DNA of 64,000 bases from Isosphaeraceae bacterium EP7 (lineage in GTDB: Bacteria > Planctomycetota > Planctomycetia > Isosphaerales > Isosphaeraceae). Under the pieces are notes generated by a model. That model was not told where the DNA came from. It did not search any database and saw only the letters and a program-made list of their open reading frames with translations. The DNA is taken from assembly GCA_038400315.1 (NCBI GenBank), contig CP151667.1, positions 3,483,174 to 3,547,173 of the forward strand. The letters are read 5' to 3'. The translations under genes were made by a program, and so were the position numbers. Shown here one piece after another: positions 1 through 64,000 of the stretch (position 1 is its first letter; each line of letters begins with the position of its first letter).

Positions 1-1624
1 TGTCGTCCAACGGCTGCGGGGCCATGACGCCGCCGGTGCGGGGGTGGCGGATGTCCCCCTCGGAGGCGGCCGTCACCACGACGTCGCCGGCCCCCTTGCC
101 GTCCTTCAGGCGGACGCGCGAGAACAGGTTGGCCATCCCGTAATATTGGTCCTGCGTCCACTTCTCCATCGGGTGGTTGTGGCAGCGGGCGCAGGTCAGC
201 GAGAGTCCGAGGAAGGCCATGCTGGCGTTCTCGGTCAGGTCGATCGGGTCGCGGTGCAGCACGAAATAGTTGCCCGCCCCGTCGGCCAGCGTGCTCCCCC
301 TGGCCGTGATGACCCGCCGTGCGAACTCATCCCACGGCGTGTTGTCGGCTACCGCCTTGCGGACGAACCGGTAGAACGACCACATCGCCTGGGCGGGCAG
401 GTTCTTCGACGAGATCAGGAGCAGGTCCGACCACTTGTACGACCAGTAATCGACATATTCGGGGCTCTCAAGCAGCCGGTCGACCAGCTTCGAACGCTTG
501 GCGGGGTCGGCGTCGTCGAGGAAGGCGGCGACGGCATCAGCCCGGGGCAGGGTGCCGGTGGCGTCCAGGTAGGCCCGGCGCAGGAAGGTCGCGTCGTCGG
601 AGTCGGGCGAGGGGGGAATGCCCAGGGCCCTCAACTTGGCGAGGTTTGCATCGTCGATGAAGTTGCGCCTGGGGGCGTCGTCGAAGACCTGGGCGGGGGG
701 CGGCTCGGCGGCCGGGACGGTGATGGTCGACCGGCCGACGAGGCTGGAGTACCAGACGTTGACGGGGGCTTCGCCGGACCCCTCGACGGTAACACGGCCC
801 GACTCGTCGACCTTCGCGACCGAGTCATCGGCCCCGCTGAACCTGGCCCAACGTGTCACGTCTTCGACCCGGCCGTCGGAAAACCTGGCCTGCACCAGGA
901 TGCGCTGGGCTTGCCCACGCTTGAGGATCGCCGCATCGGGATACGTCATCAGGGCAATGGGCCTGGCATCGCCGATTGCGGGCGGCGGCGTGCCGGCCGC
1001 AATCCAGCCGGAGAGGATGCGGTATTCGGGCGAATTCACGCCGAACAGGGCGCCGCCGCCGTGCTCGATCGCGCCGGTGGGCTTGAGCAGCATCAGGCTC
1101 TCGCCGGGGGCCGTCTTGTTCACCCTGCGGCCGATGGACTGGCGAGTCAGCACGTCGTAATCGACCTCGGCCCCATACCCGCGAAGGGTCAGCCGGAGCC
1201 CGCTCTTGCCCGCCGCCGCGCCGTGGCAGGCGCCCGAGTTGCACCCGACTTTCGACAGCACCGGCAGCACGTCATTGCGGAACCCGAACGGCCGATCAAT
1301 GCCCGAGCCTTCGACCGACACGACGGCCGTGGCGGTCTTGCCGTCAACCTCAGCCCTGATCGTCGCCGTGCCGTCCGACCTGGGAATGACCGTCCCATCA
1401 GCCGAGACCTCGGCGACGGCCGGGTTGTCGCTCACGAACTTCGCCGAGGTCTGCGACTCGCCCACCCAGGCTTCGCCGCGGCGAAGCTCGGGCAGGAACC
1501 GCTGCGACGCATTCGGCCCGACCAACCGGGCGGACGACGGCAGCAGGTGCAGGTCATCTGCCGCGGCTTGCGTGGCGACGGTGAGAAGGAGGGCGAGCGC
1601 GACTCGTGCCGGATGCAGCTTCAT
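1..1624 (-). CDS. DUF1549-type (PSCyt2/PSD1) exported protein, C-terminus cut by window edge
   Basis: Translating the minus strand from ATG at 1624 gives at least 541 residues with no stop before the window edge. Residues 1-22 form a signal peptide ending near AAADD. A bacterial Ig-like segment follows (about 25-110), then a cytochrome-like motif CNSGACHG (Cys128, Cys133, His134), a second Ig-like stretch, and a DUF1549 region carrying CARCHNHP (Cys478, Cys481, His482). The usual C-terminal DUF1553 part would lie beyond position 1. GAGG sits 9 nt before the start. It lies 56 bp downstream of the DUF1501 gene, the usual partner, so the two are probably co-transcribed. Haem binding is suggested by the Cys/His motifs, not shown. 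Substrate is unknown; a role in polysaccharide breakdown is often assumed for this planctomycete family. Confidence 0.9.
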   Translation of the reverse strand, partial: MKLHPARVALALLLTVATQAAADDLHLLPSSARLVGPNASQRFLPELRRGEAWVGESQTSAKFVSDNPAVAEVSADGTVIPRSDGTATIRAEVDGKTATAVVSVEGSGIDRPFGFRNDVLPVLSKVGCNSGACHGAAAGKSGLRLTLRGYGAEVDYDVLTRQSIGRRVNKTAPGESLMLLKPTGAIEHGGGALFGVNSPEYRILSGWIAAGTPPPAIGDARPIALMTYPDAAILKRGQAQRILVQARFSDGRVEDVTRWARFSGADDSVAKVDESGRVTVEGSGEAPVNVWYSSLVGRSTITVPAAEPPPAQVFDDAPRRNFIDDANLAKLRALGIPPSPDSDDATFLRRAYLDATGTLPRADAVAAFLDDADPAKRSKLVDRLLESPEYVDYWSYKWSDLLLISSKNLPAQAMWSFYRFVRKAVADNTPWDEFARRVITARGSTLADGAGNYFVLHRDPIDLTENASMAFLGLSLTCARCHNHPMEKWTQDQYYGMANLFSRVRLKDGKGAGDVVVTAASEGDIRHPRTGGVMAPQPLDD

Positions 1625-1680
1625 GGGGACGGCCTCGGTGGGCTTCGGGGGCGGGCACGCTCGGGTCGAGTCGCGGAGAT

Positions 1681-3060
1681 TCAGAACAATTCGCGGATCG
1701 GCTCGACGCCGTGATCGACGACCCTGAGCGGGCGGCCCTGGGGGCCGGGCAGCTCGGTTTCGAGGGGAATGCCCAGGCCTTCGAGGACGGTGGCGGCGAT
1801 CTCGCCGGTGGTGACGGGGCGGTCGGCGGGGGCGTAGCCGGTCTCGTCGGAGGCTCCCACGACTCGGCCTCCCTGGATCGGGCCGCCGGCGAAGAGGGCC
1901 GACCAGCAGCCGGGGTGGTGGTCCCGGCCGCCTGCGGGATTGATCTTGGGGGTCCGGCCGAACTCGCCGAAGGCGAGGACCATCGTGTTGTCCAGCAGGC
2001 CGCGGGCGGAGAGGTCGGAGATCAGGGCCGAGTAGGCGGTGTCGAAGTTGGGGCCGACCTCGTTCTGGTAGCACTCGATGGGGCTGAACGGGGCCGATCC
2101 GTGGATGTCCCAGGTGATCTCATTGAACACGGTCTCGAACATGTTCACGGTCACGAACCGGACCCCGCGCTCGACCAGCCGTCGGGCGAGCAGGCAACTC
2201 TGGCCGAAGCGGGAGCGGCCGTAGCGGTCGCGGGTGGCGTCGGGCTCGCTCTCCAGGGCGAAGGCTTCGCGGGCGGTGCGGCTGGACATCAGGCGATAGG
2301 CCTGGTCGAAGTTGGCGTCCATCAGGCGGGCGTCGGGCGACGACTCGAACGAGGCGACGGCGCCGTCGACCACCTGGCGCAAGGTCTTGCGGCGGCTCTC
2401 GCGTGCGGCCGTCACATAGTCGGGGGGGAGCAGGTCGGGGACCTTGAACCCTTTGGCCCTGGGGTCGGCGTTGAGCACGAACGGGTCGAAGTTCTTGCCC
2501 AGGTAGCCCGCGTTCTGGCCGTGCGGCATGTTGCCGCCGGTGGCGCCGATAGGGCGGGGGAGCAGCACGTGCGCGGGGGCCTCGCCGCGTGGGCCCTTCA
2601 CCTTCGAGAGCACGCAGCCGACGTGGGGGTGCTCGATGCCGCCGGTGAAGAGCCGGCCGGTCTGCATCATCTGGTGGCCCGTGTCGTGCACGGCGGTCGC
2701 CTGGTGGTAGACCGACCGGACGATGGAGACCTTGTCCATCTGCTGGGCGAGCTTGGGGAAGATCTCGGCAATCTGGATGCCCGGCACGGCGGTGTCGATC
2801 GGCCGGAAGGGGCCACGGATCTCGTCGGGCGAGTCGGGCTTGGGGTCCCAGGTGTCGAGCTGCGAGGGGCCGCCGACCAGGAACAGCATAATGCAGTTGA
2901 CGTCGGCGTCTTTCGAGGCCAGGCCGCCCGCCGCCAGGGCGCGGGCCGCAGGCAGGCCGAGGCCCGCGCCGAGCATGGCCAGGGAGCCGGCGTGGAGGAA
3001 GTCCCTGCGCGTCGATCCGTCGCAGAAACGCACCGACGAGTTGGCGTCGAGCCGGATCAT
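1681..3060 (-). CDS. DUF1501 domain-containing exported protein
   Basis: This 459-residue protein has the DUF1501 hallmarks, including FGRTPKINPAGGRDHHPGCW near the C-terminus and an alkaline-phosphatase/sulfatase-like layout. The N-terminus (STRRDFLHAGSLAMLGAG) is a twin-arginine-like signal, so a folded protein is probably exported. GGAGGG lies 8 nt before ATG 3060, supporting this start. It is followed 56 bp later by the PSCyt2/PSD1 gene; DUF1501 and PSD1 genes are habitually paired in Planctomycetota and are thought to act together outside the cytoplasm, but the biochemical role is not established. The upstream oxidoreductase gene ends 116 bp before it and may belong to the same unit. Confidence 0.95.
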   Translation of the reverse strand: MIRLDANSSVRFCDGSTRRDFLHAGSLAMLGAGLGLPAARALAAGGLASKDADVNCIMLFLVGGPSQLDTWDPKPDSPDEIRGPFRPIDTAVPGIQIAEIFPKLAQQMDKVSIVRSVYHQATAVHDTGHQMMQTGRLFTGGIEHPHVGCVLSKVKGPRGEAPAHVLLPRPIGATGGNMPHGQNAGYLGKNFDPFVLNADPRAKGFKVPDLLPPDYVTAARESRRKTLRQVVDGAVASFESSPDARLMDANFDQAYRLMSSRTAREAFALESEPDATRDRYGRSRFGQSCLLARRLVERGVRFVTVNMFETVFNEITWDIHGSAPFSPIECYQNEVGPNFDTAYSALISDLSARGLLDNTMVLAFGEFGRTPKINPAGGRDHHPGCWSALFAGGPIQGGRVVGASDETGYAPADRPVTTGEIAATVLEGLGIPLETELPGPQGRPLRVVDHGVEPIRELF

Positions 3061-3176
3061 GGGGGAGATCCCTCCGTTGCACGGGCCGTTCGGAATGGTC
3101 GGGGAGACAAGCGGGGAGGGAAGGAGGGGGCCGGCCCCCGGCGGTGGGGGGCCGGCCTCGATGCGTTGCGGGTTGC

Positions 3177-4502
3177 TCAGACCTTGTCGGGCACGATGAA
3201 GGGGGCCCGATACTGCCGGGTCAGCCAGCCGTCGGCCTCGGAGTCATTCACGAACGACTCGGTCGAGGGGTTGATCGTCAGCTTGCGGCCGAGGCGGTAG
3301 GCGATGTTGCCCAGGTGGCAATAGGCGCTCGAGAGGTGGCCTTCCTCGATGTCGCCGTTGAGCGTCTTGATGTCGCGAGACTGGACGCTGTCCAGGAAGT
3401 TGCCGAAGTGGTTGCCGCCGCCGGTGGTGCCGGCCTGGGGTTCCAGGTCCTTGCCCAGGTAGGCCTGCCAGGTGTTGTAGCTGGTGATGGCCAGCACACC
3501 CTCGGTGCCGTAGAAGAGGTCGCCGATGCGGACCTTCATCTCGTCGTTGGTGGGCAGGCCGCGGACCTCGAACTGGAGCAGGGCGTCGTCGAACTCGAAG
3601 GCGACGGTCTGGGTGTTGGGCGTCTCGCCGTCGTCCTTGTAGCCGAACCGGCCGCCGCTTGACTGGACGGTCTTGGGGAACTCATTCTTGCCCAGGCCCC
3701 AGCGGGCGAGGTCCATCTGGTGGATCCCCTGGTTGCCCAGGTCGCCGTTGCCGGTGTTCCAGATCCAGTGCCAGTTGTAGTGCAGCTTGTTGGCGTTGAA
3801 CGGCTTCATCTCGGCCGGGCCGGTCCAGAGGTCGTAGTTCAGGCCGGCGGGAACCGGGCCATCGGGCTTGATGCCGATCGACCCACGGGGCTTGTAGCAG
3901 AGCCCCTTGGCCATGTACACCTTGCCCAGCTTGCCGGAGCGCAGGAACTCGATGGCATCCTGGATGCCGGTGCTGCTGCGACACTGGGTGCCGGCCTGGA
4001 CGACCCGGTTGTACTTGCGGGCGGCGTCGACCATCTTCCGGCCTTCGCTAACATTGTGGCTGACCGGCTTCTCGACGTAGACGTCCTTGCCGGCCTGGCA
4101 GGCCCAGATGGTGGCCAGGGCATGCCAGTGGTTGGGCGTGGCGATTGAGACGACGTCGATATTCTTGTCGTCGAGGACCTTGCGCAGGTCCTGCTCGAAC
4201 TTGGGCGCGGAGCCGTAGGCGGCCGAGATGAGGGTGTTGGCCTTGCCGATCACGGCCTCGTCGGCGTCGCAGATGGTGGTGATCCGGGCCCGCTTGTCTT
4301 TCAGGTAGCTGGAGACGTGCTCCATCCCGCGACCCCGGACGCCGATGACGGCGACGCGGATCTGGTCGTTGGGGCCCGCTTTCTTGGACTCGTCGGCGGG
4401 CTCGGCGGCCTGGACGGCGTGGGAGCCGGCCTCGAATGCGGCCAGGGTCGCCGTCAGGGCGGCGGAATCTTGGAGGAACCTGCGGCGTCCCATCGGGCCC
4501 AT
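3177..4502 (-). CDS. Gfo/Idh/MocA family oxidoreductase with export signal
   Basis: The 441-residue protein has an N-terminal Rossmann fold (IRVAVIGVRGRGMEHV, about residues 45-60) and the EKPVSHN motif containing the family's catalytic lysine, followed by a GFO_IDH_MocA C-terminal alpha/beta domain. The start region (MGRRRFLQDSAALTATLAAF) resembles a Tat signal, as in many planctomycete members that are exported with bound NAD(P). ATG 4502 is chosen because CGGAG lies 8 nt upstream; a GTG at 4511 would add three residues but has no spacing for a ribosome site. The likely reaction is NAD(P)-dependent oxidation of a sugar or inositol derivative; the substrate cannot be read from sequence. Confidence 0.93.
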   Translation of the reverse strand: MGPMGRRRFLQDSAALTATLAAFEAGSHAVQAAEPADESKKAGPNDQIRVAVIGVRGRGMEHVSSYLKDKRARITTICDADEAVIGKANTLISAAYGSAPKFEQDLRKVLDDKNIDVVSIATPNHWHALATIWACQAGKDVYVEKPVSHNVSEGRKMVDAARKYNRVVQAGTQCRSSTGIQDAIEFLRSGKLGKVYMAKGLCYKPRGSIGIKPDGPVPAGLNYDLWTGPAEMKPFNANKLHYNWHWIWNTGNGDLGNQGIHQMDLARWGLGKNEFPKTVQSSGGRFGYKDDGETPNTQTVAFEFDDALLQFEVRGLPTNDEMKVRIGDLFYGTEGVLAITSYNTWQAYLGKDLEPQAGTTGGGNHFGNFLDSVQSRDIKTLNGDIEEGHLSSAYCHLGNIAYRLGRKLTINPSTESFVNDSEADGWLTRQYRAPFIVPDKV

Positions 4503-4728
4503 GGCGCTCACTCCGTCTGTTGGCGGCCTCGCTTCAAATTCAAGGAAAGATGAACCTCATCAGAACGCGGCGAATGTCGCGAGTCAAGCGAGCGGTCCGG
4601 GGGCTTTGCGGCGGCCGCGCGGCGGGTTATCGTTGGCGGTCCGCCTCGGGGGACGATCTCTCCTGCTGTCCCATCATCTGATTCGCCCGTCGGCGACCTT
4701 GATCCAGTCCCTCCCAGGAGCCGCAACC

Positions 4729-6954
4729 ATGTCGGTCGCCACGCCCCCCGGCCTCGACGTCGCCGACGACCGGGGCGACGAGTTCGCCCAGGGTTCGTTC
4801 CGCCCCTATGTGCCCGACTCCGAGGTCCAGGCCGAGCTGACCTGGTCGGCCCTGCTGCTCGGCTCGCTGCTGGGCATCATCTTCGGCGCCTCGTCCTTGT
4901 ACCTCGTCCTGCGGGTGGGGCTGACGGTCTCGGCGTCGATCCCGGTGGCAGTGCTGTCGATCACCCTGTTCCGGGTGTTGCGGCGGACGAAGGCGACGAT
5001 CCTGGAGAACAACATCGTCCAGACCGCCGGGTCGGCCGGCGAGTCGATCGCCTTCGGCGTCGGCGTGACGATGCCCGCGCTGATGATCCTGGGCTACGAC
5101 ATGCAGGCCGTGCAGGTCACGCTCGTCGCGGCCCTGGGCGGCCTGCTCGGCATCCTGATGATGATCCCGCTGCGGCGTGCGTTCATCGTCAAGCAGCACG
5201 GCGAGCTGAAGTACCCCGAGGGGACGGCCTGCGCCAAGGTTCTCATCGTGGGCGAGCAGGGGGGCTCCAGCGCCCGGACGGTCTTCACCGGCTTCGGCAT
5301 GGCGTTCGTCTACCAGGTTTTGATGGATAGCTTGAAGGTCTGGGCGCTCACACCCAAGTGGGTGGTGCCCAGGTTGAAGAATGCAGTGGTTGCCTGCGAC
5401 GTCTCGCCGGTCCTGCTCGGCGTCGGCTACATCATCGGCCACCGGATCGCCGCGGTGATGGTGTCGGGCGGCGTGCTGGCGTATCTGGTGCTGACCCCGG
5501 CCATTTCCTTCTTCGGCGCGGGGGTGGCCACGCCGGTCTTCCCGGAAAGCACCAAGAAGATTGCCGAGATGGCGCCGGAGGAGATCCGCAACGCCTATAT
5601 CCTCTATATCGGCGCGGGGGCGGTCGCCGCGGGCGGGATCATCAGCCTGCTCCAGGCATTGCCCCTGATCCTGTCGTCGATCCGGTCGGGGGTGGGGGAC
5701 ATGAGGCGGTCGGGCAGCGGGCCCGTCTCGTCGCGCCGGACCGACAGCGACCTGCCTCTCTGGCTGGTCGGCCTGGGCGCGGTCGGCCTGGTCGCCACCA
5801 TCTCGCTAACCAATTTATTCCCCTCGCAGATCGGCACCACGGGGCGGATCGCGGGGGCGGCGCTCATCGCAGTCTTCGGATTCCTGTTCGTGACGGTCTC
5901 ATCGAGGCTCACCGGCGAGATCGGCTCGTCGTCCAACCCCATCTCGGGGATGACGGTGGCCACCTTGCTGCTGACCTGCCTGGTCTTCGTGCTGATGGGA
6001 TGGGTCGGCCCCGAGTACCGCGTGGCCGCGCTCTCGATCGCCGGGATCGTCTGCGTCGCGGCGTCCAACGGCGGCACCACGTCTCAAGACCTGAAGACGG
6101 GCTATCTCGTGGGCGCCACGCCCAAGGCCCAGCAGGTGGCGATCTTGGTGGGCTCGCTCACCTCGGCGGTGGTCATCGGCTCGATCCTGCTGCTGCTCAA
6201 CAATGTCAGCACGGTGGTCAGCCGCAAGGCCGAGAACCTGCCGACCATCAAGGCCGACCCCGCCCTGCTCACTGAGAGTGAGGTCGGCTCCGACGGCAAG
6301 ACTTACAAGGTCTGGCGCGTCGTCGACCCCGTCCCGGGCGCCATGCCGGGCAGATACCGGGTGGACGAGTCGGGCACCCCTGTCGAACTGGTCGACCCGG
6401 GCATCAACGGCCGCCTGAGCACGCGTGACGACGGCACGACCGTCCAGAAGTATGACGCCCCCAAGGCCAAGCTGATGTCCCTGATCATCGACGGGATCAT
6501 GAGCGGGAACCTCCCCTGGGAGCTGGTCATCCTGGGGGTCTTGATCGCGGTCCTGATGCAGCTCTCGGGCGTGCCGGCGCTGGCGTTCGCGGTGGGCGTG
6601 TACCTGCCGCTGTCCACGTCGATGCCGATCTTCGTCGGCGGCCTGGCCCGCGCCTGGATCGACCGCAAGCGGACGCCGGCCGAGGCGGAAGACTCCGACA
6701 GCAGCCCGGCGGTCCTGCTCTCCAGCGGTTATATCGCCGGCGGCGCGATCGCTGGAATCCTGATCGCGCTGGTCGAGCTGCTGCCGTCGGTGAAGGCGGC
6801 CCTCGACGTCTCGAAGGTCTTGCCCGCGGGCTGGTTGGAGAACCCCTGGCCCTCGCTGGGCGCCTTCGGCGTCATGGTCATCGTGCTGCTGCTCGTCGGC
6901 GGCGGCGTCCTGTTCAAGGGGGCCTCCGCCGACGCCTCGCCCCGACGCGCCTGA
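4729..6954 (+). CDS. OPT family oligopeptide transporter
   Basis: From ATG 4729 (AGGAG 8 nt upstream) the product has 741 residues. It is a multipass membrane protein with the OPT signature: an N-terminal helix pair (LLGIIFGASSLYLVLRVGL), the ENNIVQTAGSAGESIAFGV motif near residue 95-115, LKYPEGTACAKVLIVGE, and SNGGTTSQDLKTGYLVGATP in the second half. Helices continue to the C-terminus. A hydrophilic stretch of about 85 residues (about 500-585) lies between helices near the centre of the C-terminal half. OPT proteins import peptides or metal chelates using a cation gradient. The open frame extends upstream to 4345 but that part is antisense to the Gfo gene and lacks a ribosome site. The S46 peptidase follows 54 bp later, which fits peptide use. 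Confidence 0.95.
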   Translation: MSVATPPGLDVADDRGDEFAQGSFRPYVPDSEVQAELTWSALLLGSLLGIIFGASSLYLVLRVGLTVSASIPVAVLSITLFRVLRRTKATILENNIVQTAGSAGESIAFGVGVTMPALMILGYDMQAVQVTLVAALGGLLGILMMIPLRRAFIVKQHGELKYPEGTACAKVLIVGEQGGSSARTVFTGFGMAFVYQVLMDSLKVWALTPKWVVPRLKNAVVACDVSPVLLGVGYIIGHRIAAVMVSGGVLAYLVLTPAISFFGAGVATPVFPESTKKIAEMAPEEIRNAYILYIGAGAVAAGGIISLLQALPLILSSIRSGVGDMRRSGSGPVSSRRTDSDLPLWLVGLGAVGLVATISLTNLFPSQIGTTGRIAGAALIAVFGFLFVTVSSRLTGEIGSSSNPISGMTVATLLLTCLVFVLMGWVGPEYRVAALSIAGIVCVAASNGGTTSQDLKTGYLVGATPKAQQVAILVGSLTSAVVIGSILLLLNNVSTVVSRKAENLPTIKADPALLTESEVGSDGKTYKVWRVVDPVPGAMPGRYRVDESGTPVELVDPGINGRLSTRDDGTTVQKYDAPKAKLMSLIIDGIMSGNLPWELVILGVLIAVLMQLSGVPALAFAVGVYLPLSTSMPIFVGGLARAWIDRKRTPAEAEDSDSSPAVLLSSGYIAGGAIAGILIALVELLPSVKAALDVSKVLPAGWLENPWPSLGAFGVMVIVLLLVGGGVLFKGASADASPRRA

Positions 6955-7008
6955 ACTTCCAAGGTCGAGTCGCGCCCACGACCGGCCCATCCAAGGAGAT
7001 CGCACCCG

Positions 7009-9108
7009 ATGCCTTCCCGACCCATCAGACCGAGCCTGTCGATTGCGACGGCCGCCTGTCTCCTGATCGCCGGAGTCTCGACCTTGCAAGCCGATGAGGG
7101 GATGTGGACGTTCGATAACCTGCCCTTGAAGCACCTGAAAGACACCTACGGCTTCTCGCCCCCGCCCGGTTGGGTCGAGCACCTCAGGGGTGCGGCCCTC
7201 CGGTTCAACAACGGCGGGTCGGGCTCGTTCGTCTCGGCCGACGGCCTGGTGATGACCAATCATCACGTGGGCGCCGACACGCTCCAGAAGATCAGCACCG
7301 CCGAGAAGGACTATTACAAGATCGGCTTCCTGGCCAAGACCCAGGCCGACGAGGTGAAGGCCCCCGACCTGGAGCTGAACGTCCTGGTCGGCATCGAGGA
7401 CGTGACCGACAAGGTCAACGCGTTGGTCTCCAAGGACCTCGACGACGCCGCGGCCAACGTCGCCCGCCGCAAGGCCAAGGCCGAGATCGAGAAGGCCTCG
7501 CTCGACGCCACGGGCCTGCGCAGCGACGTCGTGACCCTGTACCAGGGGGGGAAGTACGCCCTCTACACCTACAAGAAGTACACCGACGTCCGGCTCGTCT
7601 TCGCCCCCGAGTTCGCCGCGGCCTTCTTCGGCGGCGACCCCGACAACTTCGAGTTCCCCCGCTGGTGCCTCGACGTCTGCTTCTTCCGGGCCTATGAGGA
7701 CGGCAAGCCCGCCAGGCCCAAGAACTTCCTGACCTGGAGCGCCGAGGGCTCGAAGGAAGGGGACCTGACGTTCGTCGCCGGCCACCCCGGACGCACCAGC
7801 CGCCTGTTCACCCTGGACAACCTGAAGTACCTGCGTGATACCGGCCTGCCGTTCGTCCTGGACATGCTCGGCGACCGCGAATCGTTCCTCCAGGAGTACT
7901 CGAAGCGCGGCCCCGAGCAGGCCAGGCAGGCCAAGGAAGACCTCTTCGGCTACCAGAACAGCCTGAAAGCCCGCCTCGGCGGCCAGAAGGGGCTCAATGA
8001 CACGGCCCTGATGGACCGCAAGGCCGCCGCCGAGACCGAGCTGCGATCGAAGATCGACGCCGACCCCGCCAAGAAGAAGGCCTATGCCGACGCCTGGCCC
8101 CGGATCGCCGACTCGCAGAAGGCCGCCGCGAGGATCCTGAAGCCGTACAACTTCCTGGAACGCGGCCTGGCCTTCGACTCGACCCTCTTCAGCATCGCGC
8201 GGACCCTCGCCAGGCTCACCGAGGAGAAGACCAAGCCCAACGCCGACCGGCTCCGCGAGTACGGCGAGGCCGGCCTCGCCTCGCTCGAGCAGGGGCTCTA
8301 TTCCGACGCCCCCATCTACCCCGAGTTCGAGACGGCCAAGCTCGGCCACTCGCTGGAGCACTGGGCGAAGGCCGTCGGCGCCGACGACCCGGTCGTCCGC
8401 AAGGTGCTCAAGGGACGCACCCCCGCCGAGGTGGCCAGGTCGCTCGTCGAGGGGACCAAGCTGGCCGACGTCGAGACCCGCAAGGAGTACGCCAAGCTGG
8501 GCGTGACCGCCGTCGCCCGCAGCGAAGACCCGATGATCCAGCTCGCCCTGGCCGTCGACCCCGAGGCCCGCGCCGTGCGCAAGCAGCGTGAGGACGAGGT
8601 CGAGGGGGTCGAGAGTGCCCAGTATGCCCTGATCGCCAGGGCGATCTTCGACGACAAGGGCGACTCAACCTACCCCGACGCCACGTTCACCCTCCGCCTG
8701 GCCTTCGGCACGGTCAAAGGGTACGAGGTCGACGGCAAGACGGTCCCCCCGTTCACCACCTTCGCCGGCGCCTTCCCCCACGCGGCGAAGCACGACAACG
8801 TGGACCCTTATGAGCTGCCCGCCTCGTGGCACAAGGCCAAGGATAGCGGGGCTTTGAAGCTCGACACGCCGCTGAACTTCGTCTCGACGGCCGACATCAT
8901 CGGCGGCAACTCGGGCAGCCCGGTGGTGAACCGGGACAACGAGGTGGTCGGCCTGATCTTCGACGGCAACATCCAGAGCCTGGTGCTCGACTATGCCTAC
9001 GATGACAAGGTCGCCCGGGCCGTCTCGGTCGACTCGAGGGCCATCGCCGAGGCCCTCCGCTCGATCTACTCCGCCGAGGCCCTCTTGAAGGAGCTGACCG
9101 GCAAGTAA
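7009..9108 (+). CDS. S46 family dipeptidyl-peptidase, DPP7-like
   Basis: The 699-residue exported serine peptidase has a signal peptide (1-28, cleavage near LQADEG) and the S46 layout. The catalytic triad can be placed as His86 (MTNHHVG), Asp222 (PRWCLD, after GGDPDNFEF) and Ser635 (IIGGNSGSP). In characterised S46 enzymes the residue 18 positions after the serine separates DPP7 (Gly) from DPP11 (Arg); here it is Gly653 in FDGN, so hydrophobic rather than acidic P1 residues are the more likely preference. AAGGAG precedes the start. Placed 54 bp behind an OPT transporter, it probably releases dipeptides in the periplasm; whether that transporter takes up its products is inference. Confidence 0.95.
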   Translation: MPSRPIRPSLSIATAACLLIAGVSTLQADEGMWTFDNLPLKHLKDTYGFSPPPGWVEHLRGAALRFNNGGSGSFVSADGLVMTNHHVGADTLQKISTAEKDYYKIGFLAKTQADEVKAPDLELNVLVGIEDVTDKVNALVSKDLDDAAANVARRKAKAEIEKASLDATGLRSDVVTLYQGGKYALYTYKKYTDVRLVFAPEFAAAFFGGDPDNFEFPRWCLDVCFFRAYEDGKPARPKNFLTWSAEGSKEGDLTFVAGHPGRTSRLFTLDNLKYLRDTGLPFVLDMLGDRESFLQEYSKRGPEQARQAKEDLFGYQNSLKARLGGQKGLNDTALMDRKAAAETELRSKIDADPAKKKAYADAWPRIADSQKAAARILKPYNFLERGLAFDSTLFSIARTLARLTEEKTKPNADRLREYGEAGLASLEQGLYSDAPIYPEFETAKLGHSLEHWAKAVGADDPVVRKVLKGRTPAEVARSLVEGTKLADVETRKEYAKLGVTAVARSEDPMIQLALAVDPEARAVRKQREDEVEGVESAQYALIARAIFDDKGDSTYPDATFTLRLAFGTVKGYEVDGKTVPPFTTFAGAFPHAAKHDNVDPYELPASWHKAKDSGALKLDTPLNFVSTADIIGGNSGSPVVNRDNEVVGLIFDGNIQSLVLDYAYDDKVARAVSVDSRAIAEALRSIYSAEALLKELTGK

Positions 9109-9142
9109 TACGAATCTTGGCCCCGGCCTGATCCGAAGAAAT

Positions 9143-9183
9143 CGCCCCGCGACTCGCCCCGCCTTCGGGGGGGTCGCGGGGCG
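9143..9183. terminator. Hairpin between convergent S46 and DUF1559 genes
   Basis: A perfect 11-bp inverted repeat (CGCCCCGCGAC and GTCGCGGGGCG) with a 19-nt loop that can pair further (CCCC with GGGG). It lies 35 bp after the S46 stop and 47 bp after the end of the convergent DUF1559 gene, so it could end both transcripts. There is no clear T tract. Confidence 0.6.
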
Positions 9184-9229
9184 TCCCGTTGCGCGGGCAT
9201 TGCGGTCCCAGCCGGTCGCCCCGATGGGC

Positions 9230-10264
9230 TCAGTAGCTGTCGGCGCCGATGATCTCGCCGCCCATGCGAGTCGACAACTTCTGGTAGATTCCCCCCGATT
9301 CTTCCGTCCCCGTATTATTGCCGTACGAGTCGTAAATCATGCCGATCGGGTCACAATTACCCTCAGGGCCGGCGATCGGCCAACTCTCGATCGATTCCTT
9401 GATGAAGCGGACCGAGCCGTCGCAGAAACCATAATTCACGCCGCCGGGGTGCATACTCGACGCCGGCTCGATGGGGATGCGCCAGCAGCCCATGTTGATG
9501 AACTCCGCCAGCTTGCGGTGGGCGTTGGGCATGTACAGGGTCGACATCCCCTGGTGCGGCCAGAAGGTGGAGTTCCACCAGCGAGGGCCCCACTGGGAGG
9601 CCAGCGTCTGCGCATCGAAGATGGCCATCGCCCGCTCTCCGAAGAGGAACGTGTTGCTCAGGCCGTCGCCGATCTCGGCGATCCGGACCGGTCTCTTCGG
9701 CAAGATCGTCCCGTTGGCGAGGTTGACTTCGGCCGCGAATATGGGAGACCACGGGGCGTTGTAGACGACCCAGGTGCCCATATTGCCGGCATAGCTGGTG
9801 TACTGCTGCCTCAGGCCCGGGGCGGCCGCCTGCCCCTGATAGACCGGGTCCAGGGCCATGGACTTGCTGACGACGGAGTCGCTGGGGCACCAGAGGGCCG
9901 AAACGCCGATGCCGGCGACCGTCTCATTGCCCACGGCGAAGAAGGCGAGGCTCTGGTTGTAAGCGTTGTAAGCCGGGGCCTGCTCGTAGTAGGGGAGCAG
10001 CCGCACGAAGACGCTGGCGCCGAGATTGTCGCTCGTCAGGCCCGGGCCGCCGCCGGTCGAGTTAGCCATCGGGAGTGAGCCGGTCGCCGCCTCGTAGCTC
10101 AACGCGGCCAGTCCGAGCTGCTTCAGATTATTGATGCATTGCATTCGCCTGGCGGCCTCGCGGGCGCTCTGCACGGCGGGCAGCAGCAGGGCGACCAGGA
10201 CCGCGATGATGGAGATGACGACGAGCAGCTCGATCAGCGTGAAGCCACCTCGTTGTTTGGTCAT
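9230..10264 (-). CDS. DUF1559 pseudopilin-like protein with H-x9-DG motif
   Basis: The 344-residue product starts [20 protein letters not shown], a type IV prepilin leader: prepilin peptidase would cleave before Phe, and the hydrophobic helix would anchor the protein. A DUF1559 body follows, with the C-terminal motif HPGGVNYGFCDG (His, nine residues, Asp-Gly). The frame is open to 10525, but everything before ATG 10264 is basic and non-hydrophobic and the leader must be N-terminal, so the start is secure. A small lipoprotein gene ends 113 bp upstream on the same strand. These proteins are hugely expanded in Planctomycetota; they are presumed surface or secretion-system pseudopilins with unknown individual roles. 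Confidence 0.95.
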   Translation of the reverse strand: MTKQRGGFTLIELLVVISIIAVLVALLLPAVQSAREAARRMQCINNLKQLGLAALSYEAATGSLPMANSTGGGPGLTSDNLGASVFVRLLPYYEQAPAYNAYNQSLAFFAVGNETVAGIGVSALWCPSDSVVSKSMALDPVYQGQAAAPGLRQQYTSYAGNMGTWVVYNAPWSPIFAAEVNLANGTILPKRPVRIAEIGDGLSNTFLFGERAMAIFDAQTLASQWGPRWWNSTFWPHQGMSTLYMPNAHRKLAEFINMGCWRIPIEPASSMHPGGVNYGFCDGSVRFIKESIESWPIAGPEGNCDPIGMIYDSYGNNTGTEESGGIYQKLSTRMGGEIIGADSY

Positions 10265-10377
10265 AATATCGCTCGCGAAGCGGATGAAGTGGGATCGAGA
10301 GGATCTTGGCTGATGGAGCCGCCCCCAGCAATTGGGCGTCGAGACTGGATCAAAACCGCCGGACCGGGCCTGCGGCG

Positions 10378-10620
10378 TCAGCGTGAGGGCCGCTTCGGCT
10401 TCGGGGCGACGCCGATCGAGCCGCTGAACTTCGCCGCCTTCACTGCCAGTTTGGGATTCTGCGCTTCGGCCTCCTGGGCTGCGATCAGATTGACCGTGCC
10501 CTCGTCGCCGGCCGTGCCGCTGCAACCTTGCCAGGTGAGTAGGCTCAGGGAGCCGGCCAGGCTCAGCAAGCCAATCGAGTCACGAATCCACCTCGTCCCT
10601 GTTTCAAGTCGACCATCCAT
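10378..10620 (-). CDS. Small putative lipoprotein upstream of DUF1559 gene
   Basis: The 80-residue product has a basic N-terminus, a hydrophobic stretch and a lipobox-like LTWQGC, followed by about 50 residues ending in a basic tail (PKPKRPSR). ATG 10620 is preferred, with AAGG 6-9 nt upstream; a GTG at 10653 is in frame but has no ribosome site and overlaps a promoter-like pair (TTGACT, 18-nt spacer, TATTAA on the minus strand, 10637-10666). It is co-directional with the DUF1559 gene. A similar lipoprotein/DUF1559 pair occurs at 31582-32978. No function is known. Confidence 0.65.
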   Translation of the reverse strand: MDGRLETGTRWIRDSIGLLSLAGSLSLLTWQGCSGTAGDEGTVNLIAAQEAEAQNPKLAVKAAKFSGSIGVAPKPKRPSR

Positions 10621-11165
10621 GGATGCCTTGCCGATCTTAATAAGCGGTTTCACTTAAGGAAGTCAACAGGAAGTCGGCTCCAGGATTGTAGAAGATAAAC
10701 GGACTTCCGGGTGAAAAATCGCGGAAAGGTCGGCAAAAATGGGGCACCCGGCAAGACCGTCTCAGGCCGCATCTTGCGGCGTTCAGATCCATCGGACTTG
10801 TTCCGGGTGTGGGCTGGTTGCAACACTTTCGCGCCGGAGAGAGACGCTCAAGCCCCGGATTGAGCCGTCCGGGCGATCGGAGTTTTCCGGAACATCGAGC
10901 ATAACGCGGCGTAAATCACTTAAATGACGCCAGTAAAGACGGGTGCGGCGGGTTAGGATAAGACGCCATCAATTCTGTCAGAGATGAGTCAGTTATAAAA
11001 AGAAAGAGAAGGTTACTTATCAGAATCGGACCTAGGTCGAGTCGCGGTGAGACCGCCGCGGCCTCTCTGCGGATTCCGGGTCCCGAGCGATGCAAAAAGA
11101 CCACGCCGGCGCGAGGTGCACCGGAGTGGTCAGGTTGTTCAGTCGGGCGTCGTTCCTGCCGGCGT
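10621..11165. other. Intergenic, less GC-rich
   Basis: About 545 bp between the start of the small lipoprotein gene and the end of the Pro/Ala repeat gene. It is clearly less GC-rich than the flanks, especially 10900-11040. The promoter of the lipoprotein/DUF1559 unit should lie at its left end. A 62-codon minus-strand frame (10916-11104) has no ribosome site or recognisable features. Nothing else is seen. Confidence 0.5.
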
Positions 11166-11693
11166 TCAGGCCTGCGGGGTCGACTTGGCGGGGGCCTGCG
11201 GGGCCGGGGCGACCTTGCTGGGGGCGACGGGCGCCGGGGCGACCTTCGAGGGGGCCTGGGGAGCAGCGTAGGCGGGGGCCTGCGGGGCCGGGGTCACCTT
11301 GCTGGGGGCGACGGGCGCCGGGGCGACCTTCGAGGGGGCCTGGGGAGCAGCGTAGGCCGGGGCCTGGGGGGCCGGGGTCACCTTGCTGGGGGCGACGGGC
11401 GCCGGGGCGACCTTCGAGGGGGCCTGGGGAGCAGCGTAGGCCGGGGCGACGGGCGCCGGGGCGACCTTCGAGGGAGCCTGGGGAGCAGCGTAGGCGGGGG
11501 CCTGCGGGGCCGGGGTCACCTTGCTGGGGGCGACGGGCGCCGGGGCGACCTTCGAGGGGGCCTGGGGAGCAGCGTAGGCCGGGGCCTGGGGGGCCGGGGT
11601 CACCTTGCTGGGGGCCTGGGGCGACTGGGCCTGGGCCGAGGTGGCCAAGGCGGCGAGGGCGAGGCTGGTTCCGAACACGCCACGAATCGTCAT
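11166..11693 (-). CDS. Exported Pro/Ala-rich tandem-repeat protein
   Basis: The 175-residue product has a signal peptide (MTIRGVFGTSLALAALATSA, cleavage near AQAQ) and is otherwise built from 28-residue units of Ala, Pro, Lys, Ser, Val, Tyr and Gln, alternating SKVTPAPQAP and AYAAPQAPSKVAPAPVAP. Full units are at 29-56, 57-84, 103-130 and 131-158; residues 85-102 are an 18-residue unit lacking the first ten residues. The final 17 residues are a degenerate partial unit. There is no globular domain. An extended, possibly wall- or polyanion-binding periplasmic rod is plausible from the Lys-Pro-Ala composition. A much longer frame running upstream to 15296 on this strand is antisense to the TPR gene and was rejected. 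Confidence 0.8.
   Translation of the reverse strand: MTIRGVFGTSLALAALATSAQAQSPQAPSKVTPAPQAPAYAAPQAPSKVAPAPVAPSKVTPAPQAPAYAAPQAPSKVAPAPVAPAYAAPQAPSKVAPAPVAPSKVTPAPQAPAYAAPQAPSKVAPAPVAPSKVTPAPQAPAYAAPQAPSKVAPAPVAPSKVAPAPQAPAKSTPQA
11220..11609 (-). repeat. 84-bp in-frame tandem repeats with one 54-bp unit
   Basis: Four nearly identical 84-bp copies plus one 54-bp copy (missing 30 bp) encode the 28- and 18-residue units of the Pro/Ala protein. Spacings of the shared GAGCAGCGTA core are 84, 84, 54 and 84 bp. DNA identity is high, including synonymous sites, which points to recent slippage or recombination. Confidence 0.95.
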
Positions 11694-12098
11694 CGTTGCA
11701 GTCTCCAAAGCGGAAATGAGGAGCGTCGGACGACCGATAGCCGGAAGAGCCGGCGACATGCCGACCGGAATCGGTTGAGTTAGTCTGGAAATAGGATAGC
11801 TGGGCATTTCGGGAAGTCTAGCGGAATTTCGTTGGTTCTGCCAACTTTGTGGGTCCGGAAGTCTGGCGTGCCTTTGGCTCTTCTCGGGTCCAGGGTCAAC
11901 AATTCCGATGCCGGAGCCGCATTGTTCCGGGCAGGCAGGCCGATGGAATGCAAGCAGAGTGCGATTCGCGGCTTGAGCCGGCCGAGGAACTGCGGTTATA
12001 ACGGCCTGGGGCGGAGAGGCAAGAAGCCGGGGATGCCCGAGGGACCGACCGCGACGCGACGTGCCCGCCCGGCGACGTCGAGGGGAAGGAGACCGCCC
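11694..12098. promoter_or_regulatory. Divergent intergenic region
   Basis: About 405 bp separate the divergent Pro/Ala repeat gene (minus) and the TPR gene (plus). The part at 11770-11900 is less GC-rich and should hold promoters for both. The TPR frame stays open back to 11832, but this stretch codes for no signal peptide or repeat and has no ribosome site. No operator is recognised. Confidence 0.4.
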
Positions 12099-15000
12099 GT
12101 GCGCCCCGTAGAGCATCCTCCCAATCTCATCAGGCCAACTCTGGTCATGGCCGGGGCCTTCCTCGCCTGCTTCGCGGGATGGGCCGCCCGCGGCCAGGAG
12201 CCGCCCAAGTCTAGGACAGGTTCGGCGACCGCACCATCCGAGGGCCAGGCCCCGAGGCGGGCGGTGCCCGAGGGCCTGAACTTCGCCAACGGCCTGTTCC
12301 GCGACCGCCGCTACGACATGGCGGCCGACGAGTATGAGCGGTTCCTGGCCGATGCCAAGGGCCCAGACGCGGTCGAGGCCCGCTACGGCCTGGCCAATGC
12401 CCGGCTCTTCCAGGGCAAATACGCCGAGGCCCGCGCCCAGTTCGAGGCCTTCCTGAAGGAGGCGCCCGAGCACCCCAACGCCGCGACGGCCCGCTATCGG
12501 GTGGGCGAGACCTCCTACATGGTGGGTGACCTGCCCGCCTCGAGGGCGGCGCTCGAGGCCTACACGGCCGGCTCGCCGGGGCACCGCCACCTCGACATGG
12601 CCTGGACTTATCTCGGCGATGTCGACTACCGGATGGGCGACTACCCCGAGGCCCAGAAGGCGTACAAGCGGGCCCTGGCCGACTTCCCCGAGAACCGGCT
12701 CGCCGACCGTGCACGCTTCGGGCTGGCCCGGTCGCTGGCCGCCCTGAAGCAGACCGACGAGGCGCTCGACGTCCTGGCCGGGCTGGCCAAGATGGGGGGG
12801 GCCGACTGGTCGGACAAGGCCCGGTTCGAGTCCGGCAAGCTGCTCGCGACCGCCGGCCGCCATCCCGAGGCCGTCGAGGCCCTGGCCGCGCTCGAGGCCG
12901 CCAGCCCCAAGAGCCCGCTGCTGGCCGAGGCCAGGCTCAGGCGAGCCGAGGCGCTCTCCAAGTTGAAGAAGCCGGGCGAGGCCGAGGCGTTGCTCGCCCC
13001 CATCGCCGCCGACCCCGCCCAGCCGCTCTCCGGGCAGGCCGCCTACGCCCTGGGGATGGTCCAGGCCGAGCAGGGGCAGGCCGCGGAGGCGCTGGCCACC
13101 TTCGACGCCGCACTGAAGACCCCCGCCGGCGCAACGCTGAAGACGGCCTTGCTCTATGGCTCGGCCGAGGCCGCCTTGAGGCTGGAGAAGCTGCCCGAGG
13201 CCCGCGACCGGATGCTGAAGGCTTATGAGGCCGACCCCGCCGACCCCTGGGCCGACGACGCCCTGGCGAGGGCCGCCACGCTGGCCCTGGACGCCCGCGA
13301 CCACGCCGAGGCCACCCGCCTGGCCGAGCTGTTCGCCAAGTCGTTCCCGCAGAGCCCCTTGCGCAATGACGTGACGCTGGTTGAGGCCCGCGCCAGGCTG
13401 GCCGACCACGACCCCAAGCGGGCCATCGCCCTGCTGGAGCGGATCCGCGACGAGGCCAAGCCCGAGGGGGCCGACGGCGACGCTGCGCGTTACTACCTGG
13501 GCCTGGCCTATCGGGCCGACGGCCAGGTTGCTCTCGCCGACGAGCTGTTCGCCGCACTGGCCAAGGCCCCCGCGACCCCGACCGCGGTCGACGCCCAGTA
13601 CCTTCTGGGACAAGGACATATGGAAGCCGGCCGGTTCGACAAGGCGGTCGAGCCCTTGAAGGTCTACCTGGCTGGCCGGCCAGACGGAGACGTGGCCGAC
13701 TTCGCCCTGGCCCACCTGGCCCATGCCCACCTGGAGCTGGGCGACGGCACCGAGGCCAGGGCCGACCTGGATGCCCTCGCGGCCCGGTTCCCGGCGAGCA
13801 CGGCGCTTCCCACGACCAGGCTCAGGCTGGCCGAGTGGGCCCTGGCCCGCAAGCAGCTCGACCCCGCGATCGAGCAGTTCCGCCTGGTGTCCAAGGCCGG
13901 CGACCCCAAGCTCGTGGCCCGCGCGGCCTCGGGCCTGGGCCACGCCCTGATGCAGTCGGGCAAGCCCGCCGAGGCGGCCGACGCCTTCGCCGAAGCCCTG
14001 GCCACCAAGCCCGAAGCCCCGCTGGCTGGCGAGATCGCCCTGGCCCGCGCACGGGCCCTGGAAGCCGCCGGAAAAGTCGATGACGCTGTCGCGGCCTATG
14101 ACGCCGCCCGCGAAGGGGTTCCGGCAAGCGCGACCGGCCCGGCCGTCCTGGCCAAGGCTCGCCTGCTGGCCGACTCGAAGCGTCCCGCCGAGGCCGCCGA
14201 AGCCTATGCCGCATGGCTGACCGACCACCCCCAGGGGGCCGACGGAGCCACGGTGGACGACGTGCTGGCCGACCTGGGCTGGGCGCTGGGAGACGCGGGT
14301 AAGGTGGGCGAGTCCGATGCGGCCTTCGCACGGCTCCTGGAGCACGCACCCGCCGGCCCGAGGTCGGCCGATGCCCGGGTGAATCTGGCCGAAACCGCCT
14401 TCAAGGCCAAGGATTACGGCCGGGTCAAGGAGCTGCTTGACCCGGTGGTGGCCGAGGACGCCAAGGTGCCCGAAGGGCTGCTCCAGACGGCCCTCTACCG
14501 GATGGGCAGGACCCTGGCCGCGACGAAGGACTGGCCGGGGGCATCGAAGGCGCTGGATCGGCTGATCGAGGCCAAGGGCGAGACCCCCTACCTCCGCGAA
14601 GCCCGGTTCTGGCGGGCCGAGGTCGCCTTCCAGGCGGGCGACAACGCCGCGGCCGAGGCCCGATTCAAGGAGCTTGCCGCCGAGCCGCCGTCGCCGGCCG
14701 ACCCCCCCGGCCTGATCGAAGGGGCAGGATGCCGTCGGGTCCAGGCCCTGGTGCTGCTCGGCCGCTGGAAGGACGCCCTCGAGGCCGCCGATGCCTGGAA
14801 GCTGGCCCACACGTCGGATCCGAGGACGCCCGAGGTCGATTACGCCCGGGGGCGTTCGCTGCTCGGCCTGGCCCGATTCGACGACTCGAGGGCCGCGTTC
14901 CAGGCGGTCATCAAGGCCCGCGAGAAGAGCGAACTGGCCGCGCGGGCGCAGTTGATGCAGGGCGAGACCTACTTCCATCAGAAGGACTATCACAATGCCT

Positions 15001-15242
15001 TGCGCGAGTTCCTGAAGGTTCATTACCTTTACAATGCTCCGGATTGGCAGGCCTCGGGGCTCCTGGAGGCGGGAAAAGTCTACGAAGAACTCGCCCGCTG
15101 GGCGGAAGCCGCCGAAACCTATGAGAGGCTTCGTTCGGAATTCCCCACGTCTTCCGTCGCCGAAGAGGCCGGGACCCGCCTGGAGGCGGCCCGCGTGCGA
15201 TCCGCCGGCCGCCCTGGTCCGGCCGATTCGCGGAGCCGCTGA
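12099..15242 (+). CDS. Large exported tetratricopeptide-repeat protein
   Basis: The chosen start is GTG 12099, with GGAAGGAGA ending 6 nt upstream; it puts a hydrophobic export signal (LVMAGAFLACFAGWAARGQ) near the N-terminus of a 1047-residue product. ATG 12033 is an alternative. After a short linker the whole protein is helical TPR-like repeats rich in Ala and Glu (for example FANGLFRDRRYDMAADEYE, ARYRVGETSYMVGDLPASRA, FWRAEVAFQAGDNAAAEARF), of the YbgF/BamD-like periplasmic kind. It is followed 77 bp later by an ExbB/TolQ-like gene and then the TonB-like toroid protein, so it may be the periplasmic scaffold of that complex. Comparable TPR proteins accompany Tol-Pal systems (CpoB), which supports an envelope role by analogy only. 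Confidence 0.88.
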   Translation: MRPVEHPPNLIRPTLVMAGAFLACFAGWAARGQEPPKSRTGSATAPSEGQAPRRAVPEGLNFANGLFRDRRYDMAADEYERFLADAKGPDAVEARYGLANARLFQGKYAEARAQFEAFLKEAPEHPNAATARYRVGETSYMVGDLPASRAALEAYTAGSPGHRHLDMAWTYLGDVDYRMGDYPEAQKAYKRALADFPENRLADRARFGLARSLAALKQTDEALDVLAGLAKMGGADWSDKARFESGKLLATAGRHPEAVEALAALEAASPKSPLLAEARLRRAEALSKLKKPGEAEALLAPIAADPAQPLSGQAAYALGMVQAEQGQAAEALATFDAALKTPAGATLKTALLYGSAEAALRLEKLPEARDRMLKAYEADPADPWADDALARAATLALDARDHAEATRLAELFAKSFPQSPLRNDVTLVEARARLADHDPKRAIALLERIRDEAKPEGADGDAARYYLGLAYRADGQVALADELFAALAKAPATPTAVDAQYLLGQGHMEAGRFDKAVEPLKVYLAGRPDGDVADFALAHLAHAHLELGDGTEARADLDALAARFPASTALPTTRLRLAEWALARKQLDPAIEQFRLVSKAGDPKLVARAASGLGHALMQSGKPAEAADAFAEALATKPEAPLAGEIALARARALEAAGKVDDAVAAYDAAREGVPASATGPAVLAKARLLADSKRPAEAAEAYAAWLTDHPQGADGATVDDVLADLGWALGDAGKVGESDAAFARLLEHAPAGPRSADARVNLAETAFKAKDYGRVKELLDPVVAEDAKVPEGLLQTALYRMGRTLAATKDWPGASKALDRLIEAKGETPYLREARFWRAEVAFQAGDNAAAEARFKELAAEPPSPADPPGLIEGAGCRRVQALVLLGRWKDALEAADAWKLAHTSDPRTPEVDYARGRSLLGLARFDDSRAAFQAVIKAREKSELAARAQLMQGETYFHQKDYHNALREFLKVHYLYNAPDWQASGLLEAGKVYEELARWAEAAETYERLRSEFPTSSVAEEAGTRLEAARVRSAGRPGPADSRSR

Positions 15243-15319
15243 CGGCCCCTGGCCCGCGTACGTCCCACGTTCTGGACGCATGTCTTGCGCTCCCATCTGG
15301 TTGGGAAGGACCCCATCCC

Positions 15320-16192
15320 ATGTATCGGACGAGAATGAAGGGCGGCATGCTGGCCTTCGCCGTCATCCTGGTTGTCGCTGGTTCGGGCTCTCCGGCCCTG
15401 GCCGACGCCCCGGCCGAGAACCCGACGGTCGAGCTGCTGAACCGCAAGGCCGGTCAAATCGTCAGCCGTGGCCTGGACTGGTATCGCAGGACCCCCGCGG
15501 CCGACCGGGTCACCTGGGCCGGGCTGGGTGCCTCGGCGTTCCTGGGCCTGATGGTCCTGGCCGAGCGATCCGTGAGGCTCCGGAAGCGGCGGATCGCGCC
15601 GGCCGATTTCATGACCCGGTTCCTGGATCGGCTGCGGGACGGTAAGCTCGACCGAGGCAAGGCGCTGGACCTCTGCGAGCTGAACACCAGCCCGGCCGCG
15701 CGGATCGCCCTCTCGGCCGTGCGCCGCTGGGGCAGGCCGGTGGCCGATCTGGAGCGTGCGGTGGCGATCTCGGCGAAGGTCGAGTCCGACCGCCTGCGGC
15801 GCAACGTCGGCACGCTTCGGCGGGTCGCGGCGCTCTCGCCGCTGATCGGGCTGCTGGGGACGCTCCTGACGGCCGGGCGGGTCCTGGCCGAGCAAGGCCT
15901 GGTGGCCACCTCGCTGGGGCAGTCGCTGATCGCCCTGACCGTGGGTGTTGGGCTGTCCATCGTGGCCTTGGTGGCGTATGACGGCCTGGTCGGCAAAGTC
16001 GAGGCCCTGGCCAACACCCTGGATCGGTTCGGGGCGGAAGTCGCCGATGCGATCGCCATGACGGTCCCCGCGGCCGAGGTCAGGGCAGGGCAGGGACGAC
16101 GCGGGCCGGCCCGCACGCCCCACCAGGTCCGGATCGAGATGCCGGAGTCGATGCGTGCGTCCAAGCGAGACCGGGAGATCGAGCTGGATTGA
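15320..16192 (+). CDS. MotA/TolQ/ExbB proton-channel family protein
   Basis: The 290-residue product begins with a signal-peptide-like segment (cleavage near ALADA), then a membrane helix (about 62-81), a cytoplasmic helical loop of about 90 residues, and two closing helices. The second helix carries SPLIGLLGTL, matching the ExbB/TolQ motif APLLGLLGT, and the third has LIALTVGVGLSIVALVA, where the threonine matches the conserved TolQ/ExbB channel threonine. The C-terminus is basic. AAGGA precedes ATG 15320. In known systems this pentamer works with ExbD/TolR, which supplies the proton-binding Asp; no such gene is adjacent here. The next gene, 51 bp away, encodes a TonB-like N-terminus. Confidence 0.9.
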   Translation: MYRTRMKGGMLAFAVILVVAGSGSPALADAPAENPTVELLNRKAGQIVSRGLDWYRRTPAADRVTWAGLGASAFLGLMVLAERSVRLRKRRIAPADFMTRFLDRLRDGKLDRGKALDLCELNTSPAARIALSAVRRWGRPVADLERAVAISAKVESDRLRRNVGTLRRVAALSPLIGLLGTLLTAGRVLAEQGLVATSLGQSLIALTVGVGLSIVALVAYDGLVGKVEALANTLDRFGAEVADAIAMTVPAAEVRAGQGRRGPARTPHQVRIEMPESMRASKRDREIELD

Positions 16193-16243
16193 CCGGCCGA
16201 CCGGGCGGATCGGGGGCCTTGCTTTGACGCCGAAGGTGCTGCG

Positions 16244-18559
16244 ATGACCGGCCTGGACCTCGAGTCGTTCCTCCACCTGTTGCGGGCCGACCTGGGCGCC
16301 TGGGCCGCGCTCGGAGCGGCCGCGCTCGCGCTGGCGGCCATCGCCTGGACGACCTGGGGCTCGCGCAAGGCCCTGCGGAAATGCCTCGTCCTGTCGGTCG
16401 CGGCGCATGTCGGGCTCCTGATCTTCGGCGGGACGCTGCCGGCCAACGGGCCGGGCGGGGGACTGGTCCAGGCGGTCGGGGCCTCGGGCCTGGTCGATTC
16501 CGCCCGGGTCCGCGTCCGGCCCGTGTTCGAAGGGGCGGGCGACGGCCAAGGGGGCGAGACTCAGGCGGGCGGGAAGGGACCGGGCGGAGGCGGCGGTCCC
16601 GCGTTCGACCGGCCTTCCGAGTCGATCGCCCTGGCCGATGCCCCGGTGCCGCTGGCCCGGCCCGAACGGTCCCCGAGCCAGCCGGCCCCCGTCGCCCCGG
16701 CCCCGTCGAGCCTGCCCGCAGCCTCGGCGGCCCCCGAGGTCGACAGCCCGGCCCCTTCGGCCAGCCCCGAGGACAGGCCGGTGGCCCTGGCCGCATCCGA
16801 GGCGGCCCCCGACAGGGCGGCACCCGCCGATGTCTCGGAGATCGCCCAGGCCGAGCCGGCCCCGTCGGCGGCCGAGGTCTCGCCCCCGGGGGCGGCGGAT
16901 ATCGCCCTGCCCGGCGACGCGGGCGGAACGATCCGCGCCGGGATCCGGCCCAGGCGCCCCTCGGGCGTGGCAGGCGTCCCGGCACCGGCCGCACCGCTGG
17001 CCGAGGCCAGTCCCGAGCGGCTCCCCTCTCCCCACGGGCCGGCCCCGGCCTTGACCGCCCCGATGCCCCGATCCGAGCCGTCTGGGCCCGAGGCGACCAC
17101 GTCGGCCTCGGTCGGGCCGACCGAGGCTGCGGCGGCCGAGGAACTGCCCGCCCTGGAGAAGCCCGAGGCGGCCGTCGCGGCGGCCCCCGTGCTGAGCCTC
17201 CCCGAGCCCGACCTGCGCCGGCCCGAGCGGCCCGTGGCCGGCGTGGCCGGCACGCCGGAGGCCCCCGCGATGGGGCCGATCGCCGTGGCGAGGGCCACGC
17301 CCTCGGGGGCGACGACGGCCAGGACGGGCCTCGGCCCGAGATCCATGCCCGTGCCCGATGTTTATCGGTCGAGGCTGGACCCCAACCGGTCGACCCTGGC
17401 CCGGCGGGCGGGGGCCAGCGTGGCCAGCGAGCAGGCCGTCGAGCGCGGCCTCGACTGGCTCAAGCGGCATCAGGACGCCGACGGCCGATGGGACGGCGGC
17501 ACCGCCCGCGACCTGGAGAACAACGTCATCCGCGGCCAGTCCGACTTCACCAAGCACTGCCCGGCCGGCGAGATCTGCTTCGGCGAGTGCCGCTACTACG
17601 ACGCCGACACCGCCCTGACTGGCCTGGCCCTGCTGGCCTACCTGGGGGCCGGATACACGCACGCCGATGGGAAGTACGCCGAGGTCGTGGGCAACGGGGT
17701 CGACTTCCTCCTGAAGTCGCAGGCCGCCAGCGGAGACCTGCGGGGAGAGAGCCGGGCGGTGGGGATGTACTGTCACGCGATGGCCTCCCTGGCGTTGTGC
17801 GAGGCCTATGCCCTGACGGGCGACGAGCGGCTGCGTGATCCGGTGGAGCGTGCGGTCGGCTTCCTGGTCAAGGGGCAGGCGAAGGACGGGATGGCCTGGC
17901 GGTATGAGCCCGGGGCCCCGTCGGGCGACACGAGCATTTTGGGCTGGGTGATCCTGGTGTTGAAGTCGGCCCGGGTGGTCGGAATCCCCGTCCCGCAGGC
18001 GGCCCGGACGGGCTCGGTGGCCTGGCTGTCGAAGGTTTCCTCCGGCAAGAACGGCGGACTGGCGCGGTATCAGCCGGCCAAGCCGGTGACCCCGACGATG
18101 ACCGCCGAGGCCTGGGTCTGCCGCCAGTTCCTGGGCATCGGCGGCCCAGGCCTGGCCAGCACCGAGGCGTCGAACCACCTGCTGACGAACGGCCCCCCCG
18201 CCAAGGCCTTCAACATCTATTACTGGTACTACGGCACCCTGGCCATGTATCAGCAAGGGGGCCAGGCCTGGGCCCGCTGGAACGTCCAGGTGCGCGACGG
18301 CCTGGTCGCCCGCCAGCGCAACTCGGGCCACCAATCGGGGAGCTGGGACCCCGACGAGAGCGAGTACGGCCCTTATGGCGGTCGGATCTACACGACAGCA
18401 CTCGCCACCCTGACCCTCGAAGTCTACTACCGCTTCCTCCGGCTCTACGAGGCCCCCGAAGTCGCCCCCGCCGACCCCCCCATCCGCCGCGCCGGCGTCC
18501 CTCCCCAGCCCATCATCTCCAAGCCGGCGGCCGGGCCGAGGCCCGCCGCAACTCGCTGA
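16244..18559 (+). CDS. TonB-like membrane anchor fused to prenyltransferase/squalene-cyclase-type toroid
   Basis: The 771-residue product has three parts. Residues 17-38 and 47-63 are membrane helices joined by a short basic loop; the second contains LSVAAHVGLLIF, with Ser51 and His55 spaced as in the TonB/TolA S-x3-H motif that contacts ExbB/TolQ. Residues about 66-390 are a low-complexity Pro/Ala/Glu/Ser linker long enough to cross the periplasm. Residues about 390-740 form an alpha/alpha toroid repeat domain: VERGLDWLKRHQDADGRWDG, YDADTALTGLALLAYLGAG and further DG-W motifs resembling the QW repeats of squalene-hopene cyclases and prenyltransferases. No DxDD catalytic motif is evident, so it may bind rather than cyclise a ligand. 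GAAGGTG precedes ATG 16244. It sits 51 bp behind the ExbB-like gene. Confidence 0.85.
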   Translation: MTGLDLESFLHLLRADLGAWAALGAAALALAAIAWTTWGSRKALRKCLVLSVAAHVGLLIFGGTLPANGPGGGLVQAVGASGLVDSARVRVRPVFEGAGDGQGGETQAGGKGPGGGGGPAFDRPSESIALADAPVPLARPERSPSQPAPVAPAPSSLPAASAAPEVDSPAPSASPEDRPVALAASEAAPDRAAPADVSEIAQAEPAPSAAEVSPPGAADIALPGDAGGTIRAGIRPRRPSGVAGVPAPAAPLAEASPERLPSPHGPAPALTAPMPRSEPSGPEATTSASVGPTEAAAAEELPALEKPEAAVAAAPVLSLPEPDLRRPERPVAGVAGTPEAPAMGPIAVARATPSGATTARTGLGPRSMPVPDVYRSRLDPNRSTLARRAGASVASEQAVERGLDWLKRHQDADGRWDGGTARDLENNVIRGQSDFTKHCPAGEICFGECRYYDADTALTGLALLAYLGAGYTHADGKYAEVVGNGVDFLLKSQAASGDLRGESRAVGMYCHAMASLALCEAYALTGDERLRDPVERAVGFLVKGQAKDGMAWRYEPGAPSGDTSILGWVILVLKSARVVGIPVPQAARTGSVAWLSKVSSGKNGGLARYQPAKPVTPTMTAEAWVCRQFLGIGGPGLASTEASNHLLTNGPPAKAFNIYYWYYGTLAMYQQGGQAWARWNVQVRDGLVARQRNSGHQSGSWDPDESEYGPYGGRIYTTALATLTLEVYYRFLRLYEAPEVAPADPPIRRAGVPPQPIISKPAAGPRPAATR

Positions 18560-18577
18560 ACTCGGAGGCAAGCCGCC

Positions 18578-18599
18578 CGGGGCATACCCCCGTGTTTTT
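18578..18599 (+). terminator. Intrinsic terminator of the TPR-ExbB-toroid unit
   Basis: Stem CGGGG/CCCCG with loop CATAC, followed after TG by five T residues. It starts 19 bp after the toroid gene stop and lies exactly before the end of the convergent ankyrin gene. Confidence 0.55.
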
Positions 18600-19033
18600 C
18601 ACCGTTTGACCACCGATCGCAGGAACCGATAGATACTCGGCCCTTCATTCCGCTTGCGTGATTTCGCCTTGTCGAGCGCGTTCAGCTGCATCCAGCCACG
18701 CCGAGTCGGGTCGGCCCCCGCCGCGACCAGCATCTTGACCATCGCCAGTGAACAGCCGCCGGCGATCTCCCCCAGCGGCGTATTGCCGATCGAGGCCACA
18801 TGCTGGGCATTCGCGTCGGCCCCGTGGGCGATCAGGTAGGCCACGACCTCCAGATGTGCCGCCGCCGCCGCATGATGCAGCGGGGTGCGCCCGACGAAGT
18901 CGAACGCGTTGATGTCGCATCCCTCGCCCAGCAGTTTGATCACCTCTTCGAGATTCCCGCTCCCGGCCGCTGTGTGCAATTCAATCGGGCCGTCGGGAGG
19001 GAAGAACGAGTTCGACGGTTTCTGATTCGCCAT
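18599..19033 (-). CDS. Ankyrin-repeat protein
   Basis: The 144-residue product has three or four ankyrin repeats: IELHTAAGSGNLEEVIKLLG, FVGRTPLHHAAAAAHLEVVA with AYLIAHGADAN, then NTPLGEIAGGCSLAMVKMLV with AGADPTRRG. There is no signal peptide, so it is probably cytoplasmic and binds a protein partner. ATG 19033 is chosen because CCAGGAAA lies upstream and the ankyrin fold begins directly after; the open frame reaches 19489 but the extra residues are arginine-rich and featureless. It converges on the toroid gene, with only 39 bp between the two stops. Confidence 0.9.
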   Translation of the reverse strand: MANQKPSNSFFPPDGPIELHTAAGSGNLEEVIKLLGEGCDINAFDFVGRTPLHHAAAAAHLEVVAYLIAHGADANAQHVASIGNTPLGEIAGGCSLAMVKMLVAAGADPTRRGWMQLNALDKAKSRKRNEGPSIYRFLRSVVKR

Positions 19034-19448
19034 CGGCGTTTCCTGGCCTCCATTTCGACCACATCGAGGAATCGAGCCGGGCCTTCCGGCCTGACGACAT
19101 GTCACCCTCGCCTCAATCTCGGATCTTGGTCCGGCGGAAAAAGTTCGGACAAATCCTCCGGCAATGCCCGGGAAGTTGGGAGGGTGCCCGGGTCTCGTCA
19201 GAGCCGTGACCGACGCCCTGGCCCAGATCGCCGCCCTTGCCCGTAAGCTCGACCGAGCGAACCTCGCGACCCCGCGGCACCCAGCGATGCCGCCCGGACC
19301 CCCAGGAAGCCCTCGGCCGCCTGCACGCCGATCAGCCCGGCCGTCGTCGGCGACGGTTGAATTGCAATCGAGGAGGTTTCCTCTACAATGAGGGGCGAAT
19401 CCACTCTTGGCTCGGCACCGTCGGGAAAATGAAAAGGCAGAGATTCGA
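19034..19448. promoter_or_regulatory. Divergent intergenic region before yebC
   Basis: About 415 bp separate the divergent ankyrin (minus) and YebC (plus) genes. GC falls towards the YebC start. Promoters for both must lie here; none can be assigned with confidence. Confidence 0.4.
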
Positions 19449-20171
19449 ATGGGAAGAATCTTCGAAAAACGCAAAGAGTCGATCTTCAAAACCGCCGATC
19501 AGAAGTCAAAGCTCTTTTCCAAGTACGGTAAGCAATTGTACATGGCCGCCAAGAATGGTGTGCCCGACCCGGACGCCAACCCGACTCTGCGCAACCTCGT
19601 CGAACGAGCCAAGCGCGATAACGTCGCGAATCATGTGATTGAAAAGGCGATCCAGAAAGCGGCCGGCGCGGGAGGCGAGGATTTCCAGGCCGCACGTTAT
19701 GAGGGGTTTGGTCCCGGCGGCTCCTTACTCATTGTCGAATGCTTGACCGACAACAGTACGCGTACCATCGCCGATGTCCGCAGTTGTTTCTACAAGACCA
19801 ATTCCAAATTGGCTGCCAATGGATCCGTTGTGATGTCCTTCGATCACCTGGCGGTCCTTTCTTTCCCCGGTGACGACGAGGAGAAAGTGATCGAGGCGAT
19901 CTTCGCCGCGGACGTGACCGTCGAAGAGGTCGAATGCGAGGATGGCACGATGACCATCTTCGTCCCTCCCTCCGAGTTCTACAAAGCGAAAACGGCCTTG
20001 CTCGAGGCGTTCCCCGGCCTGGAGCTGGACATCCAGGAAATCAGATTTCTACCGCAGGTCAGCAAGACTCTCAGCGGTGAAGAATTGGGCTCGTTCGAGA
20101 AACTGCTAGGCATGCTCCATGATTGTGATGATGTGCAGGATATCTACCACAATATCATCCTTCCCGGTTGA
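19449..20171 (+). CDS. YebC/PmpR (TACO1) family protein
   Basis: The 240-residue product begins MGRIFEKRKESIFKTADQKS and matches the YebC/TACO1 family in length and in its blocks: NPTLRNLVERAKRDNVANHV, IEKAIQKAAGAGGEDFQAAR with YEGFGPGG, IVECLTDNSTRTIADVRS, and NGSVVMSFDHLAVL. The MGRIFEKRK type of N-terminus differs from the MAGHSKWANIKHRK of the E. coli protein and is a known variant. ATG 19449, with AAGGCAGAG upstream, is the family start; the frame opens at 19407. YebC proteins were described as transcription regulators, and some relieve ribosome stalling at polyproline, which would suit a genome full of Pro-rich proteins. The gene is visibly less GC-rich than its neighbours. Confidence 0.94.
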   Translation: MGRIFEKRKESIFKTADQKSKLFSKYGKQLYMAAKNGVPDPDANPTLRNLVERAKRDNVANHVIEKAIQKAAGAGGEDFQAARYEGFGPGGSLLIVECLTDNSTRTIADVRSCFYKTNSKLAANGSVVMSFDHLAVLSFPGDDEEKVIEAIFAADVTVEEVECEDGTMTIFVPPSEFYKAKTALLEAFPGLELDIQEIRFLPQVSKTLSGEELGSFEKLLGMLHDCDDVQDIYHNIILPG

Positions 20172-20209
20172 TGAACGGCTCTGGCAAGACCCGAGCACCC
20201 TCCCATCTG

Positions 20210-20230
20210 CCCGGCTTTGCCGGGGGTTTT
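20210..20230 (+). terminator. Intrinsic terminator of yebC
   Basis: A 6-bp stem CCCGGC/GCCGGG with loop TTT, then GG and TTTT, 38 bp after the YebC stop. Confidence 0.7.
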
Positions 20231-20373
20231 GTCCGAGCTTGTAAGCGCATCTAACCGCACGCGGTGAACGACTTCCGTAATCTTGGCTAAGCCCTTCTCG
20301 TCGGCTCGTACTAAGTCAATAGTCGCTCAGCGGGCTGGTCCTCTGGGCATTGCTTTCACTTGGAGGTATATTT

Positions 20374-20736
20374 ATGACAAGAATGGAAGCCAAGTGCGTT
20401 GCAGCCTGGCGTGACGCGGCGAAGGATTTGGGTTTCCAATTCTCCTCTCCCTACACCGCCACCGCTTTCAGCGGCGAACGATTTGAAGCTCTCGCCCTCG
20501 TGCATGAGTACGGCGGGTCTATCGGCACTCTTATCTCTGTTGGTGGTGAGCCATCGGCAGAAGCCAATTATCCTCGAGGTGACGGTTACTCAGAATCCTG
20601 TCTCGGACGAGGTTGCTACACGAGGTACGACCGTGCCACTTGGATTGAGATGCTCTGCGACTGGGGTTTTTGGGGCGATCTTCCATCCGCCCCTGATTGG
20701 TACGCGCCTGGCCCGTATTGTCACCGGAATCAGTAA
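20374..20736 (+). CDS. Small protein of unknown function in a low-GC pocket
   Basis: The 120-residue product starts at ATG 20374, with a strong TTGGAGG site 7 nt upstream, which is the main reason to accept it. It is soluble, with no signal peptide or membrane segment, and is unusually rich in aromatic residues and Gly, with five Cys (CVAAW, ESCLGRGCYTRY, EMLCDWGFWG, PYCHRN). I do not recognise a family. Composition is markedly less GC-rich than the genome, as in YebC before it, and it is flanked by about 200 bp and 180 bp of non-coding sequence. Horizontal acquisition is possible. Small single-domain proteins like this are sometimes immunity proteins, but nothing here shows that. Confidence 0.65.
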   Translation: MTRMEAKCVAAWRDAAKDLGFQFSSPYTATAFSGERFEALALVHEYGGSIGTLISVGGEPSAEANYPRGDGYSESCLGRGCYTRYDRATWIEMLCDWGFWGDLPSAPDWYAPGPYCHRNQ

Positions 20737-20915
20737 GAGTATCTAATAAGAGAGGGATAATGTTAGACGCTCTAAGGCTGGAAGTCCTCAGGGTGCCATG
20801 CTCGCGCGCAGCCTGAGCGCCCATGCGGGAGCCTCGGCCCTGACTTGATGCCAAGGTCGCCGATCATTCGCATCGAATTGTCAAAGAGTCTTAGGGCGCG
20901 TGCGGTGGCCTGAGA

Positions 20916-21980
20916 TCAGCAGGCGAGGAGCCGGGCTTCGGCGGCGCGACGGCGGGCCTTGGCCTGGCGGAGCTTCCGGAGGGCCCGGGTGTTGGGCTGG
21001 GCGGGCGCGGGCCGCTCGGCCGGGGCCGGTTGCGATGCGGCCTGGGCCTGAATGGCCTGCATGATGGGGGTGAAGTGGCTTCGTTCTGGCGGATTTGACC
21101 CGGCTTGATGGGTTCGTTCGGGGGCCTGGTGGGTTCGTTCGACGGGAGGTTGAGGGGCGGGGGCTTCGGGTTGGCCCTTGGCCTTCTGGAGGAGTCCGAG
21201 GGCCCAGCGGAGTCGGCGGAGGCTGGCGGCTTCGTAGCGGCGGATGAGGGCGAGGGCGGGGTCGGCGGTGACGTCGAGGCCCAGAGAGACTGCCTCCTGC
21301 ATTTCGTCCTCGATGGCGTCGAGGACCTGCTCCTTGCGATCGAGGAGTCGGTTCACCTGGTCGTCGACGAGGTTCTTGCAGTGTTCGAGCGGGTTGACGC
21401 CTTCGAGGGTGTCGATGGGCGTGGGCTGGTCGCGGAGTTCGGGGTCGATGCCCAGGAGGTCGAGGGCCAGCTCGTCCTGCTCCTCGGTCCAGCAGCCGTT
21501 GACGTCGAGGGCCTGGCCGAGCATCCGCCAGCGGGCGGTCAGCCAGTCGCAGCCGGGCGACGACGTGGCCAGCTCCGAGGCGGTCCGGGCGGGCGTCTTC
21601 TTGAGCGTGCGGGCCTGAACGGCGATCGAGGCCCTGCGTTCGTCGCCCCAGCAATGCTGGGCGCGGCGGGCGCGGAAGTCGCGGGCGAGTCGTTCTTCGA
21701 GCCGGCAACGCTCGATGCGCAGGCTCTCGGCGGCGACGGTCTCGACCAGCGCGCATTCGAGCGCATTGGCCGGTTGCAGCGTTGAGCACAACTCCAGGGT
21801 CCGCCCCGCGGCGGCGGCCGTCTCGGCCTCGGGCAACACCAGGCCCGACCCGGCCATCCCGTGCACCAGACTATTGCGCCTGGATTTCGCCTTCCCATCG
21901 GCCGTCTTCGGCCCGGTGCTGCGCATGGCGTTCTTGCGGTTGGCGTCGATGCGCTTCTGGCTGACTTCAAGCGTACCCAT
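20916..21980 (-). CDS. Conserved planctomycete protein with 'RKNAMRSTGPKTADGKAKSR' N-terminus
   Basis: From ATG 21980 the product has 354 residues. The N-terminus VSQKRIDANRKNAMRSTGPK continuing into TADGKAKSRRNSLVHGMAG is a recurrent signature of a multi-copy protein family often found in Planctomycetota, with no known function; the basic motif resembles a short nucleic-acid-binding module. The middle (about 60-260) is helical and charged; the last 90 residues are Pro/Gln/Ala-rich with two RTHQAPERTHQAG-like repeats and end in a basic helix (LRKLRQAKARRRAAEARLL). The frame opens at 22223, but the signature at 21980 marks the natural start. Confidence 0.8.
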   Translation of the reverse strand: MGTLEVSQKRIDANRKNAMRSTGPKTADGKAKSRRNSLVHGMAGSGLVLPEAETAAAAGRTLELCSTLQPANALECALVETVAAESLRIERCRLEERLARDFRARRAQHCWGDERRASIAVQARTLKKTPARTASELATSSPGCDWLTARWRMLGQALDVNGCWTEEQDELALDLLGIDPELRDQPTPIDTLEGVNPLEHCKNLVDDQVNRLLDRKEQVLDAIEDEMQEAVSLGLDVTADPALALIRRYEAASLRRLRWALGLLQKAKGQPEAPAPQPPVERTHQAPERTHQAGSNPPERSHFTPIMQAIQAQAASQPAPAERPAPAQPNTRALRKLRQAKARRRAAEARLLAC

Positions 21981-22314
21981 GGTGCTGCATCGCTTCCTTG
22001 GGGTGCGGGCTCGTTGGTGGTTTTCGCCGGCATCGGCGATGGTCCCCGGAGCACGCGGCGTCGCGTGCGCGGGGCTCTCTCTTGAACTATCCTGAAATTC
22101 GCGCGTTCCGATCACATAAAATTGAAAATTTGGGAAATTTTCCCCGACATCGGTCGTCGAGGACATTCCCGGCGACCGATCCGATGACGAGCATGCCCTT
22201 CTCGTCGGTGTTCTCGCCGGCACCGGTCGCCGGCCCGGTCATCGGGGTGGTCTCTTATTCGGAGCCCGAAATTCGCCGGATGTTGCGCGGAGACGCGTCA
22301 GAATTTCGTCGAGA
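21981..22314. other. Intergenic
   Basis: About 330 bp between two minus-strand genes. It contains the presumed promoter of the gene at 20916-21980, with a locally AT-richer block at 22080-22150. No RNA or repeat is recognised. Confidence 0.4.
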
Positions 22315-24777
22315 TCAGTGTGTGTCTTTGTTGACTCCGATCGCGATCAGTTTGCGGATGTTCTCGCCCTTCGTCGCGACCTTCGGGCCGTGGAGCGGCG
22401 GTTGGCGGAGGACGACGAAGGTGTCGGAGCCCTCGGTGATCTCGATCGCCTGGTCGGCGGCGAGGTCGTGGAAGGTCTGGGTCGTCTTGCTCGTCGGCCA
22501 GGTGATCGTCAGGCGGGCGACGGACTTGTCGTCGAGGAGGCCGACCAGCTCGTTCAGGCTGTTGCCTCCGAAGCTGCCGTTGTTGCCGACCGTGCGGAAG
22601 ATCGATCGCGAGGGGCCTCCGGGGGCTTCGATGTCGACGCGGATCTTGGCGCCGATGGCGGAGCGGTTGGTCTGCTTGCCGACCAGCTTGAGCTTGAGCC
22701 AGTGGCGGCCCTGGCCGGGGTTCTGGAACAGGGTGTTGTAGCCACGGTCGCCCGGGAAGCCTCCGCCCAGGACCGCGTAGAGGTCGAGGTCGCCGTCGAA
22801 GTCCCAATCGGCGAACGAGATGCCGTGGCCCTTCTGGAGGTGGCCGGTGCCGGTGGGGCCGGTGACGTCCTCGAAGCGGCCCCCTCCGACGCTGCGGAGG
22901 GTCCTGTCGGGGATCAGGCCCGCGTAGGACATCCAGCCGGTGCCGAGGTGGAGGTCGAGGAAGCCGTCGTTGTCGATGTCGCCGCAGTTGACCGACATCG
23001 CCGGGATTGGCCGGCCGAGGCCGACGTCCTGGCTCACGTCGCGGAACTTGCCGTCGCCAATGTTTCGGTAGAGGCGAGGATGGCCGCCGCCCGCGACCGG
23101 GAGCCCCATCAGGTCGGCCACCGACTCGGAGAGGGTGCCCGCGAAATCGTTGAGGAAGAGGTCGAGGCGGCCGTCGTTGTCGTAGTCCCAGAAGAGGCAG
23201 CTGAAGCTGGACGCCGAGCCGGCGATGCCGACTTCCGCCGCGACATCGACGAATGTGCCGTCGCCCTTGTTGCGATACATGCGGCTGGCCCCGTTCATGT
23301 TCGAGACGAAGAGGTCGAGGTGCCCGTCGTCGTCGTAGTCGCCCCAGGCGACGCCCTTGGCGCAGCGGTCGTTCAGGACGCCCGCCGACCCGGCGACGTC
23401 GACGAACGTGCCGTCGCCCTGGTTGCGGTAGAGCCGGCTGCGGTTCCGCGGGTCTCGCCGGCCCGCGGTCGGGTTGCCGTCGGCGTTGAGATACTCGCCG
23501 CAGACGTACAGGTCGAGGCGGCCGTCGTTGTCGAAGTCGCCCCAGGCCGCCGCCTCCGACTGGATGGGTTCGGCCAGGCCGCCGGCATCGGTGACGTCTT
23601 CGAAGGCGCCCGCGCCCGTATTCCGCAGCAGCGACATCCGCATCGGCTTCTCCCAGCCGCCGCGCAGGAGGACGACGTCGAGGTCGCCGTCATTGTCGTA
23701 GTCGGCCCGCGCGACGTTCAGGGCGTAGATCTGGTCGTCGAGCCCGGCCGAGGTGGACCGGTCTTCGAAGGTGCCGTCTCCGCGATTGACGAAGAGGGCG
23801 GCGCCCTTGTCAGCGTCGAGCGAGGTGGAGAAAAGGTCGGGGAGGCCGTCGCCGTTGAAGTCGTCGAAGATGCTGCCGCCGGCGAGATTCGGGCCCCTGG
23901 CATCGAGGCCGACCAGCGGGGCGACGTTACTGAATCGGCCCGGGTCGGGCGTCGCGTCGGGCGGGTCGAGCTTGATCAGGTAGGCCGGCGGGACCTTGTC
24001 CGGATACTCGCCGAGGGTCATGTAAGCGAGGTTGAGCAGCCAGCGGACGCGGAGGTCGCCGGGGCGATCTTCCAGATACATCGTGAATTGCCGGATCGCC
24101 TCGCGCGAGCCGGCCTTGCGGGTGTGGACGGCCTCGGGCGCGATGGGCAGGATGCAGCTGGAAGGGCCGAGGCAGGCGATGCAGTTGGCCAGCTCCCCTT
24201 GACGCAGGGCAACGACGCCGAGCAAGGCCCGCACGTTGGCGCGGAGGTCGGCCGGCATCCCCGGCGTCCCGCTCACTTCCATGGCCCATTCGAGCCACGA
24301 GGTCGCCTCGCCGAATCGGCCCTCGGCCATGTGCACGAAGGCGATCTGGCGCCGGAGCTGGAACAACTGGAAGGCTTGCCTGGGCGATTGAGGCGGGTCG
24401 GGCAGCCGGTCGTGCTCCGCCTGATAGGCGGCGAGGGACGCGGAGGCACGCGAGTTGAGCGACGTCTTCAACTCCGCGAGGGTCCGATCCTCACGCGCCG
24501 GCGCACCGCCGAGGATCGCCCGGTAGATGCCCTGATCGATCTCGGAGCGGTCGACATAGACGCGAGCCGGCGTGCCCGGGGCATTCGGGTCCGGGAAGTT
24601 CTCGCCGATCACGAACCTCGCGGCCTGCCTGGCGGCCTTCGACAACGGGGCGACGGACGCGCCCTTGGACGTTCGACTCGCGCGAGGAACCCGCGAGTTC
24701 GTCCCCATCCCGAAGAGCCAGACGGTGGCTGCGAGACAACCCATGCTCACGACGAGCGATCGTTTTCCGAGTCGCAT
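22315..24777 (-). CDS. CRTAC1-type protein: TPR half, FG-GAP/VCBS repeats and ASPIC/UnbV domain
   Basis: From ATG 24777 (AAGGAG 9 nt upstream) the product has 820 residues with an N-terminal signal or anchor helix (SLVVSMGCLAATVWLFGMG). Residues about 60-280 are TPR-like. From about 300 on there are at least seven calcium-binding FG-GAP loops: DFNGDGLPDLF, DYDNDGDLDVV, DFDNDGRLDLY, DYDDDGHLDLF, DYDNDGRLDLF, DIDNDGFLDLH and DWDFDGDLDLY, forming a beta-propeller. The C-terminus is an ASPIC/UnbV domain (VGNNGSFGGNSLNE, LTITWPTSKT). This matches the CRTAC1 family of exported, surface or matrix-associated proteins. No enzymatic role is known. The gene stands alone. Confidence 0.93.
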   Translation of the reverse strand: MRLGKRSLVVSMGCLAATVWLFGMGTNSRVPRASRTSKGASVAPLSKAARQAARFVIGENFPDPNAPGTPARVYVDRSEIDQGIYRAILGGAPAREDRTLAELKTSLNSRASASLAAYQAEHDRLPDPPQSPRQAFQLFQLRRQIAFVHMAEGRFGEATSWLEWAMEVSGTPGMPADLRANVRALLGVVALRQGELANCIACLGPSSCILPIAPEAVHTRKAGSREAIRQFTMYLEDRPGDLRVRWLLNLAYMTLGEYPDKVPPAYLIKLDPPDATPDPGRFSNVAPLVGLDARGPNLAGGSIFDDFNGDGLPDLFSTSLDADKGAALFVNRGDGTFEDRSTSAGLDDQIYALNVARADYDNDGDLDVVLLRGGWEKPMRMSLLRNTGAGAFEDVTDAGGLAEPIQSEAAAWGDFDNDGRLDLYVCGEYLNADGNPTAGRRDPRNRSRLYRNQGDGTFVDVAGSAGVLNDRCAKGVAWGDYDDDGHLDLFVSNMNGASRMYRNKGDGTFVDVAAEVGIAGSASSFSCLFWDYDNDGRLDLFLNDFAGTLSESVADLMGLPVAGGGHPRLYRNIGDGKFRDVSQDVGLGRPIPAMSVNCGDIDNDGFLDLHLGTGWMSYAGLIPDRTLRSVGGGRFEDVTGPTGTGHLQKGHGISFADWDFDGDLDLYAVLGGGFPGDRGYNTLFQNPGQGRHWLKLKLVGKQTNRSAIGAKIRVDIEAPGGPSRSIFRTVGNNGSFGGNSLNELVGLLDDKSVARLTITWPTSKTTQTFHDLAADQAIEITEGSDTFVVLRQPPLHGPKVATKGENIRKLIAIGVNKDTH

Positions 24778-25104
24778 CGATCCGCGCTCCTTCTCGAACT
24801 CGAGTTTCAAAAGGGTCGCGGCCTGGGCACTGGGGCAACTCATGCGAATCGTTGGCTTATGGCGACCCCAAGCCTCTGCTGATCTCCTAAAAAATAAAAC
24901 CTCAATCCTTAGGCGTCAGGATCGATTTGCCCGGCCGCGTTGGGTCGAAATTTTTCCACGGACCGGGTTCGACACGACCCGTGATGGGGCGTGATTTCGG
25001 TCGATCTGCCGTTCCGGGGAGCCCGGTCCGGGGGGTGGACTCGGGTCTGAGGTGGGGGGAGAATCGGGGCCGATGTCTGGATGAGGCTTTTGGGAGATGG
25101 ACCG
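24778..25104. promoter_or_regulatory. Divergent intergenic region
   Basis: About 327 bp between the divergent CRTAC1-like and esterase genes. An AT-rich block lies at 24880-24920 (CCTAAAAAATAAAACC), a reasonable place for a promoter of the minus-strand gene. No further site is recognised. Confidence 0.4.
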
Positions 25105-26010
25105 ATGAAGATGGGCCCGATTCTGGCGATCTTGATGTGCTCGGCGGCCGTGGGGCAGGAGGTGGTGGCGAAGAAGGCGGTCCCGAAACGGTATGAGCTG
25201 GGGCCGGATTCGCAGGTGAAGGAGGGGGTGCCGCAGGGGAAGGTGACGGGGCCGTTCCTGTTCAAGAGCAAGGCGCTGGCCGGGACGGTGCGGAAGTACT
25301 GGGTTTATGTTCCGGCGCAGTATGACAAGGCCAAGGCGGCGGACCTGCTCGTGTTTCAGGACGGGGCCAGGGCGATCAACCCGTCGGGGGTTTTGCGGCT
25401 GCCGGTGGTGATGGACAACTTGATCGCCAAGGGGGAGATGCCGGTGACAATCGGGCTTTTTATCACCCCAGGGCAGCGCGGGGAGGAGTTCCCGGATTCG
25501 ATCGGTACCGGAAACCCCAACAACCGGAGCGTGGAATATGACTCGCTGGGGGACGCCTATGCGCGGTTCCTGGTCGACGAGCTGCTGCCTGAGGTGGGGA
25601 AGACGTACAACCTGACGAAGGACCCCGAGGGCCGGGCGATCGGCGGTGCCAGCAGCGGGGCGATCTGCGCGTTCAACGTGGCCTGGGAGCGGCCCGACGC
25701 GTTCCGGAAGGTGATCAGCCTGATCGGCAGCTTCACCGACATCCGCGGCGGTCATGTCTATCCCGAGATGGTGCTGAAGGCGGAGAAGAAGCCGATCCGG
25801 GTGTTCTTGCAGGACGGGGTGCTGGACAACCGGAACCCGAAGCGGCCGACCCGCGACTGGCACTTGCAGAACCTGGCGATGATCGAGGCCTTGAAGTCGA
25901 AGGGGTATGACCTGAAGGTGGAGATTGGCGAGGGGGGGCACTCGGACGACCACGGGGGGATGTTGATGCCGGAGATCCTCCGCTGGCTCTGGCGGGATTC
26001 CGGGCGCTGA
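25105..26010 (+). CDS. Exported esterase of the Fes/EstD (PF00756-like) alpha/beta-hydrolase family
   Basis: The 301-residue product starts at ATG 25105 (GGGAGA upstream); a start 24 nt earlier is possible. A short signal peptide (MKMGPILAILMCSAAVGQ) precedes an esterase domain: WVYVPAQYDKAK, LLVFQDG, the nucleophile elbow IGGASSGAICAFN (Ser in SSG), a probable acid in FLQDGVLDNRNP, and the catalytic His in GEGGHSDDHGG. The family includes enterochelin esterase-like enzymes and carbohydrate esterases, so it probably releases acyl or feruloyl groups, or a siderophore ester, outside the cytoplasm. The exact substrate is open. Confidence 0.92.
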   Translation: MKMGPILAILMCSAAVGQEVVAKKAVPKRYELGPDSQVKEGVPQGKVTGPFLFKSKALAGTVRKYWVYVPAQYDKAKAADLLVFQDGARAINPSGVLRLPVVMDNLIAKGEMPVTIGLFITPGQRGEEFPDSIGTGNPNNRSVEYDSLGDAYARFLVDELLPEVGKTYNLTKDPEGRAIGGASSGAICAFNVAWERPDAFRKVISLIGSFTDIRGGHVYPEMVLKAEKKPIRVFLQDGVLDNRNPKRPTRDWHLQNLAMIEALKSKGYDLKVEIGEGGHSDDHGGMLMPEILRWLWRDSGR

Positions 26011-26118
26011 GCGCGTGGTGGCGGCGGGTCTCGCCTAGTACAATCGTCGCGGGCCGGGCGTGGCGATCTGTGTGATCGGGCCGCGCGGGGGCGAGGGTGC
26101 CGGGCGGGGGGCTTCGCG

Positions 26119-27489
26119 GTGGTGGAAGGCTTGCTGCTGTGGGGTCAGGCCGCTACGACGCCGGGCCCCGGGACGGCGGGGGGGACGGCGCTGGCCTTGC
26201 AGGCGCTGAGGCGTTGGTGCGCCAGCCTGACGCTCTCCTCGCCGGGGGCGTTGCCGGGCGCGACGGGCCTCTGGTGCTGGCTGGGAGGGCTGTCGGCCCT
26301 GCTGCTGGTCTCGGTCGTGCTGCAAGGGCCGAGGCGTGCGCTGGTGCAGCTGCTGGACCCCGCCGGGCATGCGAGGCTGCTGGCGGCGGCGATGGGCCGG
26401 CTGCGCAAGGCGGGCCGGGTGGTGGCGGCGACGATCGGCCTGGCGGTCCTGTCATGGACGGCCGACCAGGCGTTGGGGTACTTCTCCCTGTCCAGGGGCC
26501 AGGAAGACCTGCTGCGGCTGACCCGGTCGAGGTCGCTGGCGGAACTGGCCGCGGAGCACGGCGTGCTGGCGGCCCTGACGCCGCTACGCGACCTGTGCGG
26601 GCTGGCGGACAACACGCCGCTGCTGCTGCTGGCGGCGCTGCTGATCTTCCAGGCGTCGTCGGACCGCTGGAAGGCGGCGACGGACTCGACGAGCGACCTG
26701 CTGCGGGCCGGGTCGGGGTGGGCGTCGCTGAGCTGGGGCGCGATGGCGATCTATGCGTTCTACCGGGTCGGATCGAGGGTGATGGGGGCCAGGGATCTGC
26801 CGATGGGGGGATGCCTGGGGGTCGAGTCGCTGGTGATCCCCTCGCTGATGCTTTTGTGCGACGGGGCCCTGCTGGCCTGGGTGCTGAGCGAGCTGCGAGA
26901 CTCGGGCGAGGGGGGCCCCGCCGGGGGCCCGCTGGACCCGATGAGGGTGCTGGGGCTGATGCCCGCGACGTCGTTGGCGTGCCTCGCGGCGATCCCTTCG
27001 CGCTACCTAGCGACGTTCACGGTGCTGGCCTATCCGCAGGTGGCGGGGCTATTCCCCGACAGCCGGGTTGCCGCCGCGATGTGGTGGCAGCTGGGGCCCG
27101 GCCTGGCGGCGATGCAGGGGGTAGCGCTGGTGACGGCGGGGCTGGCGGGCTCGGTGGCCTGGAACGGCGCCGGCGGCGCGGGGGCCTCGCTGGCGGGGTA
27201 TGTCCGGCTCCTGCGTGCCGGGGGCGGCCGGCTGGTGGGCGTGCTGCTCGGCGGGGGCGTGGCGGCGGGCCTGGCGGCCGCGCTGGTGTACGGGCTGGTG
27301 CTGGCGTTGCCGCCGCAGGGCTGGGTGCTGGCGGCGGCGGACGCTTATGCACACTACGCGACGCTGCCGGTCGGGCTGCTGGTGCTCTCGGCGATGGTGG
27401 AGCTGGGGCGGTCGTCGGCGCGCGTGGATGCGATCGAGGTGGTCGAGGTGACGCCGGCGCTGAAGGTGGAGCAGGTCGAGTTCGCCTGA
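26119..27489 (+). CDS. Multipass membrane protein of unknown function
   Basis: The 456-residue product has about nine to eleven hydrophobic helices (for example WCWLGGLSALLLVSVVL, VVAATIGLAVLSW, LLLLAALLIFQASSD, GLAAALVYGLVLALP) spaced by short charged loops. The start is uncertain: two consecutive GTG codons at 26119 and 26122 have only a G-rich sequence upstream. No family is recognised; it does not show ABC or secondary-transporter motifs. An overlapping plus-strand frame (26097-27557) gives a Gly/Ala/Arg-rich product without hydrophobic order and is a shadow. It follows the esterase by 108 bp and may share its transcript. Confidence 0.75.
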   Translation: MVEGLLLWGQAATTPGPGTAGGTALALQALRRWCASLTLSSPGALPGATGLWCWLGGLSALLLVSVVLQGPRRALVQLLDPAGHARLLAAAMGRLRKAGRVVAATIGLAVLSWTADQALGYFSLSRGQEDLLRLTRSRSLAELAAEHGVLAALTPLRDLCGLADNTPLLLLAALLIFQASSDRWKAATDSTSDLLRAGSGWASLSWGAMAIYAFYRVGSRVMGARDLPMGGCLGVESLVIPSLMLLCDGALLAWVLSELRDSGEGGPAGGPLDPMRVLGLMPATSLACLAAIPSRYLATFTVLAYPQVAGLFPDSRVAAAMWWQLGPGLAAMQGVALVTAGLAGSVAWNGAGGAGASLAGYVRLLRAGGGRLVGVLLGGGVAAGLAAALVYGLVLALPPQGWVLAAADAYAHYATLPVGLLVLSAMVELGRSSARVDAIEVVEVTPALKVEQVEFA

Positions 27490-27850
27490 GCCCGCGGGCG
27501 TCGAAGCGGCGGGTGCTCGCGTGCTTGACAGGCGGAGAGGCCGAAGGCTGTAATTAGACGTGGGTGGCGGAGCCGGGCATCGGAGGCCCTGACCGTCGCC
27601 CTGTCCCGCCCACTCGACGCGGAGACCCAGCTCGACCCTCCGGCCCATTCGGGGGCGGACCTCGCCGGCGGCCCGTCCGGGGCCCCGGATCCCGGGCCCG
27701 TCCACCCCCTTCAGCTTGCTCGGCTTGACAATCCGGACCCGCCCGCATCGGGAGACCCCCGGCCCGCGAAGGTGCCGGCCCGGCTGCCCGGCCCGACGCG
27801 CGTGCGCCCGATCCATTCGTCGGATCCAACGCTCAGGAGGGAATCCGCTC
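27490..27850. promoter_or_regulatory. Upstream region of prkA
   Basis: About 360 bp between the membrane-protein gene and prkA. Two TTGACA hexamers occur (near 27526 and 27725) but neither has a convincing -10 partner. The prkA frame is open from 27716 but the added residues are Arg/Pro-rich. Nothing else is seen. Confidence 0.35.
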
Positions 27851-29911
<2,061 letters not shown>

Positions 29912-29942
29912 CCGATCGACGCGGACTCATCGCCGAAGATCC

Positions 29943-29980
29943 AAAGGGGGCGTGCGGTCAACGGGCCGCAGGCCCCCTTT
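29943..29980. terminator. Bidirectional hairpin after prkA
   Basis: AAAGGGGGC pairs with GCCCCCTTT (9 bp), continuing after one mismatch with TGCGG/CCGCA (5 bp) around an 8-nt loop. The flanking A and T runs suit termination of prkA (plus) and of the SnoaL-like gene ending at 30007 (minus). Confidence 0.7.
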
Positions 29981-30006
29981 GACATTCGAGGATGCTCAAT
30001 CGCCCA

Positions 30007-30471
30007 TCAGTTCAACGCCGGCAGCATGTTGCGGATCGCCGCGATCCGCCAGCCGTCGGGCCCGCGTTTCAGGGTGATCGCCGTCCACATCTCGCGGGTT
30101 TTCCCGGCACCTTCGCCGCCGAGCTGCCGGTAGCGGCCGTCGACGAGCGCGATGTCCGGGGAGAGATGGCGAACGGTCTCGACGTCGATGGTGCGCCTGG
30201 CCGGGTTCTTCGCCGAGGACGCCAGCATCCCCTTCACCAGGACGTCGCGGCCCTTCCGCCAGGTCCCGTCGGAAACGAGCTGGTCGGCGTCCTCGGTCAG
30301 CAGGGCCTCGATGGCCTTCGGATCCTTCGCCTCGCGGGAATCCACGTATTTCTGCACCACCACGCGGATGGCCGCGTCGTCGTCGGCGGGAGCCTGAGCG
30401 TGGAGGGGTGTGCAGGTCGCGGCATGAAGGAGGAGGACGCAGGCAATCGCGGGGCAGGGGCGGAGGCGCAT
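30007..30471 (-). CDS. Exported SnoaL-like / SgcJ-EcaC family protein
   Basis: The 154-residue product has a signal peptide (cleavage near PLHAQAP) and a single alpha+beta barrel of the NTF2-like type: [74 protein letters not shown]. This matches the SgcJ/EcaC and DUF4440 proteins. These folds bind small ligands; no catalytic residue can be assigned. GAGGAG precedes ATG 30471 by 8 nt and overlaps the end of the ankyrin gene region, whose stop lies 18 bp upstream, so the two are an operon. Confidence 0.92.
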
Positions 30472-30489
30472 GGTCGGGCTCCTCGGAAG

Positions 30490-31320
30490 TCAGCGGGACG
30501 TCGGCGGCCGGTCGTGCCCGGGCCGCTTGATGGCCACCGAAAGTAACCGGATCACCCCCTCGAAGTCACCCTCGCGTGCGATCCGCTCCGAGCAGGCGCG
30601 GTATTGCTCCACCATGTCCAGCTCGGGTAAGTGTTCCTCCATCATCGCGCGCGTCTCGGGGGTCAGATCCAGGGACTCGCAGAGGTCGGCGACGCTCCGC
30701 GGCCTGGTGTAGACCGATTTGAGGTACTCAAGAACGTCCGGGTCGGGGCCCTTGCTGGAGTATTCGGCGATTTCGAGAGGGGTTCGCTCCTGGATCGTGT
30801 CTCGCAAGGTGGGATCCGCACCCCGTTCGAGCAGGAGCCTCACCGTCTCGACGCGGCCGGAGAAGGCGGCCTCCATCAGCGGGGTCTCGGCGGCGTCGAT
30901 CTCCTTGCGTCGGTCGATGGTCGCGCCCGCGTCGAGCAGCAATCGAGCCTTCTCGGCGTGGCCTTTCGAGGCCGCCATGTGGAGCGGGGTATATCCGTTC
31001 ATCCCGGTCCGGTGGATGTCGGCGCCCGCCTCGATCAGCATGGAGACGATCTGGGTCGACGCCGGTTCGGTCGACTCGATGGCCGTGAGCAGGGTCGTGT
31101 AACCGTCGTCCACGTCCGGGTCGGGGGCGGCGCCATGGTCGAGCATGAAGCGAACGAGGTCGGCGTCGTCGAACTGGACGGCGAACATCAACGGGGCGGT
31201 CTCGCAGAGCTCGCGGGACCTGAGGTAGGTCGGGTCGTCCAGCACTCGCCGCCTGACCGCGTCGACATCGCCGCGTTCAAGTGCGTCGGACGTCCAGTTC
31301 TCGTCGTATCCGCTGCTCAT
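30490..31320 (-). CDS. Ankyrin-repeat protein
   Basis: From ATG 31320 the product has 276 residues with about five ankyrin repeats in residues 10-190 (APLMFAVQFDDADLVRFMLD, YTTLLTAIES, NGYTPLHMAASKGHAEKARL with LLDAGATID, ETPLMEAAFSGRVETVRLLL with ERGADPTLRD). The last 80 residues are helical (YLKSVYTRPRSVADLCESLD, LPELDMVEQYRACSERIARE) and not ankyrin. No signal peptide, so cytoplasmic, whereas its operon partner downstream is exported. The longer frame from 31377 adds 19 residues without features. Protein-protein binding is likely; the partner is unknown. Confidence 0.9.
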   Translation of the reverse strand: MSSGYDENWTSDALERGDVDAVRRRVLDDPTYLRSRELCETAPLMFAVQFDDADLVRFMLDHGAAPDPDVDDGYTTLLTAIESTEPASTQIVSMLIEAGADIHRTGMNGYTPLHMAASKGHAEKARLLLDAGATIDRRKEIDAAETPLMEAAFSGRVETVRLLLERGADPTLRDTIQERTPLEIAEYSSKGPDPDVLEYLKSVYTRPRSVADLCESLDLTPETRAMMEEHLPELDMVEQYRACSERIAREGDFEGVIRLLSVAIKRPGHDRPPTSR

Positions 31321-31496
31321 GTTCGCGTCTCGCACCGCCTCGGTCGCCTGGACGTGCCGACCGGCACCCGAGCGCAAGCGTGGCGAGCCGGAGTTCCTGG
31401 GAGATCCTGAGAATTGCCGACCACGCGCCGCCCCGTTGATTTTCCTCCATCGGGTAGCGATCGGCCAGATCCATCCGAGACCACGAGCGACCGGAC

Positions 31497-31533
31497 GACG
31501 AGCAGGGCCGGGGGCACTCCGACCCTGCTCGTC
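31497..31533. terminator. Perfect 11-bp hairpin after lipoprotein gene
   Basis: GACGAGCAGGG and CCCTGCTCGTC enclose a 15-nt loop, 49 bp downstream of the minus-strand lipoprotein gene. There is no T tract on either side, so it could be a factor-dependent terminator or an RNA-stabilising stem. Confidence 0.45.
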
Positions 31534-31581
31534 AGTCAGTCTTGGTCGCCTCGCCCGGACGGGCCGTTACGGGGCGATCGA

Positions 31582-31785
31582 TCAGCGGGCCTTGGTGAGC
31601 TTCTTTTTGGAGTTGGCCGCCTTGCTCTTGTTGATCTCCTGCTCGTACTTCGAGACGGATTGAGTCGTCGGGTCGCTCGGCCCACTGGCCGCTTCAGAGC
31701 CTCCACAACCTTGCAGGCCCATGAGCGCAGGCAACGTGAGGAAGAGGATGAGCACGCGGAAACGCACGAGGGCCCTGGCGTTCAT
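31582..31785 (-). CDS. Small putative lipoprotein downstream of DUF1559 gene
   Basis: The 67-residue product has a signal with lipobox (ILFLTLPALMGLQGCGG) and a short hydrophilic mature part ending in a lysine-rich tail (NKSKAANSKKKLTKAR). GGGAG lies upstream of ATG 31785. It follows the DUF1559 gene by 131 bp on the same strand. Small lipoproteins beside DUF1559 genes are common in Planctomycetota and no function is known. Confidence 0.8.
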   Translation of the reverse strand: MNARALVRFRVLILFLTLPALMGLQGCGGSEAASGPSDPTTQSVSKYEQEINKSKAANSKKKLTKAR

Positions 31786-31916
31786 GCGAGGAAACTCCCA
31801 TAACTTCCTGGTGAAGGTGTCCGCGGTGCGGGCGTCCCCGCGCGAATGGGACGCCCGCCCGCTCCGGAGTGTCGCTCGGGACAACGCCCCGGTGTCGAGG
31901 GATTGAGCGGGTCTGA

Positions 31917-32978
31917 TCAGTACGCGTCAGAGCTGACGATTTCGCCGCCGTTGCGGGTTCCCAGGCCCATGTAGGTCTGCTGGTTGACGGTGTCCTTGAT
32001 GAACTTGACGCTGCCGTCGGCCATCATGAAGTTGGCGCCGCCGGGGTGGGTGCTGGTGGCCATCGCGGGGCCGTTCTGCTCGGGCCAGCAGTCGGCGCTG
32101 CAGTCGGTCCGGCAGCCCATGACGTGCGGTCCGTTGGGGGGCTGGATCGTGTTGAATAGCGAGAGGTTGAACCCGCCGACGGTCCACCAGCGTCCGGCCC
32201 AGTTCGCCTCGGTGACGCCGACCTTCTGGTAGCCGTTGAGGTCGCACTGGGCCTCGAGCTGCTTGAAGAGGGCGAATTCGACCAGGGCATTGCCCGTGAC
32301 GGGGTCGCCGCCCGCGGTGATGTCCCAGATTCCCGCGCCGCCGCCCCAGCCGTCGGAGCGGCTCCACTTGCCGCGCTGGCCGTCGCCGCCGGCCTGCTCG
32401 CCGAAGGCGATGGTGTTCGACGAGCCGTCGGTGCAGTCCCGGAGCCCGTAGCAGATGTCGACGGTGAACAGCCCGTTTGTGGGCAGGCCGATCCCCTGGC
32501 CGTTGCTGCCGCCGCCCCGCTGGATCTTGGCGAACGTGCCGGTGCTGGCCTTGTAGTTGTTCTGGATCACCTGGTCGCGCACCCCGTCCGACGGGCAGAG
32601 GAACGAGGCGACCTTCATGTTCAGCGTCGTGGCGTTGGCATCGTCCGAAGGTGCCCAGTACTGGAAGTTCAGGCAGTTGAAGGCCGCGCCCTGCTCCATG
32701 TACTGCGCCATCATCGCCAGGGCGCCCCAGTACTGCCAGGCCCCGTTCATGCCGTTGGGGCCGAAGCCGGGCCGCAGCTCGCCGATGGGGAAGGTGTCCT
32801 GCGAGCTGTGGTAATTGTGGATCGCCAGGCCCAGCTGCTTCAGGTTATTGATGCACTGCGCCCGCCTGGCGGCCTCGCGTGCGCTCTGGACCGCGGGGAG
32901 GAGCAGCGCGATGAGCACCGCGATGATGGAGATGACCACCAGCAGCTCGATGAGCGTGAAGCCACGTGACCGTTTCAT
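31917..32978 (-). CDS. DUF1559 pseudopilin-like protein with H-x9-DG motif
   Basis: The 353-residue product starts [20 protein letters not shown], a prepilin leader cleaved before Phe, followed by the amphipathic helix ([20 protein letters not shown]) and the DUF1559 body. The C-terminal motif is [12 protein letters not shown]. Two adjacent ATG codons (32981 and 32978) follow AGGAG; the second has the better spacing (7 nt). The frame opens at 33224 without any support. It differs in its variable middle from the paralogue at 9230-10264 and carries several Cys ([13 protein letters not shown]) that could form disulphides outside the cell. Confidence 0.95.
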
Positions 32979-33736
32979 CATGAGTCTCCTCACAACGCAC
33001 TGGGTCCGACGGCATGGATGCGCACTCGCCTGACGCAGCGGGAGCATTCCACCCGTGCCAGACGGACGCCCCCCGATCGGTCGGCGGACCCGCCGCGCGA
33101 CGATGACAGAGGGCACGACTTGTAGGGCACTGAAATCAAGAAGTGACCATCGAAGCCTTCGCCCCCGGAAGGGCACCCCGACGATGGCTCCCTGCAGCAT
33201 CCGGCTCGGACGCGGATGTGTCAACTAAATTAGGCTTGTTTGAAGAAATTCATCCTCTCCCCATTCCCGGTGTTTCCGCGGATCCATGGCGATCGGGAGC
33301 GTCTGGACGTAGTGTTCGCATGGTGGAAGTGGCCATTGTGAACGGGATTGCTTCGGCCTGAACGCTTGCCTGGGCGTGGCTGGTAGGCCCGCGCGTCCGA
33401 TCTTGGGCGAGGCACGAGCCGGGCGATCGGCGGCCGCGGCGGGGCGAGACTCGCCCGTCCCGCCAACCGAGATTCCCGATGCGTCGGGCCTCGCAGGCGA
33501 CGCCTTCGCGCCGCGATTCCGGCCCGACCGCGATCGATCATGGATCAAGACTCTTCGACCCGTTGCCGCTCAGCACGTGGTCGAGGTGCCCTGGCGAGTT
33601 CGGATGCGGCGCCGGCTCATGGACGGCGTGCGGCCTCGGGGGGCGGGACGTCGCGTCATTTCCTTCCTGGGCCCGCGCGAACGTCAACTACGTTTGCGAG
33701 GTGGCTCCTGACGACGCATCCAAAGAGGTCCCGATC
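32979..33736. promoter_or_regulatory. Divergent intergenic region
   Basis: About 758 bp between the divergent DUF1559 (minus) and PEP-CTERM (plus) genes. Several frames cross it (for example 33230-33541 minus), but all are Arg/Ala-rich and lack ribosome sites. A short AT-richer piece lies at 33215-33260. No repeat or RNA is recognised. Confidence 0.4.
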
Positions 33737-34645
33737 ATGACGAAGTCTCTCCGGATTTTCGGCTTCGGCCTCGCGGCGGTTCTGGGCATGGGCATCGGGC
33801 AGGTCGCGGCCGGCGAGGTCGTCATCCGGTCGAACGCCGTCGGCGGCGACGCGTTCACCCACACCGGGCCGAACCCCCCGAGGGACAAGAGCCAGGCCAT
33901 CGGGGCGACGGGCTGGAACTACGCCAATGTCCGCGTCGGCGGCACGGTGGGCATCGACGGGACTTACCGCGACCCGAATCCGACCACGGGCTCGACCGGC
34001 TCGGTTCACTTCAAGGGGACCGATGGGAATGCCAAGGCGGACGTGGAGCTGTACGCCCCGCTGGGCAGGCTCGGCGACCTGACGAGCCTGAGCTACGACT
34101 GGTACCGCTCGGGCGCCTCGGCCGCGACGGCCCACCTGCACCCCACGCTCCGGCTGATCATCCAGGGGAGCCAGGGGATCGGCTACCTCATCTTCGAGCG
34201 CGTGTACAACGCCGGGACGGCGGGCCCGGCCCCGTCGGACACCTGGACCCATGAGGACCTGTTCCACACGAACCCGGGCACGGCCGGCAACCCGACGGCC
34301 AAGATGTGGGTCAACGGGACCGAGGTGTTCAGCAACACGCTGAGCGATTACATCAACCTGGACCCCGCCCAGACCCTGGCCGGCAACCGGTTCGGGTTCA
34401 GCGAGGACAGCCTGATCGTGGGCCTGAGCTCGGGCATCGGGTCGGGCTGGGGCTCGTTCGACGGGGGGGTGGACAACATCGGGATCGGCTTCAACGGGCT
34501 GGCGCCGACGGCCTATAATTTCGAGGTTCAGGGCGTCAACCCGGTGCCCGAGCCCTCGAGCCTGTTGATGGGCGGCACCTGCGCGGCCCTGGGCCTGGGG
34601 CTGGCCGCGTTGCGGAATCGCAAGAAGCGGCCCGTCGTGGCTTGA
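33737..34645 (+). CDS. PEP-CTERM sorting-domain protein
   Basis: The 302-residue product has a signal peptide (cleavage near GQVAAGE), a beta-rich body of about 240 residues without a recognised catalytic motif (a lectin-like jelly-roll is plausible), and the PEP-CTERM tail: [20 protein letters not shown], a hydrophobic helix, then RNRKKR. In known systems this tail is cut by an exosortase and the protein is delivered to the surface or to an exopolysaccharide matrix. ATG 33737 is preceded by AAAGAGG; the longer frame from 33479 is unsupported. It separates the SnoaL/ankyrin/DUF1559 block from yeaH. Confidence 0.88.
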
Positions 34646-34850
34646 TCGAACGGGTGTCCTTGGTATACGTTTGAGACGCAGGACTCGTCGCGCGACCCCG
34701 GCCCGAAGAGGCCCGAGGCCGTGCGGCGGGCCGACGCCAGCCCCGGGCCCGCCCGACGCGGGACGCGATGGAGCGCACCGTCTCGGCTCGCCGGCGTCGG
34801 CCGAGGCGCGGACCGCGGCGGATCGTCCCAAACGGCGAGGGTATCAGGCC

Positions 34851-35960
34851 GTGGTCCGAAAAATCGAGCGGGACGCCAACCGGTTCAAGCAGATCGTCCG
34901 CGGCAAGATCAAGGCCGACCTGCGTAAGTACATCACGCATGGCGAGATGATCGGCAAGACCGGGGGGGAGTTCGTCTCCATCCCCCTGCCTCAGATCCAG
35001 ATCCCCGAGTTCCGCTACGGCCCCAAGGGGGGCGGCGGGGTCGGCCAGGGTCCCGGCGACGTCGGCACCCCCATCGGCCGCTCGGGCGACGACCCCAGCC
35101 AGGGCGAGGGGGCCGCGGGAGACTCCCCCGGCCAGCACATCCTCGAGGTCGAGCTGACCATGGACGAGCTGGCCGAGATCCTCGGCGAGGGGCTCGCCCT
35201 GCCGCGCATCCAGCCCAAGGGTCGCGCCAACATCGTCGAGGAGAAGGACAAGTACACCGGCATCCGCCAGGCCGGGCCCGAGAGCCTGCGGCACTTCAAG
35301 CGGACCTACAAGAAGGCCCTGAAGCGGCAGATCGCCTCGAATACCTACAACCCCGCCGACCCGCTGGTGATCCCCGTCCGCGAGGACAAGCTCTACCGGT
35401 CGTGGAACCCGATCTCGCTGCCGCACACCAACGCGGTGGTGCTCTACCTGATGGACGTCTCGGGCAGCATGACCGACGACCAGAAGGAGATCGTCCGCAT
35501 CGAGGCCTTCTGGATCGACACCTGGCTGCGCAGCCAGTATGACGGCGTGACCACCCGCTACATCATCCACGACGCCGTCGCACGCGAGGTCGACCAGCAC
35601 ACCTTCTACCACACCCGCGAGAGCGGCGGCACGCGGATCAGCTCGGCCTACAACCTGGCGAACAAGATCATCGAGGCCGACCACCCCCCGGCCGACTGGA
35701 ACATCTACGTCCTGCACTTCTCCGACGGCGACAACTGGGGCGAGGACAATCGCCAGTGCATCGCCACCCTGCGCGACTCGATCCTGCCCAAGTGCAACCT
35801 CTTCGGCTATGGCCAGGTGGAGAGCCCCTACGGCTCCGGCGAGTTCTATCGCGAGCTTGAAGAGGCCTTCGAGGACGTGCCCAACCTGGCCCTCTCGGAG
35901 ATCCGCAACAAGGACGGCATCTACGACTCGATCAAGGAATTCCTGGGACGGGGCCGCTAG
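34851..35960 (+). CDS. yeaH: YeaH/YhbH family (DUF444) protein
   Basis: Starting at GTG 34851 the product (369 residues) reads [20 protein letters not shown], the expected N-terminus of this family; the longer frame from 34671 adds an Arg/Pro-rich run. [20 protein letters not shown] and [14 protein letters not shown] are followed by a Gly-rich linker, the segment [18 protein letters not shown], and a von Willebrand A-like core with MIDAS-type DVSGSM. YeaH is the middle member of the PrkA-YeaH-YcgB stress module, and the spoVR gene follows 38 bp later, so the two are co-transcribed. Its partner prkA lies 4.9 kb upstream. Confidence 0.95.
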
Positions 35961-35998
35961 CCAAGAGCAGCCCGGCCCGGACAGGGGGGCGATCGCCG

Positions 35999-37552
35999 AT
36001 GTCGATCATGAGCACCGAGCACAACCTGCCGGCCGACCTCCGCGCGCTCCAGGTCGAGATCGAGGGGCACGCCCGCGAGTTCGGCCTGGACTTCTACGAC
36101 ACCGTCTTCGAGGTGCTCGACTACGACGAGCTCTCCGAGATCGCCGCCCTGGGGGGCTTCCCCACCCGCTACCCCCACTGGCGGTTCGGCATGGAGTACG
36201 AGCAGCTCTCCAAGGGCTATCGCTACGGGCTCCAGAAGATCTACGAGATGGTCATCAACAATGACCCCTGCTACGCCTACCTGCTGCGCTGCAACCAGCG
36301 GGTCGACCAGAAGCTCGTCATGGCCCACGTCTACGGCCACAACGACTTCTTCAAGAACAACGTCTGGTTCAGCCAGACCAGCCGCAAGATGATGGACGAG
36401 ACGGCCAACCACGGCAACCGGATCCGGTCGGCCATGGAACGCCACGGCGAGGAGACCGTCGAGAGCTTCATCGACAGCTGCCTGTCGCTGGAGAACCTGA
36501 TCGACATCTACTCGCCGTTCATCAAGCGGCGGGGCACGCCCGACCGGTACGACTTCTCGGCCGCCGGCGAGGCCGAGGGGGTCGGCCGCAAGTTCCGCAG
36601 CAAGGACTACATGGATTCGTACGTGAATCCGCCGGAGTACCTCAAGGAGATGGCCCGCAGGGAAGAGGCCGAGGCGCAGAAGGCCAGGCAGTTCCCCGAG
36701 CAGCCCGAGCGCGACGTCATGCTCTTCCTGCTGGAGCACGCCCCGCTGAACGCCTGGCAACGCGACGTGCTCGACATCGTGCGGCAGGAGGCGTACTACT
36801 TCGCCCCCCAGGGTCAGACCAAGATCATGAACGAGGGCTGGGCTTCGTTCTGGCACTCGACCATCATGACCACCCGCACGCTCGAGCCCTCCGAGCTGGT
36901 CGACTACGCCGACCATCACTCGGGGACGATGGCCACGCAGCCGGGCAGGCTGAACCCCTACAAGCTCGGCATCGAGCTGTTCCGCGACATCGAGGAGCGC
37001 TGGGACCGCGGCCAGTTCGGCCCCGAGTACGACGAGTGCGAGAACTCCGAGGTGAAGCGGCGCTGGGACAAGAAGCTCGGCTTGGGCCGCAAGAAGATCT
37101 TCGAGGTCCGGAGCATCTATAATGACGTGACGTTCATCGACACGTTCCTGACCCCCGAGTTCTGCCGGCGTCACGGCCTGTTCAGCTTCAAGCACAACGA
37201 CCTGAGCGAGACGTACGAGATCGAGAGCCGCGAGTTCAAGAAGATCAAGGAGCGGCTGCTCTTCGGCCTGACCAACTTCGGCCAGCCGATCATCCGGGTG
37301 AAGGACGGCAACCACCGCAACCGCGGCGAGATGTACCTGCTGCACGAGCACTTCGGCGCCGACCTGAAGCTGGACCACGCCCAGGACACCCTGCGCCACC
37401 TGCACCGACTCTGGACCCGCCCGGTCCACCTGGAGACGATCATCGACGGGCGGGCGAACCTCCTCTCATTCGACGGGTCGGAGCACTCCGTCCGCCCGCT
37501 CGGGGGAATCAGCCATGAGCAGCCTGAGCCGAGACCTGTCCGCCGCGGTTGA
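35999..37552 (+). CDS. SpoVR family protein (YcgB type)
   Basis: The 517-residue product matches SpoVR along its length: FGLDFYDTVFEVLDYDELSE, GGFPTRYPHWRFGMEYEQLS, KIYEMVINNDPCYAYLL, KLVMAHVYGHNDFFKNN, YYFAPQGQTKIMNEGWASFW, and GRLNPYKLGIELFRDIEERW. The conserved HxxGHxDF-like and EGWASFW motifs are intact. ATG 35999 follows a G-rich site; ATG 36008 is an alternative. In enterobacteria this protein acts with PrkA and YeaH; in Bacillus SpoVR affects the spore cortex, which does not apply here since there is no sign of sporulation. The next gene overlaps its 3' end by 38 bp. Confidence 0.96.
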   Translation: MSIMSTEHNLPADLRALQVEIEGHAREFGLDFYDTVFEVLDYDELSEIAALGGFPTRYPHWRFGMEYEQLSKGYRYGLQKIYEMVINNDPCYAYLLRCNQRVDQKLVMAHVYGHNDFFKNNVWFSQTSRKMMDETANHGNRIRSAMERHGEETVESFIDSCLSLENLIDIYSPFIKRRGTPDRYDFSAAGEAEGVGRKFRSKDYMDSYVNPPEYLKEMARREEAEAQKARQFPEQPERDVMLFLLEHAPLNAWQRDVLDIVRQEAYYFAPQGQTKIMNEGWASFWHSTIMTTRTLEPSELVDYADHHSGTMATQPGRLNPYKLGIELFRDIEERWDRGQFGPEYDECENSEVKRRWDKKLGLGRKKIFEVRSIYNDVTFIDTFLTPEFCRRHGLFSFKHNDLSETYEIESREFKKIKERLLFGLTNFGQPIIRVKDGNHRNRGEMYLLHEHFGADLKLDHAQDTLRHLHRLWTRPVHLETIIDGRANLLSFDGSEHSVRPLGGISHEQPEPRPVRRG

Positions 37553-37997
37553 CTCGATCGATGCCGGCCGCCTGCCCGCGAAGGTGTCCGTCGAGAACGG
37601 CCCGCACCGGGTCGAGCTCGACCTGGTGGCCGGCGGGCCCGTGGGCGTCTCGTTCGACCGCCTCGACTTCGCCGCCGAGGGGGTGAACGACAAGACCCCG
37701 GCCGAGCTGCGCGGCCGCGCCGACCGCGTCGCCGGCCGATTGTCGTACCTGATGGAGCCGCTGGCCGTCGTCGAGCACGACCCGCAAGGCGCCGGCGTGG
37801 TGATCCGCAGCCAGCCCCCCTCGCAGCGAGGCGACGTTCATGCCTACTACGAGGCCAACCTGCGCGACGACGGCCACCTGACCCTGGGCCGGGTCGCCTT
37901 CGATGAGACGGACCGCGAGCGTCACCCCGTCCCCTGCCAGCTCACCCGCGAGGCCCTCGACCGCCTGGTCGACGACCTCGCCGACGTCATCCGCTGA
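37515..37997 (+). CDS. Conserved small protein overlapping spoVR
   Basis: The 160-residue product begins MSSLSRDLSAAVDSIDAGRL and is soluble, with a mixed alpha/beta pattern (VSVENGPHRVELDLVAGGPV, LSYLMEPLAVVEHDPQGAGV, RKAYYEANL-like YYEANLRDDGHLTLGRVAFD). The start lies inside spoVR in another frame, with a 38-bp overlap, implying translational coupling and a role with the PrkA/YeaH/SpoVR proteins. I do not recognise a named domain. Composition and codon use look native. Confidence 0.85.
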   Translation: MSSLSRDLSAAVDSIDAGRLPAKVSVENGPHRVELDLVAGGPVGVSFDRLDFAAEGVNDKTPAELRGRADRVAGRLSYLMEPLAVVEHDPQGAGVVIRSQPPSQRGDVHAYYEANLRDDGHLTLGRVAFDETDRERHPVPCQLTREALDRLVDDLADVIR

Positions 37998-38093
37998 GCC
38001 CCGACCGAAGGCCGCCCCGGCTGTCCCGGCTGCCATGCTCATGCCACGCAGGGGCATGACGCCGGGGGATCGGGCGGAGGTGTGTCGCCCTGC

Positions 38094-39569
38094 TCAATGG
38101 CGGTCGCGGAGCCAGTCGGCGGCGATGGCGGCGTCGTCGAAGGGGATGACCCCGCTGGCCAGGATCTGGACGCCGCTGCGCCCCTTGCCGGCCAGCAGGA
38201 CGGCGTCGCCGGGCTTGGCGGCGGCGAGCGCGGCCTCGATGGCCGCGCGGCGGTCGGGCAAGACCCGGACCCGGCCGGGGCGGCGGAAGCCCGCGAGCAG
38301 GTCGTCGAGGATCGCGTCGAGGGGTTCGGTGCGTGGGTTGTCGGCGGTGAGGATCACCGAGTCGGCCCCCATCTCGGCGGCGCGGGCCAGTCCCAGGCGA
38401 CGGTTTCGATTCCGGTCCCCCTCGGCCCCCAGCACGCAGTGGATGCGGCGAGCGCCCAGGGCACGCAGCGTTCCCAGGGCCGAGCTCAGTTCGCCCTCGG
38501 TGCACGCGGCGTCGACGCGGACGTCGAAGTCCTGGCCTTCGGAGACCTGTTCGAGCCGCGCAGGCATGCGGGCGGCGGATTCAAGGCCGGCGACGATGGC
38601 GTCGAGCGGCAGGCCCAGGGCCCGGCCCACGCCCGCGGCGGCCAGGGCATGCTCGACGTGCCCGCGGCCGACCAGCGAGAGGCTGACCGTGGCCTCGCCG
38701 TCGAGCCCGACCAGGCGGAACCGCGAGCCACGCGCGTCGATGCGCTCGATGACGGCGCCGATGCCCGAGTCGTCGCCCAGGCCGAACGAGACGCGGTCGG
38801 CGTCCAGGTTGACGGCGCCCAGGAGGTCGGCATCGCGGTCGTCGGCGTTGACCACGGCGGCCCCGCCGGGTCGGACCTGCTTCATCAGGCGGGCTGCGGC
38901 GCGTCGGCGCCAGGCGCGGGCCTCGCCGTCGTCGCAGAGCGGGTCGTCCAGGGTAGTCACCACGCCCGCGGCGAACCTGATCCCGTCGGCCCTGCGGCCG
39001 TCGAGGGCCTCGTTGGGCAACTCGACGACGGCGGCCGAGCAGCCCCGGTCGGCCATGGCGGCGAGCATCAGCGAGAGCCCTTCGGCGTCGGGCAGCCTCG
39101 GGCCGCTGGGGCGGGTGGTCAGGCCGTCGGACCAGTCCGAGGAGCCGATCCAGCCGACCCGCTCGCCGGCCGCTTCCAGGATCGACCGGATGAGCAGGGC
39201 GGTCGCCGCCTTGCCCCGGGTGCCGGCCACGCCGACGACCTGCATCCGCGCCGAGGGATCGCCGGCCAGCGTGTGGCAGAGCGACCCGCGGGCCATGTCG
39301 GTGTCGGGCACGATGACTTGCAGCCGGCCGACGCTCGACCGGTCTCGCTCGGCCGCCAGCCCCGAGAGGCTCCGCCCGAAGGCCTGGCCGACATGCCCGC
39401 GCACCTCAAGCCTGCGTCCCGAGATCGCCGCGGAGGTCCGCACCGTCTCGCGCCGAGGTCGCTCTTCGTTCCCAGCCTCGCCATCAACGCCAGGTTCGGC
39501 GATCAGCCGCCTGAAGTGGGCCGAGGGGGCATCCGCCTGCGGGGAACGGTCGATGTACCAGCGAGCCAT
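38094..39569 (-). CDS. Mur ligase-like protein related to MurE, with altered active-site motifs
   Basis: The 491-residue product has the Mur ligase order: an N-terminal domain (to about 105), a central ATPase domain with VVGVAGTRGKAATALL (Lys120), and a C-terminal domain with MPARLEQVSEGQDFDVRVDA and VILTADNPRTEPLDAILDDL, close to the MurE DNPR motif that recognises diaminopimelate. Several key residues differ from MurE: the P-loop GKTTT is GKAAT, the usual DYAHTPD is DAACTEG, and AGKGHE is AGKGRS. It is therefore either inactive or adapted to another reaction. GGAGG lies 7 nt before ATG 39569. It is a single gene, not next to other mur genes. Confidence 0.88.
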   Translation of the reverse strand: MARWYIDRSPQADAPSAHFRRLIAEPGVDGEAGNEERPRRETVRTSAAISGRRLEVRGHVGQAFGRSLSGLAAERDRSSVGRLQVIVPDTDMARGSLCHTLAGDPSARMQVVGVAGTRGKAATALLIRSILEAAGERVGWIGSSDWSDGLTTRPSGPRLPDAEGLSLMLAAMADRGCSAAVVELPNEALDGRRADGIRFAAGVVTTLDDPLCDDGEARAWRRRAAARLMKQVRPGGAAVVNADDRDADLLGAVNLDADRVSFGLGDDSGIGAVIERIDARGSRFRLVGLDGEATVSLSLVGRGHVEHALAAAGVGRALGLPLDAIVAGLESAARMPARLEQVSEGQDFDVRVDAACTEGELSSALGTLRALGARRIHCVLGAEGDRNRNRRLGLARAAEMGADSVILTADNPRTEPLDAILDDLLAGFRRPGRVRVLPDRRAAIEAALAAAKPGDAVLLAGKGRSGVQILASGVIPFDDAAIAADWLRDRH

Positions 39570-39797
39570 TGTTGAGCCTCCATGCTGCGACTTCGTTGTG
39601 CGGCGGGTTCAATCCCCCGCCGGGCCGCCAGCATCATGCTCGGCCGCCCCGATCCTCACGCGCCCATCGGTGGCGCCCGCGCATTCTGAGTTGACTCGCC
39701 CGAAAAGACAATCCCAGTCGGGTTGACGCCTCGGATGATCCGATTTCGTTTCTGGCTCGTCAGGCTGACACGACGATGACCCGGGGATACACCCGGT

Positions 39798-40268
39798 TCA
39801 ATGCTTGAGTCGGGCCTTCGCCTGGACCAGCCAGCTCTCGGCCTCCAGCACCCGGTATTCGGCCTCTTCGGCGACGTCGTATTGGATCGATGCTCCCGGA
39901 GTCTTCGCCTTGAACTTCGCTTCGTCGAGCATCTCTTTGGCGAATTTGAGATAAGCGGCGAGATCGGCAATCACCTCAGCCTCTTGACCGCCCAGCTCAT
40001 GGCGAGTCTCGGCGATTCGGCGGCGCCAGGCTGCGATTTCCGGCCCGCTCAGCGCGATGTCTCCGACGTTTGACTTGGCGAGGACCGATAACTCCGCGAT
40101 GGTCTTGCGAGCCAACGCAACGCGTGCCTCGGCCAGCTCGTCTGTCGTCCGCTCGACCCCCTGGGCCGCATCAATTGGACGTGCCCACGAGATCATCGTC
40201 AAGACCAGGGCTCCAACGAGCGCGGCCATCGCATGCCCGAAAACTCGGCCGACGATCGTTGATCGCAT
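39798..40268 (-). CDS. Exported helical protein of unknown function
   Basis: The 156-residue product has a signal peptide (VFGHAMAALVGALVLTMISW, cleavage near IDAAQG), then a fully helical, charged mature region with heptad-like spacing (TTDELAEARVALARKTIAEL, EAEVIADLAAYLKFAKEMLD, EEAEYRVLEAESWLVQAKAR), suggesting a periplasmic coiled coil. No family is recognised. It follows the small membrane protein gene by 82 bp on the same strand. The composition is less GC-rich than flanking genes. Confidence 0.75.
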   Translation of the reverse strand: MRSTIVGRVFGHAMAALVGALVLTMISWARPIDAAQGVERTTDELAEARVALARKTIAELSVLAKSNVGDIALSGPEIAAWRRRIAETRHELGGQEAEVIADLAAYLKFAKEMLDEAKFKAKTPGASIQYDVAEEAEYRVLEAESWLVQAKARLKH

Positions 40269-40350
40269 GGGGTTATGCCACCATTTGAGAAGGGCTCGGT
40301 TCTCACGGAACTTGCGAGTCCGGCGACGATGGCCGGAGGATCCTTCGGCT

Positions 40351-40626
40351 TCAGATCAGAGTGAATGAGAGTCGGACCATGACGCAAGCCAAGACGACGG
40401 TATAAGCGATGCACAGAGCGGCCCCCGCCAGTGCGAGGTTGCGAGGCCAGCCCGGCGTTCCGCTTGTCACCGAAACAGCCCCGATGGCAATCAACGGGGA
40501 AAACGGCAGCAGCCAGAAACACACAACGCTCAGGATGGCCAAAAGTTTCGCCAACCGTCCGGGAACGGCGCGGCCGGTGAGTGTGTCGATGATCGAATCT
40601 CCCGAACCTGGAAAGGTCAAGATCAC
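40351..40626 (-). CDS. Small two- to three-helix membrane protein
   Basis: The 91-residue product starts at GTG 40626 and has hydrophobic helices at about 27-50 (KLLAILSVVCFWLLPFSPLI) and 64-90 (LALAGAALCIAYTVVLACVM). An in-frame stop two codons upstream fixes the maximum length. There is no good ribosome site, and an 18-bp palindrome (40643-40660) lies 16 bp upstream. A second frame here (40199-40633) gives a non-protein-like product. Function unknown. Confidence 0.55.
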   Translation of the reverse strand: MILTFPGSGDSIIDTLTGRAVPGRLAKLLAILSVVCFWLLPFSPLIAIGAVSVTSGTPGWPRNLALAGAALCIAYTVVLACVMVRLSFTLI

Positions 40627-40642
40627 CGATCATTGGCAGTCG

Positions 40643-40660
40643 GTTTGACAGCTGTCAAAC
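40643..40660. promoter_or_regulatory. Perfect 18-bp palindrome, putative operator
   Basis: GTTTGACAGCTGTCAAAC is its own reverse complement over all 18 bases. It lies 16 bp upstream of the GTG start of the small membrane protein gene and overlaps a TTGACA hexamer on both strands. A dimeric repressor binding here would block a promoter. The cognate regulator is unknown. Confidence 0.55.
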
Positions 40661-40696
40661 GAATTACTCATCAAAAGTGACGACCAGGAATGCAGC

Positions 40697-40731
40697 GACG
40701 GCCGGGGGAGGTTGCCCTCGCCCCGGCCGTC
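40697..40731. terminator. Hairpin after orphan PSD1 gene
   Basis: GACGGCCGGGG and CCCCGGCCGTC form a perfect 11-bp stem, with a nested GAGG/CCTC stem in the 13-nt loop. It lies 31 bp downstream of the minus-strand PSD1 gene. No T tract follows in that direction. Confidence 0.6.
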
Positions 40732-40762
40732 CGTTTGTTGGTTGGAATCCCGATCCGTCGGA

Positions 40763-43276
40763 TCAATGGCGGAAGAGGAATTCCTTGGAGTTGATGAGCA
40801 CCCAGCCGAGGTCTTCGACGGCCTGACGGCGGTCTCCGGCGGTCAGGTGCTTGACGGAGGCGGCCTGCTCGGTGGCGTTGGGCCGGCGGGCAAGGGCCAT
40901 CATGTAGAGGTCGTTGGTGATTTCCTCGGGCGTTCCGGTCCCCTTGGCGAGCTGCGCCATCCGGCCGGCGTCGTCGCGGAGCTTGCCGTTGACGGTCGAG
41001 CCGCCGATGAGCTGCAAGGCCTGGGACAGGTTGGAGTCGCCCTCTCGCTCGCACTCGCAGGCCAGCTCGCGGGCGGGCCGGCCGAACGTCTTGAGGAACG
41101 GGTTTTCCATCTTGCCGTCGGGGATCTGGATCGCCTTGGCACCCTTGGGCAGGCCGTCGAAGGTGGTCGGCATGCCGGTCACCGTCGAGATGGCGTCGAG
41201 CAGCACCTCGGCCGGCAGCAGCTTGGTGTAGGCGTGCGAGAAGTAGATCGAGTCGTCGGCGTTCAGCTCATTGGTCCGGGCGCTCAGCTGATAGGTCCGG
41301 CTGGTCAGGATCGACCGCACCAGGGACTTGAGGTTGAAGCCACCCTTGACAAAGTCGGCCGTCAGGCCGTCGAGCAGCTCGTCGTTGCAGGCGGGGTTGG
41401 AGTCGCGGAAGTCGTCGACCGGCTCGACGATGCCGCGGCCCATCAGGTGGTACCAGATCCGGTTGACCAGGCTCTTGGCGAAGAAGGGGTTCTCGCCGCT
41501 GGTGAGCCAGGTGGCCATGTCGGCCCTGCGGTCCTTGGCGGGTGCGTCGTCGTAGGTGGGGCCGCCCAGGGCCTTGGGCTTCATCACCTTGCCGGTGCGG
41601 GGCTGGTTCACCTCGCCGTTGGCGGCGGTGAAGACGACCTCCTCGTCGGGCAGGTTCCCCTTCTTCTGGCGGACCCTGGAGAAGAAGGCCGCGAAGCCGT
41701 AGTAGTCGTCCTGGGTCCACTTTTCAAACGGGTGGTTGTGGCACTTGGCGCACTGGATGCGAACGCCGAGGAAGAGCTGGGCGGTGGTCTCGACCGAGTT
41801 CTCGGGGTCGCGGCTGATGCGGTAGTAGTTCGCGGCCGGGTTGCGGTAGGTCGAGCCGTCGGCGGTCAGCAACTCGCGGACGAACTTGTCGAGCGGCATG
41901 TCCTGGGCGAGCTGGGCGCGGATCCAGCGGTTGAAGACGTAGGTCCCCTTGGGCTGGATCAGGCGGCCGTTGGACCGGAGGATGTCGGCGAACTTCATCG
42001 TCCAGAAGTCGAGGAACTCGGGGCGGCCCAGCAGGCTGTCCACGACCTTGGTCCGGCGGTCGGGCGACGTGTCGTCGAGGAACGCCTTGACCTCGGCGGG
42101 GGTGGGCAGGACGCCGATGCCGTCGAGATAGGCCCGGCGGAGGAACTCGGGGTCGGAGCAGGGCTCGGACCGGGAGATGCGCATCCGGTTGAGCTTGGCG
42201 AAGACGGCCTTGTCGATCGTGCTGTCTTGCGGGACGTCGGCGATCTGGAAGCCCGGGACGTCGACCAAGTGGGTCAGGCGGACGTTGGCCACCAGGTTGA
42301 GGTAGTGGGCGATGACCGCCACCTCGCCGCTGCGTTTGAACGTGACGTGACCGTCGGCGTCGACCGCGGCGATCTCGGGGTTGGACGAGTCGTAGTAGCA
42401 GAGGGGGGTCACGTCGCGGACGGTGCCGTCGGCGTAGTGGGCCAGGGCGAACGTCTGCTGGGTGGTGGCCGGGGCGTTCAGCACGCGGGCGCCGGGGAAG
42501 ATCTCCAGCTTCACGGCCAGGGTGACGGTGGGGTCATCCTTGGCGCCTTCGGCGATCCAGTCGTGGATGGCCTCGTAGGTCTTGGAGTTGCGGGCCAGGC
42601 GGAGGCCGCCCTCGTGGGCCTGCTCGCCCAGGGGCTTGCGCAGGACCTGGCTGGTCTCGGCGGCCATCGGGTTGATGCGCCGGCCGCCCACGTCGCGGCT
42701 CAGGACGTTGTAATCGACGTCGGGCAGGTAGCCGCGGAGGCTGAGCTTGAACCCGCCCTTGCCCGTCGGGGTGCCATGGCAGGCGCCCATGTTGCAGCTG
42801 GCCTGGCTGAACGCCGGGATCACGTCGTTGCGGAAGCTCACGGGCGAGGGCTTGGTCATGGCCTCGACCTTGACCGTCGCCTTGATCTCGACGCTCCCCT
42901 TGCGGGCGACGATCGTGGCGACGCCGTCGGCCTTGGGCGTGACCCGCCCCTTGGCCGAGACGCTGGCGATGGCCGGGTCCAGGCTGACCCATTCCAGGGC
43001 CCGCGTCAGGTCACGCGTCGAGCCGTCGGCGTAGGTGCCCGAGGCGATCAGCTGGCGGGTCGCGCGGCGGCCGACGAGGCTCGACTCGGCCGGTTGGATC
43101 TCGGTCGAGGCCGGCGTGCCGACCAGGTCGACCGCGACTGGTGCCGGTGCTGATGTCGCGGCTGCCTTGGGCTCGTCGGCATGGGCCCGGGGGGCCAACG
43201 GCGACGCGGTCAGGGCGGCCATCCATGCGAGGACGACCGCGGCGCCACGTCGGCGTGCAATCCCTGGAACGTCCAT
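40763..43276 (-). CDS. DUF1549/DUF1553 (PSCyt2/PSD1) exported protein with Ig-like domains, complete
   Basis: From ATG 43276 (AGGAG 7 nt upstream) the product has 837 residues. It has a signal peptide (cleavage near PRAHADE), a bacterial Ig-like domain, the motif SCNMGACHG (Cys161, Cys166, His167), a second Ig-like segment (ATTQQTFALAHYADGTVRDV), then DUF1549 with CAKCHNHPFEKWTQDDYYGF and DUF1553 with NRIWYHLMGRGIVEPVDDFR near the C-terminus. It is a full-length relative of the edge-truncated protein at 1-1624 but has no DUF1501 gene beside it. C-x4-CH and C-x2-CH motifs suggest haem binding; this is not demonstrated. The substrate is unknown. Confidence 0.94.
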   Translation of the reverse strand: MDVPGIARRRGAAVVLAWMAALTASPLAPRAHADEPKAAATSAPAPVAVDLVGTPASTEIQPAESSLVGRRATRQLIASGTYADGSTRDLTRALEWVSLDPAIASVSAKGRVTPKADGVATIVARKGSVEIKATVKVEAMTKPSPVSFRNDVIPAFSQASCNMGACHGTPTGKGGFKLSLRGYLPDVDYNVLSRDVGGRRINPMAAETSQVLRKPLGEQAHEGGLRLARNSKTYEAIHDWIAEGAKDDPTVTLAVKLEIFPGARVLNAPATTQQTFALAHYADGTVRDVTPLCYYDSSNPEIAAVDADGHVTFKRSGEVAVIAHYLNLVANVRLTHLVDVPGFQIADVPQDSTIDKAVFAKLNRMRISRSEPCSDPEFLRRAYLDGIGVLPTPAEVKAFLDDTSPDRRTKVVDSLLGRPEFLDFWTMKFADILRSNGRLIQPKGTYVFNRWIRAQLAQDMPLDKFVRELLTADGSTYRNPAANYYRISRDPENSVETTAQLFLGVRIQCAKCHNHPFEKWTQDDYYGFAAFFSRVRQKKGNLPDEEVVFTAANGEVNQPRTGKVMKPKALGGPTYDDAPAKDRRADMATWLTSGENPFFAKSLVNRIWYHLMGRGIVEPVDDFRDSNPACNDELLDGLTADFVKGGFNLKSLVRSILTSRTYQLSARTNELNADDSIYFSHAYTKLLPAEVLLDAISTVTGMPTTFDGLPKGAKAIQIPDGKMENPFLKTFGRPARELACECEREGDSNLSQALQLIGGSTVNGKLRDDAGRMAQLAKGTGTPEEITNDLYMMALARRPNATEQAASVKHLTAGDRRQAVEDLGWVLINSKEFLFRH

Positions 43277-44108
43277 CGATCGCTCCTGTCGCAACATTTG
43301 GGTCGGGGGGCGTGTCACCCGCGACGACCGGCGGGATTGCCGGGGGACGCGGGCGGTGGGTTCGATCCGGATTCAGCGGGACAAGTCGATTGGGGCGACC
43401 CGGCCGCGTGCGCTGACCCTGCAGTTCAGGCGGGGGCTAACAATCCGAGCATACGCAACCCTGCCGGCCTCTTCAAGCAAAGTCAAACAAATTCGCAGCC
43501 TGGGTTGTGCGTCCTCGCTCCCGAGCGGCCCGGCCTGGCGGAGTGTCATGGTGTCGTGGCCTCACCCGTGGGGGGATTTTCCCGGCTGCGGCGACATTGG
43601 ACGTCCTCGCCCGCCTGCGAAATCTTCTACGAATGCACGCACGCAATGTTCGACCTTCCCCGCTTCAATCCCTCCTCGGTGTCGCGACGGTCCGGGCAGG
43701 CGAGAGGGAACCGCGGGACGGCGGGTGGCGTCGAATTCTTGCAACATCAGGTTCCGGAACGAATGGGTGGGGTCCGCCGGACTCGAGCCCTGGTCGAATT
43801 TGCCGGCTAGCTTGTCTGGGAGGTTTGCGGGTCATGGATGGCCGTTGAGTGGACTTGCGGCGGTTGTCAATCCGGCTAGAATGCGCGTGATCGCGGCCGC
43901 GTTCGCGTGCCGTCTCATCTTGATTGGCCTCGGGCCGCCCATCCTTCCGAGGTCGCGGCCCCGGGGCCTTCCGGTGTGGTAAACTGACGGGGTCGGCGGC
44001 ATGTCCGCCCGAGCCTCGGGGCGTGGCCGGCGGCCACGCGTGCGGGTGAAGTGAGCGGGTCGCCCCGGAGGGGTCGGCCGGATCCTTTTCACAGGGAGGT
44101 GTCGACTG
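43277..44108. promoter_or_regulatory. Divergent intergenic region, 832 bp
   Basis: Separates the divergent PSD1 gene (minus) and small exported-protein gene (plus). An AT-richer block (about 43435-43510) is a likely promoter zone for the PSD1 gene. Frames crossing the region (such as 43035-43982 plus and 43832-44314 minus) look random. No RNA gene or repeat is recognised. Confidence 0.4.
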
Positions 44109-44534
44109 ATGGGAGACGCTCGTTGGAACTCCGCGGCCCGTTCCGGCCTCCCCTGGATGCTGCTTGGCATGGCGCTCGCCTGGGGGGCCGGCGTAGGCGG
44201 GCCTCCCTCGGTCTCGGCGCAGGGGCCTCTGGGCGTCGATCGCGGTCGGCCGTCGGCCGGCGGCGAGCAGGGATCGCAGGGCTCGGCCTCGGGCACCATC
44301 GCCCTGACGGCCACCCTGGGCAGCGGGGCCCAGTTGCTCTATCTGGTCGACACCAGGCTCCAGTCGCTGGCCATCTACAGGGTGGATCCGACTACCGGCA
44401 ACAACAGCAAGGGGTCGTTGAAGCTGGAGGCGCAGAGGCACTATGGCCAGGATCTGAAGCTGACCGAGTTCAACAACGCACCCCCCGAGGTCCGCTCCAT
44501 CGAAGCCATGGTGCGGACGCTCCCTCCCAAATAA
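44109..44534 (+). CDS. Small exported protein of unknown function
   Basis: The 141-residue product has a signal peptide (WMLLGMALAWGAGVG, cleavage near SVSAQG), a Gly/Ser-rich linker (about 40-60) and a compact C-terminal part with beta strands (ALTATLGSGAQLLYLVDTRL, QSLAIYRVDP) and EAQRHYGQDLKLTEFN. GGAGGTG is 8 nt upstream of ATG 44109. The ending pattern suggests a WD-like single blade or a small beta sandwich. It precedes the HTH-membrane protein gene by 115 bp. No named family is recognised. Confidence 0.8.
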   Translation: MGDARWNSAARSGLPWMLLGMALAWGAGVGGPPSVSAQGPLGVDRGRPSAGGEQGSQGSASGTIALTATLGSGAQLLYLVDTRLQSLAIYRVDPTTGNNSKGSLKLEAQRHYGQDLKLTEFNNAPPEVRSIEAMVRTLPPK

Positions 44535-44649
44535 GCGGCGACGCGGACGTGTACGGCGTCGCGTCGGCCGCCTGAGCCTCGCGAAGCCCGAATCCCACGG
44601 CCCGAGTCGGTATACCCGGAACGGGCCGATCTTCTCAGGAGCACGTCCG

Positions 44650-46158
44650 ATGGCGCAGTTCTATACGCTGGAAGAGGCAGCCCGCGTCCTCGGGATGAGC
44701 CCCGAGGAGCTGAAGGTCAAGGCGCAACATCGCGAGGTCCGCGCGTTCATGGACGGCGGGACCTGGCAGTTCCGCGTCGCCGATGTCGACGAGCTGGCAC
44801 GCCGCAGGGGCCTGGGCAGCGACCCCGAGCTGTCCCTGTCCGACCTCGACCTGGACATTCCCGCCGGCTCCGACAGCCACAACCTGGACCTCTCCGAGTT
44901 CCAGCTCGGCGTGGTCAACCCCGACCTGGGGCCCCCCACGGTCAACCTCTCGGCCGACTCCGGCGACGACCTGGACATCCTGCTCGACGAGACGACCCTG
45001 CCCCCCGGCCCCTCCTCGGGCTCCAGCTCGACGATCCTGGGGATGAAGCCCTCGGGCAAGCGCCCCAGCGACTCCGACGTGCGGCTGGTGCCCGACCTGA
45101 CCATGCGCGGGTCGAGCGACTCCGACGTGCGGCTCTCGCCTCAGGCGAAGATGCCCAGCGACTCCGACGTGACGCTCATCAGCGACATCTCGTCGGATGA
45201 CCTGGCCCCGGTCCTCCCCGGCTCGCGGTCGGGCGACACCTCCTTCCAGCCGAGCCCCTCGCTCGGCAGCTCGGACGAGCTCCATGCGATCGAGTCGGAC
45301 AGCGACTTCGAGCTCTCCAGCCCGTCGTCGAACCTGATCGACGCCCTCCAGCCGGAGTCGGGCAGCGACTTCGAGCTGACGGCCCTGGACGCCAGCAGCG
45401 ACGAGTTCGAGGCGACCCCGCTGTCGCCGGCCGACTCCGACGTGACGGCCGCCGAGCCGTCGCTCTCGGGCATCAACCTGGGCCGGCCCAGCGACTCGGG
45501 CATCAACCTGCTCGGCCCCGGCGCCTTCGACCTGAGCCAGGCCGACTCGATCGAGCTGGCCCCGCTCGACGGCGACGAGCCCGCCCCCAAGGCCCCGCCC
45601 AGGCCGGTCACCAGGCCGGCCGCCGCAGCCGCCCCCAAGGCCCCCGACAAGGACATCTTCGAGGACACCGACTTCGAGGTCGACGCCCTCGGCACCGACG
45701 AGTCGGGCGACGACCGGACGGTGCAGCTCGAGGCCGCCAGCGACTTCGAGCTGGAGGATTCCGACAGCGCCTCGGAAGTCTTCGCCATCGACGAGGACGA
45801 CGTCGATCAGAACGCCGCCACCGCCATGGCCCCGGCCTTGCTCGAAGAAGAAGACGATGAGGATGCCTTCGGCGACCTGGGCGGCGCGGCCGCCAGCGGC
45901 GACTCGGCCGGCAGCGGCTGGGACGTGGAGCGCGAGGACGACGCCACCGGCTCACGCGCCGCGCCGGCCGCGATGATGGCCAGCTCCGCGTCGTCGGCCG
46001 AGTGGGGCGGCCTCTGGGTCGGCGTCCTCGGTGCCGCTGCCGTGTTCACGCTGGTGCTCGCCCTCGTCTCGCTCGACCTGGTCCGCAACCTCTACGAGTT
46101 CCGCGGCGACACCCCAGCCTCGGGCCTGATCCGCAGCCTCGCCGGCCTGGTCGGCTGA
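44650..46158 (+). CDS. HTH (excisionase-like) protein with acidic 'SDSDV' repeats and C-terminal membrane anchor
   Basis: The 502-residue product starts with a MerR/excisionase-like HTH (FYTLEEAARVLGMSPEELKV, with FMDGGTWQFRVADVDELARR, residues 4-57). Residues about 58-440 are strongly acidic and low-complexity, with at least eight variants of S-D-S-D-V/F-x-L (PSDSDVRLVPD, SSDSDVRLSPQ, PSDSDVTLISD, ESDSDFELSSP, GSDFELTALD, ASDFELEDSD). Near the C-terminus is a membrane helix (LWVGVLGAAAVFTLVLALVS) and about 30 residues beyond it. The HTH would be cytoplasmic, so this looks like a membrane-tethered DNA-binding protein, or an HTH-type fold used for protein binding. AGGAG precedes ATG 44650. A coiled-coil lipoprotein follows 115 bp later. 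Confidence 0.85.
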   Translation: MAQFYTLEEAARVLGMSPEELKVKAQHREVRAFMDGGTWQFRVADVDELARRRGLGSDPELSLSDLDLDIPAGSDSHNLDLSEFQLGVVNPDLGPPTVNLSADSGDDLDILLDETTLPPGPSSGSSSTILGMKPSGKRPSDSDVRLVPDLTMRGSSDSDVRLSPQAKMPSDSDVTLISDISSDDLAPVLPGSRSGDTSFQPSPSLGSSDELHAIESDSDFELSSPSSNLIDALQPESGSDFELTALDASSDEFEATPLSPADSDVTAAEPSLSGINLGRPSDSGINLLGPGAFDLSQADSIELAPLDGDEPAPKAPPRPVTRPAAAAAPKAPDKDIFEDTDFEVDALGTDESGDDRTVQLEAASDFELEDSDSASEVFAIDEDDVDQNAATAMAPALLEEEDDEDAFGDLGGAAASGDSAGSGWDVEREDDATGSRAAPAAMMASSASSAEWGGLWVGVLGAAAVFTLVLALVSLDLVRNLYEFRGDTPASGLIRSLAGLVG

Positions 46159-46273
46159 CCTTGGCCCGTTCGACCGTTCGATGATCCTCGATGCCGGGCC
46201 GGACGCATCGCCGTCCGGCCCGGTCGCATCCTCCACTCAACGCCGGTCATCGTCCCGAAAGGAGTCGGAACGC

Positions 46274-46663
46274 ATGGGACCCCGCACGATCCCCGGCCCC
46301 TCGCGAATCAGGCCGGCCCTGGCCGTCGCGCTCGCCCTCGTCACTGCGGCGATGCCGGGCTGCGGCATGGTCCCGCGCACCCGCCTGGCCGATTGCGCCA
46401 AGCTGAGCCAGAGCCTCCAGGCCGACAACTCCCAGTTGAAGGACCAGGTCGTCAAGCTGCGCGCCGAGAACCAGGAATTCGCCCAGCGCGCCGTCGACGA
46501 CTCGGGCCAGATCCGCCGCCTCTCCGCCGAGAACAACCGGATGGAGCGCAGCATCGCCGCCTATCAGGATGACCGCGAGCGCCTGAACACCGCCTTCCAG
46601 GACGTGAAGGAAAAGGTCCATCAGGCGGCCCTGCTCGACGACGCGGGGATGGGGCGGAAGTGA
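46274..46663 (+). CDS. Coiled-coil lipoprotein
   Basis: From ATG 46274 (AAGGAG 11 nt upstream) the product has 129 residues. A signal peptide ends in the lipobox TAAMPGC, followed by a long leucine-spaced coiled coil (LSQSLQADNSQLKDQVVKLR, AENQEFAQRAVDDSGQIRRL, SAENNRMERSIAAYQDDRER) reminiscent of Lpp/Pal-type or LapB-like spacers, ending at QAALLDDAG. It probably forms a periplasmic rod tethered to a membrane. It sits directly behind the HTH-membrane protein gene and may be co-transcribed. Confidence 0.88.
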   Translation: MGPRTIPGPSRIRPALAVALALVTAAMPGCGMVPRTRLADCAKLSQSLQADNSQLKDQVVKLRAENQEFAQRAVDDSGQIRRLSAENNRMERSIAAYQDDRERLNTAFQDVKEKVHQAALLDDAGMGRK

Positions 46664-46860
46664 TCGGGACACTGATCCGGTCCGCTGCCATGATAGGCGT
46701 CATGGTCTGATTTGACATCTGTTGATGCGGGTGTAGGTTCTTTCCGGGGCACCCCGGAAAATTGTCCGGGAGATGCCATCGACCCGGGCCGGAGGCTCGG
46801 CGGATCCTCTCCAGTCGGGCTGCCCCGAGGGCTCGCCCGATTTGCTCCCGGGAGGCGAAG

Positions 46861-49056
46861 ATGCTCTCCAGCTTCCGTGATCCGTCCGCGCGGACGGCTA
46901 GCCGATCCGCGCGCCTGGCCCGCCGCCCTGGCGTCGAGCGATTCGAGGCCCGCGCCTTGATGGCGACGCTCTCGGTGACCAATGTCACCGATTCCGGTGC
47001 GGGCTCGCTCCGCCAGGCGATTCTCGATTCCAACGCCGCCGCGGGCGCCGACACGATTGCCTTCAGCATCGGCTCGGGGCGGCAGACGATCATCCCGGCC
47101 TCGCCCCTGCCGCAGGTCACCGACACCGTCGCGATCGACGCGACCACCCAGCCCGGATATGCGGGCACGCCGCTGATCGAGCTGAACGGTTCGAGCATCT
47201 TCTATCCGCCGACCGACCCGCCCTCGGCAAGCCCCGTCCCCATTCCCGGCGTGCACGGCCTGGTCATCAGCGCCGGCGGGAGCGTCGTGCGTGGGCTGGT
47301 GATCAACCGGTTCACCGGGAGCGGGATCGTCCTGACCGGGAGCGGCCAGAGCCAGATCGCGGCCAACTACATCGGCACCGACGCCGCCGGCGACTTGCCG
47401 CTGGGCAACGGGATGGACGGCGTGCTCGTGCTCGACTCCCGCAACAACCTCATCGGCGGGACGTCCGCGGCCGACGGCAACCTCATCTCGGGTAACTCCG
47501 GCAACGGCATCCAGCTCACCGCGTCCGGCTTCAGGGGTCTCTCGGCCAACAACAGGGTCCTCGGCAACCGGATCGGCACCGACGCCTCCGGCACGTTCGA
47601 CATCGGCAACTCCGGCTATGGCGTGGTCGCTTCCACGGGCGGCAATGCGATCGGGGCGGTCACGCCGGCGGGTGCCGGCAACGTCATCGCCTTCAACGGC
47701 GGCGGCGGCGTCCTGCTCGGTGCGTTCTACCTGCCGTTCGGGCAGCAGGTGCGTAACTCGGTCCTGTCCAACTCGATCTACAGCAACGCGTTGCAGGGAA
47801 TTACCGTCAGCTACGGGGCGGAGGTTTCCGTCTTCGGCGCCTCGCTGACCTCGGCCTTCCCGCTCGCGGGCGGCGGGACGATCGTCCAGGGGTACTTCAG
47901 CGGATCGCCCGAGACGGCCTACCTGATCCAGATCTTCGCCAATGCCTTCGGCGACCCGTCCGGTGCGGGGGAAGGCCAGACCCTCGTCGGCTCGACGACG
48001 GTGACCACCGACTCCGACGGCCAAGCGAATTTCGAGGCCGGGGTGCCCGCCACGCTCGCCCTGAACCAGGTTCTGAGCGCGACGGCGACCGACCCGAACA
48101 GCAACACGTCGGGCTTCTTCCGCAACACCCGCGTCGCGGCCACCGCCGAGGCCGACCTGGTCCTCGTCCAGCACGCCTCGCCCGCGCCGGTCCTGTCGGG
48201 CGACAAGCTGACCTACCAGGTGACGGTCACGAACAGGGGGCCTTCGACGGCAACCGGCGTGACCATCAAGGGGTTGCTGCCCGCCAACGCCGTCTTCATC
48301 TCGGCCAAGACCGACCAGGGGACCGTCAGCCGCGACCAGCGAGCCCTCAACGTCGCGGTCGGCACGCTCTACTCGGGAGAGAGCGTGACCCTCACCGTGG
48401 TCGTCACCCCGACCACGGGGGTGGTGGCCTCCAGCGCGTTCGAGGCGAGTGCCGATCAGGAGGATCCGACGCCCGACGACAACACGTCGTCCATCGAAGT
48501 CGGGATCACGCCCGATCTGGTCCCCCCCACGGTTCAGGGCGTTCGGCTGCGTGTCGGCCTCCGCTCGATCAACGCCATCGTGCTGACCTTCAGCAAGCCC
48601 CTCGACCCGATCCAGGCCGTGAACCCGATCAACTTCGCGCTCCAGCTGGTTCGCGGTGGCCAGTCCAGCAACAACCCACACGGGACCCCCGTCGCCCTGG
48701 GGGCACCGGTCTACGATCCGTCGGCCCAGACCATCACGCTGACCCCGACGAAGCCCCTGTCGCTGGGCAAGTTCTACCGCCTGACCCTCAACGGGGTGGG
48801 ATCGGCGGGCATCACCGACCTGGCCGGTAATCTCCTGGTCGGCAACAACAACAGCGTCGCCGGCGGCTCCTACGTCATCGACGTGAGCCGGGGCGCGGCG
48901 ACCCCGCATCCCACGCATGTCGTGAAGACCCCGACGCGCAAGCCCGCGAACGTCCGGCTGGTCGAGTCGCTGGTCGGCCGCCGGGTCTTTTCCGGCCCCG
49001 CAGGCAGCGTTGTTCCGTCCAGTTACACCAATTTCTCGAACTCCTTCTCCTCCTGA
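46861..49056 (+). CDS. Surface beta-helix protein with planctomycete N-terminal export tag
   Basis: From ATG 46861 (GGGAGG upstream) the product has 731 residues. The N-terminus RRPGVERFEARALMATLSVT fits the short planctomycete 'VERLExRxLLA' tag (Planc_extracel, PF07595) found on large secreted proteins. Residues about 40-420 are a right-handed parallel beta-helix with Asn/Gly ladders (SGSGIVLTGSGQSQIAANYI, GTDAAGDLPLGNGMDG, LGNRIGTDASGTFDIG). A DUF11/CARDB-like beta-sandwich follows (LTYQVTVTNRGPSTATGVTI), then a SwmB/Big_5-like Ig domain (GLRSINAIVLTFSKPLDPIQ). No catalytic residues are evident; adhesion or matrix building is likely. Two ATG codons upstream (46762) are less convincing. Confidence 0.9.
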   Translation: MLSSFRDPSARTASRSARLARRPGVERFEARALMATLSVTNVTDSGAGSLRQAILDSNAAAGADTIAFSIGSGRQTIIPASPLPQVTDTVAIDATTQPGYAGTPLIELNGSSIFYPPTDPPSASPVPIPGVHGLVISAGGSVVRGLVINRFTGSGIVLTGSGQSQIAANYIGTDAAGDLPLGNGMDGVLVLDSRNNLIGGTSAADGNLISGNSGNGIQLTASGFRGLSANNRVLGNRIGTDASGTFDIGNSGYGVVASTGGNAIGAVTPAGAGNVIAFNGGGGVLLGAFYLPFGQQVRNSVLSNSIYSNALQGITVSYGAEVSVFGASLTSAFPLAGGGTIVQGYFSGSPETAYLIQIFANAFGDPSGAGEGQTLVGSTTVTTDSDGQANFEAGVPATLALNQVLSATATDPNSNTSGFFRNTRVAATAEADLVLVQHASPAPVLSGDKLTYQVTVTNRGPSTATGVTIKGLLPANAVFISAKTDQGTVSRDQRALNVAVGTLYSGESVTLTVVVTPTTGVVASSAFEASADQEDPTPDDNTSSIEVGITPDLVPPTVQGVRLRVGLRSINAIVLTFSKPLDPIQAVNPINFALQLVRGGQSSNNPHGTPVALGAPVYDPSAQTITLTPTKPLSLGKFYRLTLNGVGSAGITDLAGNLLVGNNNSVAGGSYVIDVSRGAATPHPTHVVKTPTRKPANVRLVESLVGRRVFSGPAGSVVPSSYTNFSNSFSS

Positions 49057-49084
49057 GCCGGGAGCCACCTGACGTCGCGATTGA

Positions 49085-49131
49085 GGCCCCGCGGGGGCCG
49101 GAGAAGGGGTCCCCCATCACCCCCCTCCGGC
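49085..49131. terminator. Hairpin region after beta-helix gene
   Basis: Two overlapping stems: GGCCCC/GGGGCC with a 3-nt loop (49085-49099), and GCCGGAG/CTCCGGC enclosing 21 nt (49097-49131). They are alternatives sharing bases. Located 28 bp after the beta-helix gene stop; no T tract. Confidence 0.4.
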
Positions 49132-49245
49132 GCCTGCGGGGCTTGACTTGGTTCCTCTGCGGGACCCATAATCCAAGGTGATGCTGGACGGCTGTCTTCC
49201 GTCCCGCTCGACTCTTGGATCTTGCGGCGATGGGGGCCCGGGACG

Positions 49246-49941
49246 ATGACGAGGACTCTGAAGGCGCTTTGCGGCGCCCTGATCCTGGCGGGATCGACCA
49301 GCGCGAATGCGGCCGGCCTGCGAGGCGACTACATCGAAGCACGCACGGCCGACGTCTACACCGGCCCTTGCTTTTCCAATGCTGAAATCTTCATTTACGG
49401 CGATAGCGCCGTGATGGCCTGGAAGGTGACCGAAGGGTCGTTCAACGGCGTGAAGCTCGACGGCCTGGGCATCGCCGCGGCGGTGCGCGGGACGACGACC
49501 TTCTCCGAGGACAAGCCCGAGAAGGCCAAGTCGGTCCTGATCGTCGACCGCAACGCTAACCCCAAGCAGCGCGAGGCCCTCATCGCGATGGCCAAATCGC
49601 TGGCCGGCAAGCGGCTGGACTCGGTCGTCGAGGTCCGGACCTCGCTGATCAGCCTGACCGTCGAGGCCCACGCCTCGGCCGAGCCGACCGCGCACCACGG
49701 CATGCCCCACGCCCCCCTCGGCACATTCTGGGCCCCCGGCCTGGCCGAGATCAGCACCCGCCCGCTGGGCGACGGCGACCACATGTGCGGCAACGAGACG
49801 GTGGCCTACGCCCCGCTCTCGAAGAGCGTCGACGTCCTGCCGGCCTACACGCTGGGCCACCACTTCAAGGCCCCCGGCCTGGGTGGCAACTGGGACGACC
49901 CCAACTGCCGGAGCAGCTTCGTCGGCCACTTCTCGCTCTGA
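49246..49941 (+). CDS. Exported DUF1326 domain-containing protein
   Basis: From ATG 49246 the product has 231 residues with a signal peptide (GALILAGSTSANAAG). The mature part starts LRGDYIEARTADVYTGPCFS, the DUF1326 hallmark, and continues with AVMAWKVTEGSFNGVKLDGL, ERDANPKQR-like VDRNANPKQREALIAMAKSL and a C-terminal NWDDPNCRSSFVGHFSL. Family members have no proven function. ATG 49222 is in frame and equally lacks a strong ribosome site, so the start is uncertain by eight residues. It lies between the beta-helix gene and another exported protein. Confidence 0.88.
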   Translation: MTRTLKALCGALILAGSTSANAAGLRGDYIEARTADVYTGPCFSNAEIFIYGDSAVMAWKVTEGSFNGVKLDGLGIAAAVRGTTTFSEDKPEKAKSVLIVDRNANPKQREALIAMAKSLAGKRLDSVVEVRTSLISLTVEAHASAEPTAHHGMPHAPLGTFWAPGLAEISTRPLGDGDHMCGNETVAYAPLSKSVDVLPAYTLGHHFKAPGLGGNWDDPNCRSSFVGHFSL

Positions 49942-50113
49942 GATCCGGCCGAGTATGACTTGCTGAGATCGATCGTCGGCGCGGGCAGTCCGGGCGGTGA
50001 AACCATCGCCGGGGATGCCCCGTCGGCGCGGGTCTTCTCGCCCTTTTGACGGCCAGACTCTCCCGGCCGGTGTGCCCTCGGACTCTATATCCATCTTGAG
50101 GTTTGCTACTCGC

Positions 50114-50815
50114 ATGCAACGCCCCCGCACCCGGTTGTTGGGACTGGCCCTGGCGATCGCCCTGGCCCCGGCCGTCTCGTTCGCCCAGGAACCCTACAAG
50201 GTCGAGGCTTCGAAGGAGGCCCCGCCCGAGGCCCTGGCGCCGGCCGTCAAGGAGGCCCTCCGGCCCGAGGGGTTCCGGGTGCTCGACGCCCAGGGCAAGC
50301 CGTTCGCCGAGTTCTGGCTGCGCAAGGAAATCCCCGCGTCGGGCAAGCCCGCCGGCACCCAGGGGGCCGTCCAGTTCCCGATCCTGGCCGAAGGCGAGCT
50401 GCTCGGGGCCATCAAGTACTCGGTCGAAGGGGGCGACTATCGCGATCAGCCGATCGCCGCGGGGGTCTACACCCTGCGCTACGGCCTCCAGCCGGTGAAT
50501 GGCGATCACCTGGGCGTCAGCCCGTTCCGCGACTACGCGCTGCTGCTCCCCGCGGCCAAGGACAAAACGGTCGCCCTCCTGCCGCGCAAGGAGCTGGAAA
50601 CCGAGAGCGCCGAGGCCGCCGGCACGAATCACCCGGCCATCCTCTTCCTCCTGACCGCGCCCGCCGGGTCCAAGGCCGAGCCTTCGATCGTCCATGACGA
50701 GGAGAAGAAGACCTGGGGGGCGATCGCTCCGCTCGAACTGGCCGTCAAAGGCGAGGCCACCCCGGTGCCGCTGCCCGTGAAGCTGATCGTCGTGGGCGCG
50801 ACCCAGGGGGGCTGA
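50114..50815 (+). CDS. Exported protein of unknown function
   Basis: From ATG 50114 the product has 233 residues. A signal peptide (LLGLALAIALAPAVSFAQEP) is followed by a beta-rich domain: LDAQGKPFAEFWLRKEIPAS, GAVQFPILAEGELLGAIKYS, QPIAAGVYTLRYGLQPVNGD, PAILFLLTAPAGSKAEPSIV, ending in PLPVKLIVVGATQGG. The YTLRYGLQPVNGDHLG stretch recalls DUF2911-like proteins but I would not assign it. The longest frame starts at 49997, upstream of the signal peptide, and is less likely. Confidence 0.8.
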   Translation: MQRPRTRLLGLALAIALAPAVSFAQEPYKVEASKEAPPEALAPAVKEALRPEGFRVLDAQGKPFAEFWLRKEIPASGKPAGTQGAVQFPILAEGELLGAIKYSVEGGDYRDQPIAAGVYTLRYGLQPVNGDHLGVSPFRDYALLLPAAKDKTVALLPRKELETESAEAAGTNHPAILFLLTAPAGSKAEPSIVHDEEKKTWGAIAPLELAVKGEATPVPLPVKLIVVGATQGG

Positions 50816-50901
50816 GCCCGCGCCGGTTCCATTGCAGGGGGCGACCCGAGGCCGATCACTGGCGACGCTCGATCTCCCCAGGGAGCAGGACGGACCTTCG
50901 C

Positions 50902-52377
50902 ATGCCCTTGCCGCTGCTCGTCGCCGTGGTCGTGGCCTTCGGGCTGGATACGCCCGGCGACCTCGATTTGCTCGCCCCCGCCGAAGTCCTCAGGCGCCTG
51001 CTGGAGACGCTCGGCGGGGTTGTCGTCGTGGCGGTCACGGCCGGGGTTCTCGGCCTGGTCCTGGCCTCGGCGGCGCGCCGGGAGGGCGGGCCCACCGTGC
51101 GGCTCAGGCGGACCTATCTGCTGGGTTCCCGGGCCTGTGAGGTGCTGGCGTTGGGCACCTTCGCCTGGATCATCCACTCCGTCGGCTGGCGGCAGGTGGT
51201 GCGGTCGGGCTTCAACCTGCGCGGGGCGATCCTGGCCGACGAGGTCCTGATCCTGGCGCCGTTCCTGCTGTCGCAGCTCGCCGTCTGGGCGGGCCTGTAC
51301 CCGGCCGAGCGTGCCCTGCGGTCGCGGGCTGTCCCGTCGGCCGGGGGGGTCTTCGGCCACGTCGCGCGGCGGGCCAGGCAGACGATGGGCCTGATCCTGC
51401 CGGTGGTCCTGATCTTTGCCCTGGGTCAGGACCTGGTCGGCCGATTCCTCCCCTCGGCCTCGGGCGACGCCTGGGTCCAGGTCGGCGTGATGGCGGCAAT
51501 GGGGGCCCTGGTGCTCGTCTTCTCGCCCGCGTTCGTCCGCATGGCCTGGCCGACGCGCCGGCTCGAAGACGGCCCGCTGCGCGACCGGCTGGAACGCCTG
51601 GCGGCGCGGCACCGGTTCCGCTGCACCGACATCCTGGTCTGGGAGACCGGCGGCACCGCGGTCAACGCAGGCGTCACGGGCGCGCTCCCCTGGTTCCGCT
51701 ATGTTTTGCTGACCGACGCCCTGATCGAGCGGCTCGACGCGCGGCAGGTGGCGGCGGTCTTCGGCCACGAGGTCGGGCACATCGCGCACCGGCACCTGCT
51801 CTCGTTCGGACTCTTCTTCCTGGGAAGTCTGGGTATCCTGGCCCTGATGGGGCAGGGGATTGAGGCGTACGTCACCCTGCCCGCGGGGGTTGATACCGAG
51901 GATCTGGCGGCGACCACCGTGCTGCAATCGGCCGTCTTCCTGGGGCTGGTCGTGGCCTACTTCCTGGGCGTCTTCGGCCTGCTCTCGAGGCGGTTCGAGC
52001 GTCAGGCCGACGTCTACGGCTGCCGCGCGGTCTCGTGCGACGTGGACGGCTGCCCGCCGCACATCGACGTGGACGGCAAGCCGGGCGCGGCGTTGACGGG
52101 CCCCGCCCCCGGGCTCTGCATCCTGGGCATCCGGATCTTCGCCGAGGCTCTGGCCGACGTGGCGCGGCTCAACGGCATCGACCGCGACGTAAGGTCGTGG
52201 CGGCACGGAAGTATCGGCCGGCGGATCGCGTTCGTCGAGGGCCTCGCCGGCCGCCCCGAGGCCGAGCGCCGGTTCCAGGCCGGCACCGTCCGCCTGCGGC
52301 TCGGCCTGCTGGTCCTGCTCGCCGGATCGGTGGCCCTGGCGGTGGCGGCCGGATCGGTCGAATACCTCGGCCGCTGA
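50902..52377 (+). CDS. M48 family integral membrane metalloprotease (Ste24/HtpX-like)
   Basis: The 491-residue product has four or five N-terminal membrane helices (about 5-25, 38-58, 75-95, 105-130, 160-180), a zinc protease core, and further helices around 300-320, 340-362 and 465-485. The active site is FGHEVGHIAHRH (His289, Glu290, His293), with the third zinc ligand Glu366 in RRFERQADVYG, as in Ste24 and HtpX. After this, a short Cys-containing stretch (CRAVSCDVDGCPP) is unusual. In Bacteria such proteases remove misfolded membrane proteins. The histidine kinase/NtrC pair starts 186 bp downstream. Confidence 0.93.
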   Translation: MPLPLLVAVVVAFGLDTPGDLDLLAPAEVLRRLLETLGGVVVVAVTAGVLGLVLASAARREGGPTVRLRRTYLLGSRACEVLALGTFAWIIHSVGWRQVVRSGFNLRGAILADEVLILAPFLLSQLAVWAGLYPAERALRSRAVPSAGGVFGHVARRARQTMGLILPVVLIFALGQDLVGRFLPSASGDAWVQVGVMAAMGALVLVFSPAFVRMAWPTRRLEDGPLRDRLERLAARHRFRCTDILVWETGGTAVNAGVTGALPWFRYVLLTDALIERLDARQVAAVFGHEVGHIAHRHLLSFGLFFLGSLGILALMGQGIEAYVTLPAGVDTEDLAATTVLQSAVFLGLVVAYFLGVFGLLSRRFERQADVYGCRAVSCDVDGCPPHIDVDGKPGAALTGPAPGLCILGIRIFAEALADVARLNGIDRDVRSWRHGSIGRRIAFVEGLAGRPEAERRFQAGTVRLRLGLLVLLAGSVALAVAAGSVEYLGR

Positions 52378-52563
52378 CGGGCCTGTCGGTCGGCGTGGGG
52401 GCTCGACTGGAGGAAAACCGGGCCGAGGTCGCCTTTGATCCCGGGCGGACCTCTGCTAGAGTGCCGCCCCTGGACGCAGAACGGCCGGCGGGCCGGGCTT
52501 CATTGAGGAGGCCCGAAGCACGCCAACGCCCGCGTCCGACCCACGCGACATGGAGGTCGCCCC

Positions 52564-54183
52564 ATGGTCCAGTGGCCGATTCGGATCAAGCTGATAGCCG
52601 GACTCGTCCTGGTCGTCGGCATGATGCTGACCCTGATGGGTGGCTCGCTGTTCGGGCTCCACGCCTTCCACAGCAGCAACCTCACCGTCGTCGACCTGCT
52701 GCCCGAGCTGGGCGCGTCGAAGGACCTGATCCGCTACGTGGTCCGGCTCGACGGCCACCGACTCAAGGCACGCGGCGACCTGAAAGCCCTCGACGAGGCC
52801 GTGCGCGACACGCAGCAGGCCCTGGTGCGTTACTTCGAGGTCTTGAAGAAGAACGCGACCCGCGGCAACCGGGCCGACGATGGCCTGGACGAGCGCAAGC
52901 TCGCCTTCCTGATGGACGAGGACCTGCGGGCGATCCTGGTCGCGCTGCACCCGGACGAGCCGGCCGAGCCGATTCTCAAGGGGACCGCGTCCTTCCTGGC
53001 CGAGAACCCGACGATGGCCGTCCCGGCCGCCGAGCGAGGCGCGGGCGATGGTGAGGTCCTAGCGCGGGTCGACCGGCTCAACGAGTCGGTCATGCAGCTG
53101 CCCGACTTCCTGCATCAGGACCTGTTCACGGTCCTCGGCCTGTCGAAGCGCTATTACGAGTCGAGCCGCGTGATCGTCTGGGCCTCGTTCGTGATGGTCA
53201 CGGCCATGCTGACGGCGCTGGCGGCTCTGTTGCATCGCTGGGTGCTCTACCCGGTGCGGCTGCTTCAGCGCGGGGTGCGTCGCGTGGCACGCGGTTCCTT
53301 CGACTATACGATCGACCTGCGCACGGGCGACGAGATGCAGGCGCTGGCCGAGGCCTTCAACGACATGACCGCGCGATTGCGCGTGACGTATGAAGACCTG
53401 GAACGCCAGGTGCACGAGCGTAGCCGCCAGCTCGTCCGGTCGGAGCGCCTCGCCGGCGTCGGCTTCCTGGCCGCGGGCGTGGCGCACGAGATCAACAACC
53501 CGCTGGCCTCGATCGCCTTCTGCTCCGAGGCCCTGGAGAGCCGCCTGACCCCGATCCTGGGCCGCGAGGCCGACCTGGCCGACGCCAAGGTGGTGCGCAA
53601 CTACCTGCGGATGATCCAGGAGGAGGCGTTCCGCTGCAAATCGATCACCGAGAAGCTGCTCGACTTCTCCCGCTGCGGCGAGATCCAGCGCCAGCGCACC
53701 GACCTGGTCGGCCTGGTGCAGGGGGTCGTCGAGATGATCCGCCACATGGGCAAGTATCGCGACAAGCAGGTGGCCTTCACCCCCCGCGAGGCCGTTGTGG
53801 CGCACGCCGACGCCCAGGAGATCAAGCAGGTGGTGCTCAATCTCGTGGTCAACGCGCTCGACTCGATGGAGGACGGCGGCACCCTGAAGATCGACCTCAG
53901 GCGTTCCGAGGGGATGGCCGAGATGTCGTTCAACGACGACGGCTGCGGCATGCCGCCCGAGGTGCTCGAGAACATCTTCGAGCCCTTCTTCACCCGCAGG
54001 CGGGTGGGCAAGGGGACCGGCCTCGGCCTGTCGATCACGCATCGGATCGTCAGCCAGCACCACGGCGAGATCCACGCCACCAGCCCCGGCGAAGGCCGAG
54101 GCTCGACCTTCACCGTCCGGCTGCCGACCCGCCCCGAGGACGCCGCCCCGGCCGAACCCTCGCAGGGCCAGCGCGCCGCCTGA
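52564..54183 (+). CDS. HAMP-containing sensor histidine kinase (NtrB-like class)
   Basis: The 539-residue product has a periplasmic sensor loop of about 170 residues between membrane helices at 9-31 and 204-225, a HAMP domain (RWVLYPVRLLQRGVRRVARG), a HisKA domain with phospho-acceptor His308 in GVAHEINNPLAS, and a HATPase domain with N box NLVVNALDSM, G1 DDGCGM, F box FEPFF and G2 GKGTGLGLSI. The kinase domain is of the kind that pairs with NtrC regulators. GGAGG precedes ATG 52564. The NtrC-type gene follows 142 bp later, and together they form a two-component system. The sensed signal is unknown. Confidence 0.96.
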   Translation: MVQWPIRIKLIAGLVLVVGMMLTLMGGSLFGLHAFHSSNLTVVDLLPELGASKDLIRYVVRLDGHRLKARGDLKALDEAVRDTQQALVRYFEVLKKNATRGNRADDGLDERKLAFLMDEDLRAILVALHPDEPAEPILKGTASFLAENPTMAVPAAERGAGDGEVLARVDRLNESVMQLPDFLHQDLFTVLGLSKRYYESSRVIVWASFVMVTAMLTALAALLHRWVLYPVRLLQRGVRRVARGSFDYTIDLRTGDEMQALAEAFNDMTARLRVTYEDLERQVHERSRQLVRSERLAGVGFLAAGVAHEINNPLASIAFCSEALESRLTPILGREADLADAKVVRNYLRMIQEEAFRCKSITEKLLDFSRCGEIQRQRTDLVGLVQGVVEMIRHMGKYRDKQVAFTPREAVVAHADAQEIKQVVLNLVVNALDSMEDGGTLKIDLRRSEGMAEMSFNDDGCGMPPEVLENIFEPFFTRRRVGKGTGLGLSITHRIVSQHHGEIHATSPGEGRGSTFTVRLPTRPEDAAPAEPSQGQRAA

Positions 54184-54325
54184 GTCGGCCAGATCCGCTT
54201 CAAGTCCGGGAAGTCCGATCGAACGGTCGGTCCCGACGCGACGTACCAACACACAGCTCCAGGGGCCTTCGGGGCCCGACAAGACACGCAGACGCCTCGC
54301 TTCGTCTCATGGAGGAGACCTTCCG

Positions 54326-55732
<1,407 letters not shown>

Positions 55733-56481
55733 GCGCCGGCGGTTTCCGGCCCTGCCAACTCATCGCGCCTTCGCGGAGGGATCGCATCATGTCGATCACC
55801 CAAGCCGGACATCCCTTCCGCGGAGAGCCGACCCCCGAGCGGCCCTGGACCTCGGGCCTATTCGATGCCGTTCGGGCGGAACCTCTCGGGGCGACAATCC
55901 GGTGAGGCCAGGCCAATCGATGAGTCCGCGGCATCGCCGCCGGATTTCGGCGGCGAGCACAACGAACTGACGGTCATCACATCCAACCCGTGGGCACCAG
56001 GGCCGATACGTCCCGGCTGGCGAACGGGTCTGGAGTGATTGCGGGCAGGATCGGTGAACTTGACTTACGATTTGGCTTAACTTTGGATTTGAACAGACGA
56101 TGCGGCGTCGATTTTGGTCATCGGATTGGGCCTGAATTCTCCGATTTTGTTCATCTTCGAAAGTTTTAGGTTCAGACTCCGGGCCGATGTCGCTTGGTCG
56201 AGATAGAGGCCCCCAGAAACGCTGGAGACTAGCCAGCCTGGGTTGGTCGACGAAGTGAGTGCAGATCTGTCGTGGGCGACGATTGTCGCGTGCGTCGAGA
56301 TTGCGTTCGGTGCGTTGGAAGTCTGCTCCGGCAGTCAACTTGAGGTCGCGGTCCCCCCCGGCCGGCGAGTGCTCGTGCGTGCCCCTTGGTGCGCCGGGTG
56401 TTTGTCCTGTTTCGCGTGTTCAAGTGGACCGGCACAGCTCGGCGGGTTCGCCGTGCGCGCCTGGTTTGTCGGAGTCGACGG
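55733..56481. other. Intergenic, less GC-rich
   Basis: About 750 bp between the regulator gene and the acyltransferase gene. The stretch 56030-56170 is markedly AT-richer. Minus-strand frames (55796-56338, 56229-56753) are Arg-rich without ribosome sites or domain-like features and were not accepted. No RNA gene is recognised. Confidence 0.45.
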
Positions 56482-57648
56482 ATGACTTCAACGACGATGG
56501 GATCGGGTCGGTACGCGATGATCGATGCCGTTCGTGGCCTGGTCTGCGTGCTAGTGGTGGTGGACCACGCGGGCATCGCGATCGCGACGCGAGGGACGCC
56601 CGGCGATGGCCTGGAGGCCCGACTGCAACAGTTGGTCGTCCAGGCCCTGACCCTGGGGATCGCACCTTCGCTGTTCTTCGTGCTCAGCGGGTTCTGCGTG
56701 GCGGCGGGCGTGGAGTCGGCCCGGAGCAAGGGGGGATCGCCGGTCGGATTCATGCTGAAGCGGCTCTGGCGGACGTTCCCGCCTTACTGGGCAGCCCTGA
56801 TGGTCTTCGCTGGGGTTGTCCTGGCGCTGGATGTGGCCGGGTTGGGATGGGTGTATTCCGGTGGGGTGGCATTGCAGCTGGAATCGCCCTGGGCGCTGAG
56901 CTGGCCCCAGTGGGTGGGCAACCTGACGCTCTCGGAGACCTGGCGACCCAGCGTTTTCGGCGGCGGCGACGTGCTGGTCTTCACGCGGGTGGGGTGGTCG
57001 CTCTGCTATCAGGAGCAGTTCTACCTGCTCTGCGTACTGGCCTGGGCGCTGGTGCCGCGCGGGATGCACGGGGCCCTGGCGGTGGCGACGATCGGGGCGG
57101 CCCTGACCCGCGCGATCGCGGTGGACATCGGGGCGGCGCACCGGATCGAGGGGACCTTGCCGCTGCTCTGGCACGAGTTCGCCATCGGCCTGGCGGTGTA
57201 CTGGCGGCTGCGGGTAGCCTCGACGGCCTGGGCTCGCCGGGCGGTGGATTTCGGGCTGGCGGGCCTGGTGGTGGCGTGCCTGGCCTCGGGCTCGATCAAG
57301 ACGGCGGCTGCGGCCGGCCTGGGGCTACTGCTGATCTTGATGCAGCCCTGGGACGCGAGGCTGGTGGCGGTGCGTGCGGCCGGGCCGTTGCGGGCGTGCG
57401 GGCGGCGCTGTTACAGCATCTACCTGGTACATCTGCCGTTCGTGACGCTCGTGAACGTGACGCTGTGTCACCTGGGACTGGAGCACTTCTGGGGCCGCGT
57501 GTTCGTGCTGCTGCCGGCCGCGACGGCCGTGGCGGTGGCCGCGGGATGGGCCTTCCACCACGTCGTCGAGCGGCGATTCATGGACCTGCCCACGCTCGGC
57601 CTGGTCAGCGGCCCATGGACCAGGCGGCGAGTTGCAGGGTCCCCTTGA
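56482..57648 (+). CDS. Acyltransferase-3 family membrane protein (OafA/YrhL-like)
   Basis: From ATG 56482 (CGGAG 7 nt upstream) the product has 388 residues and about ten membrane helices. The family motif R-x-x-A-x-x-H is seen as AVRGLVCVLVVVDHAG with His29, a central SLFFVLSGFCVAAG, and WSLCYQEQFYLLCVLAW, matching the WSLxxEEQFY signature. Such enzymes O-acylate polysaccharides, lipids or antibiotics at the membrane. The first 96 bases of the longest frame (from 56386) lack support. The 3' end overlaps the convergent hpnH gene by 44 bp, so the two tails are read on both strands. Confidence 0.9.
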   Translation: MTSTTMGSGRYAMIDAVRGLVCVLVVVDHAGIAIATRGTPGDGLEARLQQLVVQALTLGIAPSLFFVLSGFCVAAGVESARSKGGSPVGFMLKRLWRTFPPYWAALMVFAGVVLALDVAGLGWVYSGGVALQLESPWALSWPQWVGNLTLSETWRPSVFGGGDVLVFTRVGWSLCYQEQFYLLCVLAWALVPRGMHGALAVATIGAALTRAIAVDIGAAHRIEGTLPLLWHEFAIGLAVYWRLRVASTAWARRAVDFGLAGLVVACLASGSIKTAAAAGLGLLLILMQPWDARLVAVRAAGPLRACGRRCYSIYLVHLPFVTLVNVTLCHLGLEHFWGRVFVLLPAATAVAVAAGWAFHHVVERRFMDLPTLGLVSGPWTRRRVAGSP

Positions 57649-58615
57649 CGGACTTCATGGCCTCGTCGACGGCGCTGTGCTCGAAGCCGCTGTGCATCTT
57701 GCAGTTGAGGCAGCGGGGGTCCTTGCGGCTCTCCCAGTAGGCCCAGTCGGTCTTGTCCCAGAACTCCTGGAAGTCCTGGTGATAGCCCTCGCCCTCGATG
57801 AGGTAGCAGGGGGCCTTCCAGCCCTTGGGGGTGTAGTTGACGGTGGACCAGGGGGAACAGGGAAGCTCGCGGAGGCCGGCGGCGAACTCCAGGAACATGG
57901 GCGTGGCGTTGATCTTGTACTTATGCGTCAGGGCCAGCTCGCGGATGGCCTTGAACTTCTCGTGGATCTGGTCGCGGTTCAGGAAGACGTCGCGCTCGAC
58001 GCTCTGGTACTCGTAGCCGGGCGAGACGAGGATGCCGTTGGCCTTGAGCCGGTCGACCAGCTCGCAGAGTTCCTTGACCTCGCCGACGGCCGTCTCCTTG
58101 TACACGGTGGTGTTCAGGAAGATGGTGTAGCCCAGCTCCTTGCCCTTCTTGATCATCTCGACGGCCTTGTCGAAGACGCCGGCACGGTTGCACACGAAGT
58201 CATGCGTCTCGCGCATGCCGTCCAGGTGCACCATGAGGAAGAGCTTGGGGCTGGGGGGGATGACCCCGTAGAGCTTGGTGTCGAGCTTCAACGCATTGGT
58301 GCAGAGCAGGACGTAGCGGTCGCGGGCGACCAGGCCGTCGATCAGCTCCTTCAGCTCGGGATAGAGCGTGGGCTCGCCGCCGCAGATGTTGACGATCGGG
58401 GCGCCGCAGTCCTCGGCGGCCTTCAGGCAGGCCTCGACCGGCATCCGGTCGGCCAGCTTGCCGGAGTAGCGCTCGACGGAGCAGCCGACGCAGGCGAGGT
58501 TGCAGGTGTACAGCGGCTCGAGCATCAGCACGGTGGCATACCGCGCGTTGCCCTTGCGGCGCTGGCGGGCTCGGTGCTTGGCCTGGGCCAGGGTGAACCC
58601 CAACGGGTATCGCAT
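57605..58615 (-). CDS. hpnH: HpnH, adenosylhopane-forming radical SAM enzyme
   Basis: The 336-residue product has the radical SAM cluster motif TCNLACVGCS (Cys38, Cys42, Cys45) after VLMLEPLY, then CGAPIVNICGGEPTLYPELK, YVLLCTNALKL, FLMVHLDGMRETHDFVCNRA and ILVSPGYEYQSVERDVFLNR. These match HpnH, which adds 5'-deoxyadenosine to a hopene (diploptene) in making extended C35 hopanoids. ATG 58615 follows GAGG by 9 nt; a minus-strand frame extends far upstream to 62611 but is antisense to other genes. A squalene-hopene cyclase is not in this window. It lies tail-to-tail with an acyltransferase-3 gene. Confidence 0.93.
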   Translation of the reverse strand: MRYPLGFTLAQAKHRARQRRKGNARYATVLMLEPLYTCNLACVGCSVERYSGKLADRMPVEACLKAAEDCGAPIVNICGGEPTLYPELKELIDGLVARDRYVLLCTNALKLDTKLYGVIPPSPKLFLMVHLDGMRETHDFVCNRAGVFDKAVEMIKKGKELGYTIFLNTTVYKETAVGEVKELCELVDRLKANGILVSPGYEYQSVERDVFLNRDQIHEKFKAIRELALTHKYKINATPMFLEFAAGLRELPCSPWSTVNYTPKGWKAPCYLIEGEGYHQDFQEFWDKTDWAYWESRKDPRCLNCKMHSGFEHSAVDEAMKSVKGTLQLAAWSMGR

Positions 58616-58882
58616 CGCCAACCACCTCGCTCTTGCGCCTCCGCCGCCGGCGTGCCGGGGCGGTCCCTCCTGGAACCATGGGTCGTGATCATAACGGATT
58701 TGCCGGCCTTGGGAACGGGCAATTCTCACGGGGCCTTGGATGGGTTGCCGGACAACTCGACGCAGCCGTCCGGCTTGACCGATCCGGCGCCGGCGGCCAC
58801 AATCCCCCCCTTCGCCGCAGAGGTCGCCGGCCGACCTCGCGGCCCGGCCGAAGCAGGCCTCCAGACCCCGAGCTTGCCCACG

Positions 58883-59818
58883 ATGCCCGAGACTCGACCG
58901 ACCGATCGGCTGGACGCCCTGGGCGTGGCCGTCGCGGTCTTCTGCTGTGCTTTGTGGGGGGGGAACGCGGTCGCCGCCCGGTTTGCCATCCCCGACATCC
59001 CGCCGATTGCCTCTAGCGCCATGCGGTTCGCGCTCGGGGTGCCGATCATCGGCCTGTTCTGCGTCTGGGCGAAAGAGCCGCTCTGGCCGGCTCGCAAGTA
59101 CTTGCCGCTGCTGATGTTGCACTCGATCCTGGCGAGCCTCCAGATCGGGGCGTTCAACTGGGGGACGGGGCACGGCGAGGCGGGCCGGTCGTCGGTTTAC
59201 ATCAATATTCACCCGCTCGTCGTGGCGCCGCTGGCCTGGGCCGTGCTGGGCGAGCGGCTGGGCGTTCGCGGGATCTTCGGCCTGGCGTCGGCGGTGGCCG
59301 GGGTGGCGGTCCTGCTGTCGGAGCCGCTGAGGAGGGGCGGGGGCATGACCGGCGACGCGGTGGTCTTGCTGGCGGGCCTGGTCTTCGGGGTCCAGACGAT
59401 CGCCCAGAAGCTGACGTTCCCGGTCATCCCGCCGACGACCTTGCTGTTCTCGCAGAGCGTGCTGGCGGTCCCGCTGTCGGCGGCGGCGAGCCTGGCGTTC
59501 GAGCGGGGAGACAGCTACACGTTCTCCAGCACGGCCGTCTGGGCGGTCGTCTACCAGGGGCTGGCGGTTTCGGGGCTCTGCTTCACGCTCTGGATGCTGC
59601 TGCTGCGGCGGTATCCGGCGGGCCGGCTTGCGACCCTGGCGTTCCTGACCCCGCTGTTCGGCGTGGCGCTCGGGCACCTGCTGCGGGGCGAGCCCCTGAC
59701 CGCCGCGTTGATGGCCGGCGGGGCCCTGGTGGGCCTGGGGATCTACCTGGTCGCTTCGGATCGGACGGCGCACCACCAGCCCGCGGACATCGGCCTGCCG
59801 GGCGAGGATGCGCCTTAG
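58883..59818 (+). CDS. DMT superfamily (EamA) transporter
   Basis: From ATG 58883 the product has 311 residues with ten membrane helices in two EamA halves: residues 10-150 (ALGVAVAVFCCALWGGNAVA, ILASLQIGAFNWG, VVAPLAWAVLGERLGVRG) and 165-295 (VVLLAGLVFGVQTIAQKL, LAVSGLCFTLWMLLLRRYPA, ALVGLGIYLV). The motif of helix-end PLAWAVLGERLG matches EamA. It probably exports or imports a small metabolite; the substrate is unreadable. The frame starts much further upstream (57632), antisense to hpnH, and is not used. It ends 8 bp before the convergent glycosyltransferase gene. Confidence 0.92.
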   Translation: MPETRPTDRLDALGVAVAVFCCALWGGNAVAARFAIPDIPPIASSAMRFALGVPIIGLFCVWAKEPLWPARKYLPLLMLHSILASLQIGAFNWGTGHGEAGRSSVYINIHPLVVAPLAWAVLGERLGVRGIFGLASAVAGVAVLLSEPLRRGGGMTGDAVVLLAGLVFGVQTIAQKLTFPVIPPTTLLFSQSVLAVPLSAAASLAFERGDSYTFSSTAVWAVVYQGLAVSGLCFTLWMLLLRRYPAGRLATLAFLTPLFGVALGHLLRGEPLTAALMAGGALVGLGIYLVASDRTAHHQPADIGLPGEDAP

Positions 59819-59826
59819 TTCCCAGG

Positions 59827-60684
59827 TCAGGCATGCGGGGGAGTCTTGTGCCGGGGGTGCGGCCGGCCGACGGCGTGGCGTGCCATCATGTTCAGGAAGA
59901 AGAGGCCGTTGCCCAGGTAGCGTTTGGTCAGGCGCCTGGGCTCTAGCCAGAGGCGGTAGGTCCACTCCATGCCGGTCTTCTGGAAGACCCGAGGGGCCCG
60001 GCTGACTCGGCCCGCGGCGAAGTCGAACGTCGCCCCAACCTGGGCGCAGAGCGGGACTTGCAGCTCGTGCAGGTGCTCGTCGATCCAGAGCTCTCCCTTG
60101 GGCTGGCCGAAGGCAACCAGCAGCAGGTCTGGCTTGGCCTCGCGGATCCGGGCGATCAGCGCGGCGCGTTCCTCGGGGGTGGGGGTACGGAACGGCGGGG
60201 CGTAGGTGTCGACGATCTGGAGGCCGGGATACTTGGCCCGCAGGTTGACCGCGGCGGTCTCGGCCACGCCGGGCTCTCCGCCCAGGAAGAACATCCGGTA
60301 GCCCTTGGCGGCGGCCAGCTCGGAGAGGTGGAAGATCAGGTCGGAGCCGGCCACCCGGCCGGGCAGGGGGGTCTTCTTCAGGCGGGCCGCCCAGACGAGG
60401 GGCATGCCGTCGGCCATGATGAAGGCCGCGTCGCCTGCCACCCTTCGCACCTCGGGCTTCTTGTGGGCCAGCATGGCGAAGTTCAGGTTGGCCGTGATGA
60501 AGTGCGAGGGCACCCTCGCTTCGACAAGCTGCTCGATCGCGGCCAGCGTCTCGTGCATCGTGATCGGGCTGAGCGGCAGGTCCCAGAGCCGGATCGGCGG
60601 AAAGATCGCCCGCGTCGGGGCGGTCCGGGGGGCCGGGCTGGGCGGGCTCTGGCTGGGCTCGGTGGTGGTCGGGGCGCTGCTCAT
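59827..60684 (-). CDS. WecG/TagA/CpsF family glycosyltransferase
   Basis: The 285-residue product has a Pro/Thr-rich tail of about 40 residues, then the family blocks: FITANLNFAMLAHKKPEVRR, AFIMADGMPLVWAARL, MFFLGGEPGVAETAAVNLRA, DLLLVAFGQPKGELWIDEHL and CAQVGATFDFAAGRVSRAPR. These match WecG/TagA, which transfer N-acetylmannosaminyl residues from UDP-sugars onto lipid-linked carriers in cell-surface polymer synthesis. ADGMPLVW is close to the catalytic-site motif of the family. ATG 60684 is the first reasonable start inside a frame open to 60786. It converges with the DMT transporter gene. Confidence 0.92.
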   Translation of the reverse strand: MSSAPTTTEPSQSPPSPAPRTAPTRAIFPPIRLWDLPLSPITMHETLAAIEQLVEARVPSHFITANLNFAMLAHKKPEVRRVAGDAAFIMADGMPLVWAARLKKTPLPGRVAGSDLIFHLSELAAAKGYRMFFLGGEPGVAETAAVNLRAKYPGLQIVDTYAPPFRTPTPEERAALIARIREAKPDLLLVAFGQPKGELWIDEHLHELQVPLCAQVGATFDFAAGRVSRAPRVFQKTGMEWTYRLWLEPRRLTKRYLGNGLFFLNMMARHAVGRPHPRHKTPPHA

Positions 60685-60955
60685 GGGCGTGATGTCGCCA
60701 AGGTTCCTGGGTGGCCGCGGCCTGCATCGTGGATGCGGCCGGGCGCCGATTGGCCCCGTCGAGCGTGGGGCGCGGAGGAGCATCAAGGTTTCGTACGCGG
60801 CTCCCCCCTGTCAAGTGACACTCGAATTCTCCCGGATTGGTCCGGCCTGGCGGGAGGTAGCCGGTGGCCCCGGGCGCGGGGATAATGGGGCGCCGCCCGC
60901 GCGGGCTCGACCACCCAGGCCGGGCCCCTCTCCCGGGTGCGGAGGAGATGCGACC

Positions 60956-62473
60956 ATGGACGACGGCAAGTTCCAGAGGCGTCGACGGTTCCTGCGGACG
61001 ACCGCGGCCCTCGGCGTTGGCGCGGGGATCGGCCCCGCGGGGCTGCTGGCGGGCGTCACGCCGGCCCGCGCCGAAGACATGAAGCTGGGCCCCGACGCCG
61101 TCCGGCTCAGGCCCGAGATCGAGCCGGTCGTGCGCTGGATCGAGGAGACGCCCCGCGAGAAAATCCTCGAGGTCGCCCTCGGCCACCTCAAGGCGGGGCT
61201 CAGCTACCGCGACCTGCTCGCCGGCCTGTTCCTGGCGGGCATCCGCAACGTCCAGCCCAGGCCGGTCGGGTTCAAGTTCCACGCCGTGCTCGTGGTCAAC
61301 TCGGCCCATACGCTGGGCCAGACAGCCCCCGTGGACGACCGGCTCCTGCCCTTGCTCTGGGCGCTCGACACGTTCAAGAACTCGCAGGCCCAGGACATCA
61401 AGGAGGGGGACTGGACCCTTTCCAAGGTGGACGAGTCGAAGGTTCCCGGCCCAGGCCGGGCGAAGGCCGAATTCGCCGAGGCCATGGACGCCTGGGACGT
61501 GGCCAAGGCCGACGCCGCAAGCGCAGGCCTCTGCCGGGCCGCCGGTGCCGCCGAGACCATGGAGTCGTTCTGGCGGTACGCCGTGCGCGACCAGCGGGAT
61601 ATCGGCCACAAGGCCATCTTCGCCATGCAGTGTTGGCGGACCTTGCAGGCGATCGGCTGGAGCCACGCCGAGCCCGTCCTGCGCTGCCTGGCCTACGGCA
61701 TGCTTGACCTGGGCGGCGACAAGCCGGGCGTGGTCGGGCCCTACGAGCCCAACAAGGACCTCGCCGCCACCATCCGGCCCGACTGGATCGCCGGCAAGCC
61801 CGACCCCGCGGCCACCCGCGCCCTGCTGGAAGTGCTCCGCCAGGCCGACCCCGAAACCGCCTCGGCCGAGGCCGCCGCGATGCTCAACAAGGGCGTCGCC
61901 CCCGGCTCGATCTGGGACGCCGTCGCCCTGTCGGGTGCCGAACTCCTGATGCGTAAGCCCGGCATCATCCCCATCCACGCCGTCACATCGGCCAATGCGT
62001 TGCACTACATCTACGCGGCCAGCGGCGACGAGACCACGCGCAAGCTGGCCTTGCTGCAAGCCGTCGGCTGGAACCCCATGTACCGCGAGCGGATCAACCC
62101 CGCCCCGACCCTGCGGGTGGACGACCTGGCGGAGATGCCCACCGAGGCCAAGGGCGACGCCGCCGTCCCCGAGATCTTCGCGGCCATCAACGCCGACCGC
62201 AAGCAGGCGAGCGCCAAGGCCCTTTCCTACCTGAACGCGGGTGGCTCGCCCGACCTGATCTTCGCCACGGCCCGCCGGATGATTTTCCACAAGGGCCGAG
62301 ACAGCCACGACTACAAGTACGGGGCCGCCGCCTGGGAAGAATTCCGGCTCGCCGCCGACCCCCGCTGGCAGGCCCCCCTCGTCGCCGCCACCATGGCCAA
62401 CCTCCCCGGCGCCGAGACCCCCGACAGCCCCCTGATGATCCGCGCCCGCGAGGCCGTGGCCCAGGCGCTCTGA
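60956..62473 (+). CDS. Tat-exported protein of unknown function
   Basis: From ATG 60956 (GGAGGAG 8 nt upstream) the product has 505 residues. The start RRRRFLRTTAALGVGAGIG is a twin-arginine-type signal, so it is probably exported folded, perhaps with a cofactor. The mature part is almost wholly helical with repeated short motifs containing His and aromatic residues: VGFKFHAVLVVNSAHTLG, PLLWALDTFKNSQAQDIKEG, FAMQCWRTLQAIGWSHAEPV, IPIHAVTSANALHYIYAASG. A helical repeat oxidoreductase of the questin-oxidase type is one possibility, but I cannot establish it. The longest frame starts at 60305 antisense to the glycosyltransferase. Confidence 0.85.
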   Translation: MDDGKFQRRRRFLRTTAALGVGAGIGPAGLLAGVTPARAEDMKLGPDAVRLRPEIEPVVRWIEETPREKILEVALGHLKAGLSYRDLLAGLFLAGIRNVQPRPVGFKFHAVLVVNSAHTLGQTAPVDDRLLPLLWALDTFKNSQAQDIKEGDWTLSKVDESKVPGPGRAKAEFAEAMDAWDVAKADAASAGLCRAAGAAETMESFWRYAVRDQRDIGHKAIFAMQCWRTLQAIGWSHAEPVLRCLAYGMLDLGGDKPGVVGPYEPNKDLAATIRPDWIAGKPDPAATRALLEVLRQADPETASAEAAAMLNKGVAPGSIWDAVALSGAELLMRKPGIIPIHAVTSANALHYIYAASGDETTRKLALLQAVGWNPMYRERINPAPTLRVDDLAEMPTEAKGDAAVPEIFAAINADRKQASAKALSYLNAGGSPDLIFATARRMIFHKGRDSHDYKYGAAAWEEFRLAADPRWQAPLVAATMANLPGAETPDSPLMIRAREAVAQAL

Positions 62474-62552
62474 TTCGCTCACCCGAGGCCGTGCGACCTT
62501 CGCATCGCACGGCCTCGGCGTTCGATCCTCGGAACCGGCTTGGAGTCGGGCG

Positions 62553-62840
62553 ATGAGGGGGCGAAGGTGCGGTTGGACCAGTCCGATCATGGCTGCTATC
62601 ATTATAAGCATGTTGCTTTGTTGCTGGATTAAATCTATAATGAGAAAAGTATATTATGTGTTTGTGTCTATCGCCTCGATCGTCTGCTCGGCGATGATCT
62701 TGAGGGCCTCTGGCCAGGGAATCAACTCCTTCGTTGGCTACCTGATTGTCATGGCGACGGCTGTGATGGTTTGCTTGCAGTGGCTGATTTTCCCCTCGTT
62801 GGGCGCCCACCCCGGAAAGGTCAGCGATGGAGAAATCTAG
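62553..62840 (+). CDS. Small membrane protein, AT-rich start
   Basis: The 95-residue product is preceded by TTGGAGTC at a spacing of 7 nt. It has three hydrophobic helices (about 13-27 AAIIISMLLCCWIK, 33-50, and 59-82 FVGYLIVMATAVMVCLQWLI) joined by very short loops. The first 25 codons lie in an AT-rich pocket (62590-62670) unlike the rest of the genome. No family recognised. It sits between the two copies of a 45-bp repeat (62403-62449 and 62902-62946). Confidence 0.55.
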   Translation: MRGRRCGWTSPIMAAIIISMLLCCWIKSIMRKVYYVFVSIASIVCSAMILRASGQGINSFVGYLIVMATAVMVCLQWLIFPSLGAHPGKVSDGEI

Positions 62841-62901
62841 ACGACCGACCATCCCTCATATCACCTGATCCGTCCGGGTTAGCGCCGAACGATGACCAGC
62901 A

Positions 62902-62946
62902 TCCCCGGAGCCGAGACCCCGACTGCCCCTGATGATGCGCATCCGC
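62902..62946 (+). repeat. Degenerate copy of the 3' end of the Tat-exported protein gene
   Basis: This segment aligns with 62403-62449 inside the gene at 60956-62473 with only two single-base gaps and a few mismatches (shared CCGGnGCCGAGACCCC and TGATGAT blocks). It is about 500 bp downstream, out of frame after the gaps, and just before the SDR gene, so it looks like a decayed partial duplication. Confidence 0.6.
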
Positions 62947-62981
62947 TGGTTGGAACCACGGCTGAAACAAGGACTTGATTG

Positions 62982-63836
62982 ATGATCCTGGTGACCGGTG
63001 CGACGGGCAGCGTGGGCGGTGAGGTCCTGAAGCGGCTCTCGGCGAAGGGGGAGCGGGTTCGGGCCGTGACTCGTGATCGCCGCAAGGTGTGCGACCTCGA
63101 TTTGCCGGGGGTCGAGTGGATTGAGGGGGACTTTGATCGGCCGGAGACGATGGAGGCGGCCTGCTCCGGCGCGGATCGGGCGTTCCTCCTGACCAGTTCG
63201 TCGGATCGGGCGGAGGCCCAGCAGGTTGCGTTCGCGGTCTCGGCCGGGCGGGCCGGGGTCGGGCATCTGGTGAAGCTGTCGCAGCTGGGGGCGGAGCTGG
63301 ATTCCCCGGGGCGGTTCCAGCGGTATCACGCGGCGGTCGAGGCGGCCATCCGGGAGTCGGGGTTGGCCTTCACGTTCTTGCGGCCGAATCTGTTCATGCA
63401 GGGGCTCCTGAAGTTCCGGACCATGATCGCTGCCCAGGGCCTCTTCTTCATGGCCGCGGGCGACTCGCGGGTGAGCATGATTGATGTCCGCGACGTCGCG
63501 GATGTGGCCGTGGCGGCCCTGACTGAGGCCGGGCACGAGGGGAAGACTTACAACCTGACCGGGCCCGAGGCGCTGACGCATGACGAGATGGGCGAGCGGC
63601 TCTCGGCGGCCGTGGGGCGGAAGATCGCGTTCGTGAACCTGGAGCCCGAGGCGATGCGTCAGGCACTCATGGGCGTCGGGCTGCCGGACTGGCAGGTGGG
63701 CGGGCTGAGCGAGGAATATGCGATGTACCGGGCGGGCGAGGCCGCGGCCGTCGAGACCGGGGTCCGGGACGCCCTGGGGCGTGAGCCTCGAAACTTCGAC
63801 ACATTCGCCCGCGACTACGCGCCGATGTTCTCCTGA
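62982..63836 (+). CDS. NmrA-like / atypical SDR NAD(P)-binding protein
   Basis: From ATG 62982 (AAGGA 8-9 nt upstream; a TTG codon directly precedes it) the product has 284 residues. MILVTGATGSVGGEVLKRLS is the Rossmann motif of the NmrA-like, atypical SDR group; RAVTRDRRK supports NADP binding. HLVKLSQLGAELDS, FTFLRPNLFMQGLL and DVRDVADVAVAALTEAGHEG, with a C-terminal substrate region, are typical. There is no classical YxxxK pair, so it may act as a quinone reductase, a redox sensor or an isoflavone-reductase-like enzyme. Length is normal for the family. Confidence 0.93.
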   Translation: MILVTGATGSVGGEVLKRLSAKGERVRAVTRDRRKVCDLDLPGVEWIEGDFDRPETMEAACSGADRAFLLTSSSDRAEAQQVAFAVSAGRAGVGHLVKLSQLGAELDSPGRFQRYHAAVEAAIRESGLAFTFLRPNLFMQGLLKFRTMIAAQGLFFMAAGDSRVSMIDVRDVADVAVAALTEAGHEGKTYNLTGPEALTHDEMGERLSAAVGRKIAFVNLEPEAMRQALMGVGLPDWQVGGLSEEYAMYRAGEAAAVETGVRDALGREPRNFDTFARDYAPMFS

Positions 63837-64000
63837 CGCTCGGTTCGGCCCCGTCCCCTATGCCGCGATGGGTTCGTTCCGTCCGGGAGAAGGGCGCGAT
63901 CGGGAAGCCTCCGAGGCGGTCGGGCTTCGCTCGGTGTTTGCGCCCGTCGCGACGATCAGTGGAAGCGGATGGATCGAATCTCATTCGGCCGCCAGCTTCG
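63837..64000. other. Right edge, nothing supported
   Basis: 164 bp after the SDR stop. On the minus strand a stop (TGA at 63981-63983) is preceded by codons reading KLAAE, so a gene entering from beyond the edge could end here, but six codons are too few to call. Confidence 0.3.

Follow-up and report, generated by a model that had tools for sequence, protein, structure and literature searches.

Three neighbouring genes in a planctomycete, Isosphaeraceae bacterium EP7, raise the question of whether a domain that looks like a squalene-hopene cyclase may serve as the tip of a proton-driven, TonB-like transducer and, if so, which motor would drive it. The window, by which we mean the whole stretch of 64,000 nucleotides that was analysed, lies on contig C1 of this 7.2 Mb genome (G000). 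The genes run in the same direction with intergenic gaps of 77 and 51 bp, and their coordinates agree with those of a first-pass annotation made from the sequence alone:

12099..15242, + strand: gene 1, exported TPR protein, 1047 aa (PF13432, 1.9e-61; orthologues)
15320..16192, + strand: gene 2, ExbB/TolQ-like protein, 290 aa, motor residues degraded (PF01618, model, residue tallies)
16244..18559, + strand: gene 3, putative TonB-like transducer with a toroid tip, 771 aa (sequence, synteny)

Gene 1 starts with GTG, with AAGGAG about 8 nt upstream, and its earlier description as an exported TPR protein holds on the strength of its PF13432 match and of the signal-peptide-like N-termini of its relatives, among which lipobox-like motifs are rare (7/70). 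Its orthologues precede ExbB in Isosphaeraceae and in many other planctomycetes. Upstream of the TPR gene the window has tandem repeats in 84-bp units (11166-11719), the minus strand of which encodes a secreted-looking Pro/Ala repeat (APQAPSKVAPAPVAP) protein, and a Peptidase S46 gene (7009-9108) and, at 9230-10525, a DUF1559 protein whose N-terminus bears a methylation motif are also found just upstream.

A TonB-Like Helix and Linker in Gene 3

The N-terminal part of gene 3 and its globular end are divided as follows:

16301..16357, + strand: first membrane helix, residues ~20-38 (sequence, alignment A2)
16379..16429, + strand: second membrane helix with S51-x3-H55, residues ~46-62 (alignment A2)
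16433..17353, + strand: Pro/Ala-rich linker, ~307 residues (sequence)
17354..18448, + strand: toroid domain, residues ~371-735 (alignment A1, model, squalene-hopene cyclase match)

A short positively charged turn, SRKALRK, separates the two helices, and the second one (LSVAAHVGLL) carries Ser51 and His55, which can be read from the sequence as first claimed, together with the Pro/Ala linker. Among relatives this linker varies in length and sequence, and Ser51 is the sole invariant column of alignment A2, one row of which (L044) is in the wrong frame. Gene 3 therefore combines a membrane helix bearing S-x3-H, a Pro-rich linker and a globular tip, and a Pfam scan of the protein found no TonB C-terminal domain (PF03544). 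In cryo-EM structures from E. coli, the Ser and His of TonB contact Ser34/Trp38 of ExbB and their counterparts in TolA contact Ser28/Trp32 of TolQ; these contact residues connect to a conserved motor Pro, which in ExbB sits in the third helix (PMC12215075).

The first-pass annotation had made its proposal depend on the conservation of S-x3-H among homologues, and conserved it is: the motif occurs in a hydrophobic stretch in 121/126 of the toroid proteins with at least 150 aa upstream, four of the five exceptions being cut by contig ends and one having Ala in place of Ser. When only distinct proteins are counted, 94/95 carry the motif in the membrane helix that precedes the linker, whereas shuffled segments contain it in 7.4% of cases. 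With the helix located independently of the motif, S-x3-H fell inside the last predicted hydrophobic segment in 81/95, and in 13 of the remaining 14 proteins inspection of the list placed it in an earlier, true helix, because the linker or a later stretch had been called as a segment. Conservation is confined to S and H; as for the rest of the full S-H-L-S motif, the Leu is present in 17/81 and the second Ser in 6/81.

The Toroid Domain

The C-terminal toroid that had been claimed for gene 3 was borne out by an AlphaFold2 model, for which an alignment of 24 sequences served as input. The model has an (α/α)6 fold (pLDDT 86.7, pTM 0.88), its best PDB match is squalene-hopene cyclase (Z 26.9, rmsd 3.2 over 287 residues), and squalene-hopene and class II terpene cyclases are matched at Z 22-27, although GH76 mannanases and sugar epimerases are matched as well (Z ~22-23). 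The sequence profile of the domain also matches squalene-hopene cyclase (7e-11), and we regard the predicted toroid fold as well supported. What gene 3 shares with squalene-hopene and class II terpene cyclases is the (alpha/alpha)6 toroid with QW-like repeats, whereas it differs from them in that a TonB-like anchor holds it at the membrane and that the toroid sequence has no DxDD catalytic motif. Because of this missing motif, a terpene cyclase enzyme was ruled out as its primary role; among the listed relatives, DxDD was found within a GSWDPDD loop. Enzymatic activity of the toroid is not indicated.

Other toroid proteins were seen along the way. The genome of the window holds toroid paralogues without a membrane helix (L070, L071) and a second toroid protein with a single TonB-like helix, SWGTSLALH (L069, G000:C1:5917700-5935000, ORF 7893-9725 on the minus strand), which has no ExbB nearby and similar paralogues in other Isosphaeraceae. 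In toroid proteins of the Phycisphaerales type (L130:6953-11722 and L160:6785-11032), a beta-propeller of PD40 repeats, the kind found in the TolB propeller, precedes both membrane helices, and the former protein also bears a C-terminal carboxypeptidase-regulatory-like domain (PF13620).

Gene Sets Across Planctomycetes

To place the locus in the phylum, 80 named loci beyond Isosphaeraceae were taken from a collection with one genome per species, and the 45 non-Isosphaeraceae toroid loci that had 1.5 kb or more of upstream sequence were counted. TPR, ExbB and ExbD genes stand before the toroid gene in 31/45, and the other 14 consist of seven loci with ExbD only, two with ExbB and ExbD, one with TPR and ExbB and four with none of them; ExbD as such adjoins the toroid gene in 40/45. 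Within Isosphaeraceae, TPR-ExbB-toroid synteny was seen in about 20 genomes, where contigs allow, and the local ExbB is found in most of the sufficiently complete genomes. In seven genomes of family f2 ExbD lies directly upstream of the toroid gene, and in four of these (G042, G058, G050, G052) TPR-ExbB forms a separate locus; the gene set therefore stays together in genomes despite splitting. A phylum-wide scan at E 1e-100 gave 14/118 genomes, a threshold too strict for distant classes.

The neighbourhood survey that had been proposed at first pass thus found ExbB, ExbD and TPR genes associated with toroid homologues, and judged from gene order we take the TPR/ExbB/toroid association to be a system, not chance. 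Since 31/45 loci have all four genes and S-x3-H is kept in 121/126 proteins, the prediction of a toroid-tipped transducer powered by protons has good support in Planctomycetota. Fold model, motif and neighbours also agree with the earlier notion of the toroid as the tip of an architecture of the TonB/TolA type.

Degraded Motor Residues in the Local ExbB

Which motor would act on gene 3 is a separate matter. Gene 2 belongs to the MotA/TolQ/ExbB family as annotated (PF01618, 7e-12, 45.6 bits against a cut-off of 22.9), and its model matches TolQ in TolAQR (Z 15.8), with the ExbB-like fold intact. Alignment to TolQ singles out two sites:

15860..15862, + strand: codon of Thr181 (equivalent to TolQ T145)
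15935..15940, + strand: codons of Leu206-Thr207

At the T145 position, Thr181 is kept in the window, Ser is found in about half of the relatives, and Thr or Ser is present in 27/29 local ExbBs of Isosphaeraceae. The third-helix Thr of the first-pass annotation turned out to be one residue off, as TolQ T178, the third-helix pore Thr, aligns with Leu206, and the Thr that had been noticed is Thr207. For TolQ S28, T178 and P187 the residue is kept in 1/29, 0/29 and 0/29 local Isosphaeraceae ExbBs, although these counts come from related sequences, so that a single ancestral loss may have been scored repeatedly; the corresponding tallies for toroid-system ExbBs of other planctomycetes are 42/42, 42/42 and 42/42. 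Leu, Val, Phe, Ser, Cys and Ile all occur in place of T178 in the local Isosphaeraceae proteins, a variety which suggests relaxed constraint.

No ExbD was found at the toroid loci of Isosphaeraceae, the window locus included. The earlier remark that none is adjacent is therefore true of the window but describes a peculiarity of Isosphaeraceae and not of the system, given its frequency elsewhere. An ExbD overlooked in a gap was considered and rejected, since a profile search of ORFs of at least 40 aa at these loci was negative; seven ExbD matches lie elsewhere in the genome. In G006 and G015 the TPR gene adjoins the toroid gene, no ExbB was found between them, ExbB2 (described below) is the only one in the genome, and the toroid proteins retain S-x3-H. 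Isosphaeraceae loci without ExbB between TPR and toroid are L093, L106, L169 and L170, of which L106 and L093 were equated with the organisms of G006 and G015 by identical toroid genes. The idea that the neighbouring ExbB is the driver, with which the first-pass annotation had begun, is not supported: pore Thr, docking Ser and Pro are lost, a local ExbD is missing, and so is the gene itself in some genomes with TPR and toroid. That said, the local ExbB of Isosphaeraceae probably still has some role, because it adjoins TPR in most of them.

ExbB2-ExbD as the Likelier Motor

A second ExbB, here ExbB2, is present in 33/37 Isosphaeraceae genomes searched, the four without it being 68-81% complete. 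In the genome of the window ExbB2-ExbD lies at about 5,143,055-5,144,501 of C1, followed by a DedA gene that ends near 5,145,235 (L068). ExbD stands beside ExbB2 in all 22 loci examined (20 plus L068 and L074), and most of these ExbDs have a clear TPM-V-D proton-site motif. ExbB2 keeps the residues of TolQ S28, T178 and P187 in 22/22, 22/22 and 0/22, and there is no Trp at the position of TolQ W32, neither in ExbB2 nor in the toroid-system ExbBs. Because ExbB2 is without the Pro of the P187 position and the Trp of the W32 position, the known contact network is partly kept.

A first ExbB tree was unrooted and gave no direction. We used a smaller set with the window genome's other ExbBs as outgroup, in which ExbB2 groups with the local ExbB and with the ExbBs of toroid systems, apart from those others (96/92), and ExbB2 is sister to the local ExbB, weakly (75/91). 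The ExbD linked to ExbB2 scores 138.6 bits against the profile of toroid-locus ExbDs, compared with 63.9 for the next of the genome's ExbDs. From these residues and this kinship, ExbB2-ExbD appears a likelier motor for gene 3 than the local ExbB. Counter to this model, ExbB2 could in truth serve a second toroid paralogue with S-x3-H.

A gene with a VTT domain (DedA-type) follows ExbB2-ExbD in 20/22 Isosphaeraceae loci (for L068, G000:C1:5135300-5152000, ORFs ~7756-9936). DedA proteins include undecaprenyl-phosphate flippases (PMC10127716, PMC12893004), and motor and lipid carrier may for this reason be linked.

Proposed Mechanism

The reading that we favour, with moderate confidence, is that gene 3 is a proton-motive-force transducer driven in trans by ExbB2-ExbD, the local ExbB being a diverged accessory or a decaying duplicate. 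It builds on gene content, synteny, motif conservation, residue losses and motor kinship, and from these we infer docking, force generation, the drive in trans and the pull on a partner as follows. The S-x3-H helix (S51/H55) would dock on an ExbB pentamer at its outer face, and the Pro-rich linker would span the periplasm and carry the pull to the toroid, which would replace the C-terminal domain of TonB or TolA and hold a partner; the exported TPR protein would be a periplasmic co-factor that aids this hold. In most planctomycetes examined, the genes for the presumed motor, ExbB and ExbD, belong to the toroid locus itself. In Isosphaeraceae, including the organism of the window, the motor would act from elsewhere, with proton flow through ExbB2-ExbD driving the toroid protein. 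The simplest account is a duplication after which the moved copy, ExbB2, went on serving as the motor and the one at the old site decayed, so that the local ExbB would be a duplicate that has diverged, has ceased to conduct protons in the known manner and is an accessory or is being lost. A wider statement, that toroid-tipped transducers form a class found widely among Planctomycetota, some of them bearing a TolB-like propeller in the same polypeptide, and that one family duplicated the motor, with the copy at the ancestral locus becoming a non-conducting accessory and the relocated ExbB2-ExbD beside DedA taking over in trans, strikes us as evenly balanced.

Alternative Explanations

As to purpose, the system may be a planctomycete counterpart of Tol-Pal, with the toroid holding on to a protein of the outer membrane or one linked to peptidoglycan and the motor drawing the envelope inward, for instance during division. 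This proposal is compatible with ExbB2 acting in trans, and in its specific form we hold it only tentatively. It would account for a TPR partner (compare CpoB in Tol-Pal), although TPRs are generic, and for the PD40 propeller, of TolB type, fused in the Phycisphaerales versions, although neither a Pal nor a TolB gene was seen in the loci. The genome of the window fits in that the TonB_C family (PF03544) is absent from all of it, the TolB_N family has no match and there is a single OmpA-domain protein, which may or may not be Pal. Because of the Phycisphaerales propeller and the lack of TonB_C and TolB_N in this genome, a Tol-like envelope role in the broad sense seems the most likely function of the toroid system.

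With regard to the motor, the local ExbB itself might be the docking platform, be it with an ExbD in trans, passively as a scaffold that conducts no protons, or by joining ExbB2 in a mixed pentamer. Its synteny with TPR and toroid in most Isosphaeraceae, its intact TolQ-like fold and the Thr or Ser retained at the T145 position speak for such a part, but with the pore Thr and third-helix Pro kept in none of 29 proteins and the transducer-contact Ser in one, and with the gene missing from G006 and G015 despite TPR and toroid, we consider it rather unlikely.

The first-pass annotation had proposed that the toroid is a binding domain for a lipid or isoprenoid (a hopanoid or polyprenyl carrier) which the motor moves or extracts. 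Squalene-hopene and class II terpene cyclases are the top matches to the fold, a squalene-hopene cyclase is matched by the profile, and a DedA-type gene, of the group that includes undecaprenyl-phosphate flippases, follows ExbB2-ExbD; however, mannanases and epimerases share the fold, DxDD is absent here and sits in the GSWDPDD loop of the listed relatives, and DedA adjoins the motor and not the toroid. We find this proposal quite improbable in that form; a DedA gene beside the motor and a fold resembling terpene cyclases would be compatible with a lipid-carrier role more broadly. A periplasmic enzyme or binding protein of toroid fold, anchored in the membrane but not coupled to energy, with ExbB genes close by for some other reason, would suit the helix-less paralogues (L070, L071) and the degraded local motor of Isosphaeraceae, but is very hard to reconcile with a nearly invariant S-x3-H and with ExbD/ExbB adjacency that recurs across planctomycete families.

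Relation to Known Systems

For the favoured model of a toroid-tipped transducer driven by ExbB2-ExbD, the nearest published system is that of the vWA-tipped force transducers of PVC bacteria, encoded alongside genes for TPR and TolQ-like proteins and two tolR-like genes (Mol Biol Evol 2025, PMC12204202). These likewise have a TonB-like helix with an S-H motif, a disordered Pro-rich linker and a non-TonB tip, and their gene lies downstream of TPR, tolQ-like and tolR-like genes; they differ in that the tip is vWA, where gene 3 has a toroid, and in having two tolR-like genes instead of one. That paper makes no mention of toroids or squalene-cyclase-like domains (PMC12204202). With TolA-TolQ-TolR the system shares the TolQ-like fold of gene 2, the S-x3-H helix, a TPR protein in the locus and, in the Phycisphaerales variant, a PD40 propeller, whereas gene 3 has no visible TolA C-terminal domain and an extra membrane helix before the S-x3-H helix, the local TolQ of Isosphaeraceae is degraded, a local TolR is lacking and the window genome has no TolB_N family. 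With TonB-ExbB-ExbD it shares the S-x3-H helix, the Pro-rich linker and, in the loci of relatives, the motor genes, but the tip is a toroid instead of TonB_C. No description of a toroid-tipped transducer was found in the largely open-access journal literature that was searched.

Implications

Planctomycetes have unusual envelopes, and many are without FtsZ. As the genome of the window has neither TonB_C nor TolB_N, the system bears on how energy reaches the outer envelope of these bacteria, and the toroid would be the second non-TonB tip, after vWA, among the few predicted motor-driven transducers. Isosphaeraceae offer a natural experiment in which motor and transducer are uncoupled at the gene level, and the question of envelope energy in planctomycetes becomes testable through a system that is widespread, consists of four defined genes and offers a single candidate histidine for docking.

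Follow-up and report, generated by a model that had tools for sequence, protein, structure and literature searches.

The gene at positions 44650..46158 on the + strand of the window, i.e. of the whole 64,000-nucleotide stretch of Isosphaeraceae bacterium EP7 DNA that was analysed, encodes a protein with an N-terminal helix-turn-helix (HTH) domain, a long acidic tail and a C-terminal membrane helix. Judged by conserved gene order, this HTH protein, the gene directly upstream and a downstream lipoprotein gene form a deep, ancient three-gene module. The architecture of the protein, together with a conserved gene group that includes a cell-wall-type lipoprotein, suggests an uncharacterised cell-envelope scaffold.

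Architecture of the HTH protein

The HTH protein consists of the following parts:
44650..46158, + strand: whole protein, made up of HTH, disordered acidic region and membrane helix (ORF, 502 aa)
44650..44811, + strand: winged HTH (wHTH) domain of the MerR/BldC type, residues 1-54 (HTH_17, AlphaFold2 and fold match)
44821..45993, + strand: acidic, mostly disordered region, residues 58-448 (pLDDT and composition)
46009..46098, + strand: membrane helix, residues 454-483 (AlphaFold2 and hydropathy)
46126..46149, + strand: short C-terminal helix, residues 493-500 (AlphaFold2, moderate confidence)

An earlier sequence-only reading had placed the protein and its lipoprotein partner at 44650-46663 and described an N-terminal HTH, an acidic disordered stretch and a C-terminal helix; ORF analysis, the HTH_17 match and the AlphaFold2 model agree with it on all of these. 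In the protein scan, Pfam HTH_17 matched residues 4-53 with an E-value of 1.8e-5 and 25.4 bits, slightly below the cut-off of 27 bits, and in the genome scan the stretch of the HTH gene scored 30.1 bits, which is above the cut-off. The same family was matched at E 0.01 by 32/35 homologues. AlphaFold2 modelled residues 1-50 with a mean pLDDT above 90 and most of residues 65-445 with a pLDDT below 50. No helix was predicted between the wHTH and residue 454 except for the three residues 63-65, and the helix at 454-483 is followed by approximately 20 residues up to the C-terminus. The tail is composed of 22% D+E, 4% K+R and 20% S+T. Tethering of the protein to the membrane, as the earlier reading had proposed, is supported by the predicted helix and by its hydropathy over 19 residues, which was 2.51 in the window and at least 1.98 in 35/35 homologues. 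The genome contains one copy of the protein, and the recurrence of SDSDV with the same N-terminal HTH elsewhere in the proteome, a check put forward by that reading, gave no further case.

Distribution in planctomycetes

By a BLAST-level search the HTH protein was matched in 35/40 genomes, its own included. At each of the 34 other matches, which make up our class loci, the ORF is complete and has the architecture described above, with lengths of 380-600 aa. A profile built from the class homologues found a match in 267/297 class genomes at E 0.001. In a phylum sample the same profile matched 240/392 genomes at E 1e-6, many of the matches from outside the class being restricted to the N-terminus. 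From the top of these phylum matches 20 loci were picked by hand, two of which (L094 and L095) belong to the class of the window. An HTH followed by more acidic than basic residues was present in 20/20 of them and a hydrophobic segment towards the C-terminus in 19/20. The remaining locus, L093 (G477), encodes an HTH homologue of 174 aa that has a long GMSGMS low-complexity end in place of a membrane segment and is either a variant or an assembly error. A contig search with the Isosphaeraceae alignment, which finds close relatives only, yielded 40 loci, mostly titled as planctomycetes, with four titled Candidatus Kuenenia and one plain 'bacterium'; named relatives were Singulisphaera, Paludisphaera, Aquisphaera, Tautonia and planctomycete metagenome assemblies.

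A weak match to the profile TIGR01764, below its cut-off, and Xis folds among the structural matches would fit an excisionase-type protein of a mobile element. This explanation has next to no chance of being right, given the syntenic, single-copy distribution of the gene. A tblastn search with the HTH protein gave no match in 50,697 phage or 72,556 plasmid records, and an origin from a mobile element was rejected on this result and as contradicted by the distribution.

Linkage of the HTH gene to two neighbouring genes

The two partners in the window are:
44109..44534, + strand: upstream module gene, 141 aa (a later start is possible), ending 115 bp before the HTH gene
46274..46663, + strand: coiled-coil lipoprotein with the lipobox TAAMPGC (by eye), without OmpA domain (ORF, likely start 46274)

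The lipoprotein gene had correctly been placed 115 bp behind the HTH gene and paired with it. This pairing is borne out as part of an ancient linkage, which also includes the upstream gene, absent from the earlier reading. Profiles of both neighbours (the upstream ORF and the lipoprotein) were run over 55 loci, comprising the window, the 34 class loci and the 20 phylum loci. The upstream gene was found at 34/55 loci, each time directly upstream of the HTH gene. The lipoprotein profile likewise matched at 34/55 loci, in 32 of which, the window counted, the gene lies shortly downstream of the HTH gene; among these 32, one other ORF separates the two genes at L065. At L059 and L060 the lipoprotein gene is located about 6.5 kb from the HTH gene, and at the fetched loci of the class families f2 and f3 it is not adjacent to it.

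Across the class, the upstream gene was matched in 126/297 genomes with one match each, with none in families f2, f6 and f8 and a single one in f3. In 54/54 genomes for which both positions were among the matches listed, it adjoins the HTH gene with a median gap of 119 bp. Nineteen class genomes had a match for the upstream gene but none for the HTH profile (13 were scored negative by the profile and 6 were absent from the positives among the matches listed). We used them as a blind test, and an HTH gene was found directly downstream in 19/19. These next genes encode HTH, acidic region and membrane helix, with HTH-profile E-values of 1.9e-12 or better and 19-28% D+E. A twentieth fetched region, from G163, was already HTH-positive and is not included in the 19. 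Together with the 267 profile matches, these 19 genomes bring the HTH gene to at least 286/297 class genomes.

For the upstream protein, AlphaFold2 predicted an N-terminal membrane or signal helix (residues 7-27), a linker, a four-stranded beta-sheet and two helices, with a mean pLDDT of 75. Comparison with solved folds in the PDB gave nothing at E <0.4. The protein, whose gene occurs as a single copy in its own genome, is probably a small, membrane-anchored protein of the periplasm.

The window lipoprotein showed weak matches to coiled-coil families and no OmpA domain by Pfam; the single OmpA match of the whole genome is located elsewhere. Among 16 module lipoproteins tested, other classes included, 13 (3/6 and 10/10 in two sets) carried an OmpA domain above the Pfam cut-off. 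By this domain assignment, the module lipoprotein in relatives is of the OmpA type, the peptidoglycan-binding class. Within Isosphaeraceae, represented by the window and L038-L057, the lipoproteins of the window, L050, L054 and L055 are without Pfam-detectable OmpA and others keep the domain, which suggests that it was lost, or diverged, more than once. At L084, L087 and L091, two OmpA-type lipoprotein genes follow the HTH gene in tandem.

A scan for promoters and terminators on the + strand between the three module genes found nothing. Behind the lipoprotein gene a terminator-like site was seen at 46715-46734, which is within chance expectation. Further downstream, at 49222-55732, the window encodes a DUF1326 protein, an M48-like peptidase, a HAMP histidine kinase and an NtrC-type regulator; the stretch up to the M48-like peptidase has relatives in up to 14/34 class loci.

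Motifs in the acidic tail

Three groups of motifs were localized in the tail:
45067..45177, + strand: three clustered SDSDVxL motifs, residues 140, 156 and 170 (shuffle test, Isosphaeraceae comparison)
45295..45381, + strand: SDSDFEL (residue 216) and GSDFEL (residue 238) motifs (motif count)
45466..45510, + strand: SGINLxRPSDSGINL core, residues 273-287 (alignment of 35 class homologues)

Motif counts in the window tail were compared with those in 1000 composition shuffles of the same tail. SDSDVxL was found three times (shuffle mean 0.002), SDSDV three times (0.012), the loose pattern [SGET]D[SF][DEG][VIFL] nine times (0.23) and SG[IV]x[LI] twice (0.009). For all four patterns, 0/1000 shuffles equalled these counts. 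The 'eight or more' variants counted by the sequence-only reading are thus reached with the loose pattern, but the strict SDSDVxL form occurs only three times, plus one SDSDFEL. On the whole genome, the DNA pattern for SDSDVxL gave seven matches, three of them inside the HTH gene. The remaining four either translate to SDCDV or SDWDV or fall on the first codons of a stop-to-stop frame 90 codons long, and the reversed control pattern had 0 matches genome-wide.

SGINLxRPSDSGINL is the most conserved stretch of the tail, with columns that are invariant or nearly so among 35 class homologues; SG[IV]x[LI] is present in 35/35 of these and the SDSDV string in 30/35. In 17 Isosphaeraceae, residues G238, S239, D240, F241, E242 and L243 are invariant. 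Loss of motif number or spacing, which would have spoken against the motifs, was not observed within this family, where 16/17 members (window included) have retained three sites of the SDSDV type, separated by 10-18 and 14-19 residues. Mean tail identity in the 17 proteins was 91% for 104 motif columns versus 59% for 274 linker columns, a contrast that is partly circular because the motif ranges were drawn after viewing the alignment, whereas the shuffle test is not.

More distant homologues gave a different picture. The loose SDSDV form was found in 2/20 members of a second class set (L159-L178) and in 0/20 homologues mainly of other classes, and SG[IVL]x[LI] in 20/20 and 4/20, respectively. 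The rarity or absence of SDSDV in these two sets indicates that the exact motif is a lineage-limited feature. From these comparisons, the acidic tail is general and the exact SDSDV motif is limited to some lineages; a phylum-wide role of SDSDV was ruled out by its absence from 20/20 distant homologues. The proposal that the repeats are short linear motifs stands in so far as they are under selection, but not as a general docking code. In a distant branch (L079, L080, L082, L085, L086, L088, L089, L090 and L092), whose members we take to be Phycisphaerae-like, GSGSGLLDLT-x-E-x-DDTSLGA replaces SDSDV and SGINL by eye, and neither module neighbour was matched.

The tail might also be a generic acidic low-complexity spacer, its motifs and gene linkage being without specific function. 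The variation of the exact motif beyond Isosphaeraceae and a few families and the differing protein lengths agree with such a spacer. We consider it highly improbable, since the window counts exceed all 1000 shuffles, motif positions are invariant in the 17 Isosphaeraceae, SG[IV]x[LI] is kept in every class homologue aligned and the blind synteny test succeeded throughout.

Evidence for and against DNA binding by the HTH domain

The closest folds to the HTH are those of the DNA binders BldC, RacA and MerR. BldC was matched with a Z-score of 7.4 (6amk_B, rmsd 1.1 over 50 residues) and 7.8 (6ama_B, rmsd 2.1 over 54 residues) and CbpM with 5.9 (3ucs_B, rmsd 5.1 over 61 residues), and MerR proteins, RacA, the pSK1 Par DNA-binding domain and Xis were further matches. 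Z-scores below 8 are not strong alone; the HTH_17 sequence match is concordant. The best PDB sequence match to HTH residues 5-37 was the 'CAP REPEAT' chain 8vd6 with five near-identical helical hairpins (E 4e-12 over the repeats), presumably a designed protein.

BldC contacts DNA through Lys26, Thr27, Thr29, Arg30, Trp31 and Lys33 and, in the wing, through His46, Arg47 and Arg48 (PMC5859096, in excerpt). By structural offset (7 in the helices and 8 in the wing, our own mapping) these residues correspond to positions 19, 20, 22, 23, 24, 26, 38, 39 and 40 of the HTH protein, for which 75 homologues were compared. Position 19 (BldC Lys26) is D or E in 69/75, Thr is not among the seven commonest residues at position 20 (Thr27), and R or K occurs at position 23 (Arg30) in 17/75. 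In the wing, position 39 (Arg47) is Trp in 49/75 and position 40 (Arg48) is R or K in 54/75. Further positions with K or R were 22 (43 homologues), 31 (54), 34 (46) and 42 (67). The mean net charge of the domain was -0.95 (range -5 to +4, n=75), compared with +5 to +9 for five further HTH_17 domains encoded in the window's genome, which are assumed to bind DNA.

The lack of most contact residues and a domain that is uncharged on average argue against ordinary sequence-specific DNA binding. Basic residues at positions 22, 31, 34, 40 and 42 may still allow weak or backbone binding. The absence of DNA-contact residues, named beforehand as evidence against a membrane-fixed DNA binder, was accordingly observed for most of the BldC-equivalent contacts, position 19 above all, but some basic residues are kept. 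The negative mean charge and the acidic position 19, set against the +5 to +9 of the other HTH_17 domains, favour an HTH that would dock to protein.

The strongest rival is a chromosome-to-membrane tether similar to RocS or RacA, in which the wHTH would bind DNA weakly or along the nucleoid, and tail and helix would link the nucleoid to the envelope. In its favour are the fold matches to RacA, the pSK1 Par domain and BldC, the remaining basic wing residues, and a gene that occurs once in its own genome and in nearly every genome of the class. RocS, likewise built in this order from a MerR-type wHTH, a middle region and a membrane anchor at the C-terminus, is controlled through Ser/Thr phosphorylation (PMC11500499, in excerpt). 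We nevertheless regard a tether as rather unlikely. The domain is neutral to acidic, with an acidic position 19, a strongly acidic tail would lie next to DNA, and the linked genes point outward, towards the cell wall. Moreover, the middle of RocS is, in the part of the source available, a coiled coil with DUF536, whereas here it is disordered, and no DUF536 match was found in a Pfam scan of 35 members.

A transmembrane transcription regulator of the one-component type (like ToxR or CadC), with the upstream protein or the lipoprotein as associated periplasmic protein, appears quite improbable. Regulators that combine an HTH with a single membrane helix are widespread, some with a partner protein (PMC10269533, in excerpt). 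The HTH protein, however, has no outside sensor domain, lacks most DNA-contact residues and places approximately 390 acidic residues between HTH and membrane.

Comparison with known systems

The sequence-only reading called a membrane-fixed HTH protein an unusual design. This was overstated, since RodZ, RocS and transmembrane transcription regulators are already known. The HTH of RodZ binds MreB and not DNA (PMC6946637, in excerpt). With RodZ the HTH protein shares an N-terminal HTH, presumably in the cytoplasm, one membrane helix and a presumed site of action near the cell wall. RodZ, however, has an XRE-type HTH, a short basic linker and a sizeable outside part, the last being absent here, where a MerR-type wHTH is followed by the acidic region and the short C-terminal end. 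HTH_17 was the sole HTH family to which more than one of the homologues gave a match, and no RodZ-type HTH model was among the matches listed.

RocS of Streptococcus pneumoniae and RacA of Bacillus subtilis also begin with a MerR-type wHTH, which in RocS is combined with an anchor in the membrane at the C-terminus and with phosphorylation on Ser/Thr (PMC11500499, in excerpt). They differ in a coiled-coil middle, an amphipathic-helix anchor and proven DNA binding, whereas the HTH protein has a disordered acidic middle, poor DNA-contact residues and a helix of the transmembrane type, found in 35/35 homologues.

CbpM has a MerR fold without DNA-binding residues and binds a J-domain (PMC4063869, in excerpt). 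CbpM and DafA, both of the MerR fold and both acting on co-chaperones, resemble the HTH protein in a wHTH that is poor in DNA-binding residues, and CbpM also in the protein partner proposed here. Yet they are small dimers with a coiled-coil helix and have neither membrane anchor nor acidic tail; a long coiled-coil helix after the wHTH is absent from the HTH protein. ToxR and CadC share the membrane-fixed HTH and, in some cases, a partner protein nearby (PMC10269533, in excerpt), but they bind DNA and answer outside signals, neither of which is indicated for the HTH protein. The module lipoproteins resemble Pal and other OmpA-domain lipoproteins in lipobox, coiled coil and, in 13/16, the C-terminal OmpA domain. 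They differ in that the window copy is without OmpA and in that the genetic partner is the HTH protein.

Proposed function of the module

Taken together, we prefer an inner-membrane scaffold that binds protein, on the model of RodZ or CbpM, to a DNA binder. More specifically, the HTH protein would contribute the cytoplasmic and inner-membrane portion of a cell-envelope module in planctomycetes, as a scaffold with a protein-binding wHTH, a docking tail and coupling to the cell wall; for this full reading we hold the chances to be evenly balanced. The protein would sit in the inner membrane by its helix, its HTH and tail facing the cytoplasm and its C-terminus the outside. Its wHTH may have been recruited as a protein-docking head, and the D/S-rich motifs with the alternating hydrophobic residues behind them could form a multivalent set of docking sites to which one or more cytosolic partners bind, and phosphorylation of the motif Ser residues might adjust this binding. 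Membrane helix, upstream protein and lipoprotein would then couple this platform to peptidoglycan and outer membrane. Such a protein might resemble RodZ in its cytosolic action and Pal in what it does towards the outside, while belonging to neither family.

The assumed topology agrees with the lack of a signal peptide (by eye). Membrane proteins are oriented on the basis of the positive-inside rule, and by this rule the lysine-rich C-termini that follow the hydrophobic segments in L078, L081, L096 and L097 fit a cytoplasmic N-terminus. Against this orientation stand the Arg residues that the Isosphaeraceae proteins have next to the helix, on its presumed outer side. Counting against the scaffold are also the DNA binders among the closest folds, the residual basic residues, a motif that is not phylum-wide, the incomplete linkage of the module and the window lipoprotein without OmpA.

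The design has precedents in RodZ, RocS, CbpM and transmembrane regulators. Neither the HTH family nor the three-gene module was found in the PMC literature, a search with supplementary tables and most subscription journals outside its scope. A PMC search for SDSDV gave no planctomycete paper by title among the matches listed, and longer motif strings gave none. The HTH protein was not found by term in the accessible main texts of the Planctopirus limnophila essential-gene paper (PMC10632474) and the T. immobilis proteome paper.

Cell division and envelope assembly follow unusual routes in planctomycetes, which possess many essential phylum-specific genes of unknown function (PMC10632474, in excerpt). 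A near-universal module with a clear architecture provides a tractable entry to this biology, its three genes lying side by side, its membrane protein being accessible to tagging and its defined motifs to mutation. The HTH protein also adds a case to the question of how HTH folds shift from DNA to protein binding. As a more far-reaching and still doubtful idea, the module may constitute a trans-envelope organiser of the Planctomycetota's own. Here a single-copy inner-membrane hub, with a head of the DNA-binding type turned to protein docking and a multivalent, possibly phospho-regulated acidic tail, would be connected to the cell wall by way of the small periplasmic protein and the OmpA lipoprotein. 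If true, this organiser could assume spatial tasks that are carried out elsewhere by RodZ/MreB, Tol-Pal or FtsZ-linked systems.
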